A stretch of 45,375 bases of DNA, from NCBI GenBank assembly GCA_025927655.1, contig JAICKY010000005.1, forward strand, positions 1-45,375, given 5' to 3'. The notes under the pieces were generated by a model. That model searched no databases. It was not told the origin of the DNA and was given only the letters and a program-made list of their open reading frames with translations. Positions 1 through 45,375 of this stretch are shown in pieces. Position 1 is the first letter of the stretch; every line of letters starts with the position of its first letter. A program made the position numbers and the translations under genes. This DNA is from Candidatus Saccharimonadota bacterium (lineage in GTDB: Bacteria > Patescibacteriota > Saccharimonadia > Saccharimonadales > UBA4665).

Positions 1-67
1 ACCGGTTCTGGTTGGCAATGAGGAAGTCCCGGTACAAGTTCAGGTTGCATTTTTGTTTTTGAGCCAT
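1..67 (-). CDS. Transposase, N-terminal fragment cut by the window edge
   Basis: The minus strand opens at ATG (67-65) and stays open to the window edge, giving 22 residues that start MAQKQKCNLNLYRDFLIANQ. The YRDFLIANQNR stretch resembles the N-terminus of DDE transposases of the IS4/IS701-like group; that family call is from memory of the motif and is tentative. A GAAAGGAA Shine-Dalgarno-like sequence lies just upstream but is folded into a hairpin (next entry). Only the first residues are visible, so catalytic residues and integrity cannot be judged. Confidence 0.5.
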   Translation of the reverse strand, partial: MAQKQKCNLNLYRDFLIANQNR

Positions 68-68
68 A

Positions 69-110
69 AATCTATTCCTTTCGGAATAGATTGTGAGCCT
101 AACGGCTCAC
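69..110 (-). promoter_or_regulatory. Tandem hairpins in the transposase leader, masking its RBS
   Basis: Read on the minus strand, two perfect inverted repeats stand back to back before the transposase ATG. The outer one is GTGAGCC-GTTA-GGCTCAC (110-93). The inner one is AATCTATTCC-GAAA-GGAATAGATT (92-69), capped by a GNRA-type tetraloop. The only purine-rich RBS candidate (GAAAGGAA) lies in the loop and descending strand of the inner hairpin, one base from the ATG. Folding would hide the RBS from ribosomes, as described for leaders of IS200/IS10-type transposases. Confidence 0.6.
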
Positions 111-196
111 TGGCTCAAGGGAAACGCGTAGTTTCTGACATAAAGTAATACAGTGAAGCAACGTATGTGATATTCTTTTCTTAAGGATAACTGAAT

Positions 197-997
197 ATGA
201 GCAGCCCCACCGAGACCAAACGCTTCTACTATACCCATGCTAAGCAGTACAAGACTATAGCGATATTGGGGCTGTTCTGGGCCGTCACTTTCTTATACGG
301 AATAATGCTTCGAAATCGTACCCTAGGTGTGACATTCATGTTTATGTCGCTCATATACCCACTGGTTATCTTGATGTCGTATTTGCAAGACCTGAAGTCC
401 TTGAACTATGCCGACGTGACAGAGGAAGGGATACTAACTACGAATTTAGGTTTGTTCCATAAAATGACGCGCTGGGCTGAAATAGAGTCAATGGCTGTGG
501 TGATCATAAACGGAGCAGAGACCATCGGGGTTAACTTCCTGCCAGAATATAAGCGGCATGGTGTTGCTGCAAGCACGAGTATGCGGATATCGGGATACCA
601 AGGTTTGCTTAGACAAGGTGTTGCCACCGATGGTCAAACATTCACCGACTGGGCTAATGAGCATTTCATACGATCATCATCAAAAGGTTCGAAAAGAACC
701 AAGGCTGAACGGCAAGCAGTGAAAGCAGAACCTGTACAAATAAAGCAGTCGTTCAAAATTAGTGACCTCTGGAGCAAGCCGTACGCCACCGCTTGGGTCG
801 GGGCATTACTAGTATGCGATATTCTAGCGGGTATGTTGAGACACGATTATCACGTCCTGAGCTCAATATTTAGTGTGGCTGGAATAATTTCGACGGGCAT
901 GGCCGGAGCAAGCCTAATTCGTTTCCGACGTGTGTCGGATGAAGCGCATGAGCGCCAGAAGGCTAAGAAGCCGAACGACTGGTCAAACTTGACTTAA
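197..997 (+). CDS. Membrane protein with a possible bacterial PH-like domain
   Basis: 266 residues. Two hydrophobic helices lie near the N-terminus (about residues 20-40 and 42-62), then a soluble segment with a strand pattern (residues about 75-105, GILTTNLGLFHKMTRWAEIE) like the first strands of bacterial PH domains in YdbT-type proteins. A basic linker (about 158-175) and two further hydrophobic helices (about 195-240) follow. The start has a good RBS (AAGGAT, 9 bases upstream). It ends 4 bases before the next gene, so the two are probably co-transcribed. Function is unknown; the PH assignment is weak. Confidence 0.7.
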   Translation: MSSPTETKRFYYTHAKQYKTIAILGLFWAVTFLYGIMLRNRTLGVTFMFMSLIYPLVILMSYLQDLKSLNYADVTEEGILTTNLGLFHKMTRWAEIESMAVVIINGAETIGVNFLPEYKRHGVAASTSMRISGYQGLLRQGVATDGQTFTDWANEHFIRSSSKGSKRTKAERQAVKAEPVQIKQSFKISDLWSKPYATAWVGALLVCDILAGMLRHDYHVLSSIFSVAGIISTGMAGASLIRFRRVSDEAHERQKAKKPNDWSNLT

Positions 998-1001
998 GCT
1001 A

Positions 1002-2114
1002 ATGGAAAACACAAAGCGGCAAACATCCAAAGGGTCCGGTACTAACGCAGCCAGCACGCGACCCATCAACTACTCCGCCCTAACAGAGCATCGCGTAATA
1101 CTGAGGATATGGTTTGGTGTTATATTTGCCGGCTTGTTTATGTTTTTCGCCCTGTTGGTGCTTTCGTACTTTATGCTGAATGCGCCGAGCATAGTTCACG
1201 ACACTATAAGGTATAGGAGATGGGAAGGCACGCTCGGAATCGGTGAGCTAGGCGGGATAGGCGTGGCGGTAGCGGCACTTCTTAGATACAAGACGGTCAA
1301 GAACAAGTACAATGTGCAGGTCTTCAACCAACTTGTCGCAGACAACGGCTGGAACAAACAAAAAAAGTTCGGTATTGAAAAGGTTGCCAGTATTCTCTTA
1401 GGCACCGGCGAATCTTACGAGCAAGGATTTGGTTTTGAAGGTAGCTATAATGGTCAATCTTTTAGTTGCCTTATATTTGAATACCTTGAACAGGATTCCG
1501 ACACGAAGCGCTACATTTGTCTCAGCTTTAAACTGCCAAAATCTTATCCAATGATAATCATCGACAATAAGCTCAATGACCATAGGTACTGGCGTCACGA
1601 TAGCAATTTGCCTGACCGCATTCCCAGCGGCGTCAGGGTAAAACTAGAGGGTGATTTCGACAATTATTTCCGAATCAGTACGACAAGAGGCAACGAGCAA
1701 GAAACTCTAGAAGTCCTTACTCCTGAATTTATGGCAGCTCTCGAAGACACTGCAGCAAATAAGGTCGATATAGAAATTAGTAATAAGAACCTGTTCTTAA
1801 TATACGAAGCTGATAACTATTCGAAGCATAACCTTATGTCCTTATTCACGATGGCTGACGTTGTGAACGCTAAACTTCACCGGCTTTCAAGAACTTGGAT
1901 GGCTTCGAGTAAGAGTGCAGAAGGAGCCATGGCAGACACTGCCGATGCGGCACGGCACAAACTCATTTTCAGGTCAGACATCGTAAGCTTCATAGTGTTC
2001 CTTCTAACCTTTGTGGCATTTGTAGTTCTCATGATTTCACACATTAAGGATGAGCCGCCCTGCACTCCGACAACTCCCTGTTACCAATCTGGCGGTGTCT
2101 ATACAGGTCCTTAG
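1002..2114 (+). CDS. Membrane protein resembling the DUF3137 group
   Basis: 370 residues. Two N-terminal hydrophobic helices (about 38-60 and 75-90) are followed by a soluble domain (about 100-300) and a last membrane helix near 325-347, with a short Cys/Pro-rich tail. The segment LEGDFDNYFRIST...EVLTPEFMAALED, followed by a NLFLIYEAD strand, resembles the DUF3137 family, whose function is unknown; this is recognition by eye. It starts 4 bases after the preceding membrane-protein gene without a clear RBS of its own, suggesting translational coupling. Both lie inside the AT-rich island and may be cargo. Confidence 0.65.
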   Translation: MENTKRQTSKGSGTNAASTRPINYSALTEHRVILRIWFGVIFAGLFMFFALLVLSYFMLNAPSIVHDTIRYRRWEGTLGIGELGGIGVAVAALLRYKTVKNKYNVQVFNQLVADNGWNKQKKFGIEKVASILLGTGESYEQGFGFEGSYNGQSFSCLIFEYLEQDSDTKRYICLSFKLPKSYPMIIIDNKLNDHRYWRHDSNLPDRIPSGVRVKLEGDFDNYFRISTTRGNEQETLEVLTPEFMAALEDTAANKVDIEISNKNLFLIYEADNYSKHNLMSLFTMADVVNAKLHRLSRTWMASSKSAEGAMADTADAARHKLIFRSDIVSFIVFLLTFVAFVVLMISHIKDEPPCTPTTPCYQSGGVYTGP

Positions 2115-2129
2115 ACACCCTTAAAACTA

Positions 2130-2453
2130 TTAGTTCGTCGACTCGTCAATTATTCGGAAATGTTCTGGTGAAATAGTTTTCATCATATCTAACATTTCGA
2201 CTACAGCTCTCTTCGTGCCAGTGACTAACGCTGGGTCAAAGCCTGAACCGGTTATATGCGACTGGTCATTTATGAACTTATATATAGAGTCAAGCTTATT
2301 TTTGTCATATCCGAGTTGCTTAAGTGCCGCTATCTTCATATATGCTGTTTGCCCGTTAGGTACGCTAAACATTGTGAAGGTGTCCCATACCTTACGCGTA
2401 ATATTTGGTATCGGATAGGCTTTCGCAATTGAGTCGTCTTGAGAGTCGCGCAA
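2130..2453 (-). CDS. Hypothetical protein, TTG start, possibly truncated
   Basis: 107 residues, convergent with the DUF3137-like gene. The first codon available is TTG at 2453, with an AAAGGA RBS 9 bases upstream. The sequence is mixed helical and soluble with no membrane segment; I recognise no family. The gene starts exactly where homology to the recombinase fragment begins on the other strand, so its natural N-terminus may have been replaced by DNA from a recombination event. The predicted protein could therefore be the remainder of a longer one. Confidence 0.4.
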   Translation of the reverse strand: MRDSQDDSIAKAYPIPNITRKVWDTFTMFSVPNGQTAYMKIAALKQLGYDKNKLDSIYKFINDQSHITGSGFDPALVTGTKRAVVEMLDMMKTISPEHFRIIDESTN

Positions 2454-2455
2454 TT

Positions 2456-3169
2456 CTGGTTGTCCTTTCCAACGTAGCCGAGTGTCAAGCTTGCGTTAAT
2501 GCTGGCTGTAAATACCCACGCCTCGTTGGCTTCTGGCAAGGCAACGGCAAGGGCAACCGATACAGGCGCTACAGATGTCGGTGTAAGGAATGCGGCTGCA
2601 TGCTTGGGCTGCGACAAGAATCTTTACATGAGGCAGTGAGTGAAGAACTTGCACAGATGAATCTGTCTACAACGCAGCAGGACAAGCTAAGGGAGACTCT
2701 TCGCAAAGTATGGAGGTCGCACGAGAAGACACTCATTGAGCGTGCCTACATTGCCGATGGCAGAGTAAATGTACTTAAAGACCGCAAAGCGAAAATGCTG
2801 GATAGCCTAGTAGACAATCCGGAGCTAAAAGAGGACATAAGGGAGCGAATAGAAGCGACCAAACTTGAAATAGTCGAAGCTGAAAAAGCCGCAGCTGAAG
2901 CCCATGACTTTGAAAAAGACTTCGATGAATTCATCTCCTTTGCTTTTGATTTCATGGACAACAAAGAGGTCAAGTGGTGGGAGTTAGATAAACAAACGCT
3001 AGTAGTTTATAAACAAATTGTTTTTCCGGGTGGAATACAGGTCACGCCAAATAAAAAAGTTTATATACCAAAAATTAGCCCGATTTACACCTTTAAAAAC
3101 CAAAAAACGCCCCAAAATGAGGCGATTTTCGGTCAAATTACTGATACTGGAGGTGCAGCGCACAGATAA
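2456..3169 (+). pseudogene. C-terminal remnant of a large serine recombinase
   Basis: The frame encodes the zinc-ribbon and coiled-coil half of a large serine recombinase and aligns by eye with the intact copy at 9271. Shared features are ECxxC followed by KYPRLVG, a second CKEC pair, the EKTLIER(A/L)YIA(D/E)G helix, and the WW-LDK and KQI-FP-G-Q strands. Homology begins near 2456; the catalytic domain and recombinase domain are absent, and bases upstream read into an unrelated minus-strand gene. The frame then runs past the expected C-terminus to a chance stop at 3169. It looks like a scar of an earlier or nested integration. Confidence 0.8.
3100..3129 (-). terminator. Minus-strand terminator inside the recombinase remnant
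   Basis: Read on the minus strand, CGCC-TCATTTTGG-GGCG is followed by TTTTTT. It sits at the same place relative to the recombinase C-terminus as the hairpin that abuts tRNA-Lys at 10785-10806. That suggests both recombinases carried a terminator facing a target tRNA. Confidence 0.5.
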
Positions 3170-3307
3170 TTTACACTCCTTAGTGGAAGAAATGGAGCGT
3201 TGGAGGGGTATTATCGGTGATAAGTATCTTGCACATAAACAGCCAGAACGAAGTTACTACGCTTAGTATATTCCTTGTAGGGTTAGCACTCTATGTACAA
3301 TATGGGC

Positions 3308-3493
3308 ATGCACATAAGCGAAGAGCGGCTGACTGCGTGGAAAAAGGCATTTGCTAAGTCAGGAATAAAGTATGAAACTGACGATGAATATAAAGAAGCC
3401 ATATTTAACCTTGTTGGTTATTTTGAAACACTTATAGAAATGGATAAGCAACAGAAAGCTGACTCTTCAAACGCCAAACCAGACTTAAACTAA
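3308..3493 (+). CDS. Small helical protein of the recombinase neighbourhood
   Basis: 61 residues starting MHISEERLTAWKKAF. I place the start at 3308 rather than at the upstream ATG (3293) because TACAAT (3296-3301) ends six bases before this ATG, matching the leaderless arrangement seen throughout the window. The protein is helical and charged, with no cysteines or membrane segment. Small proteins with a similar opening (I-S-E/D-E-R/K-L) are common beside recombinases in this lineage, as I recall; function is unknown. Confidence 0.6.
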   Translation: MHISEERLTAWKKAFAKSGIKYETDDEYKEAIFNLVGYFETLIEMDKQQKADSSNAKPDLN

Positions 3494-3504
3494 CCGTATA
3501 CAAA

Positions 3505-3547
3505 AATTATACTCACCTTGTCTTATAGATGAAATAAGGTGATAATT
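3505..3547 (+). promoter_or_regulatory. HNH gene promoter inside an imperfect inverted repeat
   Basis: TTGTCT (3518-3523), a 17-base spacer and GATAAT (3541-3546) form a good promoter whose -10 ends six bases before the ATG at 3553. An inverted repeat, TCACCTT (3513-3519) and AAGGTGA (3536-3542), brackets the spacer. With a three-base insertion the arms extend to AATTAT (3505-3510) and ATAATT (3542-3547). A repressor bound here would cover both boxes, as expected for control of a restriction gene. The regulator is not identified. Confidence 0.55.
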
Positions 3548-3552
3548 GACCC

Positions 3553-4650
3553 ATGCCTGACAAAACTGTATTTACCTGCGACCTTTTTGAATTAAACGTT
3601 GTAGACCACAAGCTGAAGTGTGTTTTTAAATCGGGCAATATCGCTAATACCTTTATGCAGACTGAGCTATTCTCAAAGCTGCTCAGTGCCTACACCACGG
3701 ATAATGATGGTGTTTGGCAACCAGGTAGCAGAACTGACTTTGAAATTGTGGGCTGGCCTAAGCATTTAAGTTGGCAACGAACTGGCGAGAAGAGTGTTGA
3801 GGCGACTACAAGTGATACCGAGGCTATAGACGCATACCAATACGGCGAAATATTGGAGAAGTCGCTTTATAATTTATTGACACGCACAGAAGAAGCTGAC
3901 GGGGGCAGCTATTATCATTTCTCTATCGCTAACAAGAATGAAGTATACGAATATAGCTTTAATGATAGAGCCAGAGTAATAGGTGCGCTTTGTGTTTTGT
4001 TTGATTTGAAAGCTCACCCGCGCGGACACCTGGAAATAAACATACCAACAAAGTATTTAGCAGGTCTGAAATGGCCAATTAGCGAGGCAGACAACGAGCT
4101 TATTTTTCGTTACTATGGCGACCCCAGTAAGACGGCTGATGTTTTGAGAAATGAAGGTTGGTCGCGAGAAGGCAGCGACCCTCACATGTCTGTTTTTAGA
4201 GAGCAGATTAATGGTCAGCAACAGCAGATGTATTTAATATCAACACGTGCGCAATCACGAAGCCAACAAGTGAAGCGCACTGCCATAAAAACAGTATGGC
4301 GGCATCAACTTTTTAAAATGCAAGATTATACTTGTCGCATCTGCCTCAATAACTATGAACACGACCAAGTGCAACTATCGCCCGACCACAGAGTTCCTGT
4401 TATATTTCAGGCAGATAACTTAACTGACGATAATTTCTCGCAAAAACTTATGACACTTTGCAGGTTTTGTAATCAACAAAAACGTGAGTTCACTAAGCGC
4501 ATAGGTGCCGACTATGATTGGACTACAAGCCCATGGGCATATCCTGAGAAGTATAGACTTGAAAGCGCAATAAAGAACTTACAAGAATACGCTAAATTTA
4601 ATGAACTTACGCTGCCTCAAGCGTTAGAGAGGCTTGCTCAAGAACTGTAG
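3553..4650 (+). CDS. HNH endonuclease, probable restriction enzyme of the adjacent C5-methyltransferase
   Basis: 365 residues. A C-terminal HNH domain (about 250-320) contains CRIC (261-264) and CRFC (303-306), which would bind structural zinc, and D278-H279 in SPDHRVP as the metal/catalytic pair. HNH domains of this type cut DNA in many type II restriction enzymes. The first 240 residues match no family I know and would hold specificity. The gene converges on the methyltransferase and overlaps its 3' end by 44 bases, the usual tight linkage of restriction-modification genes. Nuclease activity and target site are inferred, not visible. Confidence 0.75.
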   Translation: MPDKTVFTCDLFELNVVDHKLKCVFKSGNIANTFMQTELFSKLLSAYTTDNDGVWQPGSRTDFEIVGWPKHLSWQRTGEKSVEATTSDTEAIDAYQYGEILEKSLYNLLTRTEEADGGSYYHFSIANKNEVYEYSFNDRARVIGALCVLFDLKAHPRGHLEINIPTKYLAGLKWPISEADNELIFRYYGDPSKTADVLRNEGWSREGSDPHMSVFREQINGQQQQMYLISTRAQSRSQQVKRTAIKTVWRHQLFKMQDYTCRICLNNYEHDQVQLSPDHRVPVIFQADNLTDDNFSQKLMTLCRFCNQQKREFTKRIGADYDWTTSPWAYPEKYRLESAIKNLQEYAKFNELTLPQALERLAQEL

Positions 4651-6631
4651 CTATTGGCACTGGCACGGGGTTTTTTTGAATGTTTAGGTTCGTGCGGTCC
4701 AATACGTCTTTTGGCTTTTGGCTTAAAGCCTTGTTAGCTAGGTCGTTATATTTTGATATTGCACTTGCCGCTGCAAAGGCTAGCTGAGATGGTACAGCAT
4801 TACCAACCTGCCTATAAACAGATGTCATTGAACCATAAAATTCAAAATCTAGTGGAAACCCTTGTATGACCGCAGCTTCCCTACAAGTAATCCTACGAGT
4901 ATTTGACGGGTGATGTATTATCATTGCGCCACCTTTTGTGTCACCTCTTGCAGTTATAGTAGGCGATGGCTTATCTGGGTCTACTGCACGATTAGAAATA
5001 TAACCGTTGAATTTTAATTTAAATGCAGAGTAAACATGATTTTTTAAATTGTGTTCCCCGTCAGGGTCTGGTAAATCTCGCAGGGCCTCACCAATACTAA
5101 TATGATTATCTTTGTGAGTTGGTTGAGGTGGCCAATCAAAATCAACAACGTCTAAATCTTTTCTTACTCCAAAAATTAGTACACGTTGCCTATTTTGTGG
5201 CGCTCCATAGTTGGCAGCATTTACGAGAGCGTACCTACACCGATACCCAGCTTCGCTAAACTCTTCAACAATCAGTTTGAATACCTCACCTTTTGCAATA
5301 CTTAATATCCCCTTAACGTTTTCTGCCAGGAAATATTTAGGCTGTTTTACAGTTACTGCTTTAACGAAACTTTTGTAAAGAACGTTGCGACTGTCATCTA
5401 CATGTCTCTTCATGTTAGCAACCGAAAAGCCCTGGCACGGGAAGCCACCGATAATAACATCTACATCAGGAATGCTGGCTAAATCTATATCTTCAATGTC
5501 TGCCAATACACAATGGTTACCGAAATTTAATTTATAGGTTTCTACTGAGTCTGAGTCGTTATCGTTTGCCCAAGCTAACTTAAACCCTGCTTTTCTAAAC
5601 CCAAGGTCCAGGCCACCTGCGCCGGAAAAAAGCGAAGCTACGGTTAGTTGTTTTTTATGAGAGTTTTCTTTTGCCACTTGCGCTTCCTTAATTTGATTAA
5701 ATTTTTCGCCCAGTTTTTTGCCGTAGAGAACCGGAACAGCATTGCCAATCTGCCGGTACTGTGAAGTCATTTTACCTTGAAATTTGAATGTAGTTGGGAA
5801 TGTCTGAATGTAGGCACTTTCCATAACGGACATGCGCCTATTTTCTAATGGATGAGGGGTGGCGTTATTACCACCTTTCCCATTGCCCCTAGCTAGTATA
5901 GTCGGGGCTGGTTTGTCGGGATTAGTCTTCCTGTGGCCGGTAAAGTTGCGCTCTACGAATTTGTAGTTAGATTGCAAATCATGCGGAACAACATACTGCT
6001 TGAAATCGGTCATGGCTTGCCCGGCAGTAATCCAGGGTTGTTTACCTATTTCGGGTTTTTCACTGTGAGTTGCTTCTGGGTGGTGTATTTGCATTTCCTT
6101 TGGTAGGTCATCGCGTGTTCCCAGAATTAGAACCCTTTTGCGCATTTGTGGTACGCCGTGGTCTGCCATATTAACAAGCTGATATTCAACATGATAACCA
6201 GCTTCCTGGAAGTCCTTTAAAATCATTTCAAAGACTTTTCCGCCGTCTAAACTAAGAATTCCCTTTACATTTTCCGCAACAAACCATTTAGGCTGTTTAT
6301 CTTTTATAATCCTGAGCATTTCTAAATAGAGCTGATTTCTAGTGTCCTCAGTTGAGCGGAATTTGTTTGCCACCGAAAAGCCCTGGCACGGGAAGCCACC
6401 TACAATTATGTCGGCATCGGGTATATCATCTGAGGCAATCTTACTAATATCGCCACATACTATTCTTTTATCAACGTTCGCCTTATACGTTTCACAACTA
6501 TCGGGGTCAAAATCGTTAGCCCAAATTATATCTAAACCGGCTTGCTTGAGGCCAAGGTCTAAACCGCCAGCGCCAGCAAACAGACTAACAACAGTCTTCG
6601 GCTTACTTTTTTTACCCTCTCTCATAAGCAT
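4607..6631 (-). CDS. Fused double DNA cytosine-C5 methyltransferase
   Basis: 674 residues containing two complete cytosine-C5 methyltransferase domains in one chain. Domain 1 (about 12-315) has motif I FAGAGG (18-23), the catalytic PCQG (81-84), ENV (120-122), QMRKRV (162-167) and the motif X run YRQIGNAVP (292-300). Domain 2 (about 328-630) has FSGAGG (335-340), PCQG (398-401), AENV (436-439), QNRQRV (479-484) and YRQVGNAVP (606-614). Both catalytic cysteines are present, so both heads should be active. The target-recognition segments (about 175-240 and 490-550) differ, so the heads probably read different or opposite-strand sites. TAAAAT ends six bases before the ATG, indicating a leaderless start. 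Confidence 0.92.
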   Translation of the reverse strand: MLMREGKKSKPKTVVSLFAGAGGLDLGLKQAGLDIIWANDFDPDSCETYKANVDKRIVCGDISKIASDDIPDADIIVGGFPCQGFSVANKFRSTEDTRNQLYLEMLRIIKDKQPKWFVAENVKGILSLDGGKVFEMILKDFQEAGYHVEYQLVNMADHGVPQMRKRVLILGTRDDLPKEMQIHHPEATHSEKPEIGKQPWITAGQAMTDFKQYVVPHDLQSNYKFVERNFTGHRKTNPDKPAPTILARGNGKGGNNATPHPLENRRMSVMESAYIQTFPTTFKFQGKMTSQYRQIGNAVPVLYGKKLGEKFNQIKEAQVAKENSHKKQLTVASLFSGAGGLDLGFRKAGFKLAWANDNDSDSVETYKLNFGNHCVLADIEDIDLASIPDVDVIIGGFPCQGFSVANMKRHVDDSRNVLYKSFVKAVTVKQPKYFLAENVKGILSIAKGEVFKLIVEEFSEAGYRCRYALVNAANYGAPQNRQRVLIFGVRKDLDVVDFDWPPQPTHKDNHISIGEALRDLPDPDGEHNLKNHVYSAFKLKFNGYISNRAVDPDKPSPTITARGDTKGGAMIIHHPSNTRRITCREAAVIQGFPLDFEFYGSMTSVYRQVGNAVPSQLAFAAASAISKYNDLANKALSQKPKDVLDRTNLNIQKNPVPVPIATVLEQASLTLEAA

Positions 6632-6907
6632 AACTCTATTTTAACAAATACCTCACCTAAATTAACCTGTTAAATTGCTTTTATAGCGCCCTGCGGCTTT
6701 ATCTGCCATGGTTTTGGGGAAAACAGTATCAACTGTAAGTTTTAGGGGGAGTTTAGGGTAAAGTTAGGGGATTATCGCAAAAAATAGTTGGGTGAGTGTT
6801 GGGCAAAACTTAGGCGAGTCTTCGGCAATAGTTAGACTTTAATTGGGCCAAAGTTATACCATATATAGCACCTTAATACGCTGGCGCAGCTAGCCTAAAT
6901 AGTAAAA
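6632..6907. other. Intergenic region with a series of G tracts
   Basis: No gene is visible. The plus strand between 6741 and 6803 carries G runs of 5, 3, 4, 3 and 3 bases in a degenerate repeated context (variants of AGTTTAGGG, AGTTAGGGG, AGTTGGG, TGTTGGG). Four or more G runs of at least three could form a G-quadruplex, although one loop is about 19 bases. The region lies directly upstream of the methyltransferase promoter and downstream of the small basic-protein gene. Confidence 0.45.
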
Positions 6908-7045
6908 CTACTTAGACTTCGGCTTTGACCCCTTGCGAGGTCGTTGTGCCAAATCGCTACCTGAGACAGATTTAACTGCCTTAGGCGTTGATTTGGTACG
7001 AAGCAGTTTGGACGATAGTGAACCGTCTTTCTTGCTTGTAGCCAT
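6908..7045 (-). CDS. Small, strongly basic protein (45 residues)
   Basis: ATG at 7045 with a good RBS (GGGAGG, about seven bases upstream) opens a 45-codon frame ending TAG at 6908. The product begins MATSKKDGSLSSKLL and ends RPRKGSKPKSK. It is rich in Lys, Arg and Ser, lacks cysteines and hydrophobic runs, and is probably unstructured and nucleic-acid binding by charge alone. It precedes the methyltransferase on the same strand, about 275 bases away. No family is recognised. Confidence 0.55.
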   Translation of the reverse strand: MATSKKDGSLSSKLLRTKSTPKAVKSVSGSDLAQRPRKGSKPKSK

Positions 7046-7307
7046 GATTGGCCTCCCTGGTGCTTTAAGAATATTAGGGTCAGCGTATCCTGCACCTCAG
7101 ACTGCTCCCCCCGACAAAGCACAAATTACTTTATGCTCTAGCGAGGGAAGGCTGAGGTGAACAGAGCTTAGCTAATACCCCGGTAAGCAACCTCCACCGC
7201 TTCACTGCGCCAGCTTATTAAAGTGCAATAGTAACCAATATTATACTCTGTCAGTAAACTACTGGACAAAGGTCGTATATGATGTTAAAAGACTATATAT
7301 TTACGAT

Positions 7308-7520
7308 ATGCAAAGTAAGGACTTATCAGAAGCAGCCAGCAATCGTGAATGTATCATGCGGATAAAAAACCTATATTTACAGGGTCGCATTAGCCGTGAA
7401 GTTGCAGAAGCACTAGCTAGCCCAATTATTGAACGAATAAATAAGCGTTCTCTTGAGATTGCTAAAAGACATGGTAAGCGTAGCTACCCCCGACAAACCT
7501 TTATTGGCCTCATGCGATAA
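7308..7520 (+). CDS. Small hypothetical protein upstream of the 275-residue unknown
   Basis: 70 residues beginning MQSKDLSEAASNRECIMRIK; basic, helical, no membrane segment. TATATT (7296-7301) ends six bases before the ATG, so a leaderless transcript is likely. The gene ends 24 bases before the next gene, which has its own -10 box. The segment LYLQGRISREVAEALASPII looks like a small helical bundle. I do not recognise the family; it may form a pair with the following gene. Confidence 0.55.
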   Translation: MQSKDLSEAASNRECIMRIKNLYLQGRISREVAEALASPIIERINKRSLEIAKRHGKRSYPRQTFIGLMR

Positions 7521-7532
7521 ATTCCCTAAGAC

Positions 7533-7538
7533 TATAAT
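7533..7538 (+). promoter_or_regulatory. -10 box (TATAAT) of the leaderless 275-residue gene
   Basis: A perfect TATAAT ends six bases before the ATG at 7545, after the stop codon of the preceding small gene. It places the transcription start at or next to the A of ATG. Confidence 0.6.
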
Positions 7539-7544
7539 GAAGTC

Positions 7545-8372
7545 ATGGCAAAGCGGCAAATCCCCTATTGGGGAGACAGACGATGGAAATTATTTGAAAC
7601 AGAGTATACGAATAAAACCACTTTTAGCTCTAGGGTTAATGAAATTGCCCAAGAAAATGACGGGCTAAACAAGATAGCTCATATAGCAGAACTGCTTACG
7701 GTGAATAATTTACCCAGTGATTTATTATCTGCTGTTTACGAATATACTCTTAACCCCAACATGGACAGAGAGCATTACATACGTTTCATTCCCCCTCCTG
7801 CACAATTTTGGAGTACCTCAGAAAACAAATCTGGGCCTCATGCTAAACTGCCGGCAAACAGGAAAACGGCCCGTCCCAATGCGGCAGCTAAACTAACATT
7901 TACTGGCATTTCTAAACCAAACGTAGTAACACCGGATATGGCCGATACCGCCGAAGATTACCTCAACTTAATTCTTAATAATAAAGATATTCAACTGAAC
8001 GTAAATGGTAGCGAAGTGAACGGCTTAGAACTTGGCCACATGCTAAGTGATGGAAACCTTATGCTACGCATAAATCCATACACTACTAAGGAAGAACTAA
8101 AAGATTTTATTGACTTCTATTGGGACGAACTTAAGCCGCTAATTGACTCAAATAAAGGAGACGCACAGTTTAGCCAGAAATTGGTGGGCAATATTCGCCG
8201 CTCAAAAGACGATGACGAAACGAAGAGAGAGCAGCTAATTATGAAACTTACCGAGGATAAGGAGTCCGATTTATACATACAGACACAACTTGGCCTAAAG
8301 GGATTTGGATATGTTACCTTTGAGAATATTCGCCAGATACGGTACCGCTTTAAGAAGAGAAACGAAGAGTAA
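7545..8372 (+). CDS. Hypothetical protein of the accessory island
   Basis: 275 residues, soluble, starting MAKRQIPYWGDRRWKLFETE. There is no signal peptide, no membrane helix and no nucleotide-binding motif. Two parts can be told apart: residues about 1-80 (helical) and about 125-270 (acidic and helical, DLYIQTQLGLKGFGYVTFENIR), separated by a Pro/Ala/Lys-rich linker (about 95-120). It is followed by a strong terminator and lies between the restriction-modification genes and the recombinase module, a place where defence or mobility genes are often found. I recognise no family and assign no function. Confidence 0.65.
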   Translation: MAKRQIPYWGDRRWKLFETEYTNKTTFSSRVNEIAQENDGLNKIAHIAELLTVNNLPSDLLSAVYEYTLNPNMDREHYIRFIPPPAQFWSTSENKSGPHAKLPANRKTARPNAAAKLTFTGISKPNVVTPDMADTAEDYLNLILNNKDIQLNVNGSEVNGLELGHMLSDGNLMLRINPYTTKEELKDFIDFYWDELKPLIDSNKGDAQFSQKLVGNIRRSKDDDETKREQLIMKLTEDKESDLYIQTQLGLKGFGYVTFENIRQIRYRFKKRNEE

Positions 8373-8454
8373 ATACGTTACAAATTTACATTTATAAAAG
8401 TGTAATTTTTGCGCTGCATTTATCACTATAGTTAGTAATGCAAAGCGGCAAAAC

Positions 8455-8487
8455 AAGCCCCCAAAACGCTTTGCTGGGGGCTTTTTA
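8455..8487 (+). terminator. Strong intrinsic terminator
   Basis: AAGCCCCCA (8455-8463) pairs with TGGGGGCTT (8475-8483), followed by a T run. It closes the transcript of the 275-residue gene and separates it from the recombinase module. Confidence 0.85.
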
Positions 8488-8545
8488 GTTAAAATGACCA
8501 CTTCATGTGGCCTAGTAAATTAATTTCAATTTTAAGGAGTAAACT

Positions 8546-9019
8546 ATGGAAAATAAGCAAAAAGCTGTCGCATATCTACGTGCTGCGACAGGTACAAAAA
8601 TATCAGACAGTGAAAGTGTTGCCATGCAAAAAAGGCATATATTTAAAGCTGCTGAAAGGCAATCTATAGAGATTGTACGTTGGTTTGAGGTATTAGGCCA
8701 AGAACCGCAAGAGACCCTAAACGAGATAATTGCGTACTGTAAAGCTGACCCTGAAATTAAGTATCTAATAGTCGCCTATCCTGACCGACTGGCACGGTCA
8801 GCTCGGACGTACCTTTATTGGAGAGTAGCTTTTGAGGAGCTGGGAGTGGACGTTAGGAGCGCAGACAACTTATCTGCCACTGCTGCGAATAGTCCTATGA
8901 ATAACTTCATGGAACTATTGATGATGGCTGCACAAGAGTTTGACCACGAACAACGCTCTAAGGCAATTAGGGACGGATTGCAACGTAAGAAATCGCTGGA
9001 GCAGCCTATGGAGAAATAA
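8546..9019 (+). CDS. Stand-alone resolvase domain with the catalytic serine replaced by alanine
   Basis: 157 residues covering only the N-terminal catalytic domain of a serine recombinase; it aligns over its length with residues 1-145 of the intact recombinase downstream. YLRAAT (10-15) stands where the active enzyme has LCRVST, so the nucleophilic serine is Ala14. The arginines of the PDRLAR motif (R81, R84) remain. The gene has a near-ideal RBS (AAGGAG, eight bases before ATG) and an uninterrupted frame, so it looks maintained rather than decayed. It cannot cut DNA by the family mechanism; it may act as an inactive partner or regulator of the recombinase. Confidence 0.85.
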   Translation: MENKQKAVAYLRAATGTKISDSESVAMQKRHIFKAAERQSIEIVRWFEVLGQEPQETLNEIIAYCKADPEIKYLIVAYPDRLARSARTYLYWRVAFEELGVDVRSADNLSATAANSPMNNFMELLMMAAQEFDHEQRSKAIRDGLQRKKSLEQPMEK

Positions 9020-9026
9020 GGGTAGA

Positions 9027-9063
9027 TGTCGGCTAACTTCGCTTTGACAGTTGTTGGCCGACA
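9027..9063 (+). terminator. Hairpin after the inactive resolvase gene
   Basis: TGTCGGC (9027-9033) pairs with GCCGACA (9057-9063) around a 23-base loop, followed by AAACCTC rather than a clean T run. It is either a weak terminator or a processing hairpin between the inactive resolvase and the 43-residue gene. Confidence 0.35.
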
Positions 9064-9092
9064 AAACCTCTATTTCTCTTTGGAGCAAAATA

Positions 9093-9224
9093 ATGAAGCC
9101 TTCATCTGGTAGCGACGCCAATGCCAGCAAACCCATGCCTACGGTTAAGCAGGTTGATGAAGCGTTTGACACTTTAGCGGCATTTCTGTTTGAGCAATAT
9201 CGTAAATACAAAGAAGAAGTGTAA
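9093..9224 (+). CDS. Small protein (43 residues) between the two recombinase genes
   Basis: ATG at 9093 has an RBS (GGAG, seven bases upstream) and opens 43 codons ending TAA at 9224. The product begins MKPSSGSDANASKPMP, then forms an amphipathic helix (TVKQVDEAFDTLAAFLFEQY) and a charged tail. It is too short to classify. Its fixed position between the inactive and active recombinases suggests a small accessory factor, possibly for recombination direction; that is inference only. Confidence 0.6.
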   Translation: MKPSSGSDANASKPMPTVKQVDEAFDTLAAFLFEQYRKYKEEV

Positions 9225-9270
9225 ATAACAGAGGTGCAAGGCTGTACAATTAGTAGCACGAAAGGATACT

Positions 9271-10929
9271 ATGAAAGAAATAAAGGAAAAAGCAATCGCT
9301 TTATGTAGGGTTTCTACTAAAGGACAAATGCTAGATGGCAACCTTGAACCTCAAGAACAAAGCATTATAAGAGCTGCTGACATACTAAACGTTGAGGTCG
9401 TCCAATGGTGGAAAATAGCACAGTCCAGCAGAAAGGGTAAAAACATAAAGCGGAAAGACCTGAACGAAATGCTGGACTTCTGCAAACGTCATAAATCGGT
9501 CAAATTCCTAATCGTAGATGAGCCAGATAGGTTTATGAGAAGTATTGAGGAATACTACTGGTGGAAAGTGAACTTCAAACTTGCGGGTGTGCAACTTAGG
9601 TTCGCAACTAAGCCAGAAGTAGACCCTGAGGAAGATAGGGCTGTATTTGATGAACTTATTGATGTATACCGTGCGGAGCAAAGTAATAACGAACGTATTA
9701 AGAAAACTCCCGAGAAGATGATGGCAAAAATTAGGGCTGGCTATTACCCCTCCAATCCAAAAACTGGATATAAAAAGTCTGACGTACCTGGCTTCCATAT
9801 ACCCGATGAACCAAACTGGTCTGCCCTGCGAGACACCTTTAAGGAAATGTGCAGAGGAGAGCTGACAGTTAGCGAAGGGCTTAAGAAGGCCACAGAACGT
9901 GGCTTGAGGACTAAAAATTATGGTCCTAAAGCAGTGGGGGGCAAGCCAGTAGACATGTATCGCTGGAAAGATTTAATGCGCGAACCGTATTACTGCGGCG
10001 TGGTTAAAATGGGTAACTGGCCTGAAATTAAGCCTAAGGGCTTGCATGAAGCTATGATTACCCCCGAAGAGCATAGAATACTCGTAGCACTAGCAGACAA
10101 TAAAGGGAAAAGGTTCTCCATTAATCGTGATAACCCGTTGTTTCCTTTGTCTAACGAAATGGAATGTTTAGAATGCGCTCAGAAGCACCTGAAATACCCC
10201 CGACTTGTTGGCTACCCTCACAATAACGGCCGCAAGAGAAAGCACTATAAAGTGTACTATCGTTATCGTTGCCGAGAGTGTAATACTAATGTGCTACAAA
10301 GTGTATTACACGAAGAACTAAATAATGTATTAGATGATTTAGTCCTGACTGATGAACAGGTTGCAAGACTCAAGGCGAGCATGGCCAGCAAGTGGCGCAC
10401 CTACGAAAAGACGCTAATTGAGAGGCTATATATTGCGGAGGGTCATTTAGAGAACCTTAAAAGCAAGAAAAGCGAGCTAGTCCAGTCGCTCTCTCGCAAC
10501 CCGGACATAGAAGAAGACATCAAAGCAGAAATTGCCACTATAAAGGAGCAGATTGCTCAGGCTGAGATAGCTGTTACTAACGCCAAGGATTTTGAACGCG
10601 ATTTAGTGGAATTTACGGGCTTTGCATTGGACTACGTTAATAATTGGAGCAAGAATTGGTGGTCGCTGGATAAGGAGTCAATGCGTAAGTGTAAACAAAT
10701 TCTATTTCCTGCTGGATTTCAAATGACACAGGACAAAAAAGTTTACACTCCCGAAATTAGCTTAGTTTACAGTTACGGCACAAATAAAAAAGCGCCCGTA
10801 GGCGCTAATTCTTCTGACGTGGAGGGCCCAGTGGGACTCGAACCCACGACACGAGGCTTAAAAGGCCTCTGCTCTAACCAACTGAGCTATGGGCCCAAAC
10901 CGCAGGGAACAAATTTTGTGCTTGCATAA
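9271..10929 (+). CDS. Large serine recombinase (integrase), reading through tRNA-Lys
   Basis: The frame is 552 codons. The catalytic domain (about 5-145) has the nucleophile S15 in CRVSTKGQ and arginines R87 and R90 in PDRFMR. A recombinase domain (about 150-285) is followed by a zinc ribbon (C299/C302, C334/C337), a coiled coil (about 385-445) and a terminal WW-LDK segment. Family members integrate circular DNA at short att sites. Codons from about 517 onward are the antisense of tRNA-Lys (the familiar GLEPTTRGLKG string), so the last 36 residues come from host DNA and would change on excision. RBS AAAGGA lies six bases before ATG. Confidence 0.9.
   Translation: MKEIKEKAIALCRVSTKGQMLDGNLEPQEQSIIRAADILNVEVVQWWKIAQSSRKGKNIKRKDLNEMLDFCKRHKSVKFLIVDEPDRFMRSIEEYYWWKVNFKLAGVQLRFATKPEVDPEEDRAVFDELIDVYRAEQSNNERIKKTPEKMMAKIRAGYYPSNPKTGYKKSDVPGFHIPDEPNWSALRDTFKEMCRGELTVSEGLKKATERGLRTKNYGPKAVGGKPVDMYRWKDLMREPYYCGVVKMGNWPEIKPKGLHEAMITPEEHRILVALADNKGKRFSINRDNPLFPLSNEMECLECAQKHLKYPRLVGYPHNNGRKRKHYKVYYRYRCRECNTNVLQSVLHEELNNVLDDLVLTDEQVARLKASMASKWRTYEKTLIERLYIAEGHLENLKSKKSELVQSLSRNPDIEEDIKAEIATIKEQIAQAEIAVTNAKDFERDLVEFTGFALDYVNNWSKNWWSLDKESMRKCKQILFPAGFQMTQDKKVYTPEISLVYSYGTNKKAPVGANSSDVEGPVGLEPTTRGLKGLCSNQLSYGPKPQGTNFVLA
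10785..10806 (-). terminator. tRNA-Lys terminator inside the recombinase 3' end
   Basis: On the minus strand AGCGCC-TACG-GGCGCT is followed directly by TTTTTTATTTG. It starts 14 bases after the encoded CCA of tRNA-Lys, the right place for its transcription terminator. The hairpin lies within the recombinase reading frame, so the integrated element supplies it. Confidence 0.8.
10820..10896 (-). tRNA. tRNA-Lys (anticodon UUU), integration target
   Basis: A 77-base cloverleaf on the minus strand with encoded CCA. Acceptor arms GGGCCCA and TGGGCCC pair perfectly, the D stem is GCTC/GAGC, the anticodon loop CTTTTAA gives UUU (Lys), and the T arm is GTGGG-TTCGAGT-CCCAC. The base before CCA (discriminator) is U, whereas tRNA-Lys in E. 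coli and Bacillus has A. Its 3' end faces the recombinase, the usual geometry of integration at a tRNA 3' end. Confidence 0.93.
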
Positions 10930-10972
10930 AATTTGTTCCCGAGGATTTGGGTGCCATATGCGGTGCATATGG
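10905..10972 (-). other. Two perfect hairpins in the tRNA-Lys leader
   Basis: GGGAACAAATTTT (10905-10917) and its complement (10928-10940) form a 13-base-pair stem with a 10-base loop, only eight bases before the tRNA 5' end. CCATATGC-GGT-GCATATGG (10954-10972, 19 bases) forms a second stem. Both lie between the promoter and the tRNA and would be cut from the 5' leader. A 9-base direct repeat, TATGGGCCC, occurs at 10888-10896 and 10968-10976, copying the tRNA 5' end. Confidence 0.6.
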
Positions 10973-11007
10973 GCCCGCATCTGGTGGGCAACAAAATAAC
11001 TCCTTAC

Positions 11008-11035
11008 ATTATCGATATTTTGGGCAAAAAGTCAA
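11008..11035 (-). promoter_or_regulatory. Promoter of tRNA-Lys
   Basis: On the minus strand TTGACT (11035-11030), a 16-base spacer and GATAAT (11013-11008) make a good housekeeping promoter, giving a leader of roughly 105 bases before the tRNA. Confidence 0.65.
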
Positions 11036-11058
11036 TCCGTTAGGGCGCTCAAACAGAG

Positions 11059-11064
11059 TATAAT
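11059..11064 (+). promoter_or_regulatory. -10 box of the YbaK-type gene, overlapping a false ATG
   Basis: TATAAT spans an upstream in-frame ATG (11063), which therefore cannot be the start of the mRNA. The next ATG (11072) follows seven bases later, so that gene is probably leaderless. Confidence 0.65.
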
Positions 11065-11071
11065 GACCGAG

Positions 11072-11572
11072 ATGAACAACGCACTGGATCCAAAAGTACT
11101 TGCAGCACTAAAAACATACGACATCAGCTACACAACAGTAGACTGCGACCCAGCCCTGGCTGATACCGCCGCATTTTGTAAACGGTACGGTTTTTCGCCC
11201 GAACAATCCGCCAACACCATCATCGTCACATCCAAAAAAGTTGAGCCTGCGCAATACGCTATTTGCGTTGTGCTGGCGACAACCCGCCTGGATGTTAACA
11301 AGAAAGTCTGCCAGCTCTTAGGGGTAAAGAAGGCATCGTTTGCAGATAGCGAAACCACTGTGCAGCTTACTGGCATGATGATCGGTGGCGTAACCGCTAT
11401 CGGCATTCCTGGCCTGCCAATACATGTCGACGCGCGAGTCATGGAACAGCCCGAAATCGTAATGGGCGGCGGTAACCGCTCCAGCAAGCTAGTTCTAGCA
11501 CCTCAGGAGCTTACCAAACTCCCCGGCATGCAGATTATCGAAGATCTGGCCCAGATTAAACCCAAAGTCTAG
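11072..11572 (+). CDS. YbaK/ProX-type aminoacyl-tRNA deacylase
   Basis: 166 residues from the ATG at 11072. It matches the YbaK/EbsC fold: a DPALADTAAFCKRYG opening, ANTIIVTSK, the LDVNKKVCQLLGVKKASFAD strand-helix pair with the conserved lysines, MIGGVTAIGIPGLPIHVD, and a closing MGGGNRSSKLVLAP. Family members hydrolyse mischarged tRNAs (Cys-tRNA(Pro), Ala-tRNA(Pro)) in the cytoplasm; which substrate is used here cannot be told. The gene is divergent from tRNA-Lys and is the first clearly core gene beyond the island. Its stop codon overlaps that of the convergent membrane-protein gene in the four bases CTAG. Confidence 0.85.
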   Translation: MNNALDPKVLAALKTYDISYTTVDCDPALADTAAFCKRYGFSPEQSANTIIVTSKKVEPAQYAICVVLATTRLDVNKKVCQLLGVKKASFADSETTVQLTGMMIGGVTAIGIPGLPIHVDARVMEQPEIVMGGGNRSSKLVLAPQELTKLPGMQIIEDLAQIKPKV

Positions 11573-12075
11573 TGTTTGCTGTGTTTTTTGCCGTCTTCGT
11601 CGCTGTGCTTTTTACGATGCGTAAATAACAAAAATACCAAGCTAAAGAGCGCACCGCCAAGAATAACTGCCGTTTGCAGGTTACTAAGCTGATGCCATGC
11701 AGCCAAGTGGTGAATGTGCCGCTGCACGCTAGCCGGCAGTAGCGGCACAACCAGCAAGGCAAAAAGCAGTCCCGACGCCACTGCGGGCAGTACATTTGTG
11801 ATCTTTTTAGAACCGCTTACACTACCGCGGGTGAAGAGTACCGTCAGCAAAAACGGAACAACCAATAACCCTAGCTGCACCCATTCATTCGTAGTAAGCG
11901 TGTTTTTAGACGCAGAAAAGCCAGCGAACACGCCGTCAACATCACTGGAAGTATACGCCACCAGCACGCTGCCCAGACACAGGCTCATAAATGCGATTGC
12001 GCCATTTACGCGCAGCAACAATATAGCCAATGCAGGTAGGAGCGCAAGTACGGCCAGTACTATCAAGTACGTCAT
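11569..12075 (-). CDS. Hypothetical membrane protein
   Basis: 168 residues with four or five hydrophobic helices (about 3-20, 24-42, 66-82, 93-113 and 136-152) and a His/Lys-rich tail (THRKKHSDEDGKKHSKH) that may bind metal or stay cytoplasmic. TATATT ends six bases before the ATG, indicating a leaderless mRNA. It lies downstream of the rimK cluster on the same strand but is separated from it by a structured intergenic element. No family is recognised. Confidence 0.65.
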   Translation of the reverse strand: MTYLIVLAVLALLPALAILLLRVNGAIAFMSLCLGSVLVAYTSSDVDGVFAGFSASKNTLTTNEWVQLGLLVVPFLLTVLFTRGSVSGSKKITNVLPAVASGLLFALLVVPLLPASVQRHIHHLAAWHQLSNLQTAVILGGALFSLVFLLFTHRKKHSDEDGKKHSKH

Positions 12076-12105
12076 ATCCTAAATATAGCACAAGCGAGAT
12101 CAAGC

Positions 12106-12194
12106 TTCTCAGTTCCCTGTAGCTGAGAAAGGAGCAGCCGGACACAATGTATTCCATCTTGCCCGCGCGTTGAGGGAAACTAGTTTCCCTCAAC
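12106..12194. other. Structured intergenic element, copy A
   Basis: On the plus strand a 7-bp hairpin (12106-12112 with 12123-12129) is followed by GGAGCAGCC (12131-12139), a small stem-loop around AATGTATTCCAT (12146-12157), TTGCCCG, and a perfect 26-base palindrome (12169-12194, arms GTTGAGGGAAAC and its complement). The same order of parts and the same conserved words recur before tRNA-Met (copy B). The strand is not known. The palindrome lies five bases from the rimK stop, so it may also end that transcript, although no T run follows. Confidence 0.6.
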
Positions 12195-12199
12195 GGCCG

Positions 12200-13105
12200 T
12201 TATGCCCCGACTTTGTCTTTGCGAGGGCGAGCTTTGGCGTTACGTTCGATATATTCGATAATCTTCGTCGCCACATCGCGCTTCGTGACTAGTTCAGGGG
12301 TCTTAATGCTGGCGCTGCTGTTCACTTCCAACACTTTTGGACCATCTTTAGAGCGCATCATATCCACTCCGCAAATAGGCAGATTCATAGCCTTAGCAGC
12401 TTTTACGGCCGTCTTCTCTTCCTCTTCGGTCAACTTTACGATCGAACCAACACCGCCCTGGTGTGTGTTGGAGCGGAAATCATCATCCAAGCTCTGCCGT
12501 TGTATGCTTGCCACAACCCGGCCACCGACTATCAGGGCACGAATGTCTGTGCCGGCACTTTCTTCGACAAATTCCTGCACAATAAAGTTCACGCCTTCCA
12601 CGTAGAAGGCCTGCATCACAGCCTTGGCAGCTTTTTTAGTCTCGGCCAGCACCACGCCGTTGCCGTGTGTGCCACGAGCAACCTTTATGATTACCGGTGC
12701 ACCGCCAGCCAAATCAACAACTTCCTCCAGGTTTGCAGTCTCGCGAGCAAACACCGTTTTAGGGATACCCACATCCTGGCGAGCCAGGATCTGATATGAA
12801 CGCAATTTGTCGCGGGAACGGTTAATAGCAATTGAACTAGCTGTTGTGAACGTTCCCTGCATTTCAAACTGGCGAACTACCGCGGTACCATATTTAGTAT
12901 AGCTCTGCGCAATTCGGGGAATTATAGCGTCAAAACGTGGCAATGCTTCGCCTTTGTAATACACAACCGGCTTGCCCCTCTCCATGGTCATGTAGCACTT
13001 AGCGTAGTTAATTACCTCAACCTCATGGCCACGTTCAAGAGCGACCTTTTTTAGTCGCTTGGTCGTGTAGTTCAGGGAACCTTTGGATAAAATAGCTATC
13101 TTCAT
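12200..13105 (-). CDS. rimK: RimK-type ATP-grasp glutamate ligase
   Basis: 301 residues, the usual RimK length. The RimK N-terminal domain (MKIAILSKGSLNYTTKRL, DAIIPRIAQSYTKYGTAVVRQFE) is followed by an ATP-grasp domain with PVIIKVARGTHGNGVVLAE, FIVQEFVEESAGTDIRALIVGG and the metal-binding VLEVNSSASIK end. RimK adds glutamates to the C-terminus of ribosomal protein S6 in E. coli; S6 itself is not in this window. It starts nine bases after the retropepsin-ATP-grasp fusion gene with a strong RBS (AAGGGG), so the two form an operon. A basic C-terminal tail (NAKARPRKDKVGA) extends the fold. Confidence 0.88.
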   Translation of the reverse strand: MKIAILSKGSLNYTTKRLKKVALERGHEVEVINYAKCYMTMERGKPVVYYKGEALPRFDAIIPRIAQSYTKYGTAVVRQFEMQGTFTTASSIAINRSRDKLRSYQILARQDVGIPKTVFARETANLEEVVDLAGGAPVIIKVARGTHGNGVVLAETKKAAKAVMQAFYVEGVNFIVQEFVEESAGTDIRALIVGGRVVASIQRQSLDDDFRSNTHQGGVGSIVKLTEEEEKTAVKAAKAMNLPICGVDMMRSKDGPKVLEVNSSASIKTPELVTKRDVATKIIEYIERNAKARPRKDKVGA

Positions 13106-13114
13106 ATATTCCCC

Positions 13115-14437
13115 TTATTTCTTTAACTCAGTTTCAATGTATTTGGCAAATGCAACCTGTTTTTCCCGGGTAAATGCACCAGTGGCAATCTGTGGACCGC
13201 TGTTCACTTCAAAGCAATACCACATGCCTGTTTCTGAATCTTGGACCATATCTACGCCAGCTACACCGTGGTCCATAACCTTGGCTGCAATGATACTCGT
13301 AGTTTGCACTTCCGTAGGCAAGTCTGCAAGCTCAACCAGCCGGGCACTGCCATTCTGTGAGGTGTTATTAAGGTGGGTTGAGTTATCGGCACGACTTCGA
13401 TAGATAACGAGTGCAATACGCCGTCCCATGACTAGGATACGGTAATCGCCTTCATTTGGCACAAATTTCTGGCCAACTACAAAAACACCTTCGGCAATGA
13501 TTGCAGCACACGCGGTATTGTATGCTTCATTATCACGAATAAGATAATTGTGAGCACCCCTGCTTGCATGGATACCCTTAAGCACAAAGGGCAGACCGAG
13601 CTGTTCTACAAACCTTTCATAAGCAGTCTGTAATTGGCTGGGGGCCACATACAAAGAATCAGGCAAGGGAATATCATTGTCAGCCAATAGTACATACTGG
13701 TATAGCTTGCTGCTCGGTGCAAAATGCATGGTAGATTCATCGACAATTTTAACGCCACGTTTTTTTGCATAACGCGCCATTGCCGCCGTAACATCGCGTT
13801 CGCCCGACGTCTTAAAATGCACAATATCAAACGTAGCAATGTCTTCTCCGGTTGAGAACAAGATTATTCGCGTGCCCTGGGCCGTAAAGCTAAACTGTAC
13901 ATCATCGTATGTAGCATGCGTAATGACAAGGTCATCCGATACTTTTTCGACACCCTTTACGAAAGCAACAACATTAGGGCTTTTGAAGGTGCTCATAAGC
14001 AGTAGCCGGGCAGGCCCAGTTCGCTGAGCCCTCGACACATCCACCAAAAACTTACCGTGAAGCGTACGGCGGCCAATCAGGATCGGCTGACTGTTGTTTT
14101 CACGGTTGGCGAGCGTAAAGCGAACATTAACGATCCGGCCCGCCAGACGAACCTTCAGCGAAACCCTATAGCGAAACTCGGACTGACCGAATGAGTTTTT
14201 AATAGACGCCACGCTAAATTTTTGCGTGGTTAGTACCTTGCCGGTATAAAATGGCGAGATTCGATCAAACAACACATAGTGAAGCACACCGCCCTTTTCG
14301 TGGATATTGCTCGCCCAAATAGCCGAACTATCCGCACCGGTGTCAACTTTGGCGGGCACTTCTAATAACCCTAGATCAGGGAAATCGACACCCTCTTTAG
14401 GGCCCACGACCGTAACTGGTTTCTCTGTTGCTGACAT
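13115..14437 (-). CDS. Fusion of a RimB-like retropepsin and an ATP-grasp ligase
   Basis: 440 residues. Residues about 7-145 are the retropepsin-like RimK-associated protease domain (formerly called ATP-dependent zinc protease), with the catalytic DTGA at 32-35 and ILIGRRTLHGKFLVDVSRA at its end. Residues about 150-440 are a RimK-like ATP-grasp unit with PFVLKGIHASRGAHN, GDYRILVMGRRIA and the metal-binding FEVNSGPQIATG. In Pseudomonas, RimB (this protease type) trims the glutamate tail that RimK adds to S6. Here a trimming domain is joined to a ligase domain and lies upstream of rimK in the same operon. RBS AAGAGG about 11 bases before ATG. Confidence 0.87.
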   Translation of the reverse strand: MSATEKPVTVVGPKEGVDFPDLGLLEVPAKVDTGADSSAIWASNIHEKGGVLHYVLFDRISPFYTGKVLTTQKFSVASIKNSFGQSEFRYRVSLKVRLAGRIVNVRFTLANRENNSQPILIGRRTLHGKFLVDVSRAQRTGPARLLLMSTFKSPNVVAFVKGVEKVSDDLVITHATYDDVQFSFTAQGTRIILFSTGEDIATFDIVHFKTSGERDVTAAMARYAKKRGVKIVDESTMHFAPSSKLYQYVLLADNDIPLPDSLYVAPSQLQTAYERFVEQLGLPFVLKGIHASRGAHNYLIRDNEAYNTACAAIIAEGVFVVGQKFVPNEGDYRILVMGRRIALVIYRSRADNSTHLNNTSQNGSARLVELADLPTEVQTTSIIAAKVMDHGVAGVDMVQDSETGMWYCFEVNSGPQIATGAFTREKQVAFAKYIETELKK

Positions 14438-14612
14438 ACCCTACGCCTCTTACGCCTTATGTTAATTCTTTGTCTATTTATATCATTTTTTACTGATTTT
14501 AGCAAGAGTTTTATGCAAACCCTTTGTTTGGCTCAACTACGTAAATCCATACGATATCCGAAAAGGCTTTACCTGTACGGCTCGAATTTTTCGGAGCCTA
14601 ATAGACCGCCTG

Positions 14613-15575
14613 TTACATAGCTGCTTCGATCATGCTGGTCAGCTTCGGGATGATGTCATACTGCTTACCATCACGAAAACCATAATATAACTTCAAGGCC
14701 GGAGAAGTGTTAAATTCTAGAATAACATAGCTATCCGGCGTGGCTGTTTGGCTATAATCACGAGTTAGGATATCAACGACTAGGAAAGGGGCTCGCAGCT
14801 TCCGGGCCAGATCTCCAGCCATCGCTCTGTACGATTCATGGAGCGTCGTATCTATACTATAAACAGACGCACCACCTGATATGAGCGTACTTTCGGCTAG
14901 CAAAACTTTCTCGCCGTTCCGTGGCACACTGTTCATATCTACTTGGAGTGTCATGAGCGTACTATCTAGCTGCGGGTAAGCGATGTATTCGAATTGTAGC
15001 TCAGCGCGTGATTGGTTTTCGATTGTTACCAACCGGCTAACTGCTGCATCACCCGTGCCCACAACCTGCGCAACTTGGCGCACACATGCGGATGCAACTT
15101 CCCCGTCTATGACAGTGAGGCGAATCTCTTCACCAATGAATTGCTCTTGCACTAGAGCATCATAGCCGGCGTCATGAAGTTTTTGTACGGCTGCTTTGAG
15201 AGTGGTGCCATTCGTAATACCACGGGTTACATTGGCAGAGCCGGAACCATCAACAGGTTTCGTGATGAGCGGCCATCGCAATGCAATCTGCTCGCCTACA
15301 AACTCTGTAGCAACGGGTAAGAAAACCGTCCGGGGTACACTGTAGCCGACAGAATCGATATAATCATATGCAAGATTTTTATTAAGCGAAAGCAACAGCA
15401 ATGACTGCGACACAAAAGGATACCGGACATATTTCGTGGGCGTAATCCATAGCTGATCGGCTTTCGTAAATCTACGATGCGAGTGTCCATTTATAGTTAT
15501 CTTGTCGCTCAAAAATCCCCTGCCTTCTAAAGATGAGACCAGTAAACGGATTGAGTTGTGCTGAGCAGTGGACAT
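14613..15575 (-). CDS. Third ATP-grasp ligase, glutathione/cyanophycin-synthetase-like
   Basis: 320 residues. The ATP-grasp features are PLITKPVDGSGSANVTRG (nucleotide loop), DALVQEQFIGEEIRLTVIDG, and the metal site ILEFNTSPALKLYYGF. The domain resembles the glutathione-synthase/cyanophycin-synthetase type rather than RimK. Such enzymes join a carboxylate to an amine with ATP; the substrate here is unknown. TATAAT ends seven bases before the ATG, so it has its own leaderless transcript, 175 bases upstream of the fusion gene on the same strand. It may belong to the same tagging pathway. Confidence 0.8.
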   Translation of the reverse strand: MSTAQHNSIRLLVSSLEGRGFLSDKITINGHSHRRFTKADQLWITPTKYVRYPFVSQSLLLLSLNKNLAYDYIDSVGYSVPRTVFLPVATEFVGEQIALRWPLITKPVDGSGSANVTRGITNGTTLKAAVQKLHDAGYDALVQEQFIGEEIRLTVIDGEVASACVRQVAQVVGTGDAAVSRLVTIENQSRAELQFEYIAYPQLDSTLMTLQVDMNSVPRNGEKVLLAESTLISGGASVYSIDTTLHESYRAMAGDLARKLRAPFLVVDILTRDYSQTATPDSYVILEFNTSPALKLYYGFRDGKQYDIIPKLTSMIEAAM

Positions 15576-15608
15576 CAGCCATATTATAACCGCAGACTCT
15601 AAGTGATA

Positions 15609-15725
15609 CTAATGCTGAGCGTTTACAACGTGCGTATAGGCTAGGTAGAGGACTGCCGCAACGACCATAATCAAGCAGAGGATCATCGGTATAAACCCGT
15701 GCTGATCATTGCGTATCGTTTTCAT
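15609..15725 (-). CDS. Single-span membrane peptide with a pilin-like HGFIP motif
   Basis: A 38-codon frame begins at ATG 15725 and ends at TAG 15609. The product starts MKTIRNDQHGFIPMI and continues with an uninterrupted hydrophobic helix (about residues 11-31), ending HVVNAQH. A charged N-terminus, then G-F at the helix start, recalls the cleavage site of type IV prepilins, and similar short proteins are frequent in Saccharibacteria as I recall. No clear RBS is seen. It precedes the third ATP-grasp gene on the same strand. Confidence 0.5.
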   Translation of the reverse strand: MKTIRNDQHGFIPMILCLIMVVAAVLYLAYTHVVNAQH

Positions 15726-15810
15726 TTGTTACTAGTATGCCACTAACCAAGTGGTTTTGCCATAAGCATAGTAGTTTCGGAGATTATCACGAAATTATTA
15801 CAGATTTAAA

Positions 15811-16914
15811 CTAGAAAATACCACGCTTTTTAGCTGTGCCTGTGCCGAATTGCTCGAGTAATTCCTTTTGCTGTTTGCTGAGCTTAGTGGGCGTGTCTAC
15901 CACGATAGTTACAATATGTGCACCACGAGATTCGCTGCGGATGTGCGGTACACCATGGCCGCTTAGTTTGAAGTCGGTACCACTTTGCGTACCGGCGGGG
16001 ATTTTCATCCGTACTTCACCGTCTACAGTGTCGACATCCATTTCAGTACCAAGCGCGGCTTCTACCATGCCTATATGCGCTTCACTCAAAATCAGGTCAC
16101 CCTCGCGAGTAAAGTGTTTGTGAGCTTTTACGCGTATGTGCACGTACAGGTCACCCTTCGGGCCGTTGGCGATTGCTTCGCCGTGTTCGCGCAGGCGAAT
16201 AGTGGCGCCGTCGTCGATGCCAGCCGGGACTTTCAGCTGCACAGTCTGCGTACGCTTTTCAGTACCTTTGCCGTGGCAAACGGTACAGACTTTTTCTGGG
16301 ACCTTGCCAGTGCCCTTACAGGTCGGGCAAACCATAGCCTGCTGTATATTGCCAAAAATGGTGCGTGTAGCGGTAACTACTTGACCAGAGCCCTTGCAGG
16401 TATCGCAGGTTTTTAGTTCGTAGCCTGGTTCGGCCGTTGTGCCTTTACAGTGGCTGCAAGTATCTTCGATATTCAACCGTAGATCGGCTTCGGTTCCAAA
16501 TACTGCCTGCTCGAATGTAATCTCGATGCGCGTTTCGACATCATTACCGTGCGCCTGCCGCTGTTGTCTGCCGCCGCCAGCTTGGCCGCCAAAGAAGCTG
16601 CTGAATATATCGCCCAGACCCATATCGCCAAAATCGAAGTTGACGTTCTGGCCGCCGAAACCGCCGCCAAACGGGTTGCCATCGCTCGCCGCACTACCAC
16701 CTACACCGGCATGACCGAACTGATCGTAGCGCTGGCGTTTACCAGTGTCTTTCAGTACCTCGTAGGCTTCGTTTATCTCTTTAAATTTAGCTTCGTCGCC
16801 ACCCTGTTTGTCAGGGTGCAGCTCCACTGCCTTCCGGCGGAAAGCCTTTTTAATCTCGTCGGCGCTGGCATCTTTACCAACGCCTAAAACTTCATAATAA
16901 TCACGTTTAGCCAT
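15811..16914 (-). CDS. dnaJ: Chaperone protein DnaJ
   Basis: 367 residues, full length. J domain with HPD at 33-35, a Gly/Phe-rich linker (about 75-115), four zinc-finger repeats of the CxxCxGxG type (CSHCKGTT, CDTCKGSG, CPTCKGTG, CTVCHGKG) and the C-terminal substrate-binding domains. DnaJ delivers unfolded proteins to DnaK and stimulates its ATPase. It follows dnaK but has its own CIRCE operator and promoter (TTGCCG, 17-base spacer, TACTAT), with AGGA close to the ATG. The first repeat ends in T-T instead of G-x-G, a minor deviation. Confidence 0.97.
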   Translation of the reverse strand: MAKRDYYEVLGVGKDASADEIKKAFRRKAVELHPDKQGGDEAKFKEINEAYEVLKDTGKRQRYDQFGHAGVGGSAASDGNPFGGGFGGQNVNFDFGDMGLGDIFSSFFGGQAGGGRQQRQAHGNDVETRIEITFEQAVFGTEADLRLNIEDTCSHCKGTTAEPGYELKTCDTCKGSGQVVTATRTIFGNIQQAMVCPTCKGTGKVPEKVCTVCHGKGTEKRTQTVQLKVPAGIDDGATIRLREHGEAIANGPKGDLYVHIRVKAHKHFTREGDLILSEAHIGMVEAALGTEMDVDTVDGEVRMKIPAGTQSGTDFKLSGHGVPHIRSESRGAHIVTIVVDTPTKLSKQQKELLEQFGTGTAKKRGIF

Positions 16915-16934
16915 GTATGTCCTATAGTACTAGC

Positions 16935-16961
16935 TTGGCACTCAAACGGCAAGAGTGCTAA
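16935..16961 (-). promoter_or_regulatory. CIRCE operator of dnaJ
   Basis: TTGGCACTC, nine bases, GAGTGCTAA: one mismatch from the CIRCE consensus bound by HrcA. The minus-strand promoter TTGCCG-17-TACTAT runs through it, so bound HrcA would block RNA polymerase. Confidence 0.92.
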
Positions 16962-17007
16962 CTAGCCATTACTGGAGTGGTTACCTGAAATATTGAAGTA
17001 GGGCTGT

Positions 17008-18915
17008 CTACTTTTCGTCTTTGTCGTCGACTACTTCACCTTCGATTGGACCGTCTTCGCCCTTTTCGCTGGTTTTCTCGTCTTCTGCAGGAGTTTCATC
17101 CTTGCCGGCCTGCTCGTACATCTTGGCACCAATTGGCATCAGTACGTCGTTTAGTTCTTTGGCGGCTGCTTCCAATGCGTCTTTGTTAGCTTCGGTATCA
17201 GCTACGACTTTTTTGGCCTTTTCAACCGCTTCATCGATTTTCTTGACATCGTCTTCGGCCAGTTTTTCCTTATTATCGCTCTTCATCTTCTCGGCTTGGT
17301 ATACCGCACTGTCAAGCATGTTGCGAGCCTCCACAGCTTCTTTCCTCTTCTTGTCTTCGTCAGCGTGGGCTTCGGCCTCTTTAGCCATTTTTTCCACTTC
17401 GGTCTTGTCCAGGCTGCCAGAACCCTGAATGGTGATGTTCTGCTCCTTGCCGCTGCCTTTATCTTTAGCGGTTACGTTCAGGATGCCGTTGGCGTCGATA
17501 TTGAAGGTGACTTCAATCTGTGGAACGCCACGCGGAGCACTTGGGATACCATCCAGTATGAATCGGCCCAGGCTCTTGTTGCCTTCAGCCATTTCGCGCT
17601 CACCTTGCAGCACATGCACTTCCACCTGAGGCTGGTTGTCGGCGGCGGTAGAAAATACTTCGGACTTGCTGGTTGGGATAGTGGTGTTGCGGTCGATAAG
17701 CTTCGTCATCACGCCGCCCATAGTCTCGATACCGAGTGAGAGCGGAGTTACGTCCAGCAACAGTACGTCTTTGACATCACCCTGCAGCACACCGCCCTGG
17801 ATTGCGGCGCCTACGGCCACCACTTCGTCCGGGTTCACACCCTTCATGGGGTCTTTGCCGAAGATAGCCTTAACCTTCTCGACCACGGCAGGCATACGAG
17901 TCATACCGCCCACCAGTACAATGGCGTCGATTTCGCTGGCTTTCAGGCCAGCGTCCTTCAGGGCTTTTTCACATGGGTCACCAGTCTTGCTTACCAGATC
18001 TGCTACCAATTGTTCCAGCTTGGCGCGAGTCAGTTTGTGTTCGAAGTGCTTAGGGCCTTCGGCGTCGGCAGTCAGGAACGGCAGGTTAATGTCAACCTCC
18101 TGTGCGGTCGAAAGTTCGATCTTTGCCTTTTCAGCTTCGTCGCGCAGGCGCTGCATGGCAGCTTTGTCACTGCTGATATCGATGCCGGATTCTTTCTTAA
18201 ATTCTTCCACAAAGTAGTTAACAATAGTGCGGTCGAAATCGGCACCACCTAAGTGAGTGTCACCATTGGTGCTCTTTACCTCAAACACGCCGTCGCCAAG
18301 TTCCAGGATGGAAACATCGAACGTACCACCACCTAGGTCGTATACGGCGATCTTTTCATCGGTCTTGGCTTTGTCCAGCCCGTATGCCAAAGCGGCTGCG
18401 GTCGGTTCGTTGATGATACGTTTAACTTCCAAGCCAGCGATTTTACCCGCATCTTTGGTAGCCTGGCGCTGAGAGTCGTCGAAGTAAGCCGGTACGGTAA
18501 TAACCGCTTCGGTAACTTTATCACCCAAAAAGCTTTCGGCGTCTGCCTTTAGCTTGCCCAAGATCATAGCGCTGATTTCCTCTGGGCTATATTCCTTGTC
18601 GGCCATTTTTACCTTGACGCCACCATTGCCCTTCACGATCTCGTAGCCCATGAGCTTGAGGTCGCGTTGCACCTCTGTGTCGTCAAATTTGCGACCGATG
18701 AGGCGTTTGACTTCGTAAATCGTGTTTTTGGAGTTAGTGACCTGCTGACGGCGGGCCACCTGGCCTACCAGGCGTTCACCGTTTTTGTTGATAGCCACAA
18801 CACTTGGCGTGGTGCGGTTTCCTTCGCTGTTAGCGATAATTTCCGGCTTGCCAGATTGCATAACGGCCATTGCCGAGTTAGTAGTACCGAGGTCGATTCC
18901 AATAATTTTACCCAT
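17008..18915 (-). CDS. dnaK: Chaperone protein DnaK (Hsp70)
   Basis: 635 residues from the ATG at 18915. The longer frame reaching 19065 is rejected because its extra 50 codons cross the CIRCE elements and the promoter. The N-terminus [18 protein letters not shown] is canonical and has an RBS (AAGGGA, about 10 bases upstream). The ATPase domain (phosphate loops [10 protein letters not shown] and [14 protein letters not shown]), the linker [16 protein letters not shown], the substrate-binding domain and an acidic C-terminus ending [11 protein letters not shown] are complete. It binds hydrophobic stretches of unfolded proteins with DnaJ and GrpE. Confidence 0.98.
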
Positions 18916-18935
18916 AATGTCATAGTTCCCTTCTT

Positions 18936-18962
18936 TTAGCAGATAGTACTTTAGAGTGCTAA
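18936..18962 (-). promoter_or_regulatory. Second, degenerate CIRCE element upstream of dnaK
   Basis: TTAGCAGAT, nine bases, GAGTGCTAA. The right half is perfect and the left half keeps TTAGCA only. It lies between the promoter and the dnaK RBS, 21 bases from the full operator, giving dnaK two HrcA sites in tandem. Confidence 0.6.
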
Positions 18963-18983
18963 ATATAATTGTAGCATAAAAAA

Positions 18984-19010
18984 TTAGCACTCGTCTGTCA
19001 AGAGTGCCAA
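18984..19010 (-). promoter_or_regulatory. CIRCE operator of dnaK
   Basis: TTAGCACTC, nine bases, GAGTGCCAA: one mismatch from consensus. TTGACA (-35) lies in its spacer on the minus strand, 17 bases before TATGCT (-10), so HrcA would occlude the promoter. Its right half lies within the last codons of the small membrane-protein gene upstream. Confidence 0.93.
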
Positions 19011-19291
19011 TTATCTTTGTTGTCCTTGTTGTGTTTTTGCTGGGACAGCTGTTGTCCGAGTGCATTCAACGCCTGCACCCCAGTGTCAGCATAGCGATCA
19101 ACCGCCTTATCCTTAGCTTTGTAGTAATAATAAGATGGCGCGCTGGCGCAGCCAATGACAAGCCCTGTGACAAGCAGTGGCCAGTAGTGCGGCGATTCAT
19201 TTGCCCATATCAGAAATACTGCTAGCACCGTTACGGCCAGGCCAACGAACATCCCTACCCTGCTTACAAAACCAGCACGACTATAGCGCAT
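18998..19291 (-). CDS. Small membrane protein between grpE and dnaK
   Basis: 97 residues. Two hydrophobic helices (about 13-29 and 36-57) are followed by a Tyr-rich junction and a polar tail ([18 protein letters not shown]). TAAAAT ends six bases before the ATG (leaderless). The last codons run into the right half of the dnaK CIRCE operator, so the C-terminal sequence is constrained by the operator. Lying inside the hrcA-grpE-dnaK block it may be heat-induced, but no known chaperone partner of this form is recognised. Confidence 0.6.
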
Positions 19292-19350
19292 AGCTACATT
19301 TTACCTTAAGACAATCAACAATAAGAGCAACGCTTTGATCTTGTCGGATG

Positions 19351-19830
19351 TTACTGCGCCTTTACACGGACCATAGCGTGACGGATAACTTCATCGCCTA
19401 TTTTGTAGCCTGCCTGGAGTTCTTCGCTAACTACCTCCTGCGTGCCATCGCCTTCTTCCATGCTGATTGCTTCGTGATACCGCGGGTCGAACAGTTCGCC
19501 AATGGTAGCAATACGCTCCACGCCCAGGTCGGCCAACGTTTTTTCAAACTGTTTTACTACGCCCTGAACGCCCTTTATATAGCCGTTGTCTGCGAGTTCT
19601 GCAGGGACATGTTTGAGCGCACGCTCAAAGTTATCTATAACCGGCAGCAGGTCACGCACCACACCAGCTTTAACCATGCTTTTCAGGCCGGTGATTTGCT
19701 CTTCGTGGCGACGGCGGATGTTTGTGGCATCGGCGCGTTCACGCTGCAACGCATCGGTGAGTTCAGCAATTTGCTGCTCCAGAGCCGCAACGTCAACGTC
19801 TGTCTTGGGTTGTTTTTTCTTGTCTGTCAT
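19351..19830 (-). CDS. grpE: Nucleotide exchange factor GrpE
   Basis: 159 residues from the ATG at 19830, chosen over 19845 because AAGAGG stands eight bases before it. A long coiled coil (about 12-65) leads to the GrpE core with LLPVIDNFERAL, GYIKGVQGVVKQFEKTLADLGVERI and the beta-domain signature FDPRYHEAISM...GYKIGDEVIRHAMVRV. GrpE releases ADP from DnaK. It begins 26 bases after the hrcA stop and is certainly in the hrcA transcript, hence under HrcA control. Confidence 0.95.
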   Translation of the reverse strand: MTDKKKQPKTDVDVAALEQQIAELTDALQRERADATNIRRRHEEQITGLKSMVKAGVVRDLLPVIDNFERALKHVPAELADNGYIKGVQGVVKQFEKTLADLGVERIATIGELFDPRYHEAISMEEGDGTQEVVSEELQAGYKIGDEVIRHAMVRVKAQ

Positions 19831-19856
19831 CGTGTACCTCTTCAATGCGTTATGTA

Positions 19857-20555
19857 TTACAGTACTTCCTCGAGTGTTCTACCGGTGTGGGCTACCAAAG
19901 CCATGACATCACGGTAGCTCTGGCGGGTTGGACCCAGCGTGCCAATATAGCTGTGATCGCTGAACGGGCTGCGGAATCGGCTGATGATAAGACTAACGCC
20001 AGCGCTACGGCCGATGGGGTTTTCGGCACCGATGAATACGCTGAGCGGCTCATTGGGGGCAGCCTCGCGCAACCATGGCTCCAGGTTGTCAAGCAAACGC
20101 GCTACCTGCTGCACTTGGTTACCACCCACAAATTCCGGCTGGCCAAACAGATTACTGAGACCACTGATGTAGAGCTGGCCGCCGATAGTGGCTAGCCCCA
20201 GGTTATGCGTCAGTTCTACCAGCGTATCAACAGCGTTGCGAATGGTGCGCTCCGGCAGTCCAGCGTGCTGCACGCGGGCGCTCAATGCTCGTTCTGCGCG
20301 GCGTTCCGGGCTGCCCTCTGTAGTTTTGGCCAAGTTGTTCACATAGAAACGGTAACCTTGATCTGTCGGAGTGCGGCCAGCTGAAGTGTGCGGCTGGGCG
20401 ATAAACCCCAAACGCTCTAATTCTGCCATTTCGGCGCGAATGGTCGCGCTGGAGACATTAAAAACTTTAGCCAACAAGCTGCTACCAACCGGCACGGCAA
20501 CTTCGGCGTACTGCTCGATAATGGCGGATAAGATTTGCTTTTGCCGCTCTGTCAT
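19857..20555 (-). CDS. hrcA: Heat-inducible repressor HrcA (short form)
   Basis: 232 residues, clearly shorter than the roughly 340 of Bacillus HrcA. The N-terminal winged helix (residues about 1-70: MTERQKQILSAIIEQY, VSSATIRAEMAELERLGFI, PHTSAGRTPTDQGYRFYV) is intact. The dimerisation part is reduced but keeps the closing LGPTRQSYRDVMALV. HrcA binds CIRCE and, with GroEL in other bacteria, shuts down chaperone genes. The gene carries its own CIRCE and promoter (TTGAAA, 17 bases, TATACT), with TATACT ending seven bases before the ATG, so its mRNA is probably leaderless and self-repressed. No groEL lies in this window. Confidence 0.94.
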   Translation of the reverse strand: MTERQKQILSAIIEQYAEVAVPVGSSLLAKVFNVSSATIRAEMAELERLGFIAQPHTSAGRTPTDQGYRFYVNNLAKTTEGSPERRAERALSARVQHAGLPERTIRNAVDTLVELTHNLGLATIGGQLYISGLSNLFGQPEFVGGNQVQQVARLLDNLEPWLREAAPNEPLSVFIGAENPIGRSAGVSLIISRFRSPFSDHSYIGTLGPTRQSYRDVMALVAHTGRTLEEVL

Positions 20556-20573
20556 GTCATAAAGTATAACCTT

Positions 20574-20600
20574 TTAGCACTCCAGTTTCAAGAGTGCTAG
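20574..20600 (-). promoter_or_regulatory. CIRCE operator of hrcA-grpE
   Basis: TTAGCACTC, nine bases, GAGTGCTAG: one mismatch from consensus. The -35 (TTGAAA) lies inside the spacer and the -10 (TATACT, 20563-20568) just downstream on the minus strand. Confidence 0.93.
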
Positions 20601-20627
20601 CAAAGTACAGCCATGTTTCAACAGTGT

Positions 20628-21365
20628 TTAGGCGTGTTCCGACAGATACTGCCGCGTTTCGCTTAAAAGCTCCTGGGCAACCTTTTTGGCAGCAACCTGG
20701 TCTTCGCCATCATCTGCATGGTCCCGAATAATCGCATCAATCCGGCGGGCAGTGTGTGCGAATGTGTCGTTTATGACGAAGTGATAGTAATCTTTGTCGA
20801 GCGCCATGGTAATTTCGCTCACGGCACTTTCCAGGCGGCGCTTCATCTCATCGGCAGGCAATGCGCCGCGCCCGTTCATCCGGGCCAACCATTCATCAAA
20901 GCTCGGCGGCAATATAAACAAAAACATCGTAGTAGGATTGGCGGTGTGGATATGGTCAGCGCCAACCACTTCCACTTCGTTGATGGCGATTTTGTGGTCG
21001 TCAGCAGCAGACTGAAGTTCCCGTATGCTTATGCCCGACACCTGCTGGTTATGAATAACGGCAGCTTCCAGGAACTTCCCCGCTTCCAAATCTGCCAGTA
21101 TTTCGTCTTCGGTCCGGAACCAGTATTCACGGCCACTCTGTTCCAGAATGCCATTGTTTTCGCGCGGCTTGCGGGTCGTGTCTGAAACCACGTAGTGGTA
21201 CAGTCCAGACTGCAACAACTGGTTAATAATAGTATTGCGGCCACTGGAAGAAGGACCTACCAGCAGGACCAGCTGGACTTGCGCAAGTGTTTGCTTGGCA
21301 TCGGCAGAGGGTTGGTAGTTTGCCAGAATTTTCTTAAATTCTTCTACTCTCTTTAGTTCGTTCAT
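20628..21365 (-). CDS. Guanylate-kinase-like protein with a damaged P-loop
   Basis: 245 residues from the ATG at 21365, chosen because TATAGT ends six bases before it; the longer frame to 21434 would include the promoter. The fold is guanylate kinase: DTTRKPRENNG, SGREYWF, a GKFLEAAVIHNQQVSGIS segment and FLFILPPSFDEWLARMNGR. The P-loop reads GPSSSGRNT (37-45) instead of the GxxGxGKS/T of active enzymes, so the phosphate-binding lysine is Arg and the following Ser is Asn. It may bind nucleotide or protein without catalysis. An N-terminal helix of 30 residues is added. Confidence 0.75.
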   Translation of the reverse strand: MNELKRVEEFKKILANYQPSADAKQTLAQVQLVLLVGPSSSGRNTIINQLLQSGLYHYVVSDTTRKPRENNGILEQSGREYWFRTEDEILADLEAGKFLEAAVIHNQQVSGISIRELQSAADDHKIAINEVEVVGADHIHTANPTTMFLFILPPSFDEWLARMNGRGALPADEMKRRLESAVSEITMALDKDYYHFVINDTFAHTARRIDAIIRDHADDGEDQVAAKKVAQELLSETRQYLSEHA

Positions 21366-21487
21366 TGTCCAACTATACCAAGGATCGGCCGGCAGAGCTA
21401 CATTTACCCCATAAATGTAAAGCGGGCGGTACAAGGCAGGCAGTAGCTGGGTTATCTTTGCCCTCGTTCCTGCGGTATACTTTGTAT

Positions 21488-21952
21488 ATGAAGCAAGCGC
21501 CGGATTTTACACTACAAGACCAGGACGACACCACCAGGACGCTAAAAGATTATGCCGGTAAATGGCTGGTGCTGTATTTTTACCCCAAAGACAACACGTC
21601 CGGCTGCACCACCGAAGCCTGCAATTTTCGCGATGAACGCGATGCCATTGCCGAACTTGGCAACGCCGAGGTGGTGGGCGTGAGCAAAGACAGTGTAGCC
21701 AGCCATAAAAAATTCGCTGGGAAATATGGTCTGAGTTTTACCTTGCTGAGCGACCCGGACCATGTCACCATCGAAGCGTATGACAGTTGGAAACTCAAAA
21801 AGTTCATGGGCCGGGAATATATGGGAACAGAGCGCAACACGTTCATCATTTCACCCGCCGGCGAACTGGTAAAAGAATACCAGGGCGTCGATCCTAAATC
21901 CCATGCTGCCGAAATCATCGCCGATTTGAAACAGCTACAGCTCGGCGCGTAA
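21488..21952 (+). CDS. bcp: Thiol peroxidase of the Bcp/PrxQ type
   Basis: 154 residues from the ATG at 21488, which follows TATACT by six bases; the upstream in-frame ATG at 21365 is within the divergent promoter region and is rejected. The peroxidatic cysteine lies in PKDNTSGCTTEACNFRD with the resolving cysteine five residues later, as in Bcp/PrxQ. KFMGREYMGTERNTFIISPAGE is the conserved second half with the active-site arginine. It reduces peroxides using thioredoxin. It overlaps the convergent guanylate-kinase-like gene by 18 bases. Confidence 0.95.
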   Translation: MKQAPDFTLQDQDDTTRTLKDYAGKWLVLYFYPKDNTSGCTTEACNFRDERDAIAELGNAEVVGVSKDSVASHKKFAGKYGLSFTLLSDPDHVTIEAYDSWKLKKFMGREYMGTERNTFIISPAGELVKEYQGVDPKSHAAEIIADLKQLQLGA

Positions 21953-22618
21953 GCGGTCAAACAAGAGCCGCACAATTTGTCGGCCGCGAGGCTGGTCCGC
22001 CCGCAACCTCGGTGACATTTCCCGGCCAAGCGCCAATGTTACGAAATCTTCAGCGGCATCATCTATATTTTCGTTGATTACGATGCGTGTTGCTTCGTCA
22101 TGCAGCACAAAATCCAGCGAATCCGCTGCTTCTGCCAAGCGCTTTTTTAGGTGTTCCGGCGTAAACCCATGCTGTGCTATACGTGCCTGCCAGGTTTCGT
22201 AATCTGGCGGCACTATAGATATGCTGCGCACGACCTTGAACGGCAGCGCACGAAACGTGGGCATGGCCTGGGCTAGTATTGCCATAACAGCTACTCCATC
22301 TGTCGCGTAGCTGTCCAGTTTGGTCGCATACAGCTCGTCCAGTAAGCTCGGCGCTACTTGTACAAATTCACGGCGTTCCATAAGCTCCAGCATCTCTTGG
22401 CGTGTGTGAAACACGTAATCCACGCCATCTTGCTCGCCAGGTCGTGGCGAACGGCTGGTGTTATTGAGCACCAGATGAATGTCCGGATTCAGCCTCATAG
22501 CGGCAGAGATTACCGTCGATTTCCCTACTGCCGTCGGCCCGACTATGGCCGCCAAGCTTACGGCCTGGAGCTGTTGCAGTATCGTCGGGTCAGGAGTGTA
22601 TGCGGTAGTATTGTCCAT
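21935..22618 (-). CDS. Guanylate kinase-like protein with an intact P-loop
   Basis: 227 residues. The P-loop GPTAVGKST (27-35) is intact and NNTSRSPRPGEQDGVDYVF matches the GMP-binding signature of guanylate kinase (S/TTRxPRxGExxGxxYxF). The middle (LMERREFVQVAPSLLDELYAT) departs from the usual GKFLEWA..YGT wording. It may be the functional guanylate kinase (GMP to GDP with ATP) or a specialised relative; the second, damaged copy lies on the other side of bcp. TATACA ends eight bases before the ATG. I leave the symbol empty because both copies are divergent. Confidence 0.72.
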   Translation of the reverse strand: MDNTTAYTPDPTILQQLQAVSLAAIVGPTAVGKSTVISAAMRLNPDIHLVLNNTSRSPRPGEQDGVDYVFHTRQEMLELMERREFVQVAPSLLDELYATKLDSYATDGVAVMAILAQAMPTFRALPFKVVRSISIVPPDYETWQARIAQHGFTPEHLKKRLAEAADSLDFVLHDEATRIVINENIDDAAEDFVTLALGREMSPRLRADQPRGRQIVRLLFDRLRAEL

Positions 22619-22651
22619 TATTCTAGTGTATACGATATGAGCGCAGCGATG

Positions 22652-24430
22652 CTAATCGCGCTTGAGCATAACGGTGAAAGCTTCGGCCGGGATGTCAACA
22701 CGCCCGAACTTCTTCATGCGTTCTTTACCCTTCTTTTGCTTGGCGAGCACCTTTTTCTTGCGCGATACGTCACCGCCATACAGGCCGGTCGTGACGTCCT
22801 TGCGGTAGGCACTCAGATCTTCGCGGGCGATGAACCGGCCGCCGATAGCCGCCTGTAATGCCACCTGGAAGTTCTGGCGGGGGATGACCTCCTTGAGCTT
22901 TGCAGTAGTTTCGCGGCCCAGCCGGTCCGCTTCGCTTCGGTGGACCATCACCGATAACGCATCGATCCGTTCGCCAGCCACATAAAAATCCACCTTCACC
23001 AGGTCTTCGGCGCGGTAATCGTCCAGTTCGTAGTTAAAGCTGCCGTAGCCGCTAGTGATACTTTTGAGCTGGTCGTAGAAATCGGTCAGCAGGTTGGCGA
23101 GCGGTGCTTCGAAACCGACGATGGCGCGGTCTTCGACATAGCTCAGATTCTTTTGCAAACCGCGTTTGCCGGAAATAAGTTGGATAACAGGACCAACGTA
23201 ATCGCGCGGAACGATTATCTCACCCTTTATCCACGGCTCGCGGATTTCTTTGATTTTCGACGGGTCGGGCAGGTCGGCGGCAGATTTAATGTCGGTTTCT
23301 TCGCCGTTCAGCAGGCTCACCTGATAGTCGGTCGATGGGTTGGTGACGACCAGGTCCAGGTTGTATTCCCGCTCCAACCGTTCCCGCACAATATCCATGT
23401 GGAGCAAGCCCAGGAACCCAATACGCACCCCGAACCCAAGCACCGGCGAGTTTTCCGGCGCAAACTGCAATGCGCTATCGCTAAGCGAAAGTTTCTCGAT
23501 CGCTTCCTTCAGCTCGTTATAAAATTCATTGCTTTCCGGGAAAAAGCCGGCGTACACAAACGGCTGCACATCTTTATAGCCCGGCAGCGGTCCGGTAGCT
23601 GGATTGCCTGCCAGTGTAATTGTGTCGCCTACCTTGGCATCACGCGTTGTTTTTAAGTTGGTTACGATGTAGCCGATTTCGCCCGCTTTGAGCGAGCCGC
23701 CTGGCGTCATCTCAGGTTTAAGCGCACCGACTTCCAAAGCTATTCCCTGTGCGCTGGTATTGAGCATTTTTATCTGCGCATTTTTGGCAATTTCGCCGTC
23801 CACGACACGTACATACAGAATCACCCCGCGGTAATCGTCGTAGTAACTGTCGAATATAAGCGCCCGGGTTTCAGGCATGATTGATTCTTTTGGTGCCGGG
23901 ACCTCTGCGACAATTCGTTCCAGCACCGCATCGACCCCCATACCGGTCTTGGCAGAGATCTGCAAAATATCTTCAAACTTGCAGCCCAGCAGACTGACAA
24001 TCTCAGCACCTACGCGCTCTACGTCTGCCGCAGGCAGATCAATTTTATTCAAAACAGGGATAATTGTGAGATCCGCAGCCATTGCCAGATACACGTTAGC
24101 CAGTGTTTGAGCCTGAATACCCTGAGACGCATCTACCACTAGCAAGGCGCCCTCGCAGGCCTGAAGGCTCCTAGACACTTCATAGGAGAAATCCACGTGG
24201 CCAGGGGTGTCTATCAGGTTTAGCTCATACCCCTTGTATTCCATACGAACAGGAGCGAGTTTGATGGTAATCCCCTTTTCCCGCTCCAAATCCATCCGGT
24301 CTAGCAGCTGAGCCTTCATATTGCGTTTCTCCACCGTGCCGGTGATCTCTAGCAAACGGTCTGCCAGCGTGCTCTTGCCGTGGTCGATGTGCGCAATAAT
24401 GCAGAAATTACGAATATGGTCCTGATTCAT
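22652..24430 (-). CDS. lepA: Elongation factor 4 (LepA)
   Basis: 592 residues, full length. GTPase domain with AHIDHGKST (about 13-21), LDRMDLEREKGITIK, DTPGHVDF and NKIDLPAA. Domain II, the EF-G-like domains and the LepA-specific C-terminus with ISGKRGLQKNLSYVED, YGSFNYELDDYRAEDLVKVD and VLAKQKKGKERMKKFGRVDIP all follow. LepA acts on ribosomes during initiation/back-translocation. TATACT ends eight bases before the ATG. Nothing unusual. Confidence 0.97.
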   Translation of the reverse strand: MNQDHIRNFCIIAHIDHGKSTLADRLLEITGTVEKRNMKAQLLDRMDLEREKGITIKLAPVRMEYKGYELNLIDTPGHVDFSYEVSRSLQACEGALLVVDASQGIQAQTLANVYLAMAADLTIIPVLNKIDLPAADVERVGAEIVSLLGCKFEDILQISAKTGMGVDAVLERIVAEVPAPKESIMPETRALIFDSYYDDYRGVILYVRVVDGEIAKNAQIKMLNTSAQGIALEVGALKPEMTPGGSLKAGEIGYIVTNLKTTRDAKVGDTITLAGNPATGPLPGYKDVQPFVYAGFFPESNEFYNELKEAIEKLSLSDSALQFAPENSPVLGFGVRIGFLGLLHMDIVRERLEREYNLDLVVTNPSTDYQVSLLNGEETDIKSAADLPDPSKIKEIREPWIKGEIIVPRDYVGPVIQLISGKRGLQKNLSYVEDRAIVGFEAPLANLLTDFYDQLKSITSGYGSFNYELDDYRAEDLVKVDFYVAGERIDALSVMVHRSEADRLGRETTAKLKEVIPRQNFQVALQAAIGGRFIAREDLSAYRKDVTTGLYGGDVSRKKKVLAKQKKGKERMKKFGRVDIPAEAFTVMLKRD

Positions 24431-24475
24431 TACCCTACAGTATAACAGATTAACAGGGGTGAGCCAGAAGTGTCA

Positions 24476-24790
24476 TTAATGAGCTTGAGGACGCTGATTG
24501 GAACGCGGATGCAGAGTGGCGCTCCTCTTGGTGAAATTGTAGTGGCGTTGTATGTACAGCAGCTGTCCGACAATGTCCTGAACCTGATACTGCTCCACAG
24601 AGGTAGCTGGCAATGCACAGGCAATTTGTTCCAGCATGGCAGCCAGCATTTCGCAGTAATCTCCCGAAGCGACCAACGCTTCTATACGCCAGTTATCCGG
24701 GTTTCCGGCAAGGTCGTGCAGCCAGGACGTAGCGCCAGTGCCATCTGTTACGAATGAATCGGAAGAAGCTAGTGCGTATGCAGTAGTCAT
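24476..24790 (-). CDS. Hypothetical protein coupled to radC
   Basis: 104 residues. Its ATG overlaps the radC stop (ATGA), so it is translated from the same mRNA. The protein is soluble with a helical middle (DYCEMLAAMLEQIACALPAT, EQYQVQDIVGQLLYIQRHY) and a polar basic tail. No known family is recognised. Coupling suggests a role in the same process as RadC, which is itself unclear. Confidence 0.6.
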   Translation of the reverse strand: MTTAYALASSDSFVTDGTGATSWLHDLAGNPDNWRIEALVASGDYCEMLAAMLEQIACALPATSVEQYQVQDIVGQLLYIQRHYNFTKRSATLHPRSNQRPQAH

Positions 24791-25515
24791 AGTGCCTCCA
24801 GCACGCTGCGGTGCCCTTCAGTAGTAATAATGAGGTGATCGAGCAAATCTATCCCAAGGATTTTACCAGCTCCAACCAGTTGGCGAGTCACGTCTATATC
24901 TGCTGTGCTCGGTTCGAGTGACCCTGACGGATGATTGTGAGCAATAATAATCGCCACCGCGCCCCGGGCAATTGCTGGCTGGAACACTTCACGCGGATGT
25001 ACGACATTCGACGTCAGGCTGCCTATAGAAATAACTTCGTCGTGTACAACCTGGTAGTGGCTGCCCAGATACAGGCCGCGCAGCTGTTCTTTACTATGCG
25101 CACCCATACTTTTAAAGAAATGGTAGGCCTGCTCGGCAGTACGCACCTGTAGCGGCTCACCGCCGCGGCCAGTGGCATAAGAACGCCGCCCAAGCTCCAG
25201 CGCCGCTACCAATTGGCACGCTTTCGTCAGAGGAATAGCAAGCGCCTCTGCCAGATAATCCGGCCTGGTTTCGCGCAGTATCGCCTTCTCGCCATATTCG
25301 TGCAAGCTACGCTGAGCCATTGCCAACACCTCTTCACCCCGTGTGCCTACGCCCCAGACCACCGCAACCAGTTCTGCCTGAGTCAGGCTTGCCGCACCAG
25401 CTGCCAGCATCTTTTCGCGTGGTTTTTCCTGGTTTGGTAGATCTTTGACGCGCAACACATACTGCGTGGGCTTTGTATCAAGCAGTATATCGTTATCGAG
25501 CAGGTCATACAGCAT
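24787..25515 (-). CDS. radC: RadC-type JAB/MPN metalloprotease-fold protein
   Basis: About 242 residues from ATG 25515, which has AAGGGG 10 bases upstream. The other candidate start (25524) leaves almost no space to that RBS, and the first ATG (25572) lies before a -10-like TACTAT. A helix-hairpin-helix-like N-terminal part (KDLPNQEKPREKMLAAGAASLTQAELVAVVWG) precedes the JAB domain with HNHPSGSLEPSTADIDVT, the His-x-His...Ser...Asp zinc site. RadC proteins are widespread; the old link to DNA repair is doubtful. It is followed by an ATGA-coupled hypothetical gene. Confidence 0.88.
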   Translation of the reverse strand: MLYDLLDNDILLDTKPTQYVLRVKDLPNQEKPREKMLAAGAASLTQAELVAVVWGVGTRGEEVLAMAQRSLHEYGEKAILRETRPDYLAEALAIPLTKACQLVAALELGRRSYATGRGGEPLQVRTAEQAYHFFKSMGAHSKEQLRGLYLGSHYQVVHDEVISIGSLTSNVVHPREVFQPAIARGAVAIIIAHNHPSGSLEPSTADIDVTRQLVGAGKILGIDLLDHLIITTEGHRSVLEAL

Positions 25516-25614
25516 ATCCGGCATCCCCCTTATGTACGTTCCATAGTACAACCAATGGCGGAGCGAATCCACAGTTATCTCTACAATGTTTTGGATCTGA
25601 CAACGACAGGCCGG

Positions 25615-27222
25615 CTAATATTCGACTTTTACCGGGCGCAATACGATGCGCTTTATCCAATGCCAAAACGGCTGAGCCTCTTCCAGCCCGAACAGTCCCG
25701 ATACTGCAAAATGCGTTGATATGGTCACGCCAGCTATCAGCATGAATTTAGTGCCTAGGGTAATAAAACCATGGTCGTTCGCCCCCAGCGGCACAAAGCC
25801 GACTGTTATATAGCCTGCTACCAAGCTAAAGCCGGTAACAGAAACACTACGAAACACACCACTCCAGAACTTGCGGTCGAACAGCTTTGGGTCACGTATG
25901 AGCATAATAACGCCCAGTATGGTAACCTCGACCGCTGCCGCAATCGACTGTGCTAGCGCTAGACCTGATAGGCCATAGCCACCCGGCCGGGTAAGCGTGT
26001 ACGCTAGCACTATATCGAGCGAAATAGTAAAGATTGAAACGTACAGTGGCGTACGAGTATCCTTTTGGGCATAAAACCATCGAGAGACAATGGCATAAAC
26101 CGTACGGAATAAGATAGCAACCGTCAAAAACCCAAAGACCAGTGAAATCTGTCCGGCGCCCTTTGTAAAGATAAGACGCGCCAGATAGCCTCGGCCAAAG
26201 AAAGACACAACCACAACCGGCAGCGCAATCCAGATAATAAGACGCAGTACTCGCAGAAAATCCTGGCGGAACAAATCGGGACGACCCTGGCTTAAGCGAT
26301 TATTGAGGCGCGGAAACACTGCCGTAGAGATAGCAGTACCTATTAATAGCACCGGCGCAAGCATAAGTGTATAGGCGTTACTGTAGTAAGATATAGAGCC
26401 GGTACCTAGGCCTTTAGCGAACTTGGTTTCGACAATAGATTCCAGCTGGTCAATACCCTGGTCAAGAGAGCGAGGCGGCAGATTACGTAAAACCTGTCGA
26501 AAGTCTTTGTTAGCCCACGCAATCTGGCAGCTCCAGCGAAAACCAGTACCGTAAGTACCGATTACCACCACCAGCAGCTGTAATATTGCACCGACTAGCG
26601 CTCCGACCCCCAGACCCATGATACCCAGATGCCCCGGTCCCCCATGATGATTGCGAGCCTCGCTAAATACCAGCGCAGCCACGATAATACTACCGTTATA
26701 AAGTAGCGGAGCGGTAGCATAGAAAAAGAAACGGCCAAGCGTTTGCTGCGTAGCTGTCAAGATGCCCGAGACAGTAAATAGGAGCGGGTTAAGTGCCAGC
26801 AACCTCATAATAACTACGGCAGCATGCAGCTGCTGCGCGCCCACTAGTTGCTTCATAATAGGCTCCGCGAACACAAAGATAATTACTGCTACTACTCCCA
26901 TAACAATGGCGAGCATATTAAGGAGACTCGACACCAGCTTCCACATACCTTTGCGATCACCTCGAGCCAGATGGTCTGCCAGTACCGGCATGAAGGCTAC
27001 GCCAAGTGCTCCAGCCGATATAGTAAAGAAGAAGAAATCGGGGATGTTAAAGGCTGCAAAATAACTATCGGTACTATGCGGGCCGAATTGCGAGAAGTTA
27101 GCATTTACTAACTTGGTACGCATAAAGCCCAGTACCTGAGCCAGCATTGAGCTGCCGACCAATAACATGGCCACGCTACCAAGTGATATGCGTTTGCGCG
27201 TACGCGGTATTTTCATTTGCAT
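25615..27222 (-). CDS. murJ: Lipid II flippase MurJ (MviN)
   Basis: 535 residues with about 14 membrane helices. The N-terminal VGSSMLAQVLGFMRTKLVNANFS, DSYFAAFNIPDFFFFTISAGALGVAFMPV and GILTATQQTLGRFFFYATAP segments, and the later WFYAQKDTRTPLYVS, are typical of MurJ. MurJ moves lipid II across the membrane for peptidoglycan synthesis. A basic cytoplasmic N-terminus (MQMKIPRTRKRI) precedes the first helix. A second ATG lies two codons downstream and may be the start; TATACT is 13 bases upstream of the first. The LCP protein at 38.3 kb also belongs to the cell wall pathway. Confidence 0.94.
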   Translation of the reverse strand: MQMKIPRTRKRISLGSVAMLLVGSSMLAQVLGFMRTKLVNANFSQFGPHSTDSYFAAFNIPDFFFFTISAGALGVAFMPVLADHLARGDRKGMWKLVSSLLNMLAIVMGVVAVIIFVFAEPIMKQLVGAQQLHAAVVIMRLLALNPLLFTVSGILTATQQTLGRFFFYATAPLLYNGSIIVAALVFSEARNHHGGPGHLGIMGLGVGALVGAILQLLVVVIGTYGTGFRWSCQIAWANKDFRQVLRNLPPRSLDQGIDQLESIVETKFAKGLGTGSISYYSNAYTLMLAPVLLIGTAISTAVFPRLNNRLSQGRPDLFRQDFLRVLRLIIWIALPVVVVSFFGRGYLARLIFTKGAGQISLVFGFLTVAILFRTVYAIVSRWFYAQKDTRTPLYVSIFTISLDIVLAYTLTRPGGYGLSGLALAQSIAAAVEVTILGVIMLIRDPKLFDRKFWSGVFRSVSVTGFSLVAGYITVGFVPLGANDHGFITLGTKFMLIAGVTISTHFAVSGLFGLEEAQPFWHWIKRIVLRPVKVEY

Positions 27223-27288
27223 AGAAACTGCACCTAGTATAGCTTGCTTACTCTTTTGAAAACAGGCTTGACTGTAGTGTTTTTGAGG

Positions 27289-29961
27289 CTAATTGAAGTG
27301 GATAACGCCCTCTTCAATCGCCCGCTGGACTTGTGCTGTGCTGGTGCCCTGCTGTTCTGTATCGGCGGGTGTTTTTTTCTTGCGTTTGCGGACACGTTTG
27401 CGCTTTGGCTTTGGCGCCTCACCTTCTGGCAGCGGCGCTTCCGCTTCCTGGCTCAGCACGACTTGAGACAGGACAGTCGCCGGAGATATGCTGGTCTTTG
27501 GGGGCTCGGCAGGCACACTGGCCGATGGCGTAGGCTGTGGCTTAGCTTGTACCTGAAGCACCGCCTCCTTCGAGGCTGCCGGTGCGGCACTTCCGCCCGG
27601 TTCTACGCGTTGCAGCCTGTCCTCTTGGCGAGGTTTCGTCATACGCGGTTCCGTTTGTTTGGCAGCGGCAGTTTCTTCGGTAAGATACCGCTCTGCTACG
27701 TAACGCTCTGTGTATTCGCGGCTTTGTGCATATTGAGAGCGGGAATGAGCAATAATTTCATTGCTATAGTCAGTGCCAAACGGCGGCAGGTTAAGGCTGA
27801 TAGCAGAGAACGCCGGCACCTTTTCCCCGCCGATAGTCATACTGATGGCAAAATGACGGTTATGCATGTGTACCAAATCGTGATCCTCGAACTTCGGTTC
27901 GAAATACTTCAACATAGTGTGAGCGTCGTCAGCGCTAGTACGAAAACTGATGATGGAACCAACGTTGCCGAACACGGCGTCCTTTACTTCCTGCATCATC
28001 TGCGCGGTGTACTGGTTAGCAACTGTCAGGTTCAGGCCATATTTACGTGCCTCAGACAAAATGGTGGCAAAGCTATCTGTGGCAAAGTTCTGGAACTCGT
28101 CAACGTACAAGTAGAAGGGCGTACGCTGGTCACCCGCGATGTCGGCGCGGCTCATGGCCGCCATCTGTACTTTGGTGACCAGCAGGGAACCAAGCAAGGC
28201 AGCGTTGTCTTCGCCCACGAGTCCGCGGCTTAGATTCACGATCAGGATCTTGCGTTCATCCATAATCCGGCGAACGTTAAAACTGCTTTTGGGCTGACCG
28301 ATGATATTACGCACTAGAGGGTTAGCCACAAACGCGCCCACTTTGTTCAAAATCGGCGCTACTGCTTCGGTCATAAACTTTTCGTTCCAGCTGGCAAACT
28401 CTATAGTCCAGAAGTTTCGTACCACCGGATCAACCACATGTTTCAGGACTTCATTCCGGAACTTCTTTTCGGTCAGGATGCGGGTGATGTCGAGCATGGT
28501 TGCTTCCGGATAGTCCAGCAGTGCCAAGATTGAATACCGCAAGATATACTCCAGGCGTGGTCCCCAGCTGTTTTCGAATATACGTTTGATAACGCCAATC
28601 AGTTCGGAGCAAGTGTGCGTTTTAAGCTTCGGGTCATACACTTCCAGGGGGTTAAAACCCATCGGGAAATCCGTGTCAGCGGGGTTAAAATAAACCACAT
28701 CGGCAGCGCGTTCCGCCGGGATGCGTTTAAGAATTGCCTGAGCATAGTCACCGTGAGGATCAATCACCGCAAAGCCGTAAGGGCTAAAAACATCTGAAAT
28801 GGTGAGCAGCTCGAGCATACCCGACTTACCAGTACCTGTCTGACCGATGATGTACAGGTGCCGGCCACGATCGCTCCGCGGCATGCCGAACATGGTGTTA
28901 TGCCCACGGAAGTTCGTAGCAGCGATAGGACTTACCTGATCGGCTGTTTCTGGTGTAACAATTGGTAGATTAGGCGGGGGTTCGGCCGTCTGGCTGGTTG
29001 CCCATAATATGAACGGCGTTTCCACGTTGGTGTGCGGCAGGTGGTACAACGTGGCAACTTCCTCAATGTTGCACATAAAACCGGTCCTATTGAATGCCCG
29101 CGAGCGGAAGTGTGCGATCAAAAACGGATCGTTCACTACCTTCTTGGTGGTAAAGCCATTTAGATAGGTGCTGTTGAACTGCTTGTAACTGGCAATGATG
29201 CTCTGCATTTGCAGCTGCGCCTGTTGAGCACTGGTGTTGCCGCGGTACACTATGCGGAGCTGTGTTTCAAACGCCAACTTCTGCGCCTTTACTTGCGCGG
29301 CGCTAGCCCGCGTGGTTTCGTAATCGCTCAGTTTTGCGGTTTCCGTCGTCACTTCCAGGGGTTTCCATAGCGCACTCATAAGCCCGGTGGTCTTTGTGCC
29401 ACCGCCCTTAATTTTCGCTATATAACGTTCGCTGTTTTTATGCCAGTTACTGGGAGCTGGCCTGACGAGTAATTGCAGCCAGGCCTCTTCACCTTCAGTA
29501 AATTTTGCTAGAGTAGCGGTAATTGCCGCTAACGGGTCAACCTCGAAGCTCTGAAATGTCTTAATCGGCAGGGCATTGTGGCTCACAAATTTGAGCTCGG
29601 TCACCAGCTGAGTAGGGTACTGTTCCTCTTCGCGGTACAGCGCATAGTCTTCCACTTCACTTATATGTACCGTTGGATACTGGGCATAAATTTGCTCTTC
29701 CACGTAGCTTTTCAGATACTGCGGGACCCAAACATAGAAACCGATACGTTTGGCGCGTACAGCGATCTCGAAGCTCAGCCGCTCACGCTTAGCATTTTTG
29801 AACATACCGGGCAGGGGAATGGTAAGGAGTCCGTGCAGGCTGGCAAACATCTGCTCGGCAGCAAGCTCCTTTTTGTCGTTGGTGCGTGGCACCTGCAGCA
29901 ATAGCACAACGCCGTTATCGTCGTATTCAGCTTGCTCGTTGCGTTTTCGTAGTTGTGCCAT
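27289..29961 (-). CDS. VirB4/TraD-like type IV secretion ATPase
   Basis: 890 residues. An N-terminal region (about 1-330) precedes the motor domain: Walker A GQTGTGKS (373-380), DPHGDYAQAILKRIP, Walker B LYVDEFQNFATD, then SEARKYGLNLTVANQYTAQM typical of TraG/TraD/HerA-like coupling ATPases. The C-terminus (about 760-890) is low-complexity and ends in a strongly basic patch (KPKRKRVRKRKKKTP). Such proteins pump DNA or protein, or power pili. No relaxase or other secretion gene lies beside it, as is common in CPR genomes. TATAAT lies 16 bases before ATG. Confidence 0.85.
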   Translation of the reverse strand: MAQLRKRNEQAEYDDNGVVLLLQVPRTNDKKELAAEQMFASLHGLLTIPLPGMFKNAKRERLSFEIAVRAKRIGFYVWVPQYLKSYVEEQIYAQYPTVHISEVEDYALYREEEQYPTQLVTELKFVSHNALPIKTFQSFEVDPLAAITATLAKFTEGEEAWLQLLVRPAPSNWHKNSERYIAKIKGGGTKTTGLMSALWKPLEVTTETAKLSDYETTRASAAQVKAQKLAFETQLRIVYRGNTSAQQAQLQMQSIIASYKQFNSTYLNGFTTKKVVNDPFLIAHFRSRAFNRTGFMCNIEEVATLYHLPHTNVETPFILWATSQTAEPPPNLPIVTPETADQVSPIAATNFRGHNTMFGMPRSDRGRHLYIIGQTGTGKSGMLELLTISDVFSPYGFAVIDPHGDYAQAILKRIPAERAADVVYFNPADTDFPMGFNPLEVYDPKLKTHTCSELIGVIKRIFENSWGPRLEYILRYSILALLDYPEATMLDITRILTEKKFRNEVLKHVVDPVVRNFWTIEFASWNEKFMTEAVAPILNKVGAFVANPLVRNIIGQPKSSFNVRRIMDERKILIVNLSRGLVGEDNAALLGSLLVTKVQMAAMSRADIAGDQRTPFYLYVDEFQNFATDSFATILSEARKYGLNLTVANQYTAQMMQEVKDAVFGNVGSIISFRTSADDAHTMLKYFEPKFEDHDLVHMHNRHFAISMTIGGEKVPAFSAISLNLPPFGTDYSNEIIAHSRSQYAQSREYTERYVAERYLTEETAAAKQTEPRMTKPRQEDRLQRVEPGGSAAPAASKEAVLQVQAKPQPTPSASVPAEPPKTSISPATVLSQVVLSQEAEAPLPEGEAPKPKRKRVRKRKKKTPADTEQQGTSTAQVQRAIEEGVIHFN

Positions 29962-30001
29962 AGGATAAAGTCCCGCTATTATAGCGGTTATAGTTATTTT
30001 C

Positions 30002-30294
30002 TCATCTTTCGCTCCGCAAATACAGCGGTTGCGTAACCGTGCCTACAAACAAGACATCCTCGAAAAAAAGTTTGAGAGTATTTTGACAGGGTCTAGAACT
30101 GGCCCGTAGCATACTCGTGTACGTTTCGGTACGGCCGGTGGAACTCATAAGTGAGCCGTACTTAAAACCGCACAGCGCAAGAAGCTGCTTGTGCGTCCTT
30201 GCAGGGCAGAGCGTGATAGATGCCGGCCAAAGCGCGTTGGAGCTGGGAAGCTGGGCCGCCCCAAATGCGCTTAGCACGTATCCTGGCCGTTTTA
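30002..30294. other. Stretch without a convincing gene between ftsH and the VirB4-like gene
   Basis: About 330 bases lie between the two genes. A 91-codon minus-strand frame (30002-30277) exists but has no clear RBS, and its composition (many Ser, Leu, Arg, several Cys) is not persuasive. Several hairpins are visible on either strand, including GTACGGC/GCCGTAC arms around 30132-30160 and a GCGCAAG/CTTGTGC stem near 30175-30195. No tmRNA, RNase P or SRP signature is found. A 13-base palindrome (CGCTATTATAGCG) overlaps the -10 box of the VirB4-like gene near 29971-29983. Confidence 0.3.
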
Positions 30295-32160
30295 TTAGTA
30301 CAGTGCAGCTTCTTTAGGAAGGTGAGAGCCAGTGAATAGTGCGTGGACTTCTTCGGCATCTACCGTTTCTTTTTCCAGCAGCTTGTCCTTGAGCGCTTCG
30401 AGATATTTCAGATTGTGTTTGATGACAGCACGGGCCCGAGTAGCAGCTTCGGTAATCAGCGCTTCCACTTCTTGGTCAATCACTTTGGCAGTGTCATCGC
30501 TGTATTCACGTTCGTGCACCATCCGTTCGATCATCATACCCTCTTCCACGTGGAAGACTTGGTCGCGCAGTTTGGTACCCATACCTTGGTTTATGACCAT
30601 GTCGCGGGCCAGTTCGGCAGCCTTTTGTAAATCGTTACCGGCACCGGTGGTTACACGCTCTTTGCCATAGACAACTTCTTCGGCAATACGCCCGCCCAGC
30701 ATGCGTGCCAAGATGTCCTTGTATTCCAAAATGTTGTGATAGCTCTTATCTTCCGGCGGGATAAACCAGGTGACGCCGCCCGTGCCACCACGCGGGATGA
30801 TAGTAACTTTGTGCACCACATCACTGTCCGGCAGTACATGGCCTACAATAGCGTGGCCCGCCTCGTGGTATGCAGTCAGTTCCTTTTCGTGGTCATTCAT
30901 GACCTTGCTTTTGCGTTCCGGACCAATAGCAACGCGCTCAAACGCTTCGGTTACATCTGCCTGAGAAATTTGCGTGTGGTTGTTACGGGCTGCAATGATG
31001 GCAGATTCGTTGGCGATGTTAGCCAAGTCTGCACCGGATGAACCGGCCGTCTTAGCGGCTAGAGCATCCAGGTCAACTTCGCTGGCCATGGGCTTGTCGT
31101 GGAAGTGAACTTCCAAAATCGCTTGGCGGTCAGGGCGGTCGGGCAGACCGATGTTTACGCGGCGGTCAAAACGGCCAGGGCGGAGCAGGGCGGGGTCGAG
31201 CACATCCGCACGGTTAGTGGCGGCCAGCACAATTACGTTCTGTCCCTGCTCGAAACCATCCATCTCAACCAGAATCTGGTTTAGAGTCTGTTCCCGCTCG
31301 TCGTGTCCGCCGCCCATACCGGAACCACGGCGGCGGCCGACGGCATCGATTTCGTCGACAAATATAATACACGGCGCGTTCTTTTTAGCCTTCGCGAACA
31401 AATCACGAACACGACTTGCGCCAACGCCCACAAACATTTCCACAAATTCCGAACCAGAGATACTAAAGAACGGCACGCCAGCTTCGCCCGCAACGGCGCG
31501 GGCAAGCATGGTTTTACCAGTTCCCGGGGGGCCAACCAGCAATACGCCCTTCGGTATACGCGCACCAACACTCGAGAACTTCTTTGGGAATTTCAGGAAT
31601 TCGACAACTTCTTGCAAATCCTGTTTAGCTTCAGCCTGGCCGGCAACACTCTTGAATGAAACTTTATCTTTTTCGTTACCGTACAACCGGGCACGGCTCT
31701 TACCGAAAGAAAGCGCTTGGTTCCCCTGCCCCTGTGCACTTTTTAGCATAAAGTACAACAAGCCGCCTATTAGTAACACAGGGATTAGGTTGATGGCCAG
31801 GCTACCGATCACTGCACCAGTACCACTGGCGGGCTTGATAGACACTTGGACTTTATTATAGTTCAGGCCTTCGTCCTTTAAGCTAGTGCCGTCTTCTTTA
31901 TACGCCTTTAGCGTGGGCTGACTGGCGTTTTTCTTGGTAATTTGCAGCTCGTCACCGGTCACGGTGATTTTTTTATATTGGCCATCGTTAGCCTGTTGCA
32001 CTGCTGTAGTGATAGGTATTTCCTGCTGCGTGCTGGGCTGGCGATACGCAGCATAACTTATGAGGCCGATGAGCATTATGAGAACGATAAAACTGGCGTT
32101 TTTAAACCCGCGTCCCCCTTTGCTACGTTTTGCATTTGGTCGTAGTGGTTTCTTATCCAT
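30295..32160 (-). CDS. ftsH: ATP-dependent membrane zinc protease FtsH
   Basis: 621 residues from ATG 32160; the frame reaches 32178 but those first codons include the -10 box TATACT (32170-32175). Two membrane helices (about 22-40 and 116-138) flank a periplasmic segment. The AAA domain has [24 protein letters not shown] and the second-region RPGRFDRR. The protease has [12 protein letters not shown] with the zinc ligands. FtsH degrades misfolded and regulatory membrane proteins. It follows tilS on the same strand, a common order (tilS-ftsH) in bacteria. Confidence 0.97.
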
Positions 32161-32195
32161 GTGGGTTTCAGTATACAACGTCTCCGGTGGCTTGC

Positions 32196-33092
32196 CTAGC
32201 GCTCACGTGGCTGGAGTGCTAGTTTTGTGCGCGTTACATACAGCCAGTGCCCAGCATCCACATCAAATCTGCTTCCAGCACGCCCTGTCTTAGCCGCAAC
32301 TACCAAACGCTCGAGCATACGTCTTGAAAGCTCTGCACTGGTGTTCTGCAACAACCATTCAGCCATAATTTCGCGGGCCACGGCATGCGGTAACATTGTA
32401 AAACCGTGCCGATCGAGCACCAGCGGATCTGGCTGGGCATGTAAGTAATCAGCCGCCTGCTCCGTAATCTGCTGGTTCAAAAGCTGTGTTTTCCGGCTGA
32501 TCTCCAGCAGGGCTTCCCTATCGGCCTCAGCGAAGCGAGGCATTATATTTCTGCGCACATAGTTTCGCAGGTATTTCTCGTTGTTATTAGTGCTGTCTTC
32601 GCGCCACTGTAGCCCTTCCCTCTTAGCGTAACCAAGCAATTCTTTTTTAGGCACGTGCAGTAGCGGCCGCTTTATGACATCTGTCGATCTCAGCGAACTC
32701 AGGCCTCGCCTGCCCGTTCCACGCAGCAAATTCAAAATAATGGTTTCAAGGACGTCATCCTGATGGTGGGCAGTGATGATTGCTGCTGCCCCGTTTGCCT
32801 GCCGTACATCATGCAAAAATCCGTACCGCGCAGCGCGCGCCACCGCTTCACTGGTGTCCGGCCCAAGTTCTCCGGAATGATACATAAATGGCAGGCCGTA
32901 TTTTTGGGCCAACCCTTGCACCAATCGCCGGTCCTCCGCCGAGTCCGGACGAATACCATGATCGTAGTGGGCCACAACCAGTTGCAGGTCCAGGCGGCCA
33001 GCCAACATATGCAACAAAGCTACGGAGTCTACACCGCCGCTCACTGCCACTACATACTTTCCGGGCTGTATATTACATTCCATAGTTCTCAT
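32196..33092 (-). CDS. tilS: tRNA(Ile)-lysidine synthase
   Basis: 298 residues, the short form without the long C-terminal domains of E. coli TilS. The PP-loop motif VAVSGGVDS (residues about 15-23) binds ATP, and HYDHGIRPDSAEDRRLVQ, TAHHQDDVLETIILNLLRGTGRRGLSS and RPLLHVPKKELLGYA are conserved in the family. TilS converts C34 of tRNA-Ile(CAU) to lysidine so that it reads AUA; it is essential where that tRNA is used. Two ATGs (codons 1 and 4) are possible starts, and neither has a good RBS. Confidence 0.93.
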   Translation of the reverse strand: MRTMECNIQPGKYVVAVSGGVDSVALLHMLAGRLDLQLVVAHYDHGIRPDSAEDRRLVQGLAQKYGLPFMYHSGELGPDTSEAVARAARYGFLHDVRQANGAAAIITAHHQDDVLETIILNLLRGTGRRGLSSLRSTDVIKRPLLHVPKKELLGYAKREGLQWREDSTNNNEKYLRNYVRRNIMPRFAEADREALLEISRKTQLLNQQITEQAADYLHAQPDPLVLDRHGFTMLPHAVAREIMAEWLLQNTSAELSRRMLERLVVAAKTGRAGSRFDVDAGHWLYVTRTKLALQPRER

Positions 33093-33173
33093 ACATTCTG
33101 GACCTACCTGCGGCTACTGCCGTAAATAGACAAACTCTTTCTCTATTCTGTTGCCTTGCTATAATTGTAGCCG

Positions 33174-33734
33174 ATGAGAGAACTTATGTATGTAACGGGG
33201 AACCCTATAAAGTTTCACCAGGCTATGGCCGCCTGCGCTCCAGCAGCAATAAATCTGCAGCAAACCAAGCTTGCTATTCATGAAATTCAGGCCGAAACTG
33301 GCGAACTAGTCGCACGGGATAAGGCCGCCAAGGCGTTTGCTATCCTGAACAAACCAGTCGTTGTAAGCGACGACAGCTGGATGATCCCCGGCCTGAATAA
33401 CTTCCCTGGCCCCTATATGAAATCGATGAATGACTGGTTTACGCCGCAGGATTGGCTACGGCTCACGAGCAGTCTTACTGACAGGCGTATCATCTTGCGC
33501 CAGATAGTGGTGTACCAAGATGCAGACGGCCAGCAATTGTTTATACTGGATATCCCCGGGATCTTACTGCATGAAACCCGCGGCGTATCAGCATATGCGC
33601 ACGCCACCATTACTTCGTTCGACAATGGTACAACCAGCAATGCCGAGCACCACCAGGAAGGCAAAAGTGCAGCGGAAAAGCTCCGCAGCCCTTGGCACGA
33701 TTTTGCAGCATGGTATGGTAAGGAGAAGCTATGA
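33174..33734 (+). CDS. Ham1/RdgB-like nucleoside triphosphate pyrophosphatase
   Basis: 186 residues. MYVTGNPIKFHQAM is the Ham1 opening and VVSDDSWMIPGLNNFPGPYMK carries the acidic metal site and the phosphate-binding FPGPY. The end (TTSNAEHHQEGKSAAEKLRSPWHDFAAWY) differs from the classic SHRxxA motif, so substrate preference may be changed. Ham1/RdgB enzymes remove ITP and XTP from the nucleotide pool. TATAAT ends eight bases before the ATG. The stop overlaps the start of the next gene (ATGA), so the two are translated together. Confidence 0.8.
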   Translation: MRELMYVTGNPIKFHQAMAACAPAAINLQQTKLAIHEIQAETGELVARDKAAKAFAILNKPVVVSDDSWMIPGLNNFPGPYMKSMNDWFTPQDWLRLTSSLTDRRIILRQIVVYQDADGQQLFILDIPGILLHETRGVSAYAHATITSFDNGTTSNAEHHQEGKSAAEKLRSPWHDFAAWYGKEKL

Positions 33735-34252
33735 AGCATTTATATTTTGTACGGCATGGACACACCGAAATGAACGCGGCCGGCCGGTTTTCAGGCCAGA
33801 CCGAAACGCCTTTGACTGCGCAAGGAAAAGCGCAAGCGCTTGAAGCCGGTAACCAGGCCCGGCAGCTGCACATCGACTACATCATCAGTTCCCCGCTGTC
33901 ACGCGCGCATGATACAGCGCGCATCATCGCCCGCGCGATTGATTACCCGGAGGACAAAATCGAACTCAGCGACCTGCTGCTGGAGCGGCACTTTGGCAGC
34001 GCCGAGGGAGCAGCGTACTCACGCGAGTTCGACATGGAGGCAGTAGCCGATGCCGAACCGCTCACTAGCCTGCAAACCCGGCTGGAAAAATTCTGGCGCC
34101 ACGTACAGTCTATCCCGGCCGAAAACATTCTGGTGGTTAGTCATGGTTCTACCGGACGTATGTTCCGTCATGTCGCTAACCCAGAGATACCGTTCCATAG
34201 CACCGCCGAAAGGCACCATTTGCCAAACGCCCAGATCGTTCGATTGGTCTGA
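33731..34252 (+). CDS. Histidine phosphatase of the phosphoglycerate mutase superfamily
   Basis: 173 residues. The phosphohistidine motif YFVRHGHTEMN lies at the N-terminus, SSPLSRAHDTARIIA supplies the conserved arginine, the acid/base glutamate is probably in LLERHFGSAEG, and VVSHGSTGR holds the second histidine. The size and the GRFSGQTETPLTAQG stretch fit phosphatases such as CobC/GpmB relatives rather than a true glycolytic mutase. The substrate cannot be deduced. It is coupled by ATGA overlap to the Ham1-like gene, so a role in nucleotide clean-up is possible. Confidence 0.88.
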   Translation: MKHLYFVRHGHTEMNAAGRFSGQTETPLTAQGKAQALEAGNQARQLHIDYIISSPLSRAHDTARIIARAIDYPEDKIELSDLLLERHFGSAEGAAYSREFDMEAVADAEPLTSLQTRLEKFWRHVQSIPAENILVVSHGSTGRMFRHVANPEIPFHSTAERHHLPNAQIVRLV

Positions 34253-34430
34253 TCGGTTTTATCGGGCAGCGTGTCACGACATCCGTGCCCGTGAGCTATA
34301 CTCCAATCGCCCCCAGATACGTATTGGTCGGCCTTATATTTCCTTCCGAAGCGCCGGACAACTGCTATACTTAGATTAAAGCTAGAAATAAACAGATTAT
34401 ATTCAAGGATGATACTACTGTGCGATACTC

Positions 34431-34458
34431 GGTAAACATACAGATGTTTATGTTTACC
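34431..34458 (+). promoter_or_regulatory. Inverted repeat (operator or leader hairpin) before the TauE/SafE gene
   Basis: GGTAAACATA (34431-34440) and TATGTTTACC (34449-34458) are a perfect 10-bp inverted repeat with an 8-base loop; the half-site ATGTTT occurs twice and AAACAT once. A possible promoter (TTCAAG 34402-34407, 16 bases, GATACT 34424-34429) ends just before it, so the repeat covers the transcription start region and lies 14 bases before the ATG. Confidence 0.55.
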
Positions 34459-34472
34459 CCCGCTCCTACCTT

Positions 34473-35234
34473 ATGGAAAAAGACATTGTACTAGTGCTGG
34501 TTGGATTCGTGGTAGGGGTCATGAACGCTATAGCCGGTGGCGGTATGCTTGTGGGTTTCCCGGTGCTAATCGCACTAGGCATACCTCCTATCACGGCCAA
34601 CGCAACTGGCATGGTCGTAACCGCTCCCGGCCAACTGGCGTCCGCACTTGGCTACTGGAAATACCTGCGCAGAGTCCCCATGCGGTACGCATGGCTGCTC
34701 GTACCGGCGGTAATCGGTGCAGCCGCAGGCTCGCTCACCCTGCGTAACACGTCGCCTCATGATTTCGCACGTATTGTTCCGGTGCTGGTATTGTTCGGTG
34801 TGGCCCTATTTGCCTTTCAACCGCTGCTGCATTTTCATTTGCACAAACACCTGGAAAAACGGACTAAAAGAATGCTGCCTCTTCTGATGCTGGGGCTTGC
34901 AATGATCCCACTCTGTTTTTACGGTGGTTATTTTGGCGCCGGCTACGGCTTCCTGATGCTGGCGTTCCTGGGATTCGCAAGCGTCCCGGACACCCATATG
35001 ATTAACGCCATGAAAAACGTTTCGGCGATATTTGTTTCCGGCACTTCTATGATTTGCCTGTACAGTTCACATCTCATACACTGGCGGGTCGGCATGATAG
35101 CAGGTGCCGGCGCCGTTATCGGAGGTTTTCTGGGTGCCCGCGGGGCGCAAAAGGTCTCAAGCTATTGGCTGCGCATCTGCATTGTCGTCATTGGCGTAGC
35201 CGCCGTTATCTATTTAGCCTTGCAGCAGTACTAG
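34473..35234 (+). CDS. TauE/SafE family membrane permease
   Basis: 253 residues with seven or eight membrane helices. The opening VGFVVGVMNAIAGGGMLVGFPVLIALGIPPITANATGMV, with its glycine run and NAT motif, is the TauE/SafE hallmark, repeated in weaker form around GGYFGAGYGFLMLAFLGF. Members export or import sulfonates, sulfite or related small organic anions; the substrate is not clear here. An inverted repeat directly before the start suggests regulation. No RBS of normal form is visible before the ATG (34473). Confidence 0.88.
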   Translation: MEKDIVLVLVGFVVGVMNAIAGGGMLVGFPVLIALGIPPITANATGMVVTAPGQLASALGYWKYLRRVPMRYAWLLVPAVIGAAAGSLTLRNTSPHDFARIVPVLVLFGVALFAFQPLLHFHLHKHLEKRTKRMLPLLMLGLAMIPLCFYGGYFGAGYGFLMLAFLGFASVPDTHMINAMKNVSAIFVSGTSMICLYSSHLIHWRVGMIAGAGAVIGGFLGARGAQKVSSYWLRICIVVIGVAAVIYLALQQY

Positions 35235-35252
35235 AAACTCTATAAATAATCT

Positions 35253-35392
35253 GTTACAATCTCCCCTGTTGTAACTGCTTTTCCTGCAGCCCGGGAAAAG
35301 AGCAGCGTCTTCCACAGACCGGGAAGAGCAGCCCGAGCAAATGTATTCCATTTGCCCGGCGCGATGAGAAACCCATAAAATGGGTGTCTCAT
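35253..35392. other. Structured intergenic element, copy B
   Basis: On the plus strand five stems follow one another: GTTACAA/TTGTAAC (35253-35275), CTTTTCC/GGAAAAG (35278-35300) then AGCAGC, TCTTCC/GGAAGA (35308-35327) then GCAGCC, GCAAATG/CATTTGC around a TATTC loop (35337-35355) then CCGGCGCG, and a bipartite ATGAGA/TCTCAT stem with an inner CCCAT/ATGGG (35364-35392). The order of parts and the words GAGCAGC, AATGTATTCCAT, TTGCCCG and TGAG match copy A. It ends six bases before tRNA-Met on the plus strand. Confidence 0.6.
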
Positions 35393-35398
35393 AACTGG

Positions 35399-35475
35399 GG
35401 CGGCGTAGCTCAGCTGGTTAGAGCACAGGACTCATAAGCCTGGGGTCACAAGTTCAAGTCTTGTCGCCGCTACCA
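35399..35475 (+). tRNA. tRNA-Met (anticodon CAU), elongator type
   Basis: 77 bases with encoded CCA: acceptor GGCGGCG paired with CGCCGCT (G1-U72 wobble), D arm GCTC/GAGC, anticodon loop CTCATAA (CAU), T arm ACAAG-TTCAAGT-CTTGT. The anticodon stem lacks the three G-C pairs of initiator tRNA and has an A31-G39 mismatch. The variable region GGGTC resembles elongator tRNA-Met of E. coli. A CAU anticodon can also belong to tRNA-Ile read by TilS, so tRNA-Ile2 is the alternative. Confidence 0.88.
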
Positions 35476-35486
35476 TATGAAATTGA

Positions 35487-35510
35487 ACGGCCATAGTGTC
35501 GTTCTTTTGC
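35487..35510 (+). terminator. Terminator of tRNA-Met
   Basis: GAACG and CGTTC form a short stem around a 10-base loop, followed by TTTTG, 12 bases after the tRNA CCA end. Confidence 0.6.
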
Positions 35511-35511
35511 T

Positions 35512-35703
35512 ATGAATATCCGTAAAGCATATAAGAAGCCAGAGGAAGAGAATGCGACTGCCTTTTGGCTCAATACCTTAAAGTTTGTACCCGCTATATT
35601 TGCACTTGCTAGCTTTACGTTTCTAGCAGTTGCATACCCACTCGTTGCAGCAATGGGCAATGCCGCTGTGGCCTTATTTGTGAATATACGTAGCAGATCT
35701 TAG
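35512..35703 (+). CDS. Small membrane protein downstream of tRNA-Met
   Basis: 63 residues starting MNIRKAYKKPEEENATAFW, with one or two hydrophobic helices (about 23-42 and 44-58) and a positive N-terminus. The ATG lies directly after the tRNA terminator and no RBS is seen, so the start and even the gene are uncertain. The hydrophobic pattern favours a real membrane protein over a chance frame. No family recognised. Confidence 0.4.
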   Translation: MNIRKAYKKPEEENATAFWLNTLKFVPAIFALASFTFLAVAYPLVAAMGNAAVALFVNIRSRS

Positions 35704-35881
35704 CCCCTAGTTCAGCGCCATAAACATTTTTTGTCGGAATTATTACAAATCCTTCCAAAGAAATTGGGGTATAGTAGAAGTAGTGCACATGGTTGGATTG
35801 CCTCCTGTGCAGTAATGACCGTTATCATCAATCATCTCTTCTAAAAAATCGCCGAGGTTCATTCAAAAAAACGGAGCAAAT

Positions 35882-36784
35882 ATGAAGGTAAAATCAAAGA
35901 TTTTTTATTGGTACGCTGCGTTTCTTATTACATTCATATTATTATTGCTGCTTCCTGCCCCGGACAGAGCCACCATGGTCCGTTATCACCTGAGCGCCCT
36001 AGGGTTTCGTGTGCTCGATTTTACTTTTATTATTCCCGAGGCACTTATCTGGTTTGCCGCCTTTTACGGATACGAAAAACTCCACTCCTACAGCCAGCTT
36101 ATTAGAACCGGAAAGGAAGGCAGGCAGATTGCTAAGCTGGCAAGAGGCCTTCTGATTCTTGCCGTGGGATTACCTCTGGAAGCAATTTTCAGCGGCATAT
36201 TGTCAATCATAGCCACACATGTGCCATCGTTCAAAAACGCCTCGGTTATCACCAACAACTATGTAGCGGCATTGCTGCCATTACTGGCATTTATATGGAT
36301 CGGCAGGGGCGCTCGCGGGCTGGGCGATCTGGTAAAAACCAGGCCGCAGCTCTGGAAGGTAAACGCCACTACGTTCACAGTCATACTGCTCGGCATCATT
36401 TTCTGCTGCCTGATCGTACTGGATCATTCCCAACTACGTACTACCTACCACTTATCCCCAGAGGCTGTCATGATTACGCTCGGAGTTCCTTACATGTACG
36501 TGTGGTTTTTGGGCCTGCTCGCATCGATTGAGCTGCAAACCTACAGCCAGAAAGTCACCGGTGTATTGTATCGGCGGGGCTGGAATCTGTTAATCCTCGG
36601 CTTCGTATCGATAATCCTTCTGTCTATCCTAATACAGTACCTCTCCACGCTTTCGACATGGCTAACATCACTTAGTCTAGGTTGGATATTGCTTATGTTA
36701 TACGTTTTACTGTTTTTACTGGCGGGAGCTTTTATAATAGTGGCCTTGGGCGCCACAAGACTTAGTAAGATAGAGGAAGCCTAG
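35882..36784 (+). CDS. Hypothetical multi-pass membrane protein
   Basis: 300 residues with about eight hydrophobic helices in two groups of four, separated by a loop near residues 140-160. RBS GGAG lies seven bases before the ATG. A -10-like TATAGT near 35771 would give a leader of about 100 bases. The layout (an eight-helix sensor or transporter-like protein followed by a small cytoplasmic protein and a soluble histidine kinase) suggests that it may be the membrane sensor for that kinase. No family is recognised. Confidence 0.75.
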   Translation: MKVKSKIFYWYAAFLITFILLLLLPAPDRATMVRYHLSALGFRVLDFTFIIPEALIWFAAFYGYEKLHSYSQLIRTGKEGRQIAKLARGLLILAVGLPLEAIFSGILSIIATHVPSFKNASVITNNYVAALLPLLAFIWIGRGARGLGDLVKTRPQLWKVNATTFTVILLGIIFCCLIVLDHSQLRTTYHLSPEAVMITLGVPYMYVWFLGLLASIELQTYSQKVTGVLYRRGWNLLILGFVSIILLSILIQYLSTLSTWLTSLSLGWILLMLYVLLFLLAGAFIIVALGATRLSKIEEA

Positions 36785-36797
36785 GGGCGCACGAGAC

Positions 36798-37070
36798 ATG
36801 GCAAATTTATACGACGACGTAGTTACCATCACTTACGACTATCTCGGCCCTGCCGCAGACCGATTCGTAGTACGACAAATCCGCAACCACCTGCAAAAAG
36901 ACCCTAACGAATTACAACGCAAAGATCTCCGCCAGCTCATAGATTGGATACAGCTGGCTATGCGGCTGATCAGCGATGACAGCGAGACGATAGACAATTA
37001 TATGGCGGATCTGGAGGCGCTCGCGCAATCTAAAGAGCCTGGCATTCATGGTAAAAAAATCACCTACTAA
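36798..37070 (+). CDS. Small helical protein before the histidine kinase
   Basis: 90 residues, MANLYDDVVTITYDYLGPAA. An RBS-like AGGGG lies 10 bases before the ATG. The sequence is helical and soluble (VVRQIRNHLQKDPNELQRKDLRQLIDWIQLAMRLI). It overlaps the kinase start by 23 bases, so the two are translationally coupled. It may be a partner or phosphotransfer-like subunit, but no conserved histidine in a suitable motif stands out. Confidence 0.65.
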   Translation: MANLYDDVVTITYDYLGPAADRFVVRQIRNHLQKDPNELQRKDLRQLIDWIQLAMRLISDDSETIDNYMADLEALAQSKEPGIHGKKITY

Positions 37071-38178
37071 ACCACCGGCCGAGCATCTCCGGGAGTCACC
37101 CGCACATGACAGTGTACGGCTGGAAGCACTGTTTGCAAGCATTGGCGAAGGCGTCATCGCTACTGACGAGACAGGTGCTATCACCCGTATGAATCAGATG
37201 GCACTCGACCTGCTGGGACTGACCCGCGCCGATGTAATGGGTAAGCACTTCCTAAGCACCATAATATCCGTACACGACAACGGCCACCCGTTAGATGTCT
37301 TCGAGCGCCCCATCGTTAAAGCGTTCCAAACCGGTAAAACCATCAGCGCCCGTACACTATACCAGCAAAAAAATGGCGCGCTATTGCCCGTTCATATCAC
37401 TGTTGCCCCCATTATCTTTCGAGGACGGCCAATCGGAGCCATCGAAGTCTTTCGTGACCTGACCACAGAAATTGAGGCCGACAAACTAAAATCCGATTTT
37501 ATTTCCATAGCTTCTCATCAACTGCGAACCCCGCTCTCCGCGATAAATATGTACACGAGCATGTTGCGCGATGGCCTGGCCGGCGAAGTAAGCAAGGAAC
37601 AACTTCCCTACTTACAGACCATCCTAACATCGGTGGAACGCATGAATGTACTTATAGACACTCTGCTCAATATCACCCGCATTGAATCCGGCGGCATTGT
37701 GATCAAACCGCGTATGGCACGAGTAGATAACCTGGCCCGCGAGATGCTAACCGAGTTCGTGCCGGCCGCTCGTGCCAAATCTATCGACCTTACGTCCCAG
37801 CTTCCCGAAACCATGGAGCCAATCAGTACCGACACGCTGCTTATACGGGAGATCTGCGCCAATCTGCTCAATAACGCCATAAAATACACACCCCAAGGCG
37901 GCCGTGTACACTTCGAGCTGAGTGAAACCCCCAAAGAAGTGCTTTGGAAGGTAACTGACACCGGATACGGCATTCCTGAAAATGCTCAGAAAAACATTTT
38001 CCTTAAATTTTTCAGGGCCGAAAACATTACCAACAAAGATGTCAGCGGTACCGGATTAGGTCTATACCTGATTAAAAATATCGCGGAATCTCTGGGCGGA
38101 GAGTTGTGGTTCGAAAGCACCGAGAATGTCGGGTCGACATTTCACTTTTCGCTACCGAAAGAGATCCTGAGATCGTAG
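37048..38178 (+). CDS. Soluble PAS-domain sensor histidine kinase
   Basis: 376 residues without a membrane helix. A PAS domain (about 22-140) precedes the HisKA helix with H157 in SHQLRTPLSAI and the HATPase domain with the N box (NLLNNAIKYTP), the DTGYGIP motif and GTGLGLYLIKNIAE. The phosphoacceptor and ATP-binding boxes are intact. No response regulator gene is adjacent, so the partner is elsewhere. The operon context (large membrane protein, small helical protein, kinase) suggests that the membrane signal reaches the kinase through protein contact. Confidence 0.92.
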   Translation: MVKKSPTKPPAEHLRESPAHDSVRLEALFASIGEGVIATDETGAITRMNQMALDLLGLTRADVMGKHFLSTIISVHDNGHPLDVFERPIVKAFQTGKTISARTLYQQKNGALLPVHITVAPIIFRGRPIGAIEVFRDLTTEIEADKLKSDFISIASHQLRTPLSAINMYTSMLRDGLAGEVSKEQLPYLQTILTSVERMNVLIDTLLNITRIESGGIVIKPRMARVDNLAREMLTEFVPAARAKSIDLTSQLPETMEPISTDTLLIREICANLLNNAIKYTPQGGRVHFELSETPKEVLWKVTDTGYGIPENAQKNIFLKFFRAENITNKDVSGTGLGLYLIKNIAESLGGELWFESTENVGSTFHFSLPKEILRS

Positions 38179-38256
38179 TCCAAACCGCAGATGTTGCAGG
38201 CTGGTACCAATCGCTTGACATCGCGTATCAGATGGGACTGCTACAAATCCTGCATT

Positions 38257-39909
38257 TTACTGCGAAGAGTTTGTCGTGCTGGCCTTAGGTACAGCAGTCT
38301 GGCCGAGTATCACGATAAAGTCAGCGTTCGGGTAATCCGCGACGAGCGATGCGTTAGTTGTGACCGTTGCCTTATACTGACTCTTTAGGTATGCCAGCGT
38401 GTTCGGCTTTTGGCCATTAGAATTGTCAACAATAGTTGTTGTTGCCTGTGTGGCAGGCGCATCACCAATCGACACGGTCATACCCTTGCCCGTCAGTTTG
38501 GTCTCCTGGCCGAGTGCTAGGCCGGGAGTGCTGGTGCCGTTGAGTACCACCGTAGTAGCGCCTTCTTTGCTTACCGGATCAGCGGTGAATATCTTCTGGA
38601 TTTGAGCCTGTATATTCGTAAAATTATCGACGCCATCGGCGGGGATCAATGCCGATTCACCATCTGGCGCAGTATAGTTAGCCAACATAGTCGTATTGCC
38701 ACCCATAAGCGTGTTGATGTTATACGAATCTATTTTGTTGTCATCGATCTTTTTCATGTAGGTATACAGCGTTTCAATTTCGTCTACCTGCAAATTGGTT
38801 TTTATGTTGTTGCCCACCGCATCAACCAGGTTGCTTACTTTGAACGGATTAGCAATAACCGATGATTGCACTGCCTTATCCTTCGCCGCCAGCAGCATCT
38901 TTCGCTGGTACAGCGTACGTGTAAAGTCTGATTGGGCATAGCCGTATGAACCGTATGCATCGCCGCGTGCCCGGGCGAGATTAAGCGCCTGCTTGCCATT
39001 CAACGTTACCGAACCATTGGGGTACTTTGCGAGCGCGCAACAAGTGCGGGTAGTGTAATCCAGGCTTGGGTCATAGATTCCACGTGGATCATCACTATCG
39101 ATTGTAATGGTAATACCACCTACGGCGTTTACCAGATCACGAAACGCGCCGTAATTTACCAGGGCCTGATAATCTATAGTCAACCCAAGGTTATCCTGCA
39201 CTACCCGCTGCAATGCGTCCATACCGCCATTCGGGTACGTATCATTTATCTTAGCGTGCCCCACTCCTGGAATATCAACCCATAGGTCACGGGGGACGCT
39301 CAATATAAGCGCAGTGTTATTTTTGGTGTTTAAACTTAGCACCATTATAGAATCCGTCAGGTTGGCGCCGTTATGGCCAGGGTCGTCTGCCGAGTTGGCT
39401 GCTACCAATATATTTACACGACCGTCCTGATTCTGGAGTGGCGATGGTTTGAAAGCGCCAAGCAAACTCAGTGGATTGCTATTGCCGGTAAGTTTGGAAA
39501 TATCCCGGTAAAACTTAAAACCAAACCATAGGCCTCCCACTAGTACCAGCGCGCCTACGGCAAGCATGGAGCGTTTAAAGATACGTTTGACTGATCGTGG
39601 CTTACGCGCCTTCCCTTCATTTTTAGGGGGCATTTCGCGAGGCTCGCCGGGTCTGCGCCGGCGCGGTTCTCCGCGGTTCAACGGATACGATGCGACAGGC
39701 CGCGCGGCGGGAACTGCTGCGCTGCCTAAAACAGACTGAGGTTGGGCGCGCGTAGGCATGTCTGCCAGCTTAACAGGAGCAGGCTGCGGTTTTGCTGCAG
39801 GAGTGTGAAACACGGGTTGCCGAGGGCGCTCCTGTGCAGGTTTGGCGAAAAAACCATCAATATTTGTAGCTCGCTTTGGACTAAAGCTGTCGTATTTTTC
39901 TGGGCCCAT
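38257..39909 (-). CDS. LytR-CpsA-Psr (LCP) family protein with a LytR_C domain
   Basis: 550 residues from ATG 39909, preceded by AAAAGGG nine bases away; the frame extends upstream but without an RBS. A Pro/Arg-rich cytoplasmic N-terminus (about 1-115) and one membrane helix (about 118-138) lead to the LCP domain (about 160-380: NILVAANSADDPG, DSIMVLSLNTKNN, SVPRDLWVDIPGVGHAKIND, LNLARARGD) and a LytR_C domain (about 430-535). LCP enzymes attach anionic polymers to peptidoglycan. It converges on the histidine kinase. Confidence 0.92.
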   Translation of the reverse strand: MGPEKYDSFSPKRATNIDGFFAKPAQERPRQPVFHTPAAKPQPAPVKLADMPTRAQPQSVLGSAAVPAARPVASYPLNRGEPRRRRPGEPREMPPKNEGKARKPRSVKRIFKRSMLAVGALVLVGGLWFGFKFYRDISKLTGNSNPLSLLGAFKPSPLQNQDGRVNILVAANSADDPGHNGANLTDSIMVLSLNTKNNTALILSVPRDLWVDIPGVGHAKINDTYPNGGMDALQRVVQDNLGLTIDYQALVNYGAFRDLVNAVGGITITIDSDDPRGIYDPSLDYTTRTCCALAKYPNGSVTLNGKQALNLARARGDAYGSYGYAQSDFTRTLYQRKMLLAAKDKAVQSSVIANPFKVSNLVDAVGNNIKTNLQVDEIETLYTYMKKIDDNKIDSYNINTLMGGNTTMLANYTAPDGESALIPADGVDNFTNIQAQIQKIFTADPVSKEGATTVVLNGTSTPGLALGQETKLTGKGMTVSIGDAPATQATTTIVDNSNGQKPNTLAYLKSQYKATVTTNASLVADYPNADFIVILGQTAVPKASTTNSSQ

Positions 39910-40154
39910 GTTAAAGCCCTTTTCGTGTATCAAGACCGCGTTGGTAGGTGTAATGTGCCGGTTCCTGCGAGGAAACATAGGCGTAACTGTGACGGCGTGC
40001 GAAACCAGTCCATTGTGCTGCTACTATAGTCCATGCTAGAGAGAAAGTTTTAATATGATTCCTGGGCATTACTTTGGGCTATTGTACGCGAAAAAGGTCC
40101 TAGAATAAAGCGAAGCGGCTCTGATTTTCAGCCACCTTTTACGGCAAAACCAAT

Positions 40155-40190
40155 AAAAAAACCACCCTGCTCGTAAGAAGGGTGGTTTTG
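40155..40190 (-). terminator. Strong bidirectional terminator of the mini-unit
   Basis: AAAACCACCCT (40158-40168) pairs with AGGGTGGTTTT (40179-40189) in an 11-bp stem with a 10-base loop. Read on the minus strand it is followed by a run of T residues, and on the plus strand by the stem's own TTTT. Confidence 0.85.
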
Positions 40191-40194
40191 CCGT

Positions 40195-40290
40195 CTACAG
40201 TCTTTTTAGGAATCTGTCGACGGCCAGGACTGCGGAGTTGTTGGTTTCTGCCAACTCGTAATCCCACACGGTGGTTGCGGCTAGTCGCAT
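40195..40290 (-). CDS. Thirty-one-residue peptide in its own transcription unit
   Basis: ATG at 40290 with an RBS (AGAAAGG, about nine bases upstream) opens 31 codons ending TAG at 40195. The product begins MRLAATTVWDYELAET and ends AVLAVDRFLKRL; it is partly amphipathic and has no long hydrophobic run. A consensus promoter (40363-40391) lies 73 bases upstream across an A-rich leader, and a strong terminator follows five bases after the stop. The unit as a whole is certain to be transcribed; whether the peptide or the RNA is the product is open. Confidence 0.55.
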   Translation of the reverse strand: MRLAATTVWDYELAETNNSAVLAVDRFLKRL

Positions 40291-40362
40291 TGTACGGCTG
40301 CCTTTCTGTGTTTAATTTTGTTTTTATATATTTTTGTTTTGATTCATTCAAAACTATTGTAT

Positions 40363-40391
40363 AGTATATCAAAAAGCTTATGGTTTGTCAA
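40363..40391 (-). promoter_or_regulatory. Near-perfect promoter of the mini-unit
   Basis: On the minus strand TTGACA (40391-40386), exactly 17 bases, and TATACT (40368-40363). It is the best match to the housekeeping consensus seen in the window, directly after the stop codon of the MFS gene. Confidence 0.8.
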
Positions 40392-40420
40392 TAGGCACGT
40401 GTCAGAGGCACGTATGGCCC

Positions 40421-42136
40421 TTAGACTTCACTGTACGCTTCGGTGCGGAAATGCCGGGGCAATCCGAAGGCCAGGCCAAACGTTAGTGCCAGCAAACCTG
40501 CGGTATACGCCATAGACCATTTGAACGCATGGCTGAAGTTCGCGGCGTTCGCCAGCTGTGCCGCGCTGGACAGCGTTCCAGCGCTCACCGGCACTGACGG
40601 TGTGGTTGGCGCGTTGGCCGGGTTTGTGCCGCCAGCTATGACACAGCTCTTAGGCGTAGCGTTTGCGTCCGACTGGCGCGAGCGGTCGACGAAACATTGC
40701 TTCGTTGAGTTAATCAATTGATTCTGCTCAGCAGCCGGAACATGCTGCGCCGTAAGCGTCTGGCGCAGACCAGGTTCAATAGCCGCAAAACTGTTCGAGG
40801 CGCCGTGGCTTAGTTGGCCAAAGAACAGAACACCAATCAACGCTACGCCAACCGCACCACCGACCTGCTGCACCGCGTTCAGCACGCCAGAGGCAGAACC
40901 GGCATGTTTAGCATCGACGCCGTTCAGTACGGCCGCGAACAGCGAACCAAACACAAATCCCATGCCCACACCCACGAAAAGAAGCCCCGGGATGAGCTGC
41001 CATGAATGTACAGCAAGGTTGTAGTGATGCAAGACCAGGGTCGTGACCGCCAAACCGAGAGCCATTACCGTTACACCGATATTCAACGCATAGCGGCCCA
41101 GTTTTGGAACTAGTTTCTCGCCTGCCGTAGCCATAGTCAGCGCAATGCCGAAGGCCGTAGGGAGGCCGGTCAGCGCGGCGTGCACTGCGGTAAAGCCAAG
41201 CCCAACCTGCAACACCAAGGTAAATGTTAGGAAAAATCCAATCATGGCCATTTCAAATATAGCGTTCACGCTCAAACCAAAGCCGAATGAGTGGTTTTTA
41301 AATAGAGCCGGAAGCACTAGCGGTGAACCATCAGTCTGCTCTTTGCGCTTCTGCCACCAGGCAAACACGCCAAATACTGGCAACGAGGTCACCAGCATGA
41401 TGTACGTCCAATTAGGCCAGCCGTACTCACGCCCCTGAATGAGCGGAAATACCAGCAGGAACATAGCCACCATTACCAAAAGTGTACCGAAAATATCGAG
41501 CTTTAATGGGTGCGGCGATTTGCCATTCGGCAAATATTTAAAACCCATAATCAGCGCAAGCAACCCAATTGGGACATTGATAAGGAATATTGGCCGCCAA
41601 TCCCACCCAAACACGTTCCATTTTATGAGCAAGCCCCCGACAACGGGTCCGAGTGAGGCGGCCAAGCCGCCAAGCGCGCCAAACAAGCCATTGATGCCGG
41701 CCCGTTCAGATGGTTTGTACATCACCTGCATCAGCGACATTACCTGCGGTACCATCAGCGCCGCAAACGAACCTTGCAATATACGCGCAATAATTAAAGT
41801 AGTTGTGTTAGGTGCCACCCCGCTTAGGAGCGAGGCAAGCGTAAAGCCCGTGACACCGGTCATAAAAAGCTTCTTGTAGCCAAACACGTCGCCCATACGG
41901 CCGCCAGTCACAAGCAGGAGCGCGAAAGCCAGCGAATACCCGGCAACAAGCCACTGAATGGCCGAATAGCTGGCGCCCAGGTTTGTGCGGATGGTAGGAA
42001 TAGCCACGTTTACGATAGTACTGTCCAGCAGGTCCATCACAAATGCCAAGGCAACAATCACCAGTGCGACAGTACGTTTTTTGGCGCTAAATTTTGCCGC
42101 GTGATCCTGCGCGGAAAGTACAGCCGGAGTCTCCAT
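40421..42136 (-). CDS. DHA2-family MFS drug exporter
   Basis: 571 residues with about 14 membrane helices, the DHA2 (EmrB/QacA) layout. FVMDLLDSTIVNVAIPTI is the D1 motif in helix 1, and GGRMGDVFGYKKLFM is the MFS loop motif A. Helices are complete up to the last (about 535-555), and a large extracytoplasmic loop precedes it (about 455-530). Exporters of this kind expel toxic compounds using the proton gradient. RBS AAGAG six bases before ATG. No regulator gene is adjacent. Confidence 0.92.
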   Translation of the reverse strand: METPAVLSAQDHAAKFSAKKRTVALVIVALAFVMDLLDSTIVNVAIPTIRTNLGASYSAIQWLVAGYSLAFALLLVTGGRMGDVFGYKKLFMTGVTGFTLASLLSGVAPNTTTLIIARILQGSFAALMVPQVMSLMQVMYKPSERAGINGLFGALGGLAASLGPVVGGLLIKWNVFGWDWRPIFLINVPIGLLALIMGFKYLPNGKSPHPLKLDIFGTLLVMVAMFLLVFPLIQGREYGWPNWTYIMLVTSLPVFGVFAWWQKRKEQTDGSPLVLPALFKNHSFGFGLSVNAIFEMAMIGFFLTFTLVLQVGLGFTAVHAALTGLPTAFGIALTMATAGEKLVPKLGRYALNIGVTVMALGLAVTTLVLHHYNLAVHSWQLIPGLLFVGVGMGFVFGSLFAAVLNGVDAKHAGSASGVLNAVQQVGGAVGVALIGVLFFGQLSHGASNSFAAIEPGLRQTLTAQHVPAAEQNQLINSTKQCFVDRSRQSDANATPKSCVIAGGTNPANAPTTPSVPVSAGTLSSAAQLANAANFSHAFKWSMAYTAGLLALTFGLAFGLPRHFRTEAYSEV

Positions 42137-42263
42137 AGATATCTCTTTCTTTTACGTTTGCTCTACGCTTGGTATATCGTCCATTATACGATGCCGGCCG
42201 GGTCTAGCAACAGGAAATCAGCATTTTGCAAAACACCCGCGGGCAACCTGACCGATCAAGAAA

Positions 42264-43208
42264 CTAGAACCATTTCTTGCGCTTGAAGTACATATACATG
42301 CCCACTGCTATAGCCCCTGAAACTGCAATGATAATTGCAAATGTAGTATAGCGGCCCAGGAACATCCATGAACCAGCCTCAAGTCCGCCGGGCAGAAATA
42401 CGTTCATGCCATAGAGCGTTCCGGCCACCGTGATGGGGATTGTGAAGGTAAATACCAGTGTCAGTATGGCTAAAATCTTGTTCGTCTGCTCAGTGCTGGA
42501 GGTAAAATCGGCGTCTTTATAGATTTCAACCGTTTCCTTGGCTTCGTCTATTTCTTCCCACAGTTTGTTCGCCATTTTGGTGTTGTTCAGGTAGTATTTA
42601 GCCATATTTTGACCGGTGAACGAATCAATCTGCTCGGCCAGGTCTTGCAAAATAAATCGCTTTGGGCCAATCACTCGGCTAAGCCGCACTATCTTCTGAC
42701 GGACTTTCCCTATTCGCTGCGAGTCCGAATCTCTATCATCGAAGACCATGTCTTCGATCTCGTCCAGCTCGTTATTTACATCGTCTGTCATGTCAGAAAT
42801 GTCGCTGAGCAAGCTATTGATCAGACGATACAGCAAGTAGGCTGCACCCTGCGTAAAGTATTCTTCGGCCTTTTCTGCGCTCAGATTACACACTTCGAAC
42901 AGATCGGTGATGCAGGGGCTGGCGCCACCACGGATGGTAATAATGAAGTTCTTTCCCAAGAACACACCTACCTGGCTAATGTGAATTTTGTCTTTGCGCG
43001 CGGTGAGTACTGGCACATGCAACACTAGAAATAAATATTGATCTTCGTGCTCAACCTGGGCATGTTGGACTTTTTGCAGGCATTCCTTTACATGCAGAGG
43101 GTGCAGCGAGTAGGTCTTAGCGAGCTGCTCCAACACAGCCTGCGTCGGATTTTCCAAGTCTACCCAGGTTACATCGTCGTGTATTTGTGTTCGTGGTACC
43201 GCAGTCAT
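42264..43208 (-). CDS. corA: CorA-family divalent cation channel
   Basis: 314 residues. A soluble N-terminal domain with long helices leads to two C-terminal membrane helices. The GMN signature is present in the loop after the first one (GTLYGMNVFLPGG). The tail FKRKKWF is basic and cytoplasmic, as usual. CorA pentamers import magnesium and related ions. GATAAT lies about 20 bases before the ATG and there is no clear RBS. Confidence 0.94.
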   Translation of the reverse strand: MTAVPRTQIHDDVTWVDLENPTQAVLEQLAKTYSLHPLHVKECLQKVQHAQVEHEDQYLFLVLHVPVLTARKDKIHISQVGVFLGKNFIITIRGGASPCITDLFEVCNLSAEKAEEYFTQGAAYLLYRLINSLLSDISDMTDDVNNELDEIEDMVFDDRDSDSQRIGKVRQKIVRLSRVIGPKRFILQDLAEQIDSFTGQNMAKYYLNNTKMANKLWEEIDEAKETVEIYKDADFTSSTEQTNKILAILTLVFTFTIPITVAGTLYGMNVFLPGGLEAGSWMFLGRYTTFAIIIAVSGAIAVGMYMYFKRKKWF

Positions 43209-43427
43209 AGTTTCATCGCGCTTAGCTCAATTATCTACCACTGATAATAAATGAAACGGCGGTAAAAATATAGACTTGCTTATGGCTGCAAGGCCAGGAC
43301 AGCATACGCCCGGCACAAAGTCGGACCCTTATCTTGGTTGAGTACGTGCAATCGAATTGTGATCTAATTTCAGCTGAATTACTTCGCTGGAACGGGTTCT
43401 TGCATAAAATCGTATTATTTTCGGGCC

Positions 43428-43460
43428 AGAAACTAGGACTCGAACCTAATTTGTCCGAGC
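43428..43460 (-). other. Isolated T-arm-like sequence over the IMPase stop codon
   Basis: On the minus strand TTAGG-TTCGAGT-CCTAG has the stem-loop of a tRNA T arm and is followed by TTTCTGGCCC, comparable with the 3' end of tRNA-Lys. No acceptor 5' strand, D arm or valid anticodon arm accompanies it, so it is not a tRNA gene. Confidence 0.35.
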
Positions 43461-44228
43461 TACAAACTCATCCACTAACCTGGGATTACCCATTATTACT
43501 TCGCTCGTTAGCCAAGTTGTTGGCTGTCCCTGGAGATTAGTAGTCTTAGCGCCAGCTTCTTTGGCAATCAAAAAAGCCGCAGCATTGTCCCAGGGCTTTA
43601 GGCCGTTATGATGATAAAGATCAAGTCTGCCGCAAGCCACGTCCGTCATGATCAGCACTGCGCTGCCCAGGACATCTACCCACACATGGCCCAGCTTCGT
43701 AAATCTATCAATATTTGCTTGCGTACCGCCTTCATAAGAATTGGAGGTACAAACTCGCGTGCCAGCATCAAACACAGTTTTGTCCGATACGTGTATGGGC
43801 TGTCCGTTCCGGGTGGCGCCTTTGCCTTTTTCAGCAATATAAAGCTCTTTGCGATACGGGTCATAAACCGCGCCTATAGTGCTTTGGCCGTTTTCAATGT
43901 AACCGATCGATATACCCGAATAAGCCATGCCTTTCTTGAAGTTATTGGTGCCATCTATAGGATCAATCACCCATCCCGTAAGTTGGCCTAGCTTGTCTGG
44001 CACCAGCAATTCCTGACCTTCTTTTGTTTCTTCCGATATCACTACATCATCAGGAAAACCGGCTTTGATAGTTTGCGTTATGATTTTCTCGCTCGCCAGA
44101 TCAGCCGCCGTGACTAGGTCGCCTGCTGTTGACTTAACTTCCGTTTCAACTGTATTTGGATCAAACTTTAAAATTTCCTTGCCGGCAGCCAGCGCCGCTT
44201 GGATAATCACTTCTACTCTGTCACTCAT
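43446..44228 (-). CDS. Inositol monophosphatase family phosphatase
   Basis: 260 residues, normal length. Metal site motifs are present: SEETKEG, GWVIDPIDGTNNF, and LKPWDNAAAFLIAKEAGA. The family includes SuhB, CysQ and fructose-1,6-bisphosphatases; the exact substrate is not fixed by these motifs. TATTAT ends six bases before the ATG (leaderless). The last codons overlap a T-arm-like sequence and the gene lies next to the IS630 copy. Confidence 0.92.
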   Translation of the reverse strand: MSDRVEVIIQAALAAGKEILKFDPNTVETEVKSTAGDLVTAADLASEKIITQTIKAGFPDDVVISEETKEGQELLVPDKLGQLTGWVIDPIDGTNNFKKGMAYSGISIGYIENGQSTIGAVYDPYRKELYIAEKGKGATRNGQPIHVSDKTVFDAGTRVCTSNSYEGGTQANIDRFTKLGHVWVDVLGSAVLIMTDVACGRLDLYHHNGLKPWDNAAAFLIAKEAGAKTTNLQGQPTTWLTSEVIMGNPRLVDEFVARTN

Positions 44229-44265
44229 CCTTAAATAATAGCCTAGTCTTCATCAAACAACCATA

Positions 44266-44289
44266 TATAGCAACCTAAAAACAAAACCT
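44266..44289 (+). repeat. Left terminal inverted repeat of the IS630 element
   Basis: Twenty-four bases, perfect complement of 45352-45375, beginning with the target TA. Confidence 0.9.
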
Positions 44290-44291
44290 AC

Positions 44292-45329
44292 CTAAAACGA
44301 GTAATTGAACGGGCGTGAAGCGACGAAGTCGCTGAACGCCTGTTTGGTGTCTTTGAAGGTGTCGTGTTGTACATTGGCAATGTGTTGCTTGGTCGTATTC
44401 CAAACGTGTTCAATGGGGTTGTTGTCTGGTGCGTAGGGCGGCATGGCAATGAGGTGTACCCGCTCCAGGATGCCGCCTTTTTTGAGTTCTTCCCGTATTT
44501 CTTTGCTTTTGTGGAACGGTGCGTTATCCCATACAATGCAGAGCTTTTTGTCCGGATGTTTTTCTACGAAGAGCTGACAGGCTTTCAATACCTCTTTAGA
44601 GTTCTGCCAGCCCATTTCGAATAGCTCGCAGGCAAAGGTCTTTTGGTTTAAGAATCCAATGTAGCTCTGGGATGCCTTTTTACGGTTCACTTTCACAATG
44701 GTCCGTTCGCCTTTCCTGAGCCAGGCTTTACGAATGACCGCCTCTTGATCCATGCGAACCTCGTCGCAGGCGAATACCTCCCAGTCGTCGCTTTGCAGGA
44801 GCGGAGCAAGTTCCGCTTTGATGGCTTTCATGCGTTCTTCGATGAGCTGCTCATCCCGTTTGCGGTCAAAGGTGTCGGCGTATTTGAAGCTGAGGTTGCT
44901 AAACTTGAGCAAGAAGTGGTATGACTGGTCGCATTCATACACGACGCCAAAGCTGGTCTCGACATATTGTTTGAGTTGGGGCACGTCCCAGAACTCTTTT
45001 GGTAGACCGTGCTCTGAGGGCGAGGATTGCAAGACGGTCTTCACTTCGGCTAGCTGCTCAGGGGTAAGCTTGCCGGCATTATGGTTGTTTTTATGCCCCG
45101 TGAAGATACTGGCAAGTCGACACTTGCGCCAATGCCGCAGCCACAGTTCTATGGTGCTTGGCTTGCGATCCACTACCTCAGTGATGAATTCTAACGGTGC
45201 GCCACGAGCAGCCGCCAATACCGCTTGAGCCTTGAACCGTACCAGTACAAGCGGTGAGGTCTTGGCATATTGTTTTAGTAGGTCTCGCTCGAGGCCAGAG
45301 ATTGTTATTGGTATTTGTTTTGTCGCCAT
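44292..45329 (-). CDS. IS630-family DDE transposase
   Basis: 345 residues. The N-terminal helix-turn-helix region (about 20-75) ends in KPSTIELWLRHWRK. The DDE domain shows WEVFACDEVRMD (first Asp), LCIVWDNAPFHKS (second Asp) and MPPYAPDNNPIEHVWN (Glu), the DDE_3 signature with the PIE motif. The frame fills the space between the two terminal repeats, ending three bases from the left repeat. It cuts and pastes the element at TA sites. No frameshift is seen. Confidence 0.95.
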   Translation of the reverse strand: MATKQIPITISGLERDLLKQYAKTSPLVLVRFKAQAVLAAARGAPLEFITEVVDRKPSTIELWLRHWRKCRLASIFTGHKNNHNAGKLTPEQLAEVKTVLQSSPSEHGLPKEFWDVPQLKQYVETSFGVVYECDQSYHFLLKFSNLSFKYADTFDRKRDEQLIEERMKAIKAELAPLLQSDDWEVFACDEVRMDQEAVIRKAWLRKGERTIVKVNRKKASQSYIGFLNQKTFACELFEMGWQNSKEVLKACQLFVEKHPDKKLCIVWDNAPFHKSKEIREELKKGGILERVHLIAMPPYAPDNNPIEHVWNTTKQHIANVQHDTFKDTKQAFSDFVASRPFNYSF

Positions 45330-45351
45330 CCATTCAGGATAGCAAACGGGC

Positions 45352-45375
45352 AGGTTTTGTTTTTAGGTTGCTATA
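45352..45375 (-). repeat. Right terminal inverted repeat of the IS630 element
   Basis: Twenty-four bases, perfect complement of the left repeat; ends at the last base of the window. Confidence 0.9.

Follow-up and report, generated by a model that had tools for sequence, protein, structure and literature searches.

Large serine recombinases (LSRs), which include phage integrases, XisF and CcrA/CcrB, are widely used genome-engineering enzymes, and the control of their direction and timing is a central question. CcrA and CcrB are two full-length, active enzymes. For the recombination directionality factors (RDFs) phiC31 gp3, Bxb1 gp47 and CD1234, contacts with the recombinase, where mapped, lie to our knowledge in the zinc/coiled-coil region; that of phiC31 gp3 has reportedly been located in this region of its integrase. 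A different kind of control is known from IS50, where the inhibitor Inh is a truncated transposase made as an alternative product of the transposase gene. Excision by LSRs normally requires an element-encoded partner, as CD1234 is for CD1231, and an S10A substitution in an LSR abolishes recombination (PMC5025042). Tn3 resolvase still recombines when the subunits at sites II and III carry S10A, but not when those at site I do, and dead subunits can take part usefully at these accessory sites of res (PMC9943657).

Here we describe a short gene for a serine recombinase catalytic domain that stands upstream of an LSR in a window of 45,375 nucleotides, the whole stretch of Candidatus Saccharimonadota DNA that was analysed. 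With enzymes of the catalytic-domain family PF00239, such as TP901-1 integrase and gamma-delta resolvase, the short protein shares the family, the predicted fold, helix E and the arginine triad, but it has alanine in place of the catalytic serine, no equivalent of R45 and no DNA-binding domain. The neighbouring gene is an LSR; the catalytic domains are about 32% identical, whereas the recombinase, zinc and coiled-coil domains of LSRs are absent from the short protein. Like an RDF, it would be an element-encoded partner of the integrase system, although the RDFs named above are, as far as we know, unrelated to it in sequence. It resembles IS50 Inh as a defective recombinase relative from the same element, for which inactive mixed complexes can be proposed; unlike Inh, it comes from a gene of its own, old and divergent, and its inhibitory action is a proposal. 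The subunits of Tn3 resolvase, in contrast, are identical, come from one gene and have DNA-binding domains, whereas the short protein cannot bind a site alone. In the open-licence literature searched, a part of the whole, we found no description of such an arrangement, whether under dead paralogs of serine integrases or among serine recombinases of Saccharibacteria.

The integrase module in the window

The module comprises the following features.

8455..8483, forward strand: GC-rich stem followed by a T-run, weakly terminator-like (fold z = -0.56), just 5' of the short gene
8534..8539, forward strand: Shine-Dalgarno sequence AAGGAG of the short gene (from the sequence)
8546..9019, forward strand: short gene for a serine recombinase catalytic domain of 157 aa, dead by its residues, with RAAT for RVST (ORF, Pfam, alignment, AlphaFold)
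9027..9063, forward strand: 11-bp hairpin between the short gene and the 43-aa gene, a possible attenuator or operator (fold z = -3.4)
9093..9224, forward strand: 43-aa gene (..VDEAFDTLAAFLFEQYRKYKEEV) whose small-protein family recurs directly upstream of many LSRs (ORF, family search)
9271..10929, forward strand: LSR of 552 aa with CRVST intact (ORF, Pfam)
10820..10896, reverse strand: tRNA-Lys(TTT) overlapping the 3' end of the LSR, the probable attachment site (tRNA call)

This layout bears out an earlier note on the same DNA, which had described a domain-only gene of 157 codons with a near-ideal ribosome-binding site, followed by a 43-residue gene and then by a full-length recombinase with its serine intact. 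The stem at the 5' side is a weak hint of a separate transcription unit beginning beyond it, and is not among the predictions of a consensus terminator scan. Since the final codons of the LSR run antisense through the tRNA-Lys gene, the 3' end of the LSR marks a probable integration site, and the integrase tail would be partly supplied by the attachment site. C-termini that read through an antisense tRNA in this way (GPVGLEPTTRGLKG..CSNQLSYGP) were seen in the window (10790-10929) and at loci L034 (4245-5876) and L035 (6022-7830), with similar tails in G158 and G300. A direct repeat of the tRNA-Lys end, which would have placed the second boundary of the element, was sought within the window and not found.

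Further upstream, a C-terminal remnant of a second LSR (2405-3169), 44% identical to the resident enzyme, points to visits by related or older elements to this region. The interval 3553-6631, in which an HNH-endonuclease-like gene lies next to an ORF with two C5-cytosine methyltransferase domains (674 aa), is probably restriction-modification cargo.

An intact resolvase domain without the catalytic serine

The short gene begins with ATG and its frame is intact. The only Pfam match of the protein is to the resolvase N-terminal domain PF00239 (E=5.8e-16, residues 7-150; 59.3 bits against a cut-off of 23.3), with no recombinase domain, zinc ribbon or coiled coil, and this score and the resolvase fold place it in that family by sequence and by structure; against XisF (NF041201) it scores 32.5 bits, below the required 375. 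The ORF ends after helix E, leaving the catalytic domain only, with no DNA-binding domain. At this composition, 157 open codons would arise by chance with P ~4e-5, and the in-frame codon usage resembles that of the LSR (0.070 and 0.075 bits/codon, against -0.155, sd 0.072, for shuffled sequences). This is an intact, expressed-looking gene.

Where the neighbouring LSR has CRVST, the short protein has YLRAAT (codons CTA CGT GCT GCG ACA), and both codons and alignment confirm alanine at the nucleophile position (S10), as the earlier note had read it. Its further claim that the arginines of PDRLAR remain also stands, equivalents of R8, R68 and R71 all being kept in the alignment. The R45 equivalent is lost as well: it is Gln within a shortened loop of the multiple alignment, at a position that is Arg in 132 of 149 LSR-length rows. 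Judged by these residues, the protein should be catalytically dead.

An AlphaFold2 model (pLDDT 88, pTM 0.79), made from an input alignment of 27 sequences (the window protein and its relatives), has a resolvase alpha/beta core, and its helix E runs from residue 117 to 152, a length of 36 residues. The best matches among solved folds are the catalytic domain of TP901-1 integrase (3bvp, Foldseek E=1.6e-6), other serine recombinases and gamma-delta resolvase tetramers; a sequence search of the PDB gave no match, so that the fold search alone provided these. With the predicted core and helix, the short protein appears capable of making the dimer contact of recombinases.

Short companions at other loci

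Searched against 393 genomes of the same order, the window protein found matches in 118, nearly all of them through full-length LSRs. Profile searches combined with local ORF analysis of about 150 LSR loci added further short ORFs upstream of LSRs. Of 146 distinct LSRs for which 1 kb or more of upstream sequence was available, 9 are preceded on the same strand by an intact short catalytic-domain ORF, a share of about 6% that is an upper estimate, biased upward, because the loci were partly sampled by similarity to the short gene. About 136 of the 146 have no upstream short gene, and G346 carries a decayed fragment of 58 aa upstream of its LSR and on the same strand. None of the 50 LSRs for which the downstream sequence extends 1 kb or more is followed by a short copy, and this contrast between upstream and downstream is not statistically strong by itself. 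Apart from the window gene, the short genes are as follows, with the residues at the active-site motif.

G158: 187 aa, CSVGT
G124 (= G667): 257 aa, LRTNK, with an apparent recombinase domain and without zinc or coiled coil
G300 and G731: two short genes in tandem at each locus
G228 and G236: 112 and 113 aa, ARVAC
G510: ORF of 190 aa, with a likely start that gives about 161 aa, CRTAA; the genome lies outside the order
G670: 144 aa, CRASG
G112: dead orphan at L037 8429-8887, LKAVD, with no LSR within the 15 kb examined

Except for the orphan in G112, every short gene stands directly upstream of an LSR on the same strand, and a Shine-Dalgarno sequence was found in each one inspected. The window gene has the full set of features: a short upstream ORF on the strand of the LSR, an intact frame and a lost catalytic residue. 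In the close group of the window LSR (more than 50% identity: window, G158, G670 and G373), three of the four have a short gene, G373 being the one without. When the window protein alone was used, pattern scans of genomes and viral contigs and tblastn against phages and plasmids returned no relative, and neither did scans of viral contigs with the LSR alignment and two other short proteins. L230 (G302 C1) has a tandem pair of LSRs separated by 271 bp, each of which carries RVST.

The residue comparison covered 12 short proteins, namely the upstream ones and the orphan. Serine is lost in 11, replaced by Ala, Gly, Asn, Leu or Val, and the twelfth (G670) keeps it with Asn at R68 and Lys at D67, R68 being kept by all LSRs. 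The catalytic serine is present in all 148 LSRs; in the single alignment of 149 LSR-length rows, R8, R68 and R71 occur in all and serine in 148, and the one row without it is, from its length, probably the 257-aa G124 short protein that passed the length filter. Among the dead short proteins the structural residues A36, L58, F96, G100 and V101 are invariant, whereas the catalytic ones are not. Broken pieces of LSRs (G244, G262, G164, G146), on the other hand, have stops or frame changes with the serine motif still intact, so that inactivity is a property of the intact short genes. The earlier note had proposed that the gene would be a decaying remnant if relatives usually carried the serine, or if it were absent or broken at most related loci. 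On the first count the gene holds up, with serine kept in 1 of 12 and that one lacking R68; on the second it does not, with the short gene absent at about 136 of 146 loci.

G300 B has only a short helix E (residues 120-138), and the G228 and G236 proteins end before this helix. Pairing through helix E therefore cannot be a general mechanism, and other contacts must serve in these members.

Divergence, selection and origin

Between G228 and G236, dN/dS is 0.080 for the short gene (95% bootstrap 0.037-0.154; dS 0.98), 0.050 for the LSR and 0.061 for a small gene of 59 aa, and the alanine that replaces the serine is encoded by different codons, GCG and GCT, the residue having been kept through a silent change. 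This dead short gene is under strong purifying selection. The comparison of dN/dS that the earlier note had proposed thus speaks for maintenance in this pair, whereas for the window copy against G158 it is saturated, as it also is for window/G670 and G300/G731; the G124 and G667 genes are identical. No close relative of the window gene was found in the collections searched, and its own maintenance by selection is inferred. Its nearest companion, in G158, is 33% identical to it, against 66% for the two LSRs, and short proteins diverge faster than their own LSRs elsewhere too (34% against 79%).

In trees of the catalytic domain, where long-branch attraction is a risk, the short proteins sit on long branches apart from their own LSRs, while the LSRs of the window, G158 and G670, each with a short gene, form a supported group (100/95). 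Constraining the window protein to its own LSR group gave a tree 30.8 lnL worse (p-AU 0.086, not significant), so a recent duplication of the adjacent LSR is disfavoured, not rejected; for G124, an origin as a copy of its own LSR was rejected (p 0.02). These tests indicate that the short genes are probably not recent copies of their own LSRs. A tree that keeps eight Saccharibacterial short proteins in one clade has a slightly better fit than the unconstrained one (+4.0 lnL, p-AU 0.59), which makes a single origin possible and leaves it unproven. That they are one old, dedicated lineage of pseudo-recombinases, travelling with LSR modules and controlling integration or excision by joining LSR complexes, and so a control subunit that is itself kin to the integrase, is a tentative idea that we consider somewhat unlikely.

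Possible function of the short gene

The earlier note had proposed that the dead copy controls the direction or timing of integration. Of this, the part that stands is a protein dead by its sequence, with a recombinase fold and a dimerisation helix, that recurs at other loci, in one pair under selection. The main idea of the note gains strength, the arrangement being a recurring one and not that of a single gene; control of direction or timing is a hypothesis. Our preferred reading, which we hold at about even confidence, is that the window gene encodes a pseudo-recombinase that has been kept because it regulates the LSR next to it, as a brake or in direction control. Surfaces of its catalytic domain (helix E in the window copy) would bind LSR subunits, and the mixed complexes would be unable to cleave all four strands, so that integration or excision might be held in check, or limited in timing or direction. 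For recombination, every crossover half-site must hold an active subunit, which makes mixed assembly through helix E the simplest model for the window copy, and by analogy with the S10A variants of Tn3 resolvase and an LSR a brake would be the default expectation. The model presumes physical contact of the short protein with the LSR, and inhibition or direction control. Against it count the roughly 136 of 146 LSRs that do without such a gene, the faster divergence of the short proteins than of their LSRs, and the short or missing helix E of several relatives.

It is unlikely, in our view, that the window copy is instead what is left of a duplicated or older integrase in decay, still open by chance. 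Most LSR loci do lack a short gene, the window copy has no close homolog in the collections searched, an LSR remnant (2405-3169) lies in the same array and G346 shows what a decayed short gene looks like. The open frame, good Shine-Dalgarno sequence, LSR-like codon usage and confident predicted fold nevertheless argue against decay, as do the LSR pieces that carry stops and yet keep serine, the conservation of dead companions in G300/G731 and the low dN/dS in G228/G236; nor does the window gene look like a fresh copy of its LSR, given the constrained tree (worse, not significantly so). A role as an RDF, joining the LSR on attL/attR and permitting excision, would suit a gene within an integrase module and the need of LSRs for an element-encoded excision partner, but we think it quite unlikely for a protein that consists of the N-terminal domain fold alone, away from the zinc/coiled-coil contact of mapped RDFs, that is absent from most LSR loci and that has a better-distributed competitor in the small gene upstream of the LSR.

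Re-use of the resolvase fold in a separate regulator, for instance of module transcription, would accommodate the orphan in G112 and the members that lack helix E and all DNA-binding parts; the close association of all other short genes with LSRs, and the want of a DNA-binding domain in the window protein itself, make this distinctly unlikely. Very unlikely, finally, is an exclusion or immunity factor that poisons the recombinases of related elements when they compete for the tRNA: the LSR remnant indicates that related elements have been in this region, and the fast divergence of the short proteins would fit an arms race, whereas evolution is slow in G228/G236, the pair with the strongest conservation.

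If retention as a regulatory partner is the right reading, such conserved companions, made of an inactive integrase domain, would represent a kind of control factor that we did not find described in the literature searched; they would offer natural brakes or switches for LSRs and would make it possible to test how mobile elements are regulated in the poorly known Patescibacteria.

Small genes upstream of large serine recombinases

The 43-aa protein of the window has no match in Pfam, NCBIfam or PHROGs. It is not a mere bystander: its family (..ELASFLYxxYxxxK..) occurs upstream of 32 LSRs, and a second small-protein family (..VKEARKILG..LSDDQ..) upstream of 66, so that 98 of 147 LSRs carry one or the other. 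These genes encode about 40-100 aa, mostly end within ~130 bp of the LSR start and include, besides window 9093-9224, L034 6579-6764. They are candidates for universal integrase cofactors or RDFs, and thus form a second set of candidate cofactors beside many LSRs. The dead short gene precedes the small gene in the window and G124 and follows it in G158, G300, G731, G228, G236 and G670, an order so variable that it argues for repeated rearrangement or several arrivals. A gene of 75 aa was also seen between a dead short gene and the LSR at L164 (2851-3078) and L168 (1387-1614), with a dN/dS of 0.26.
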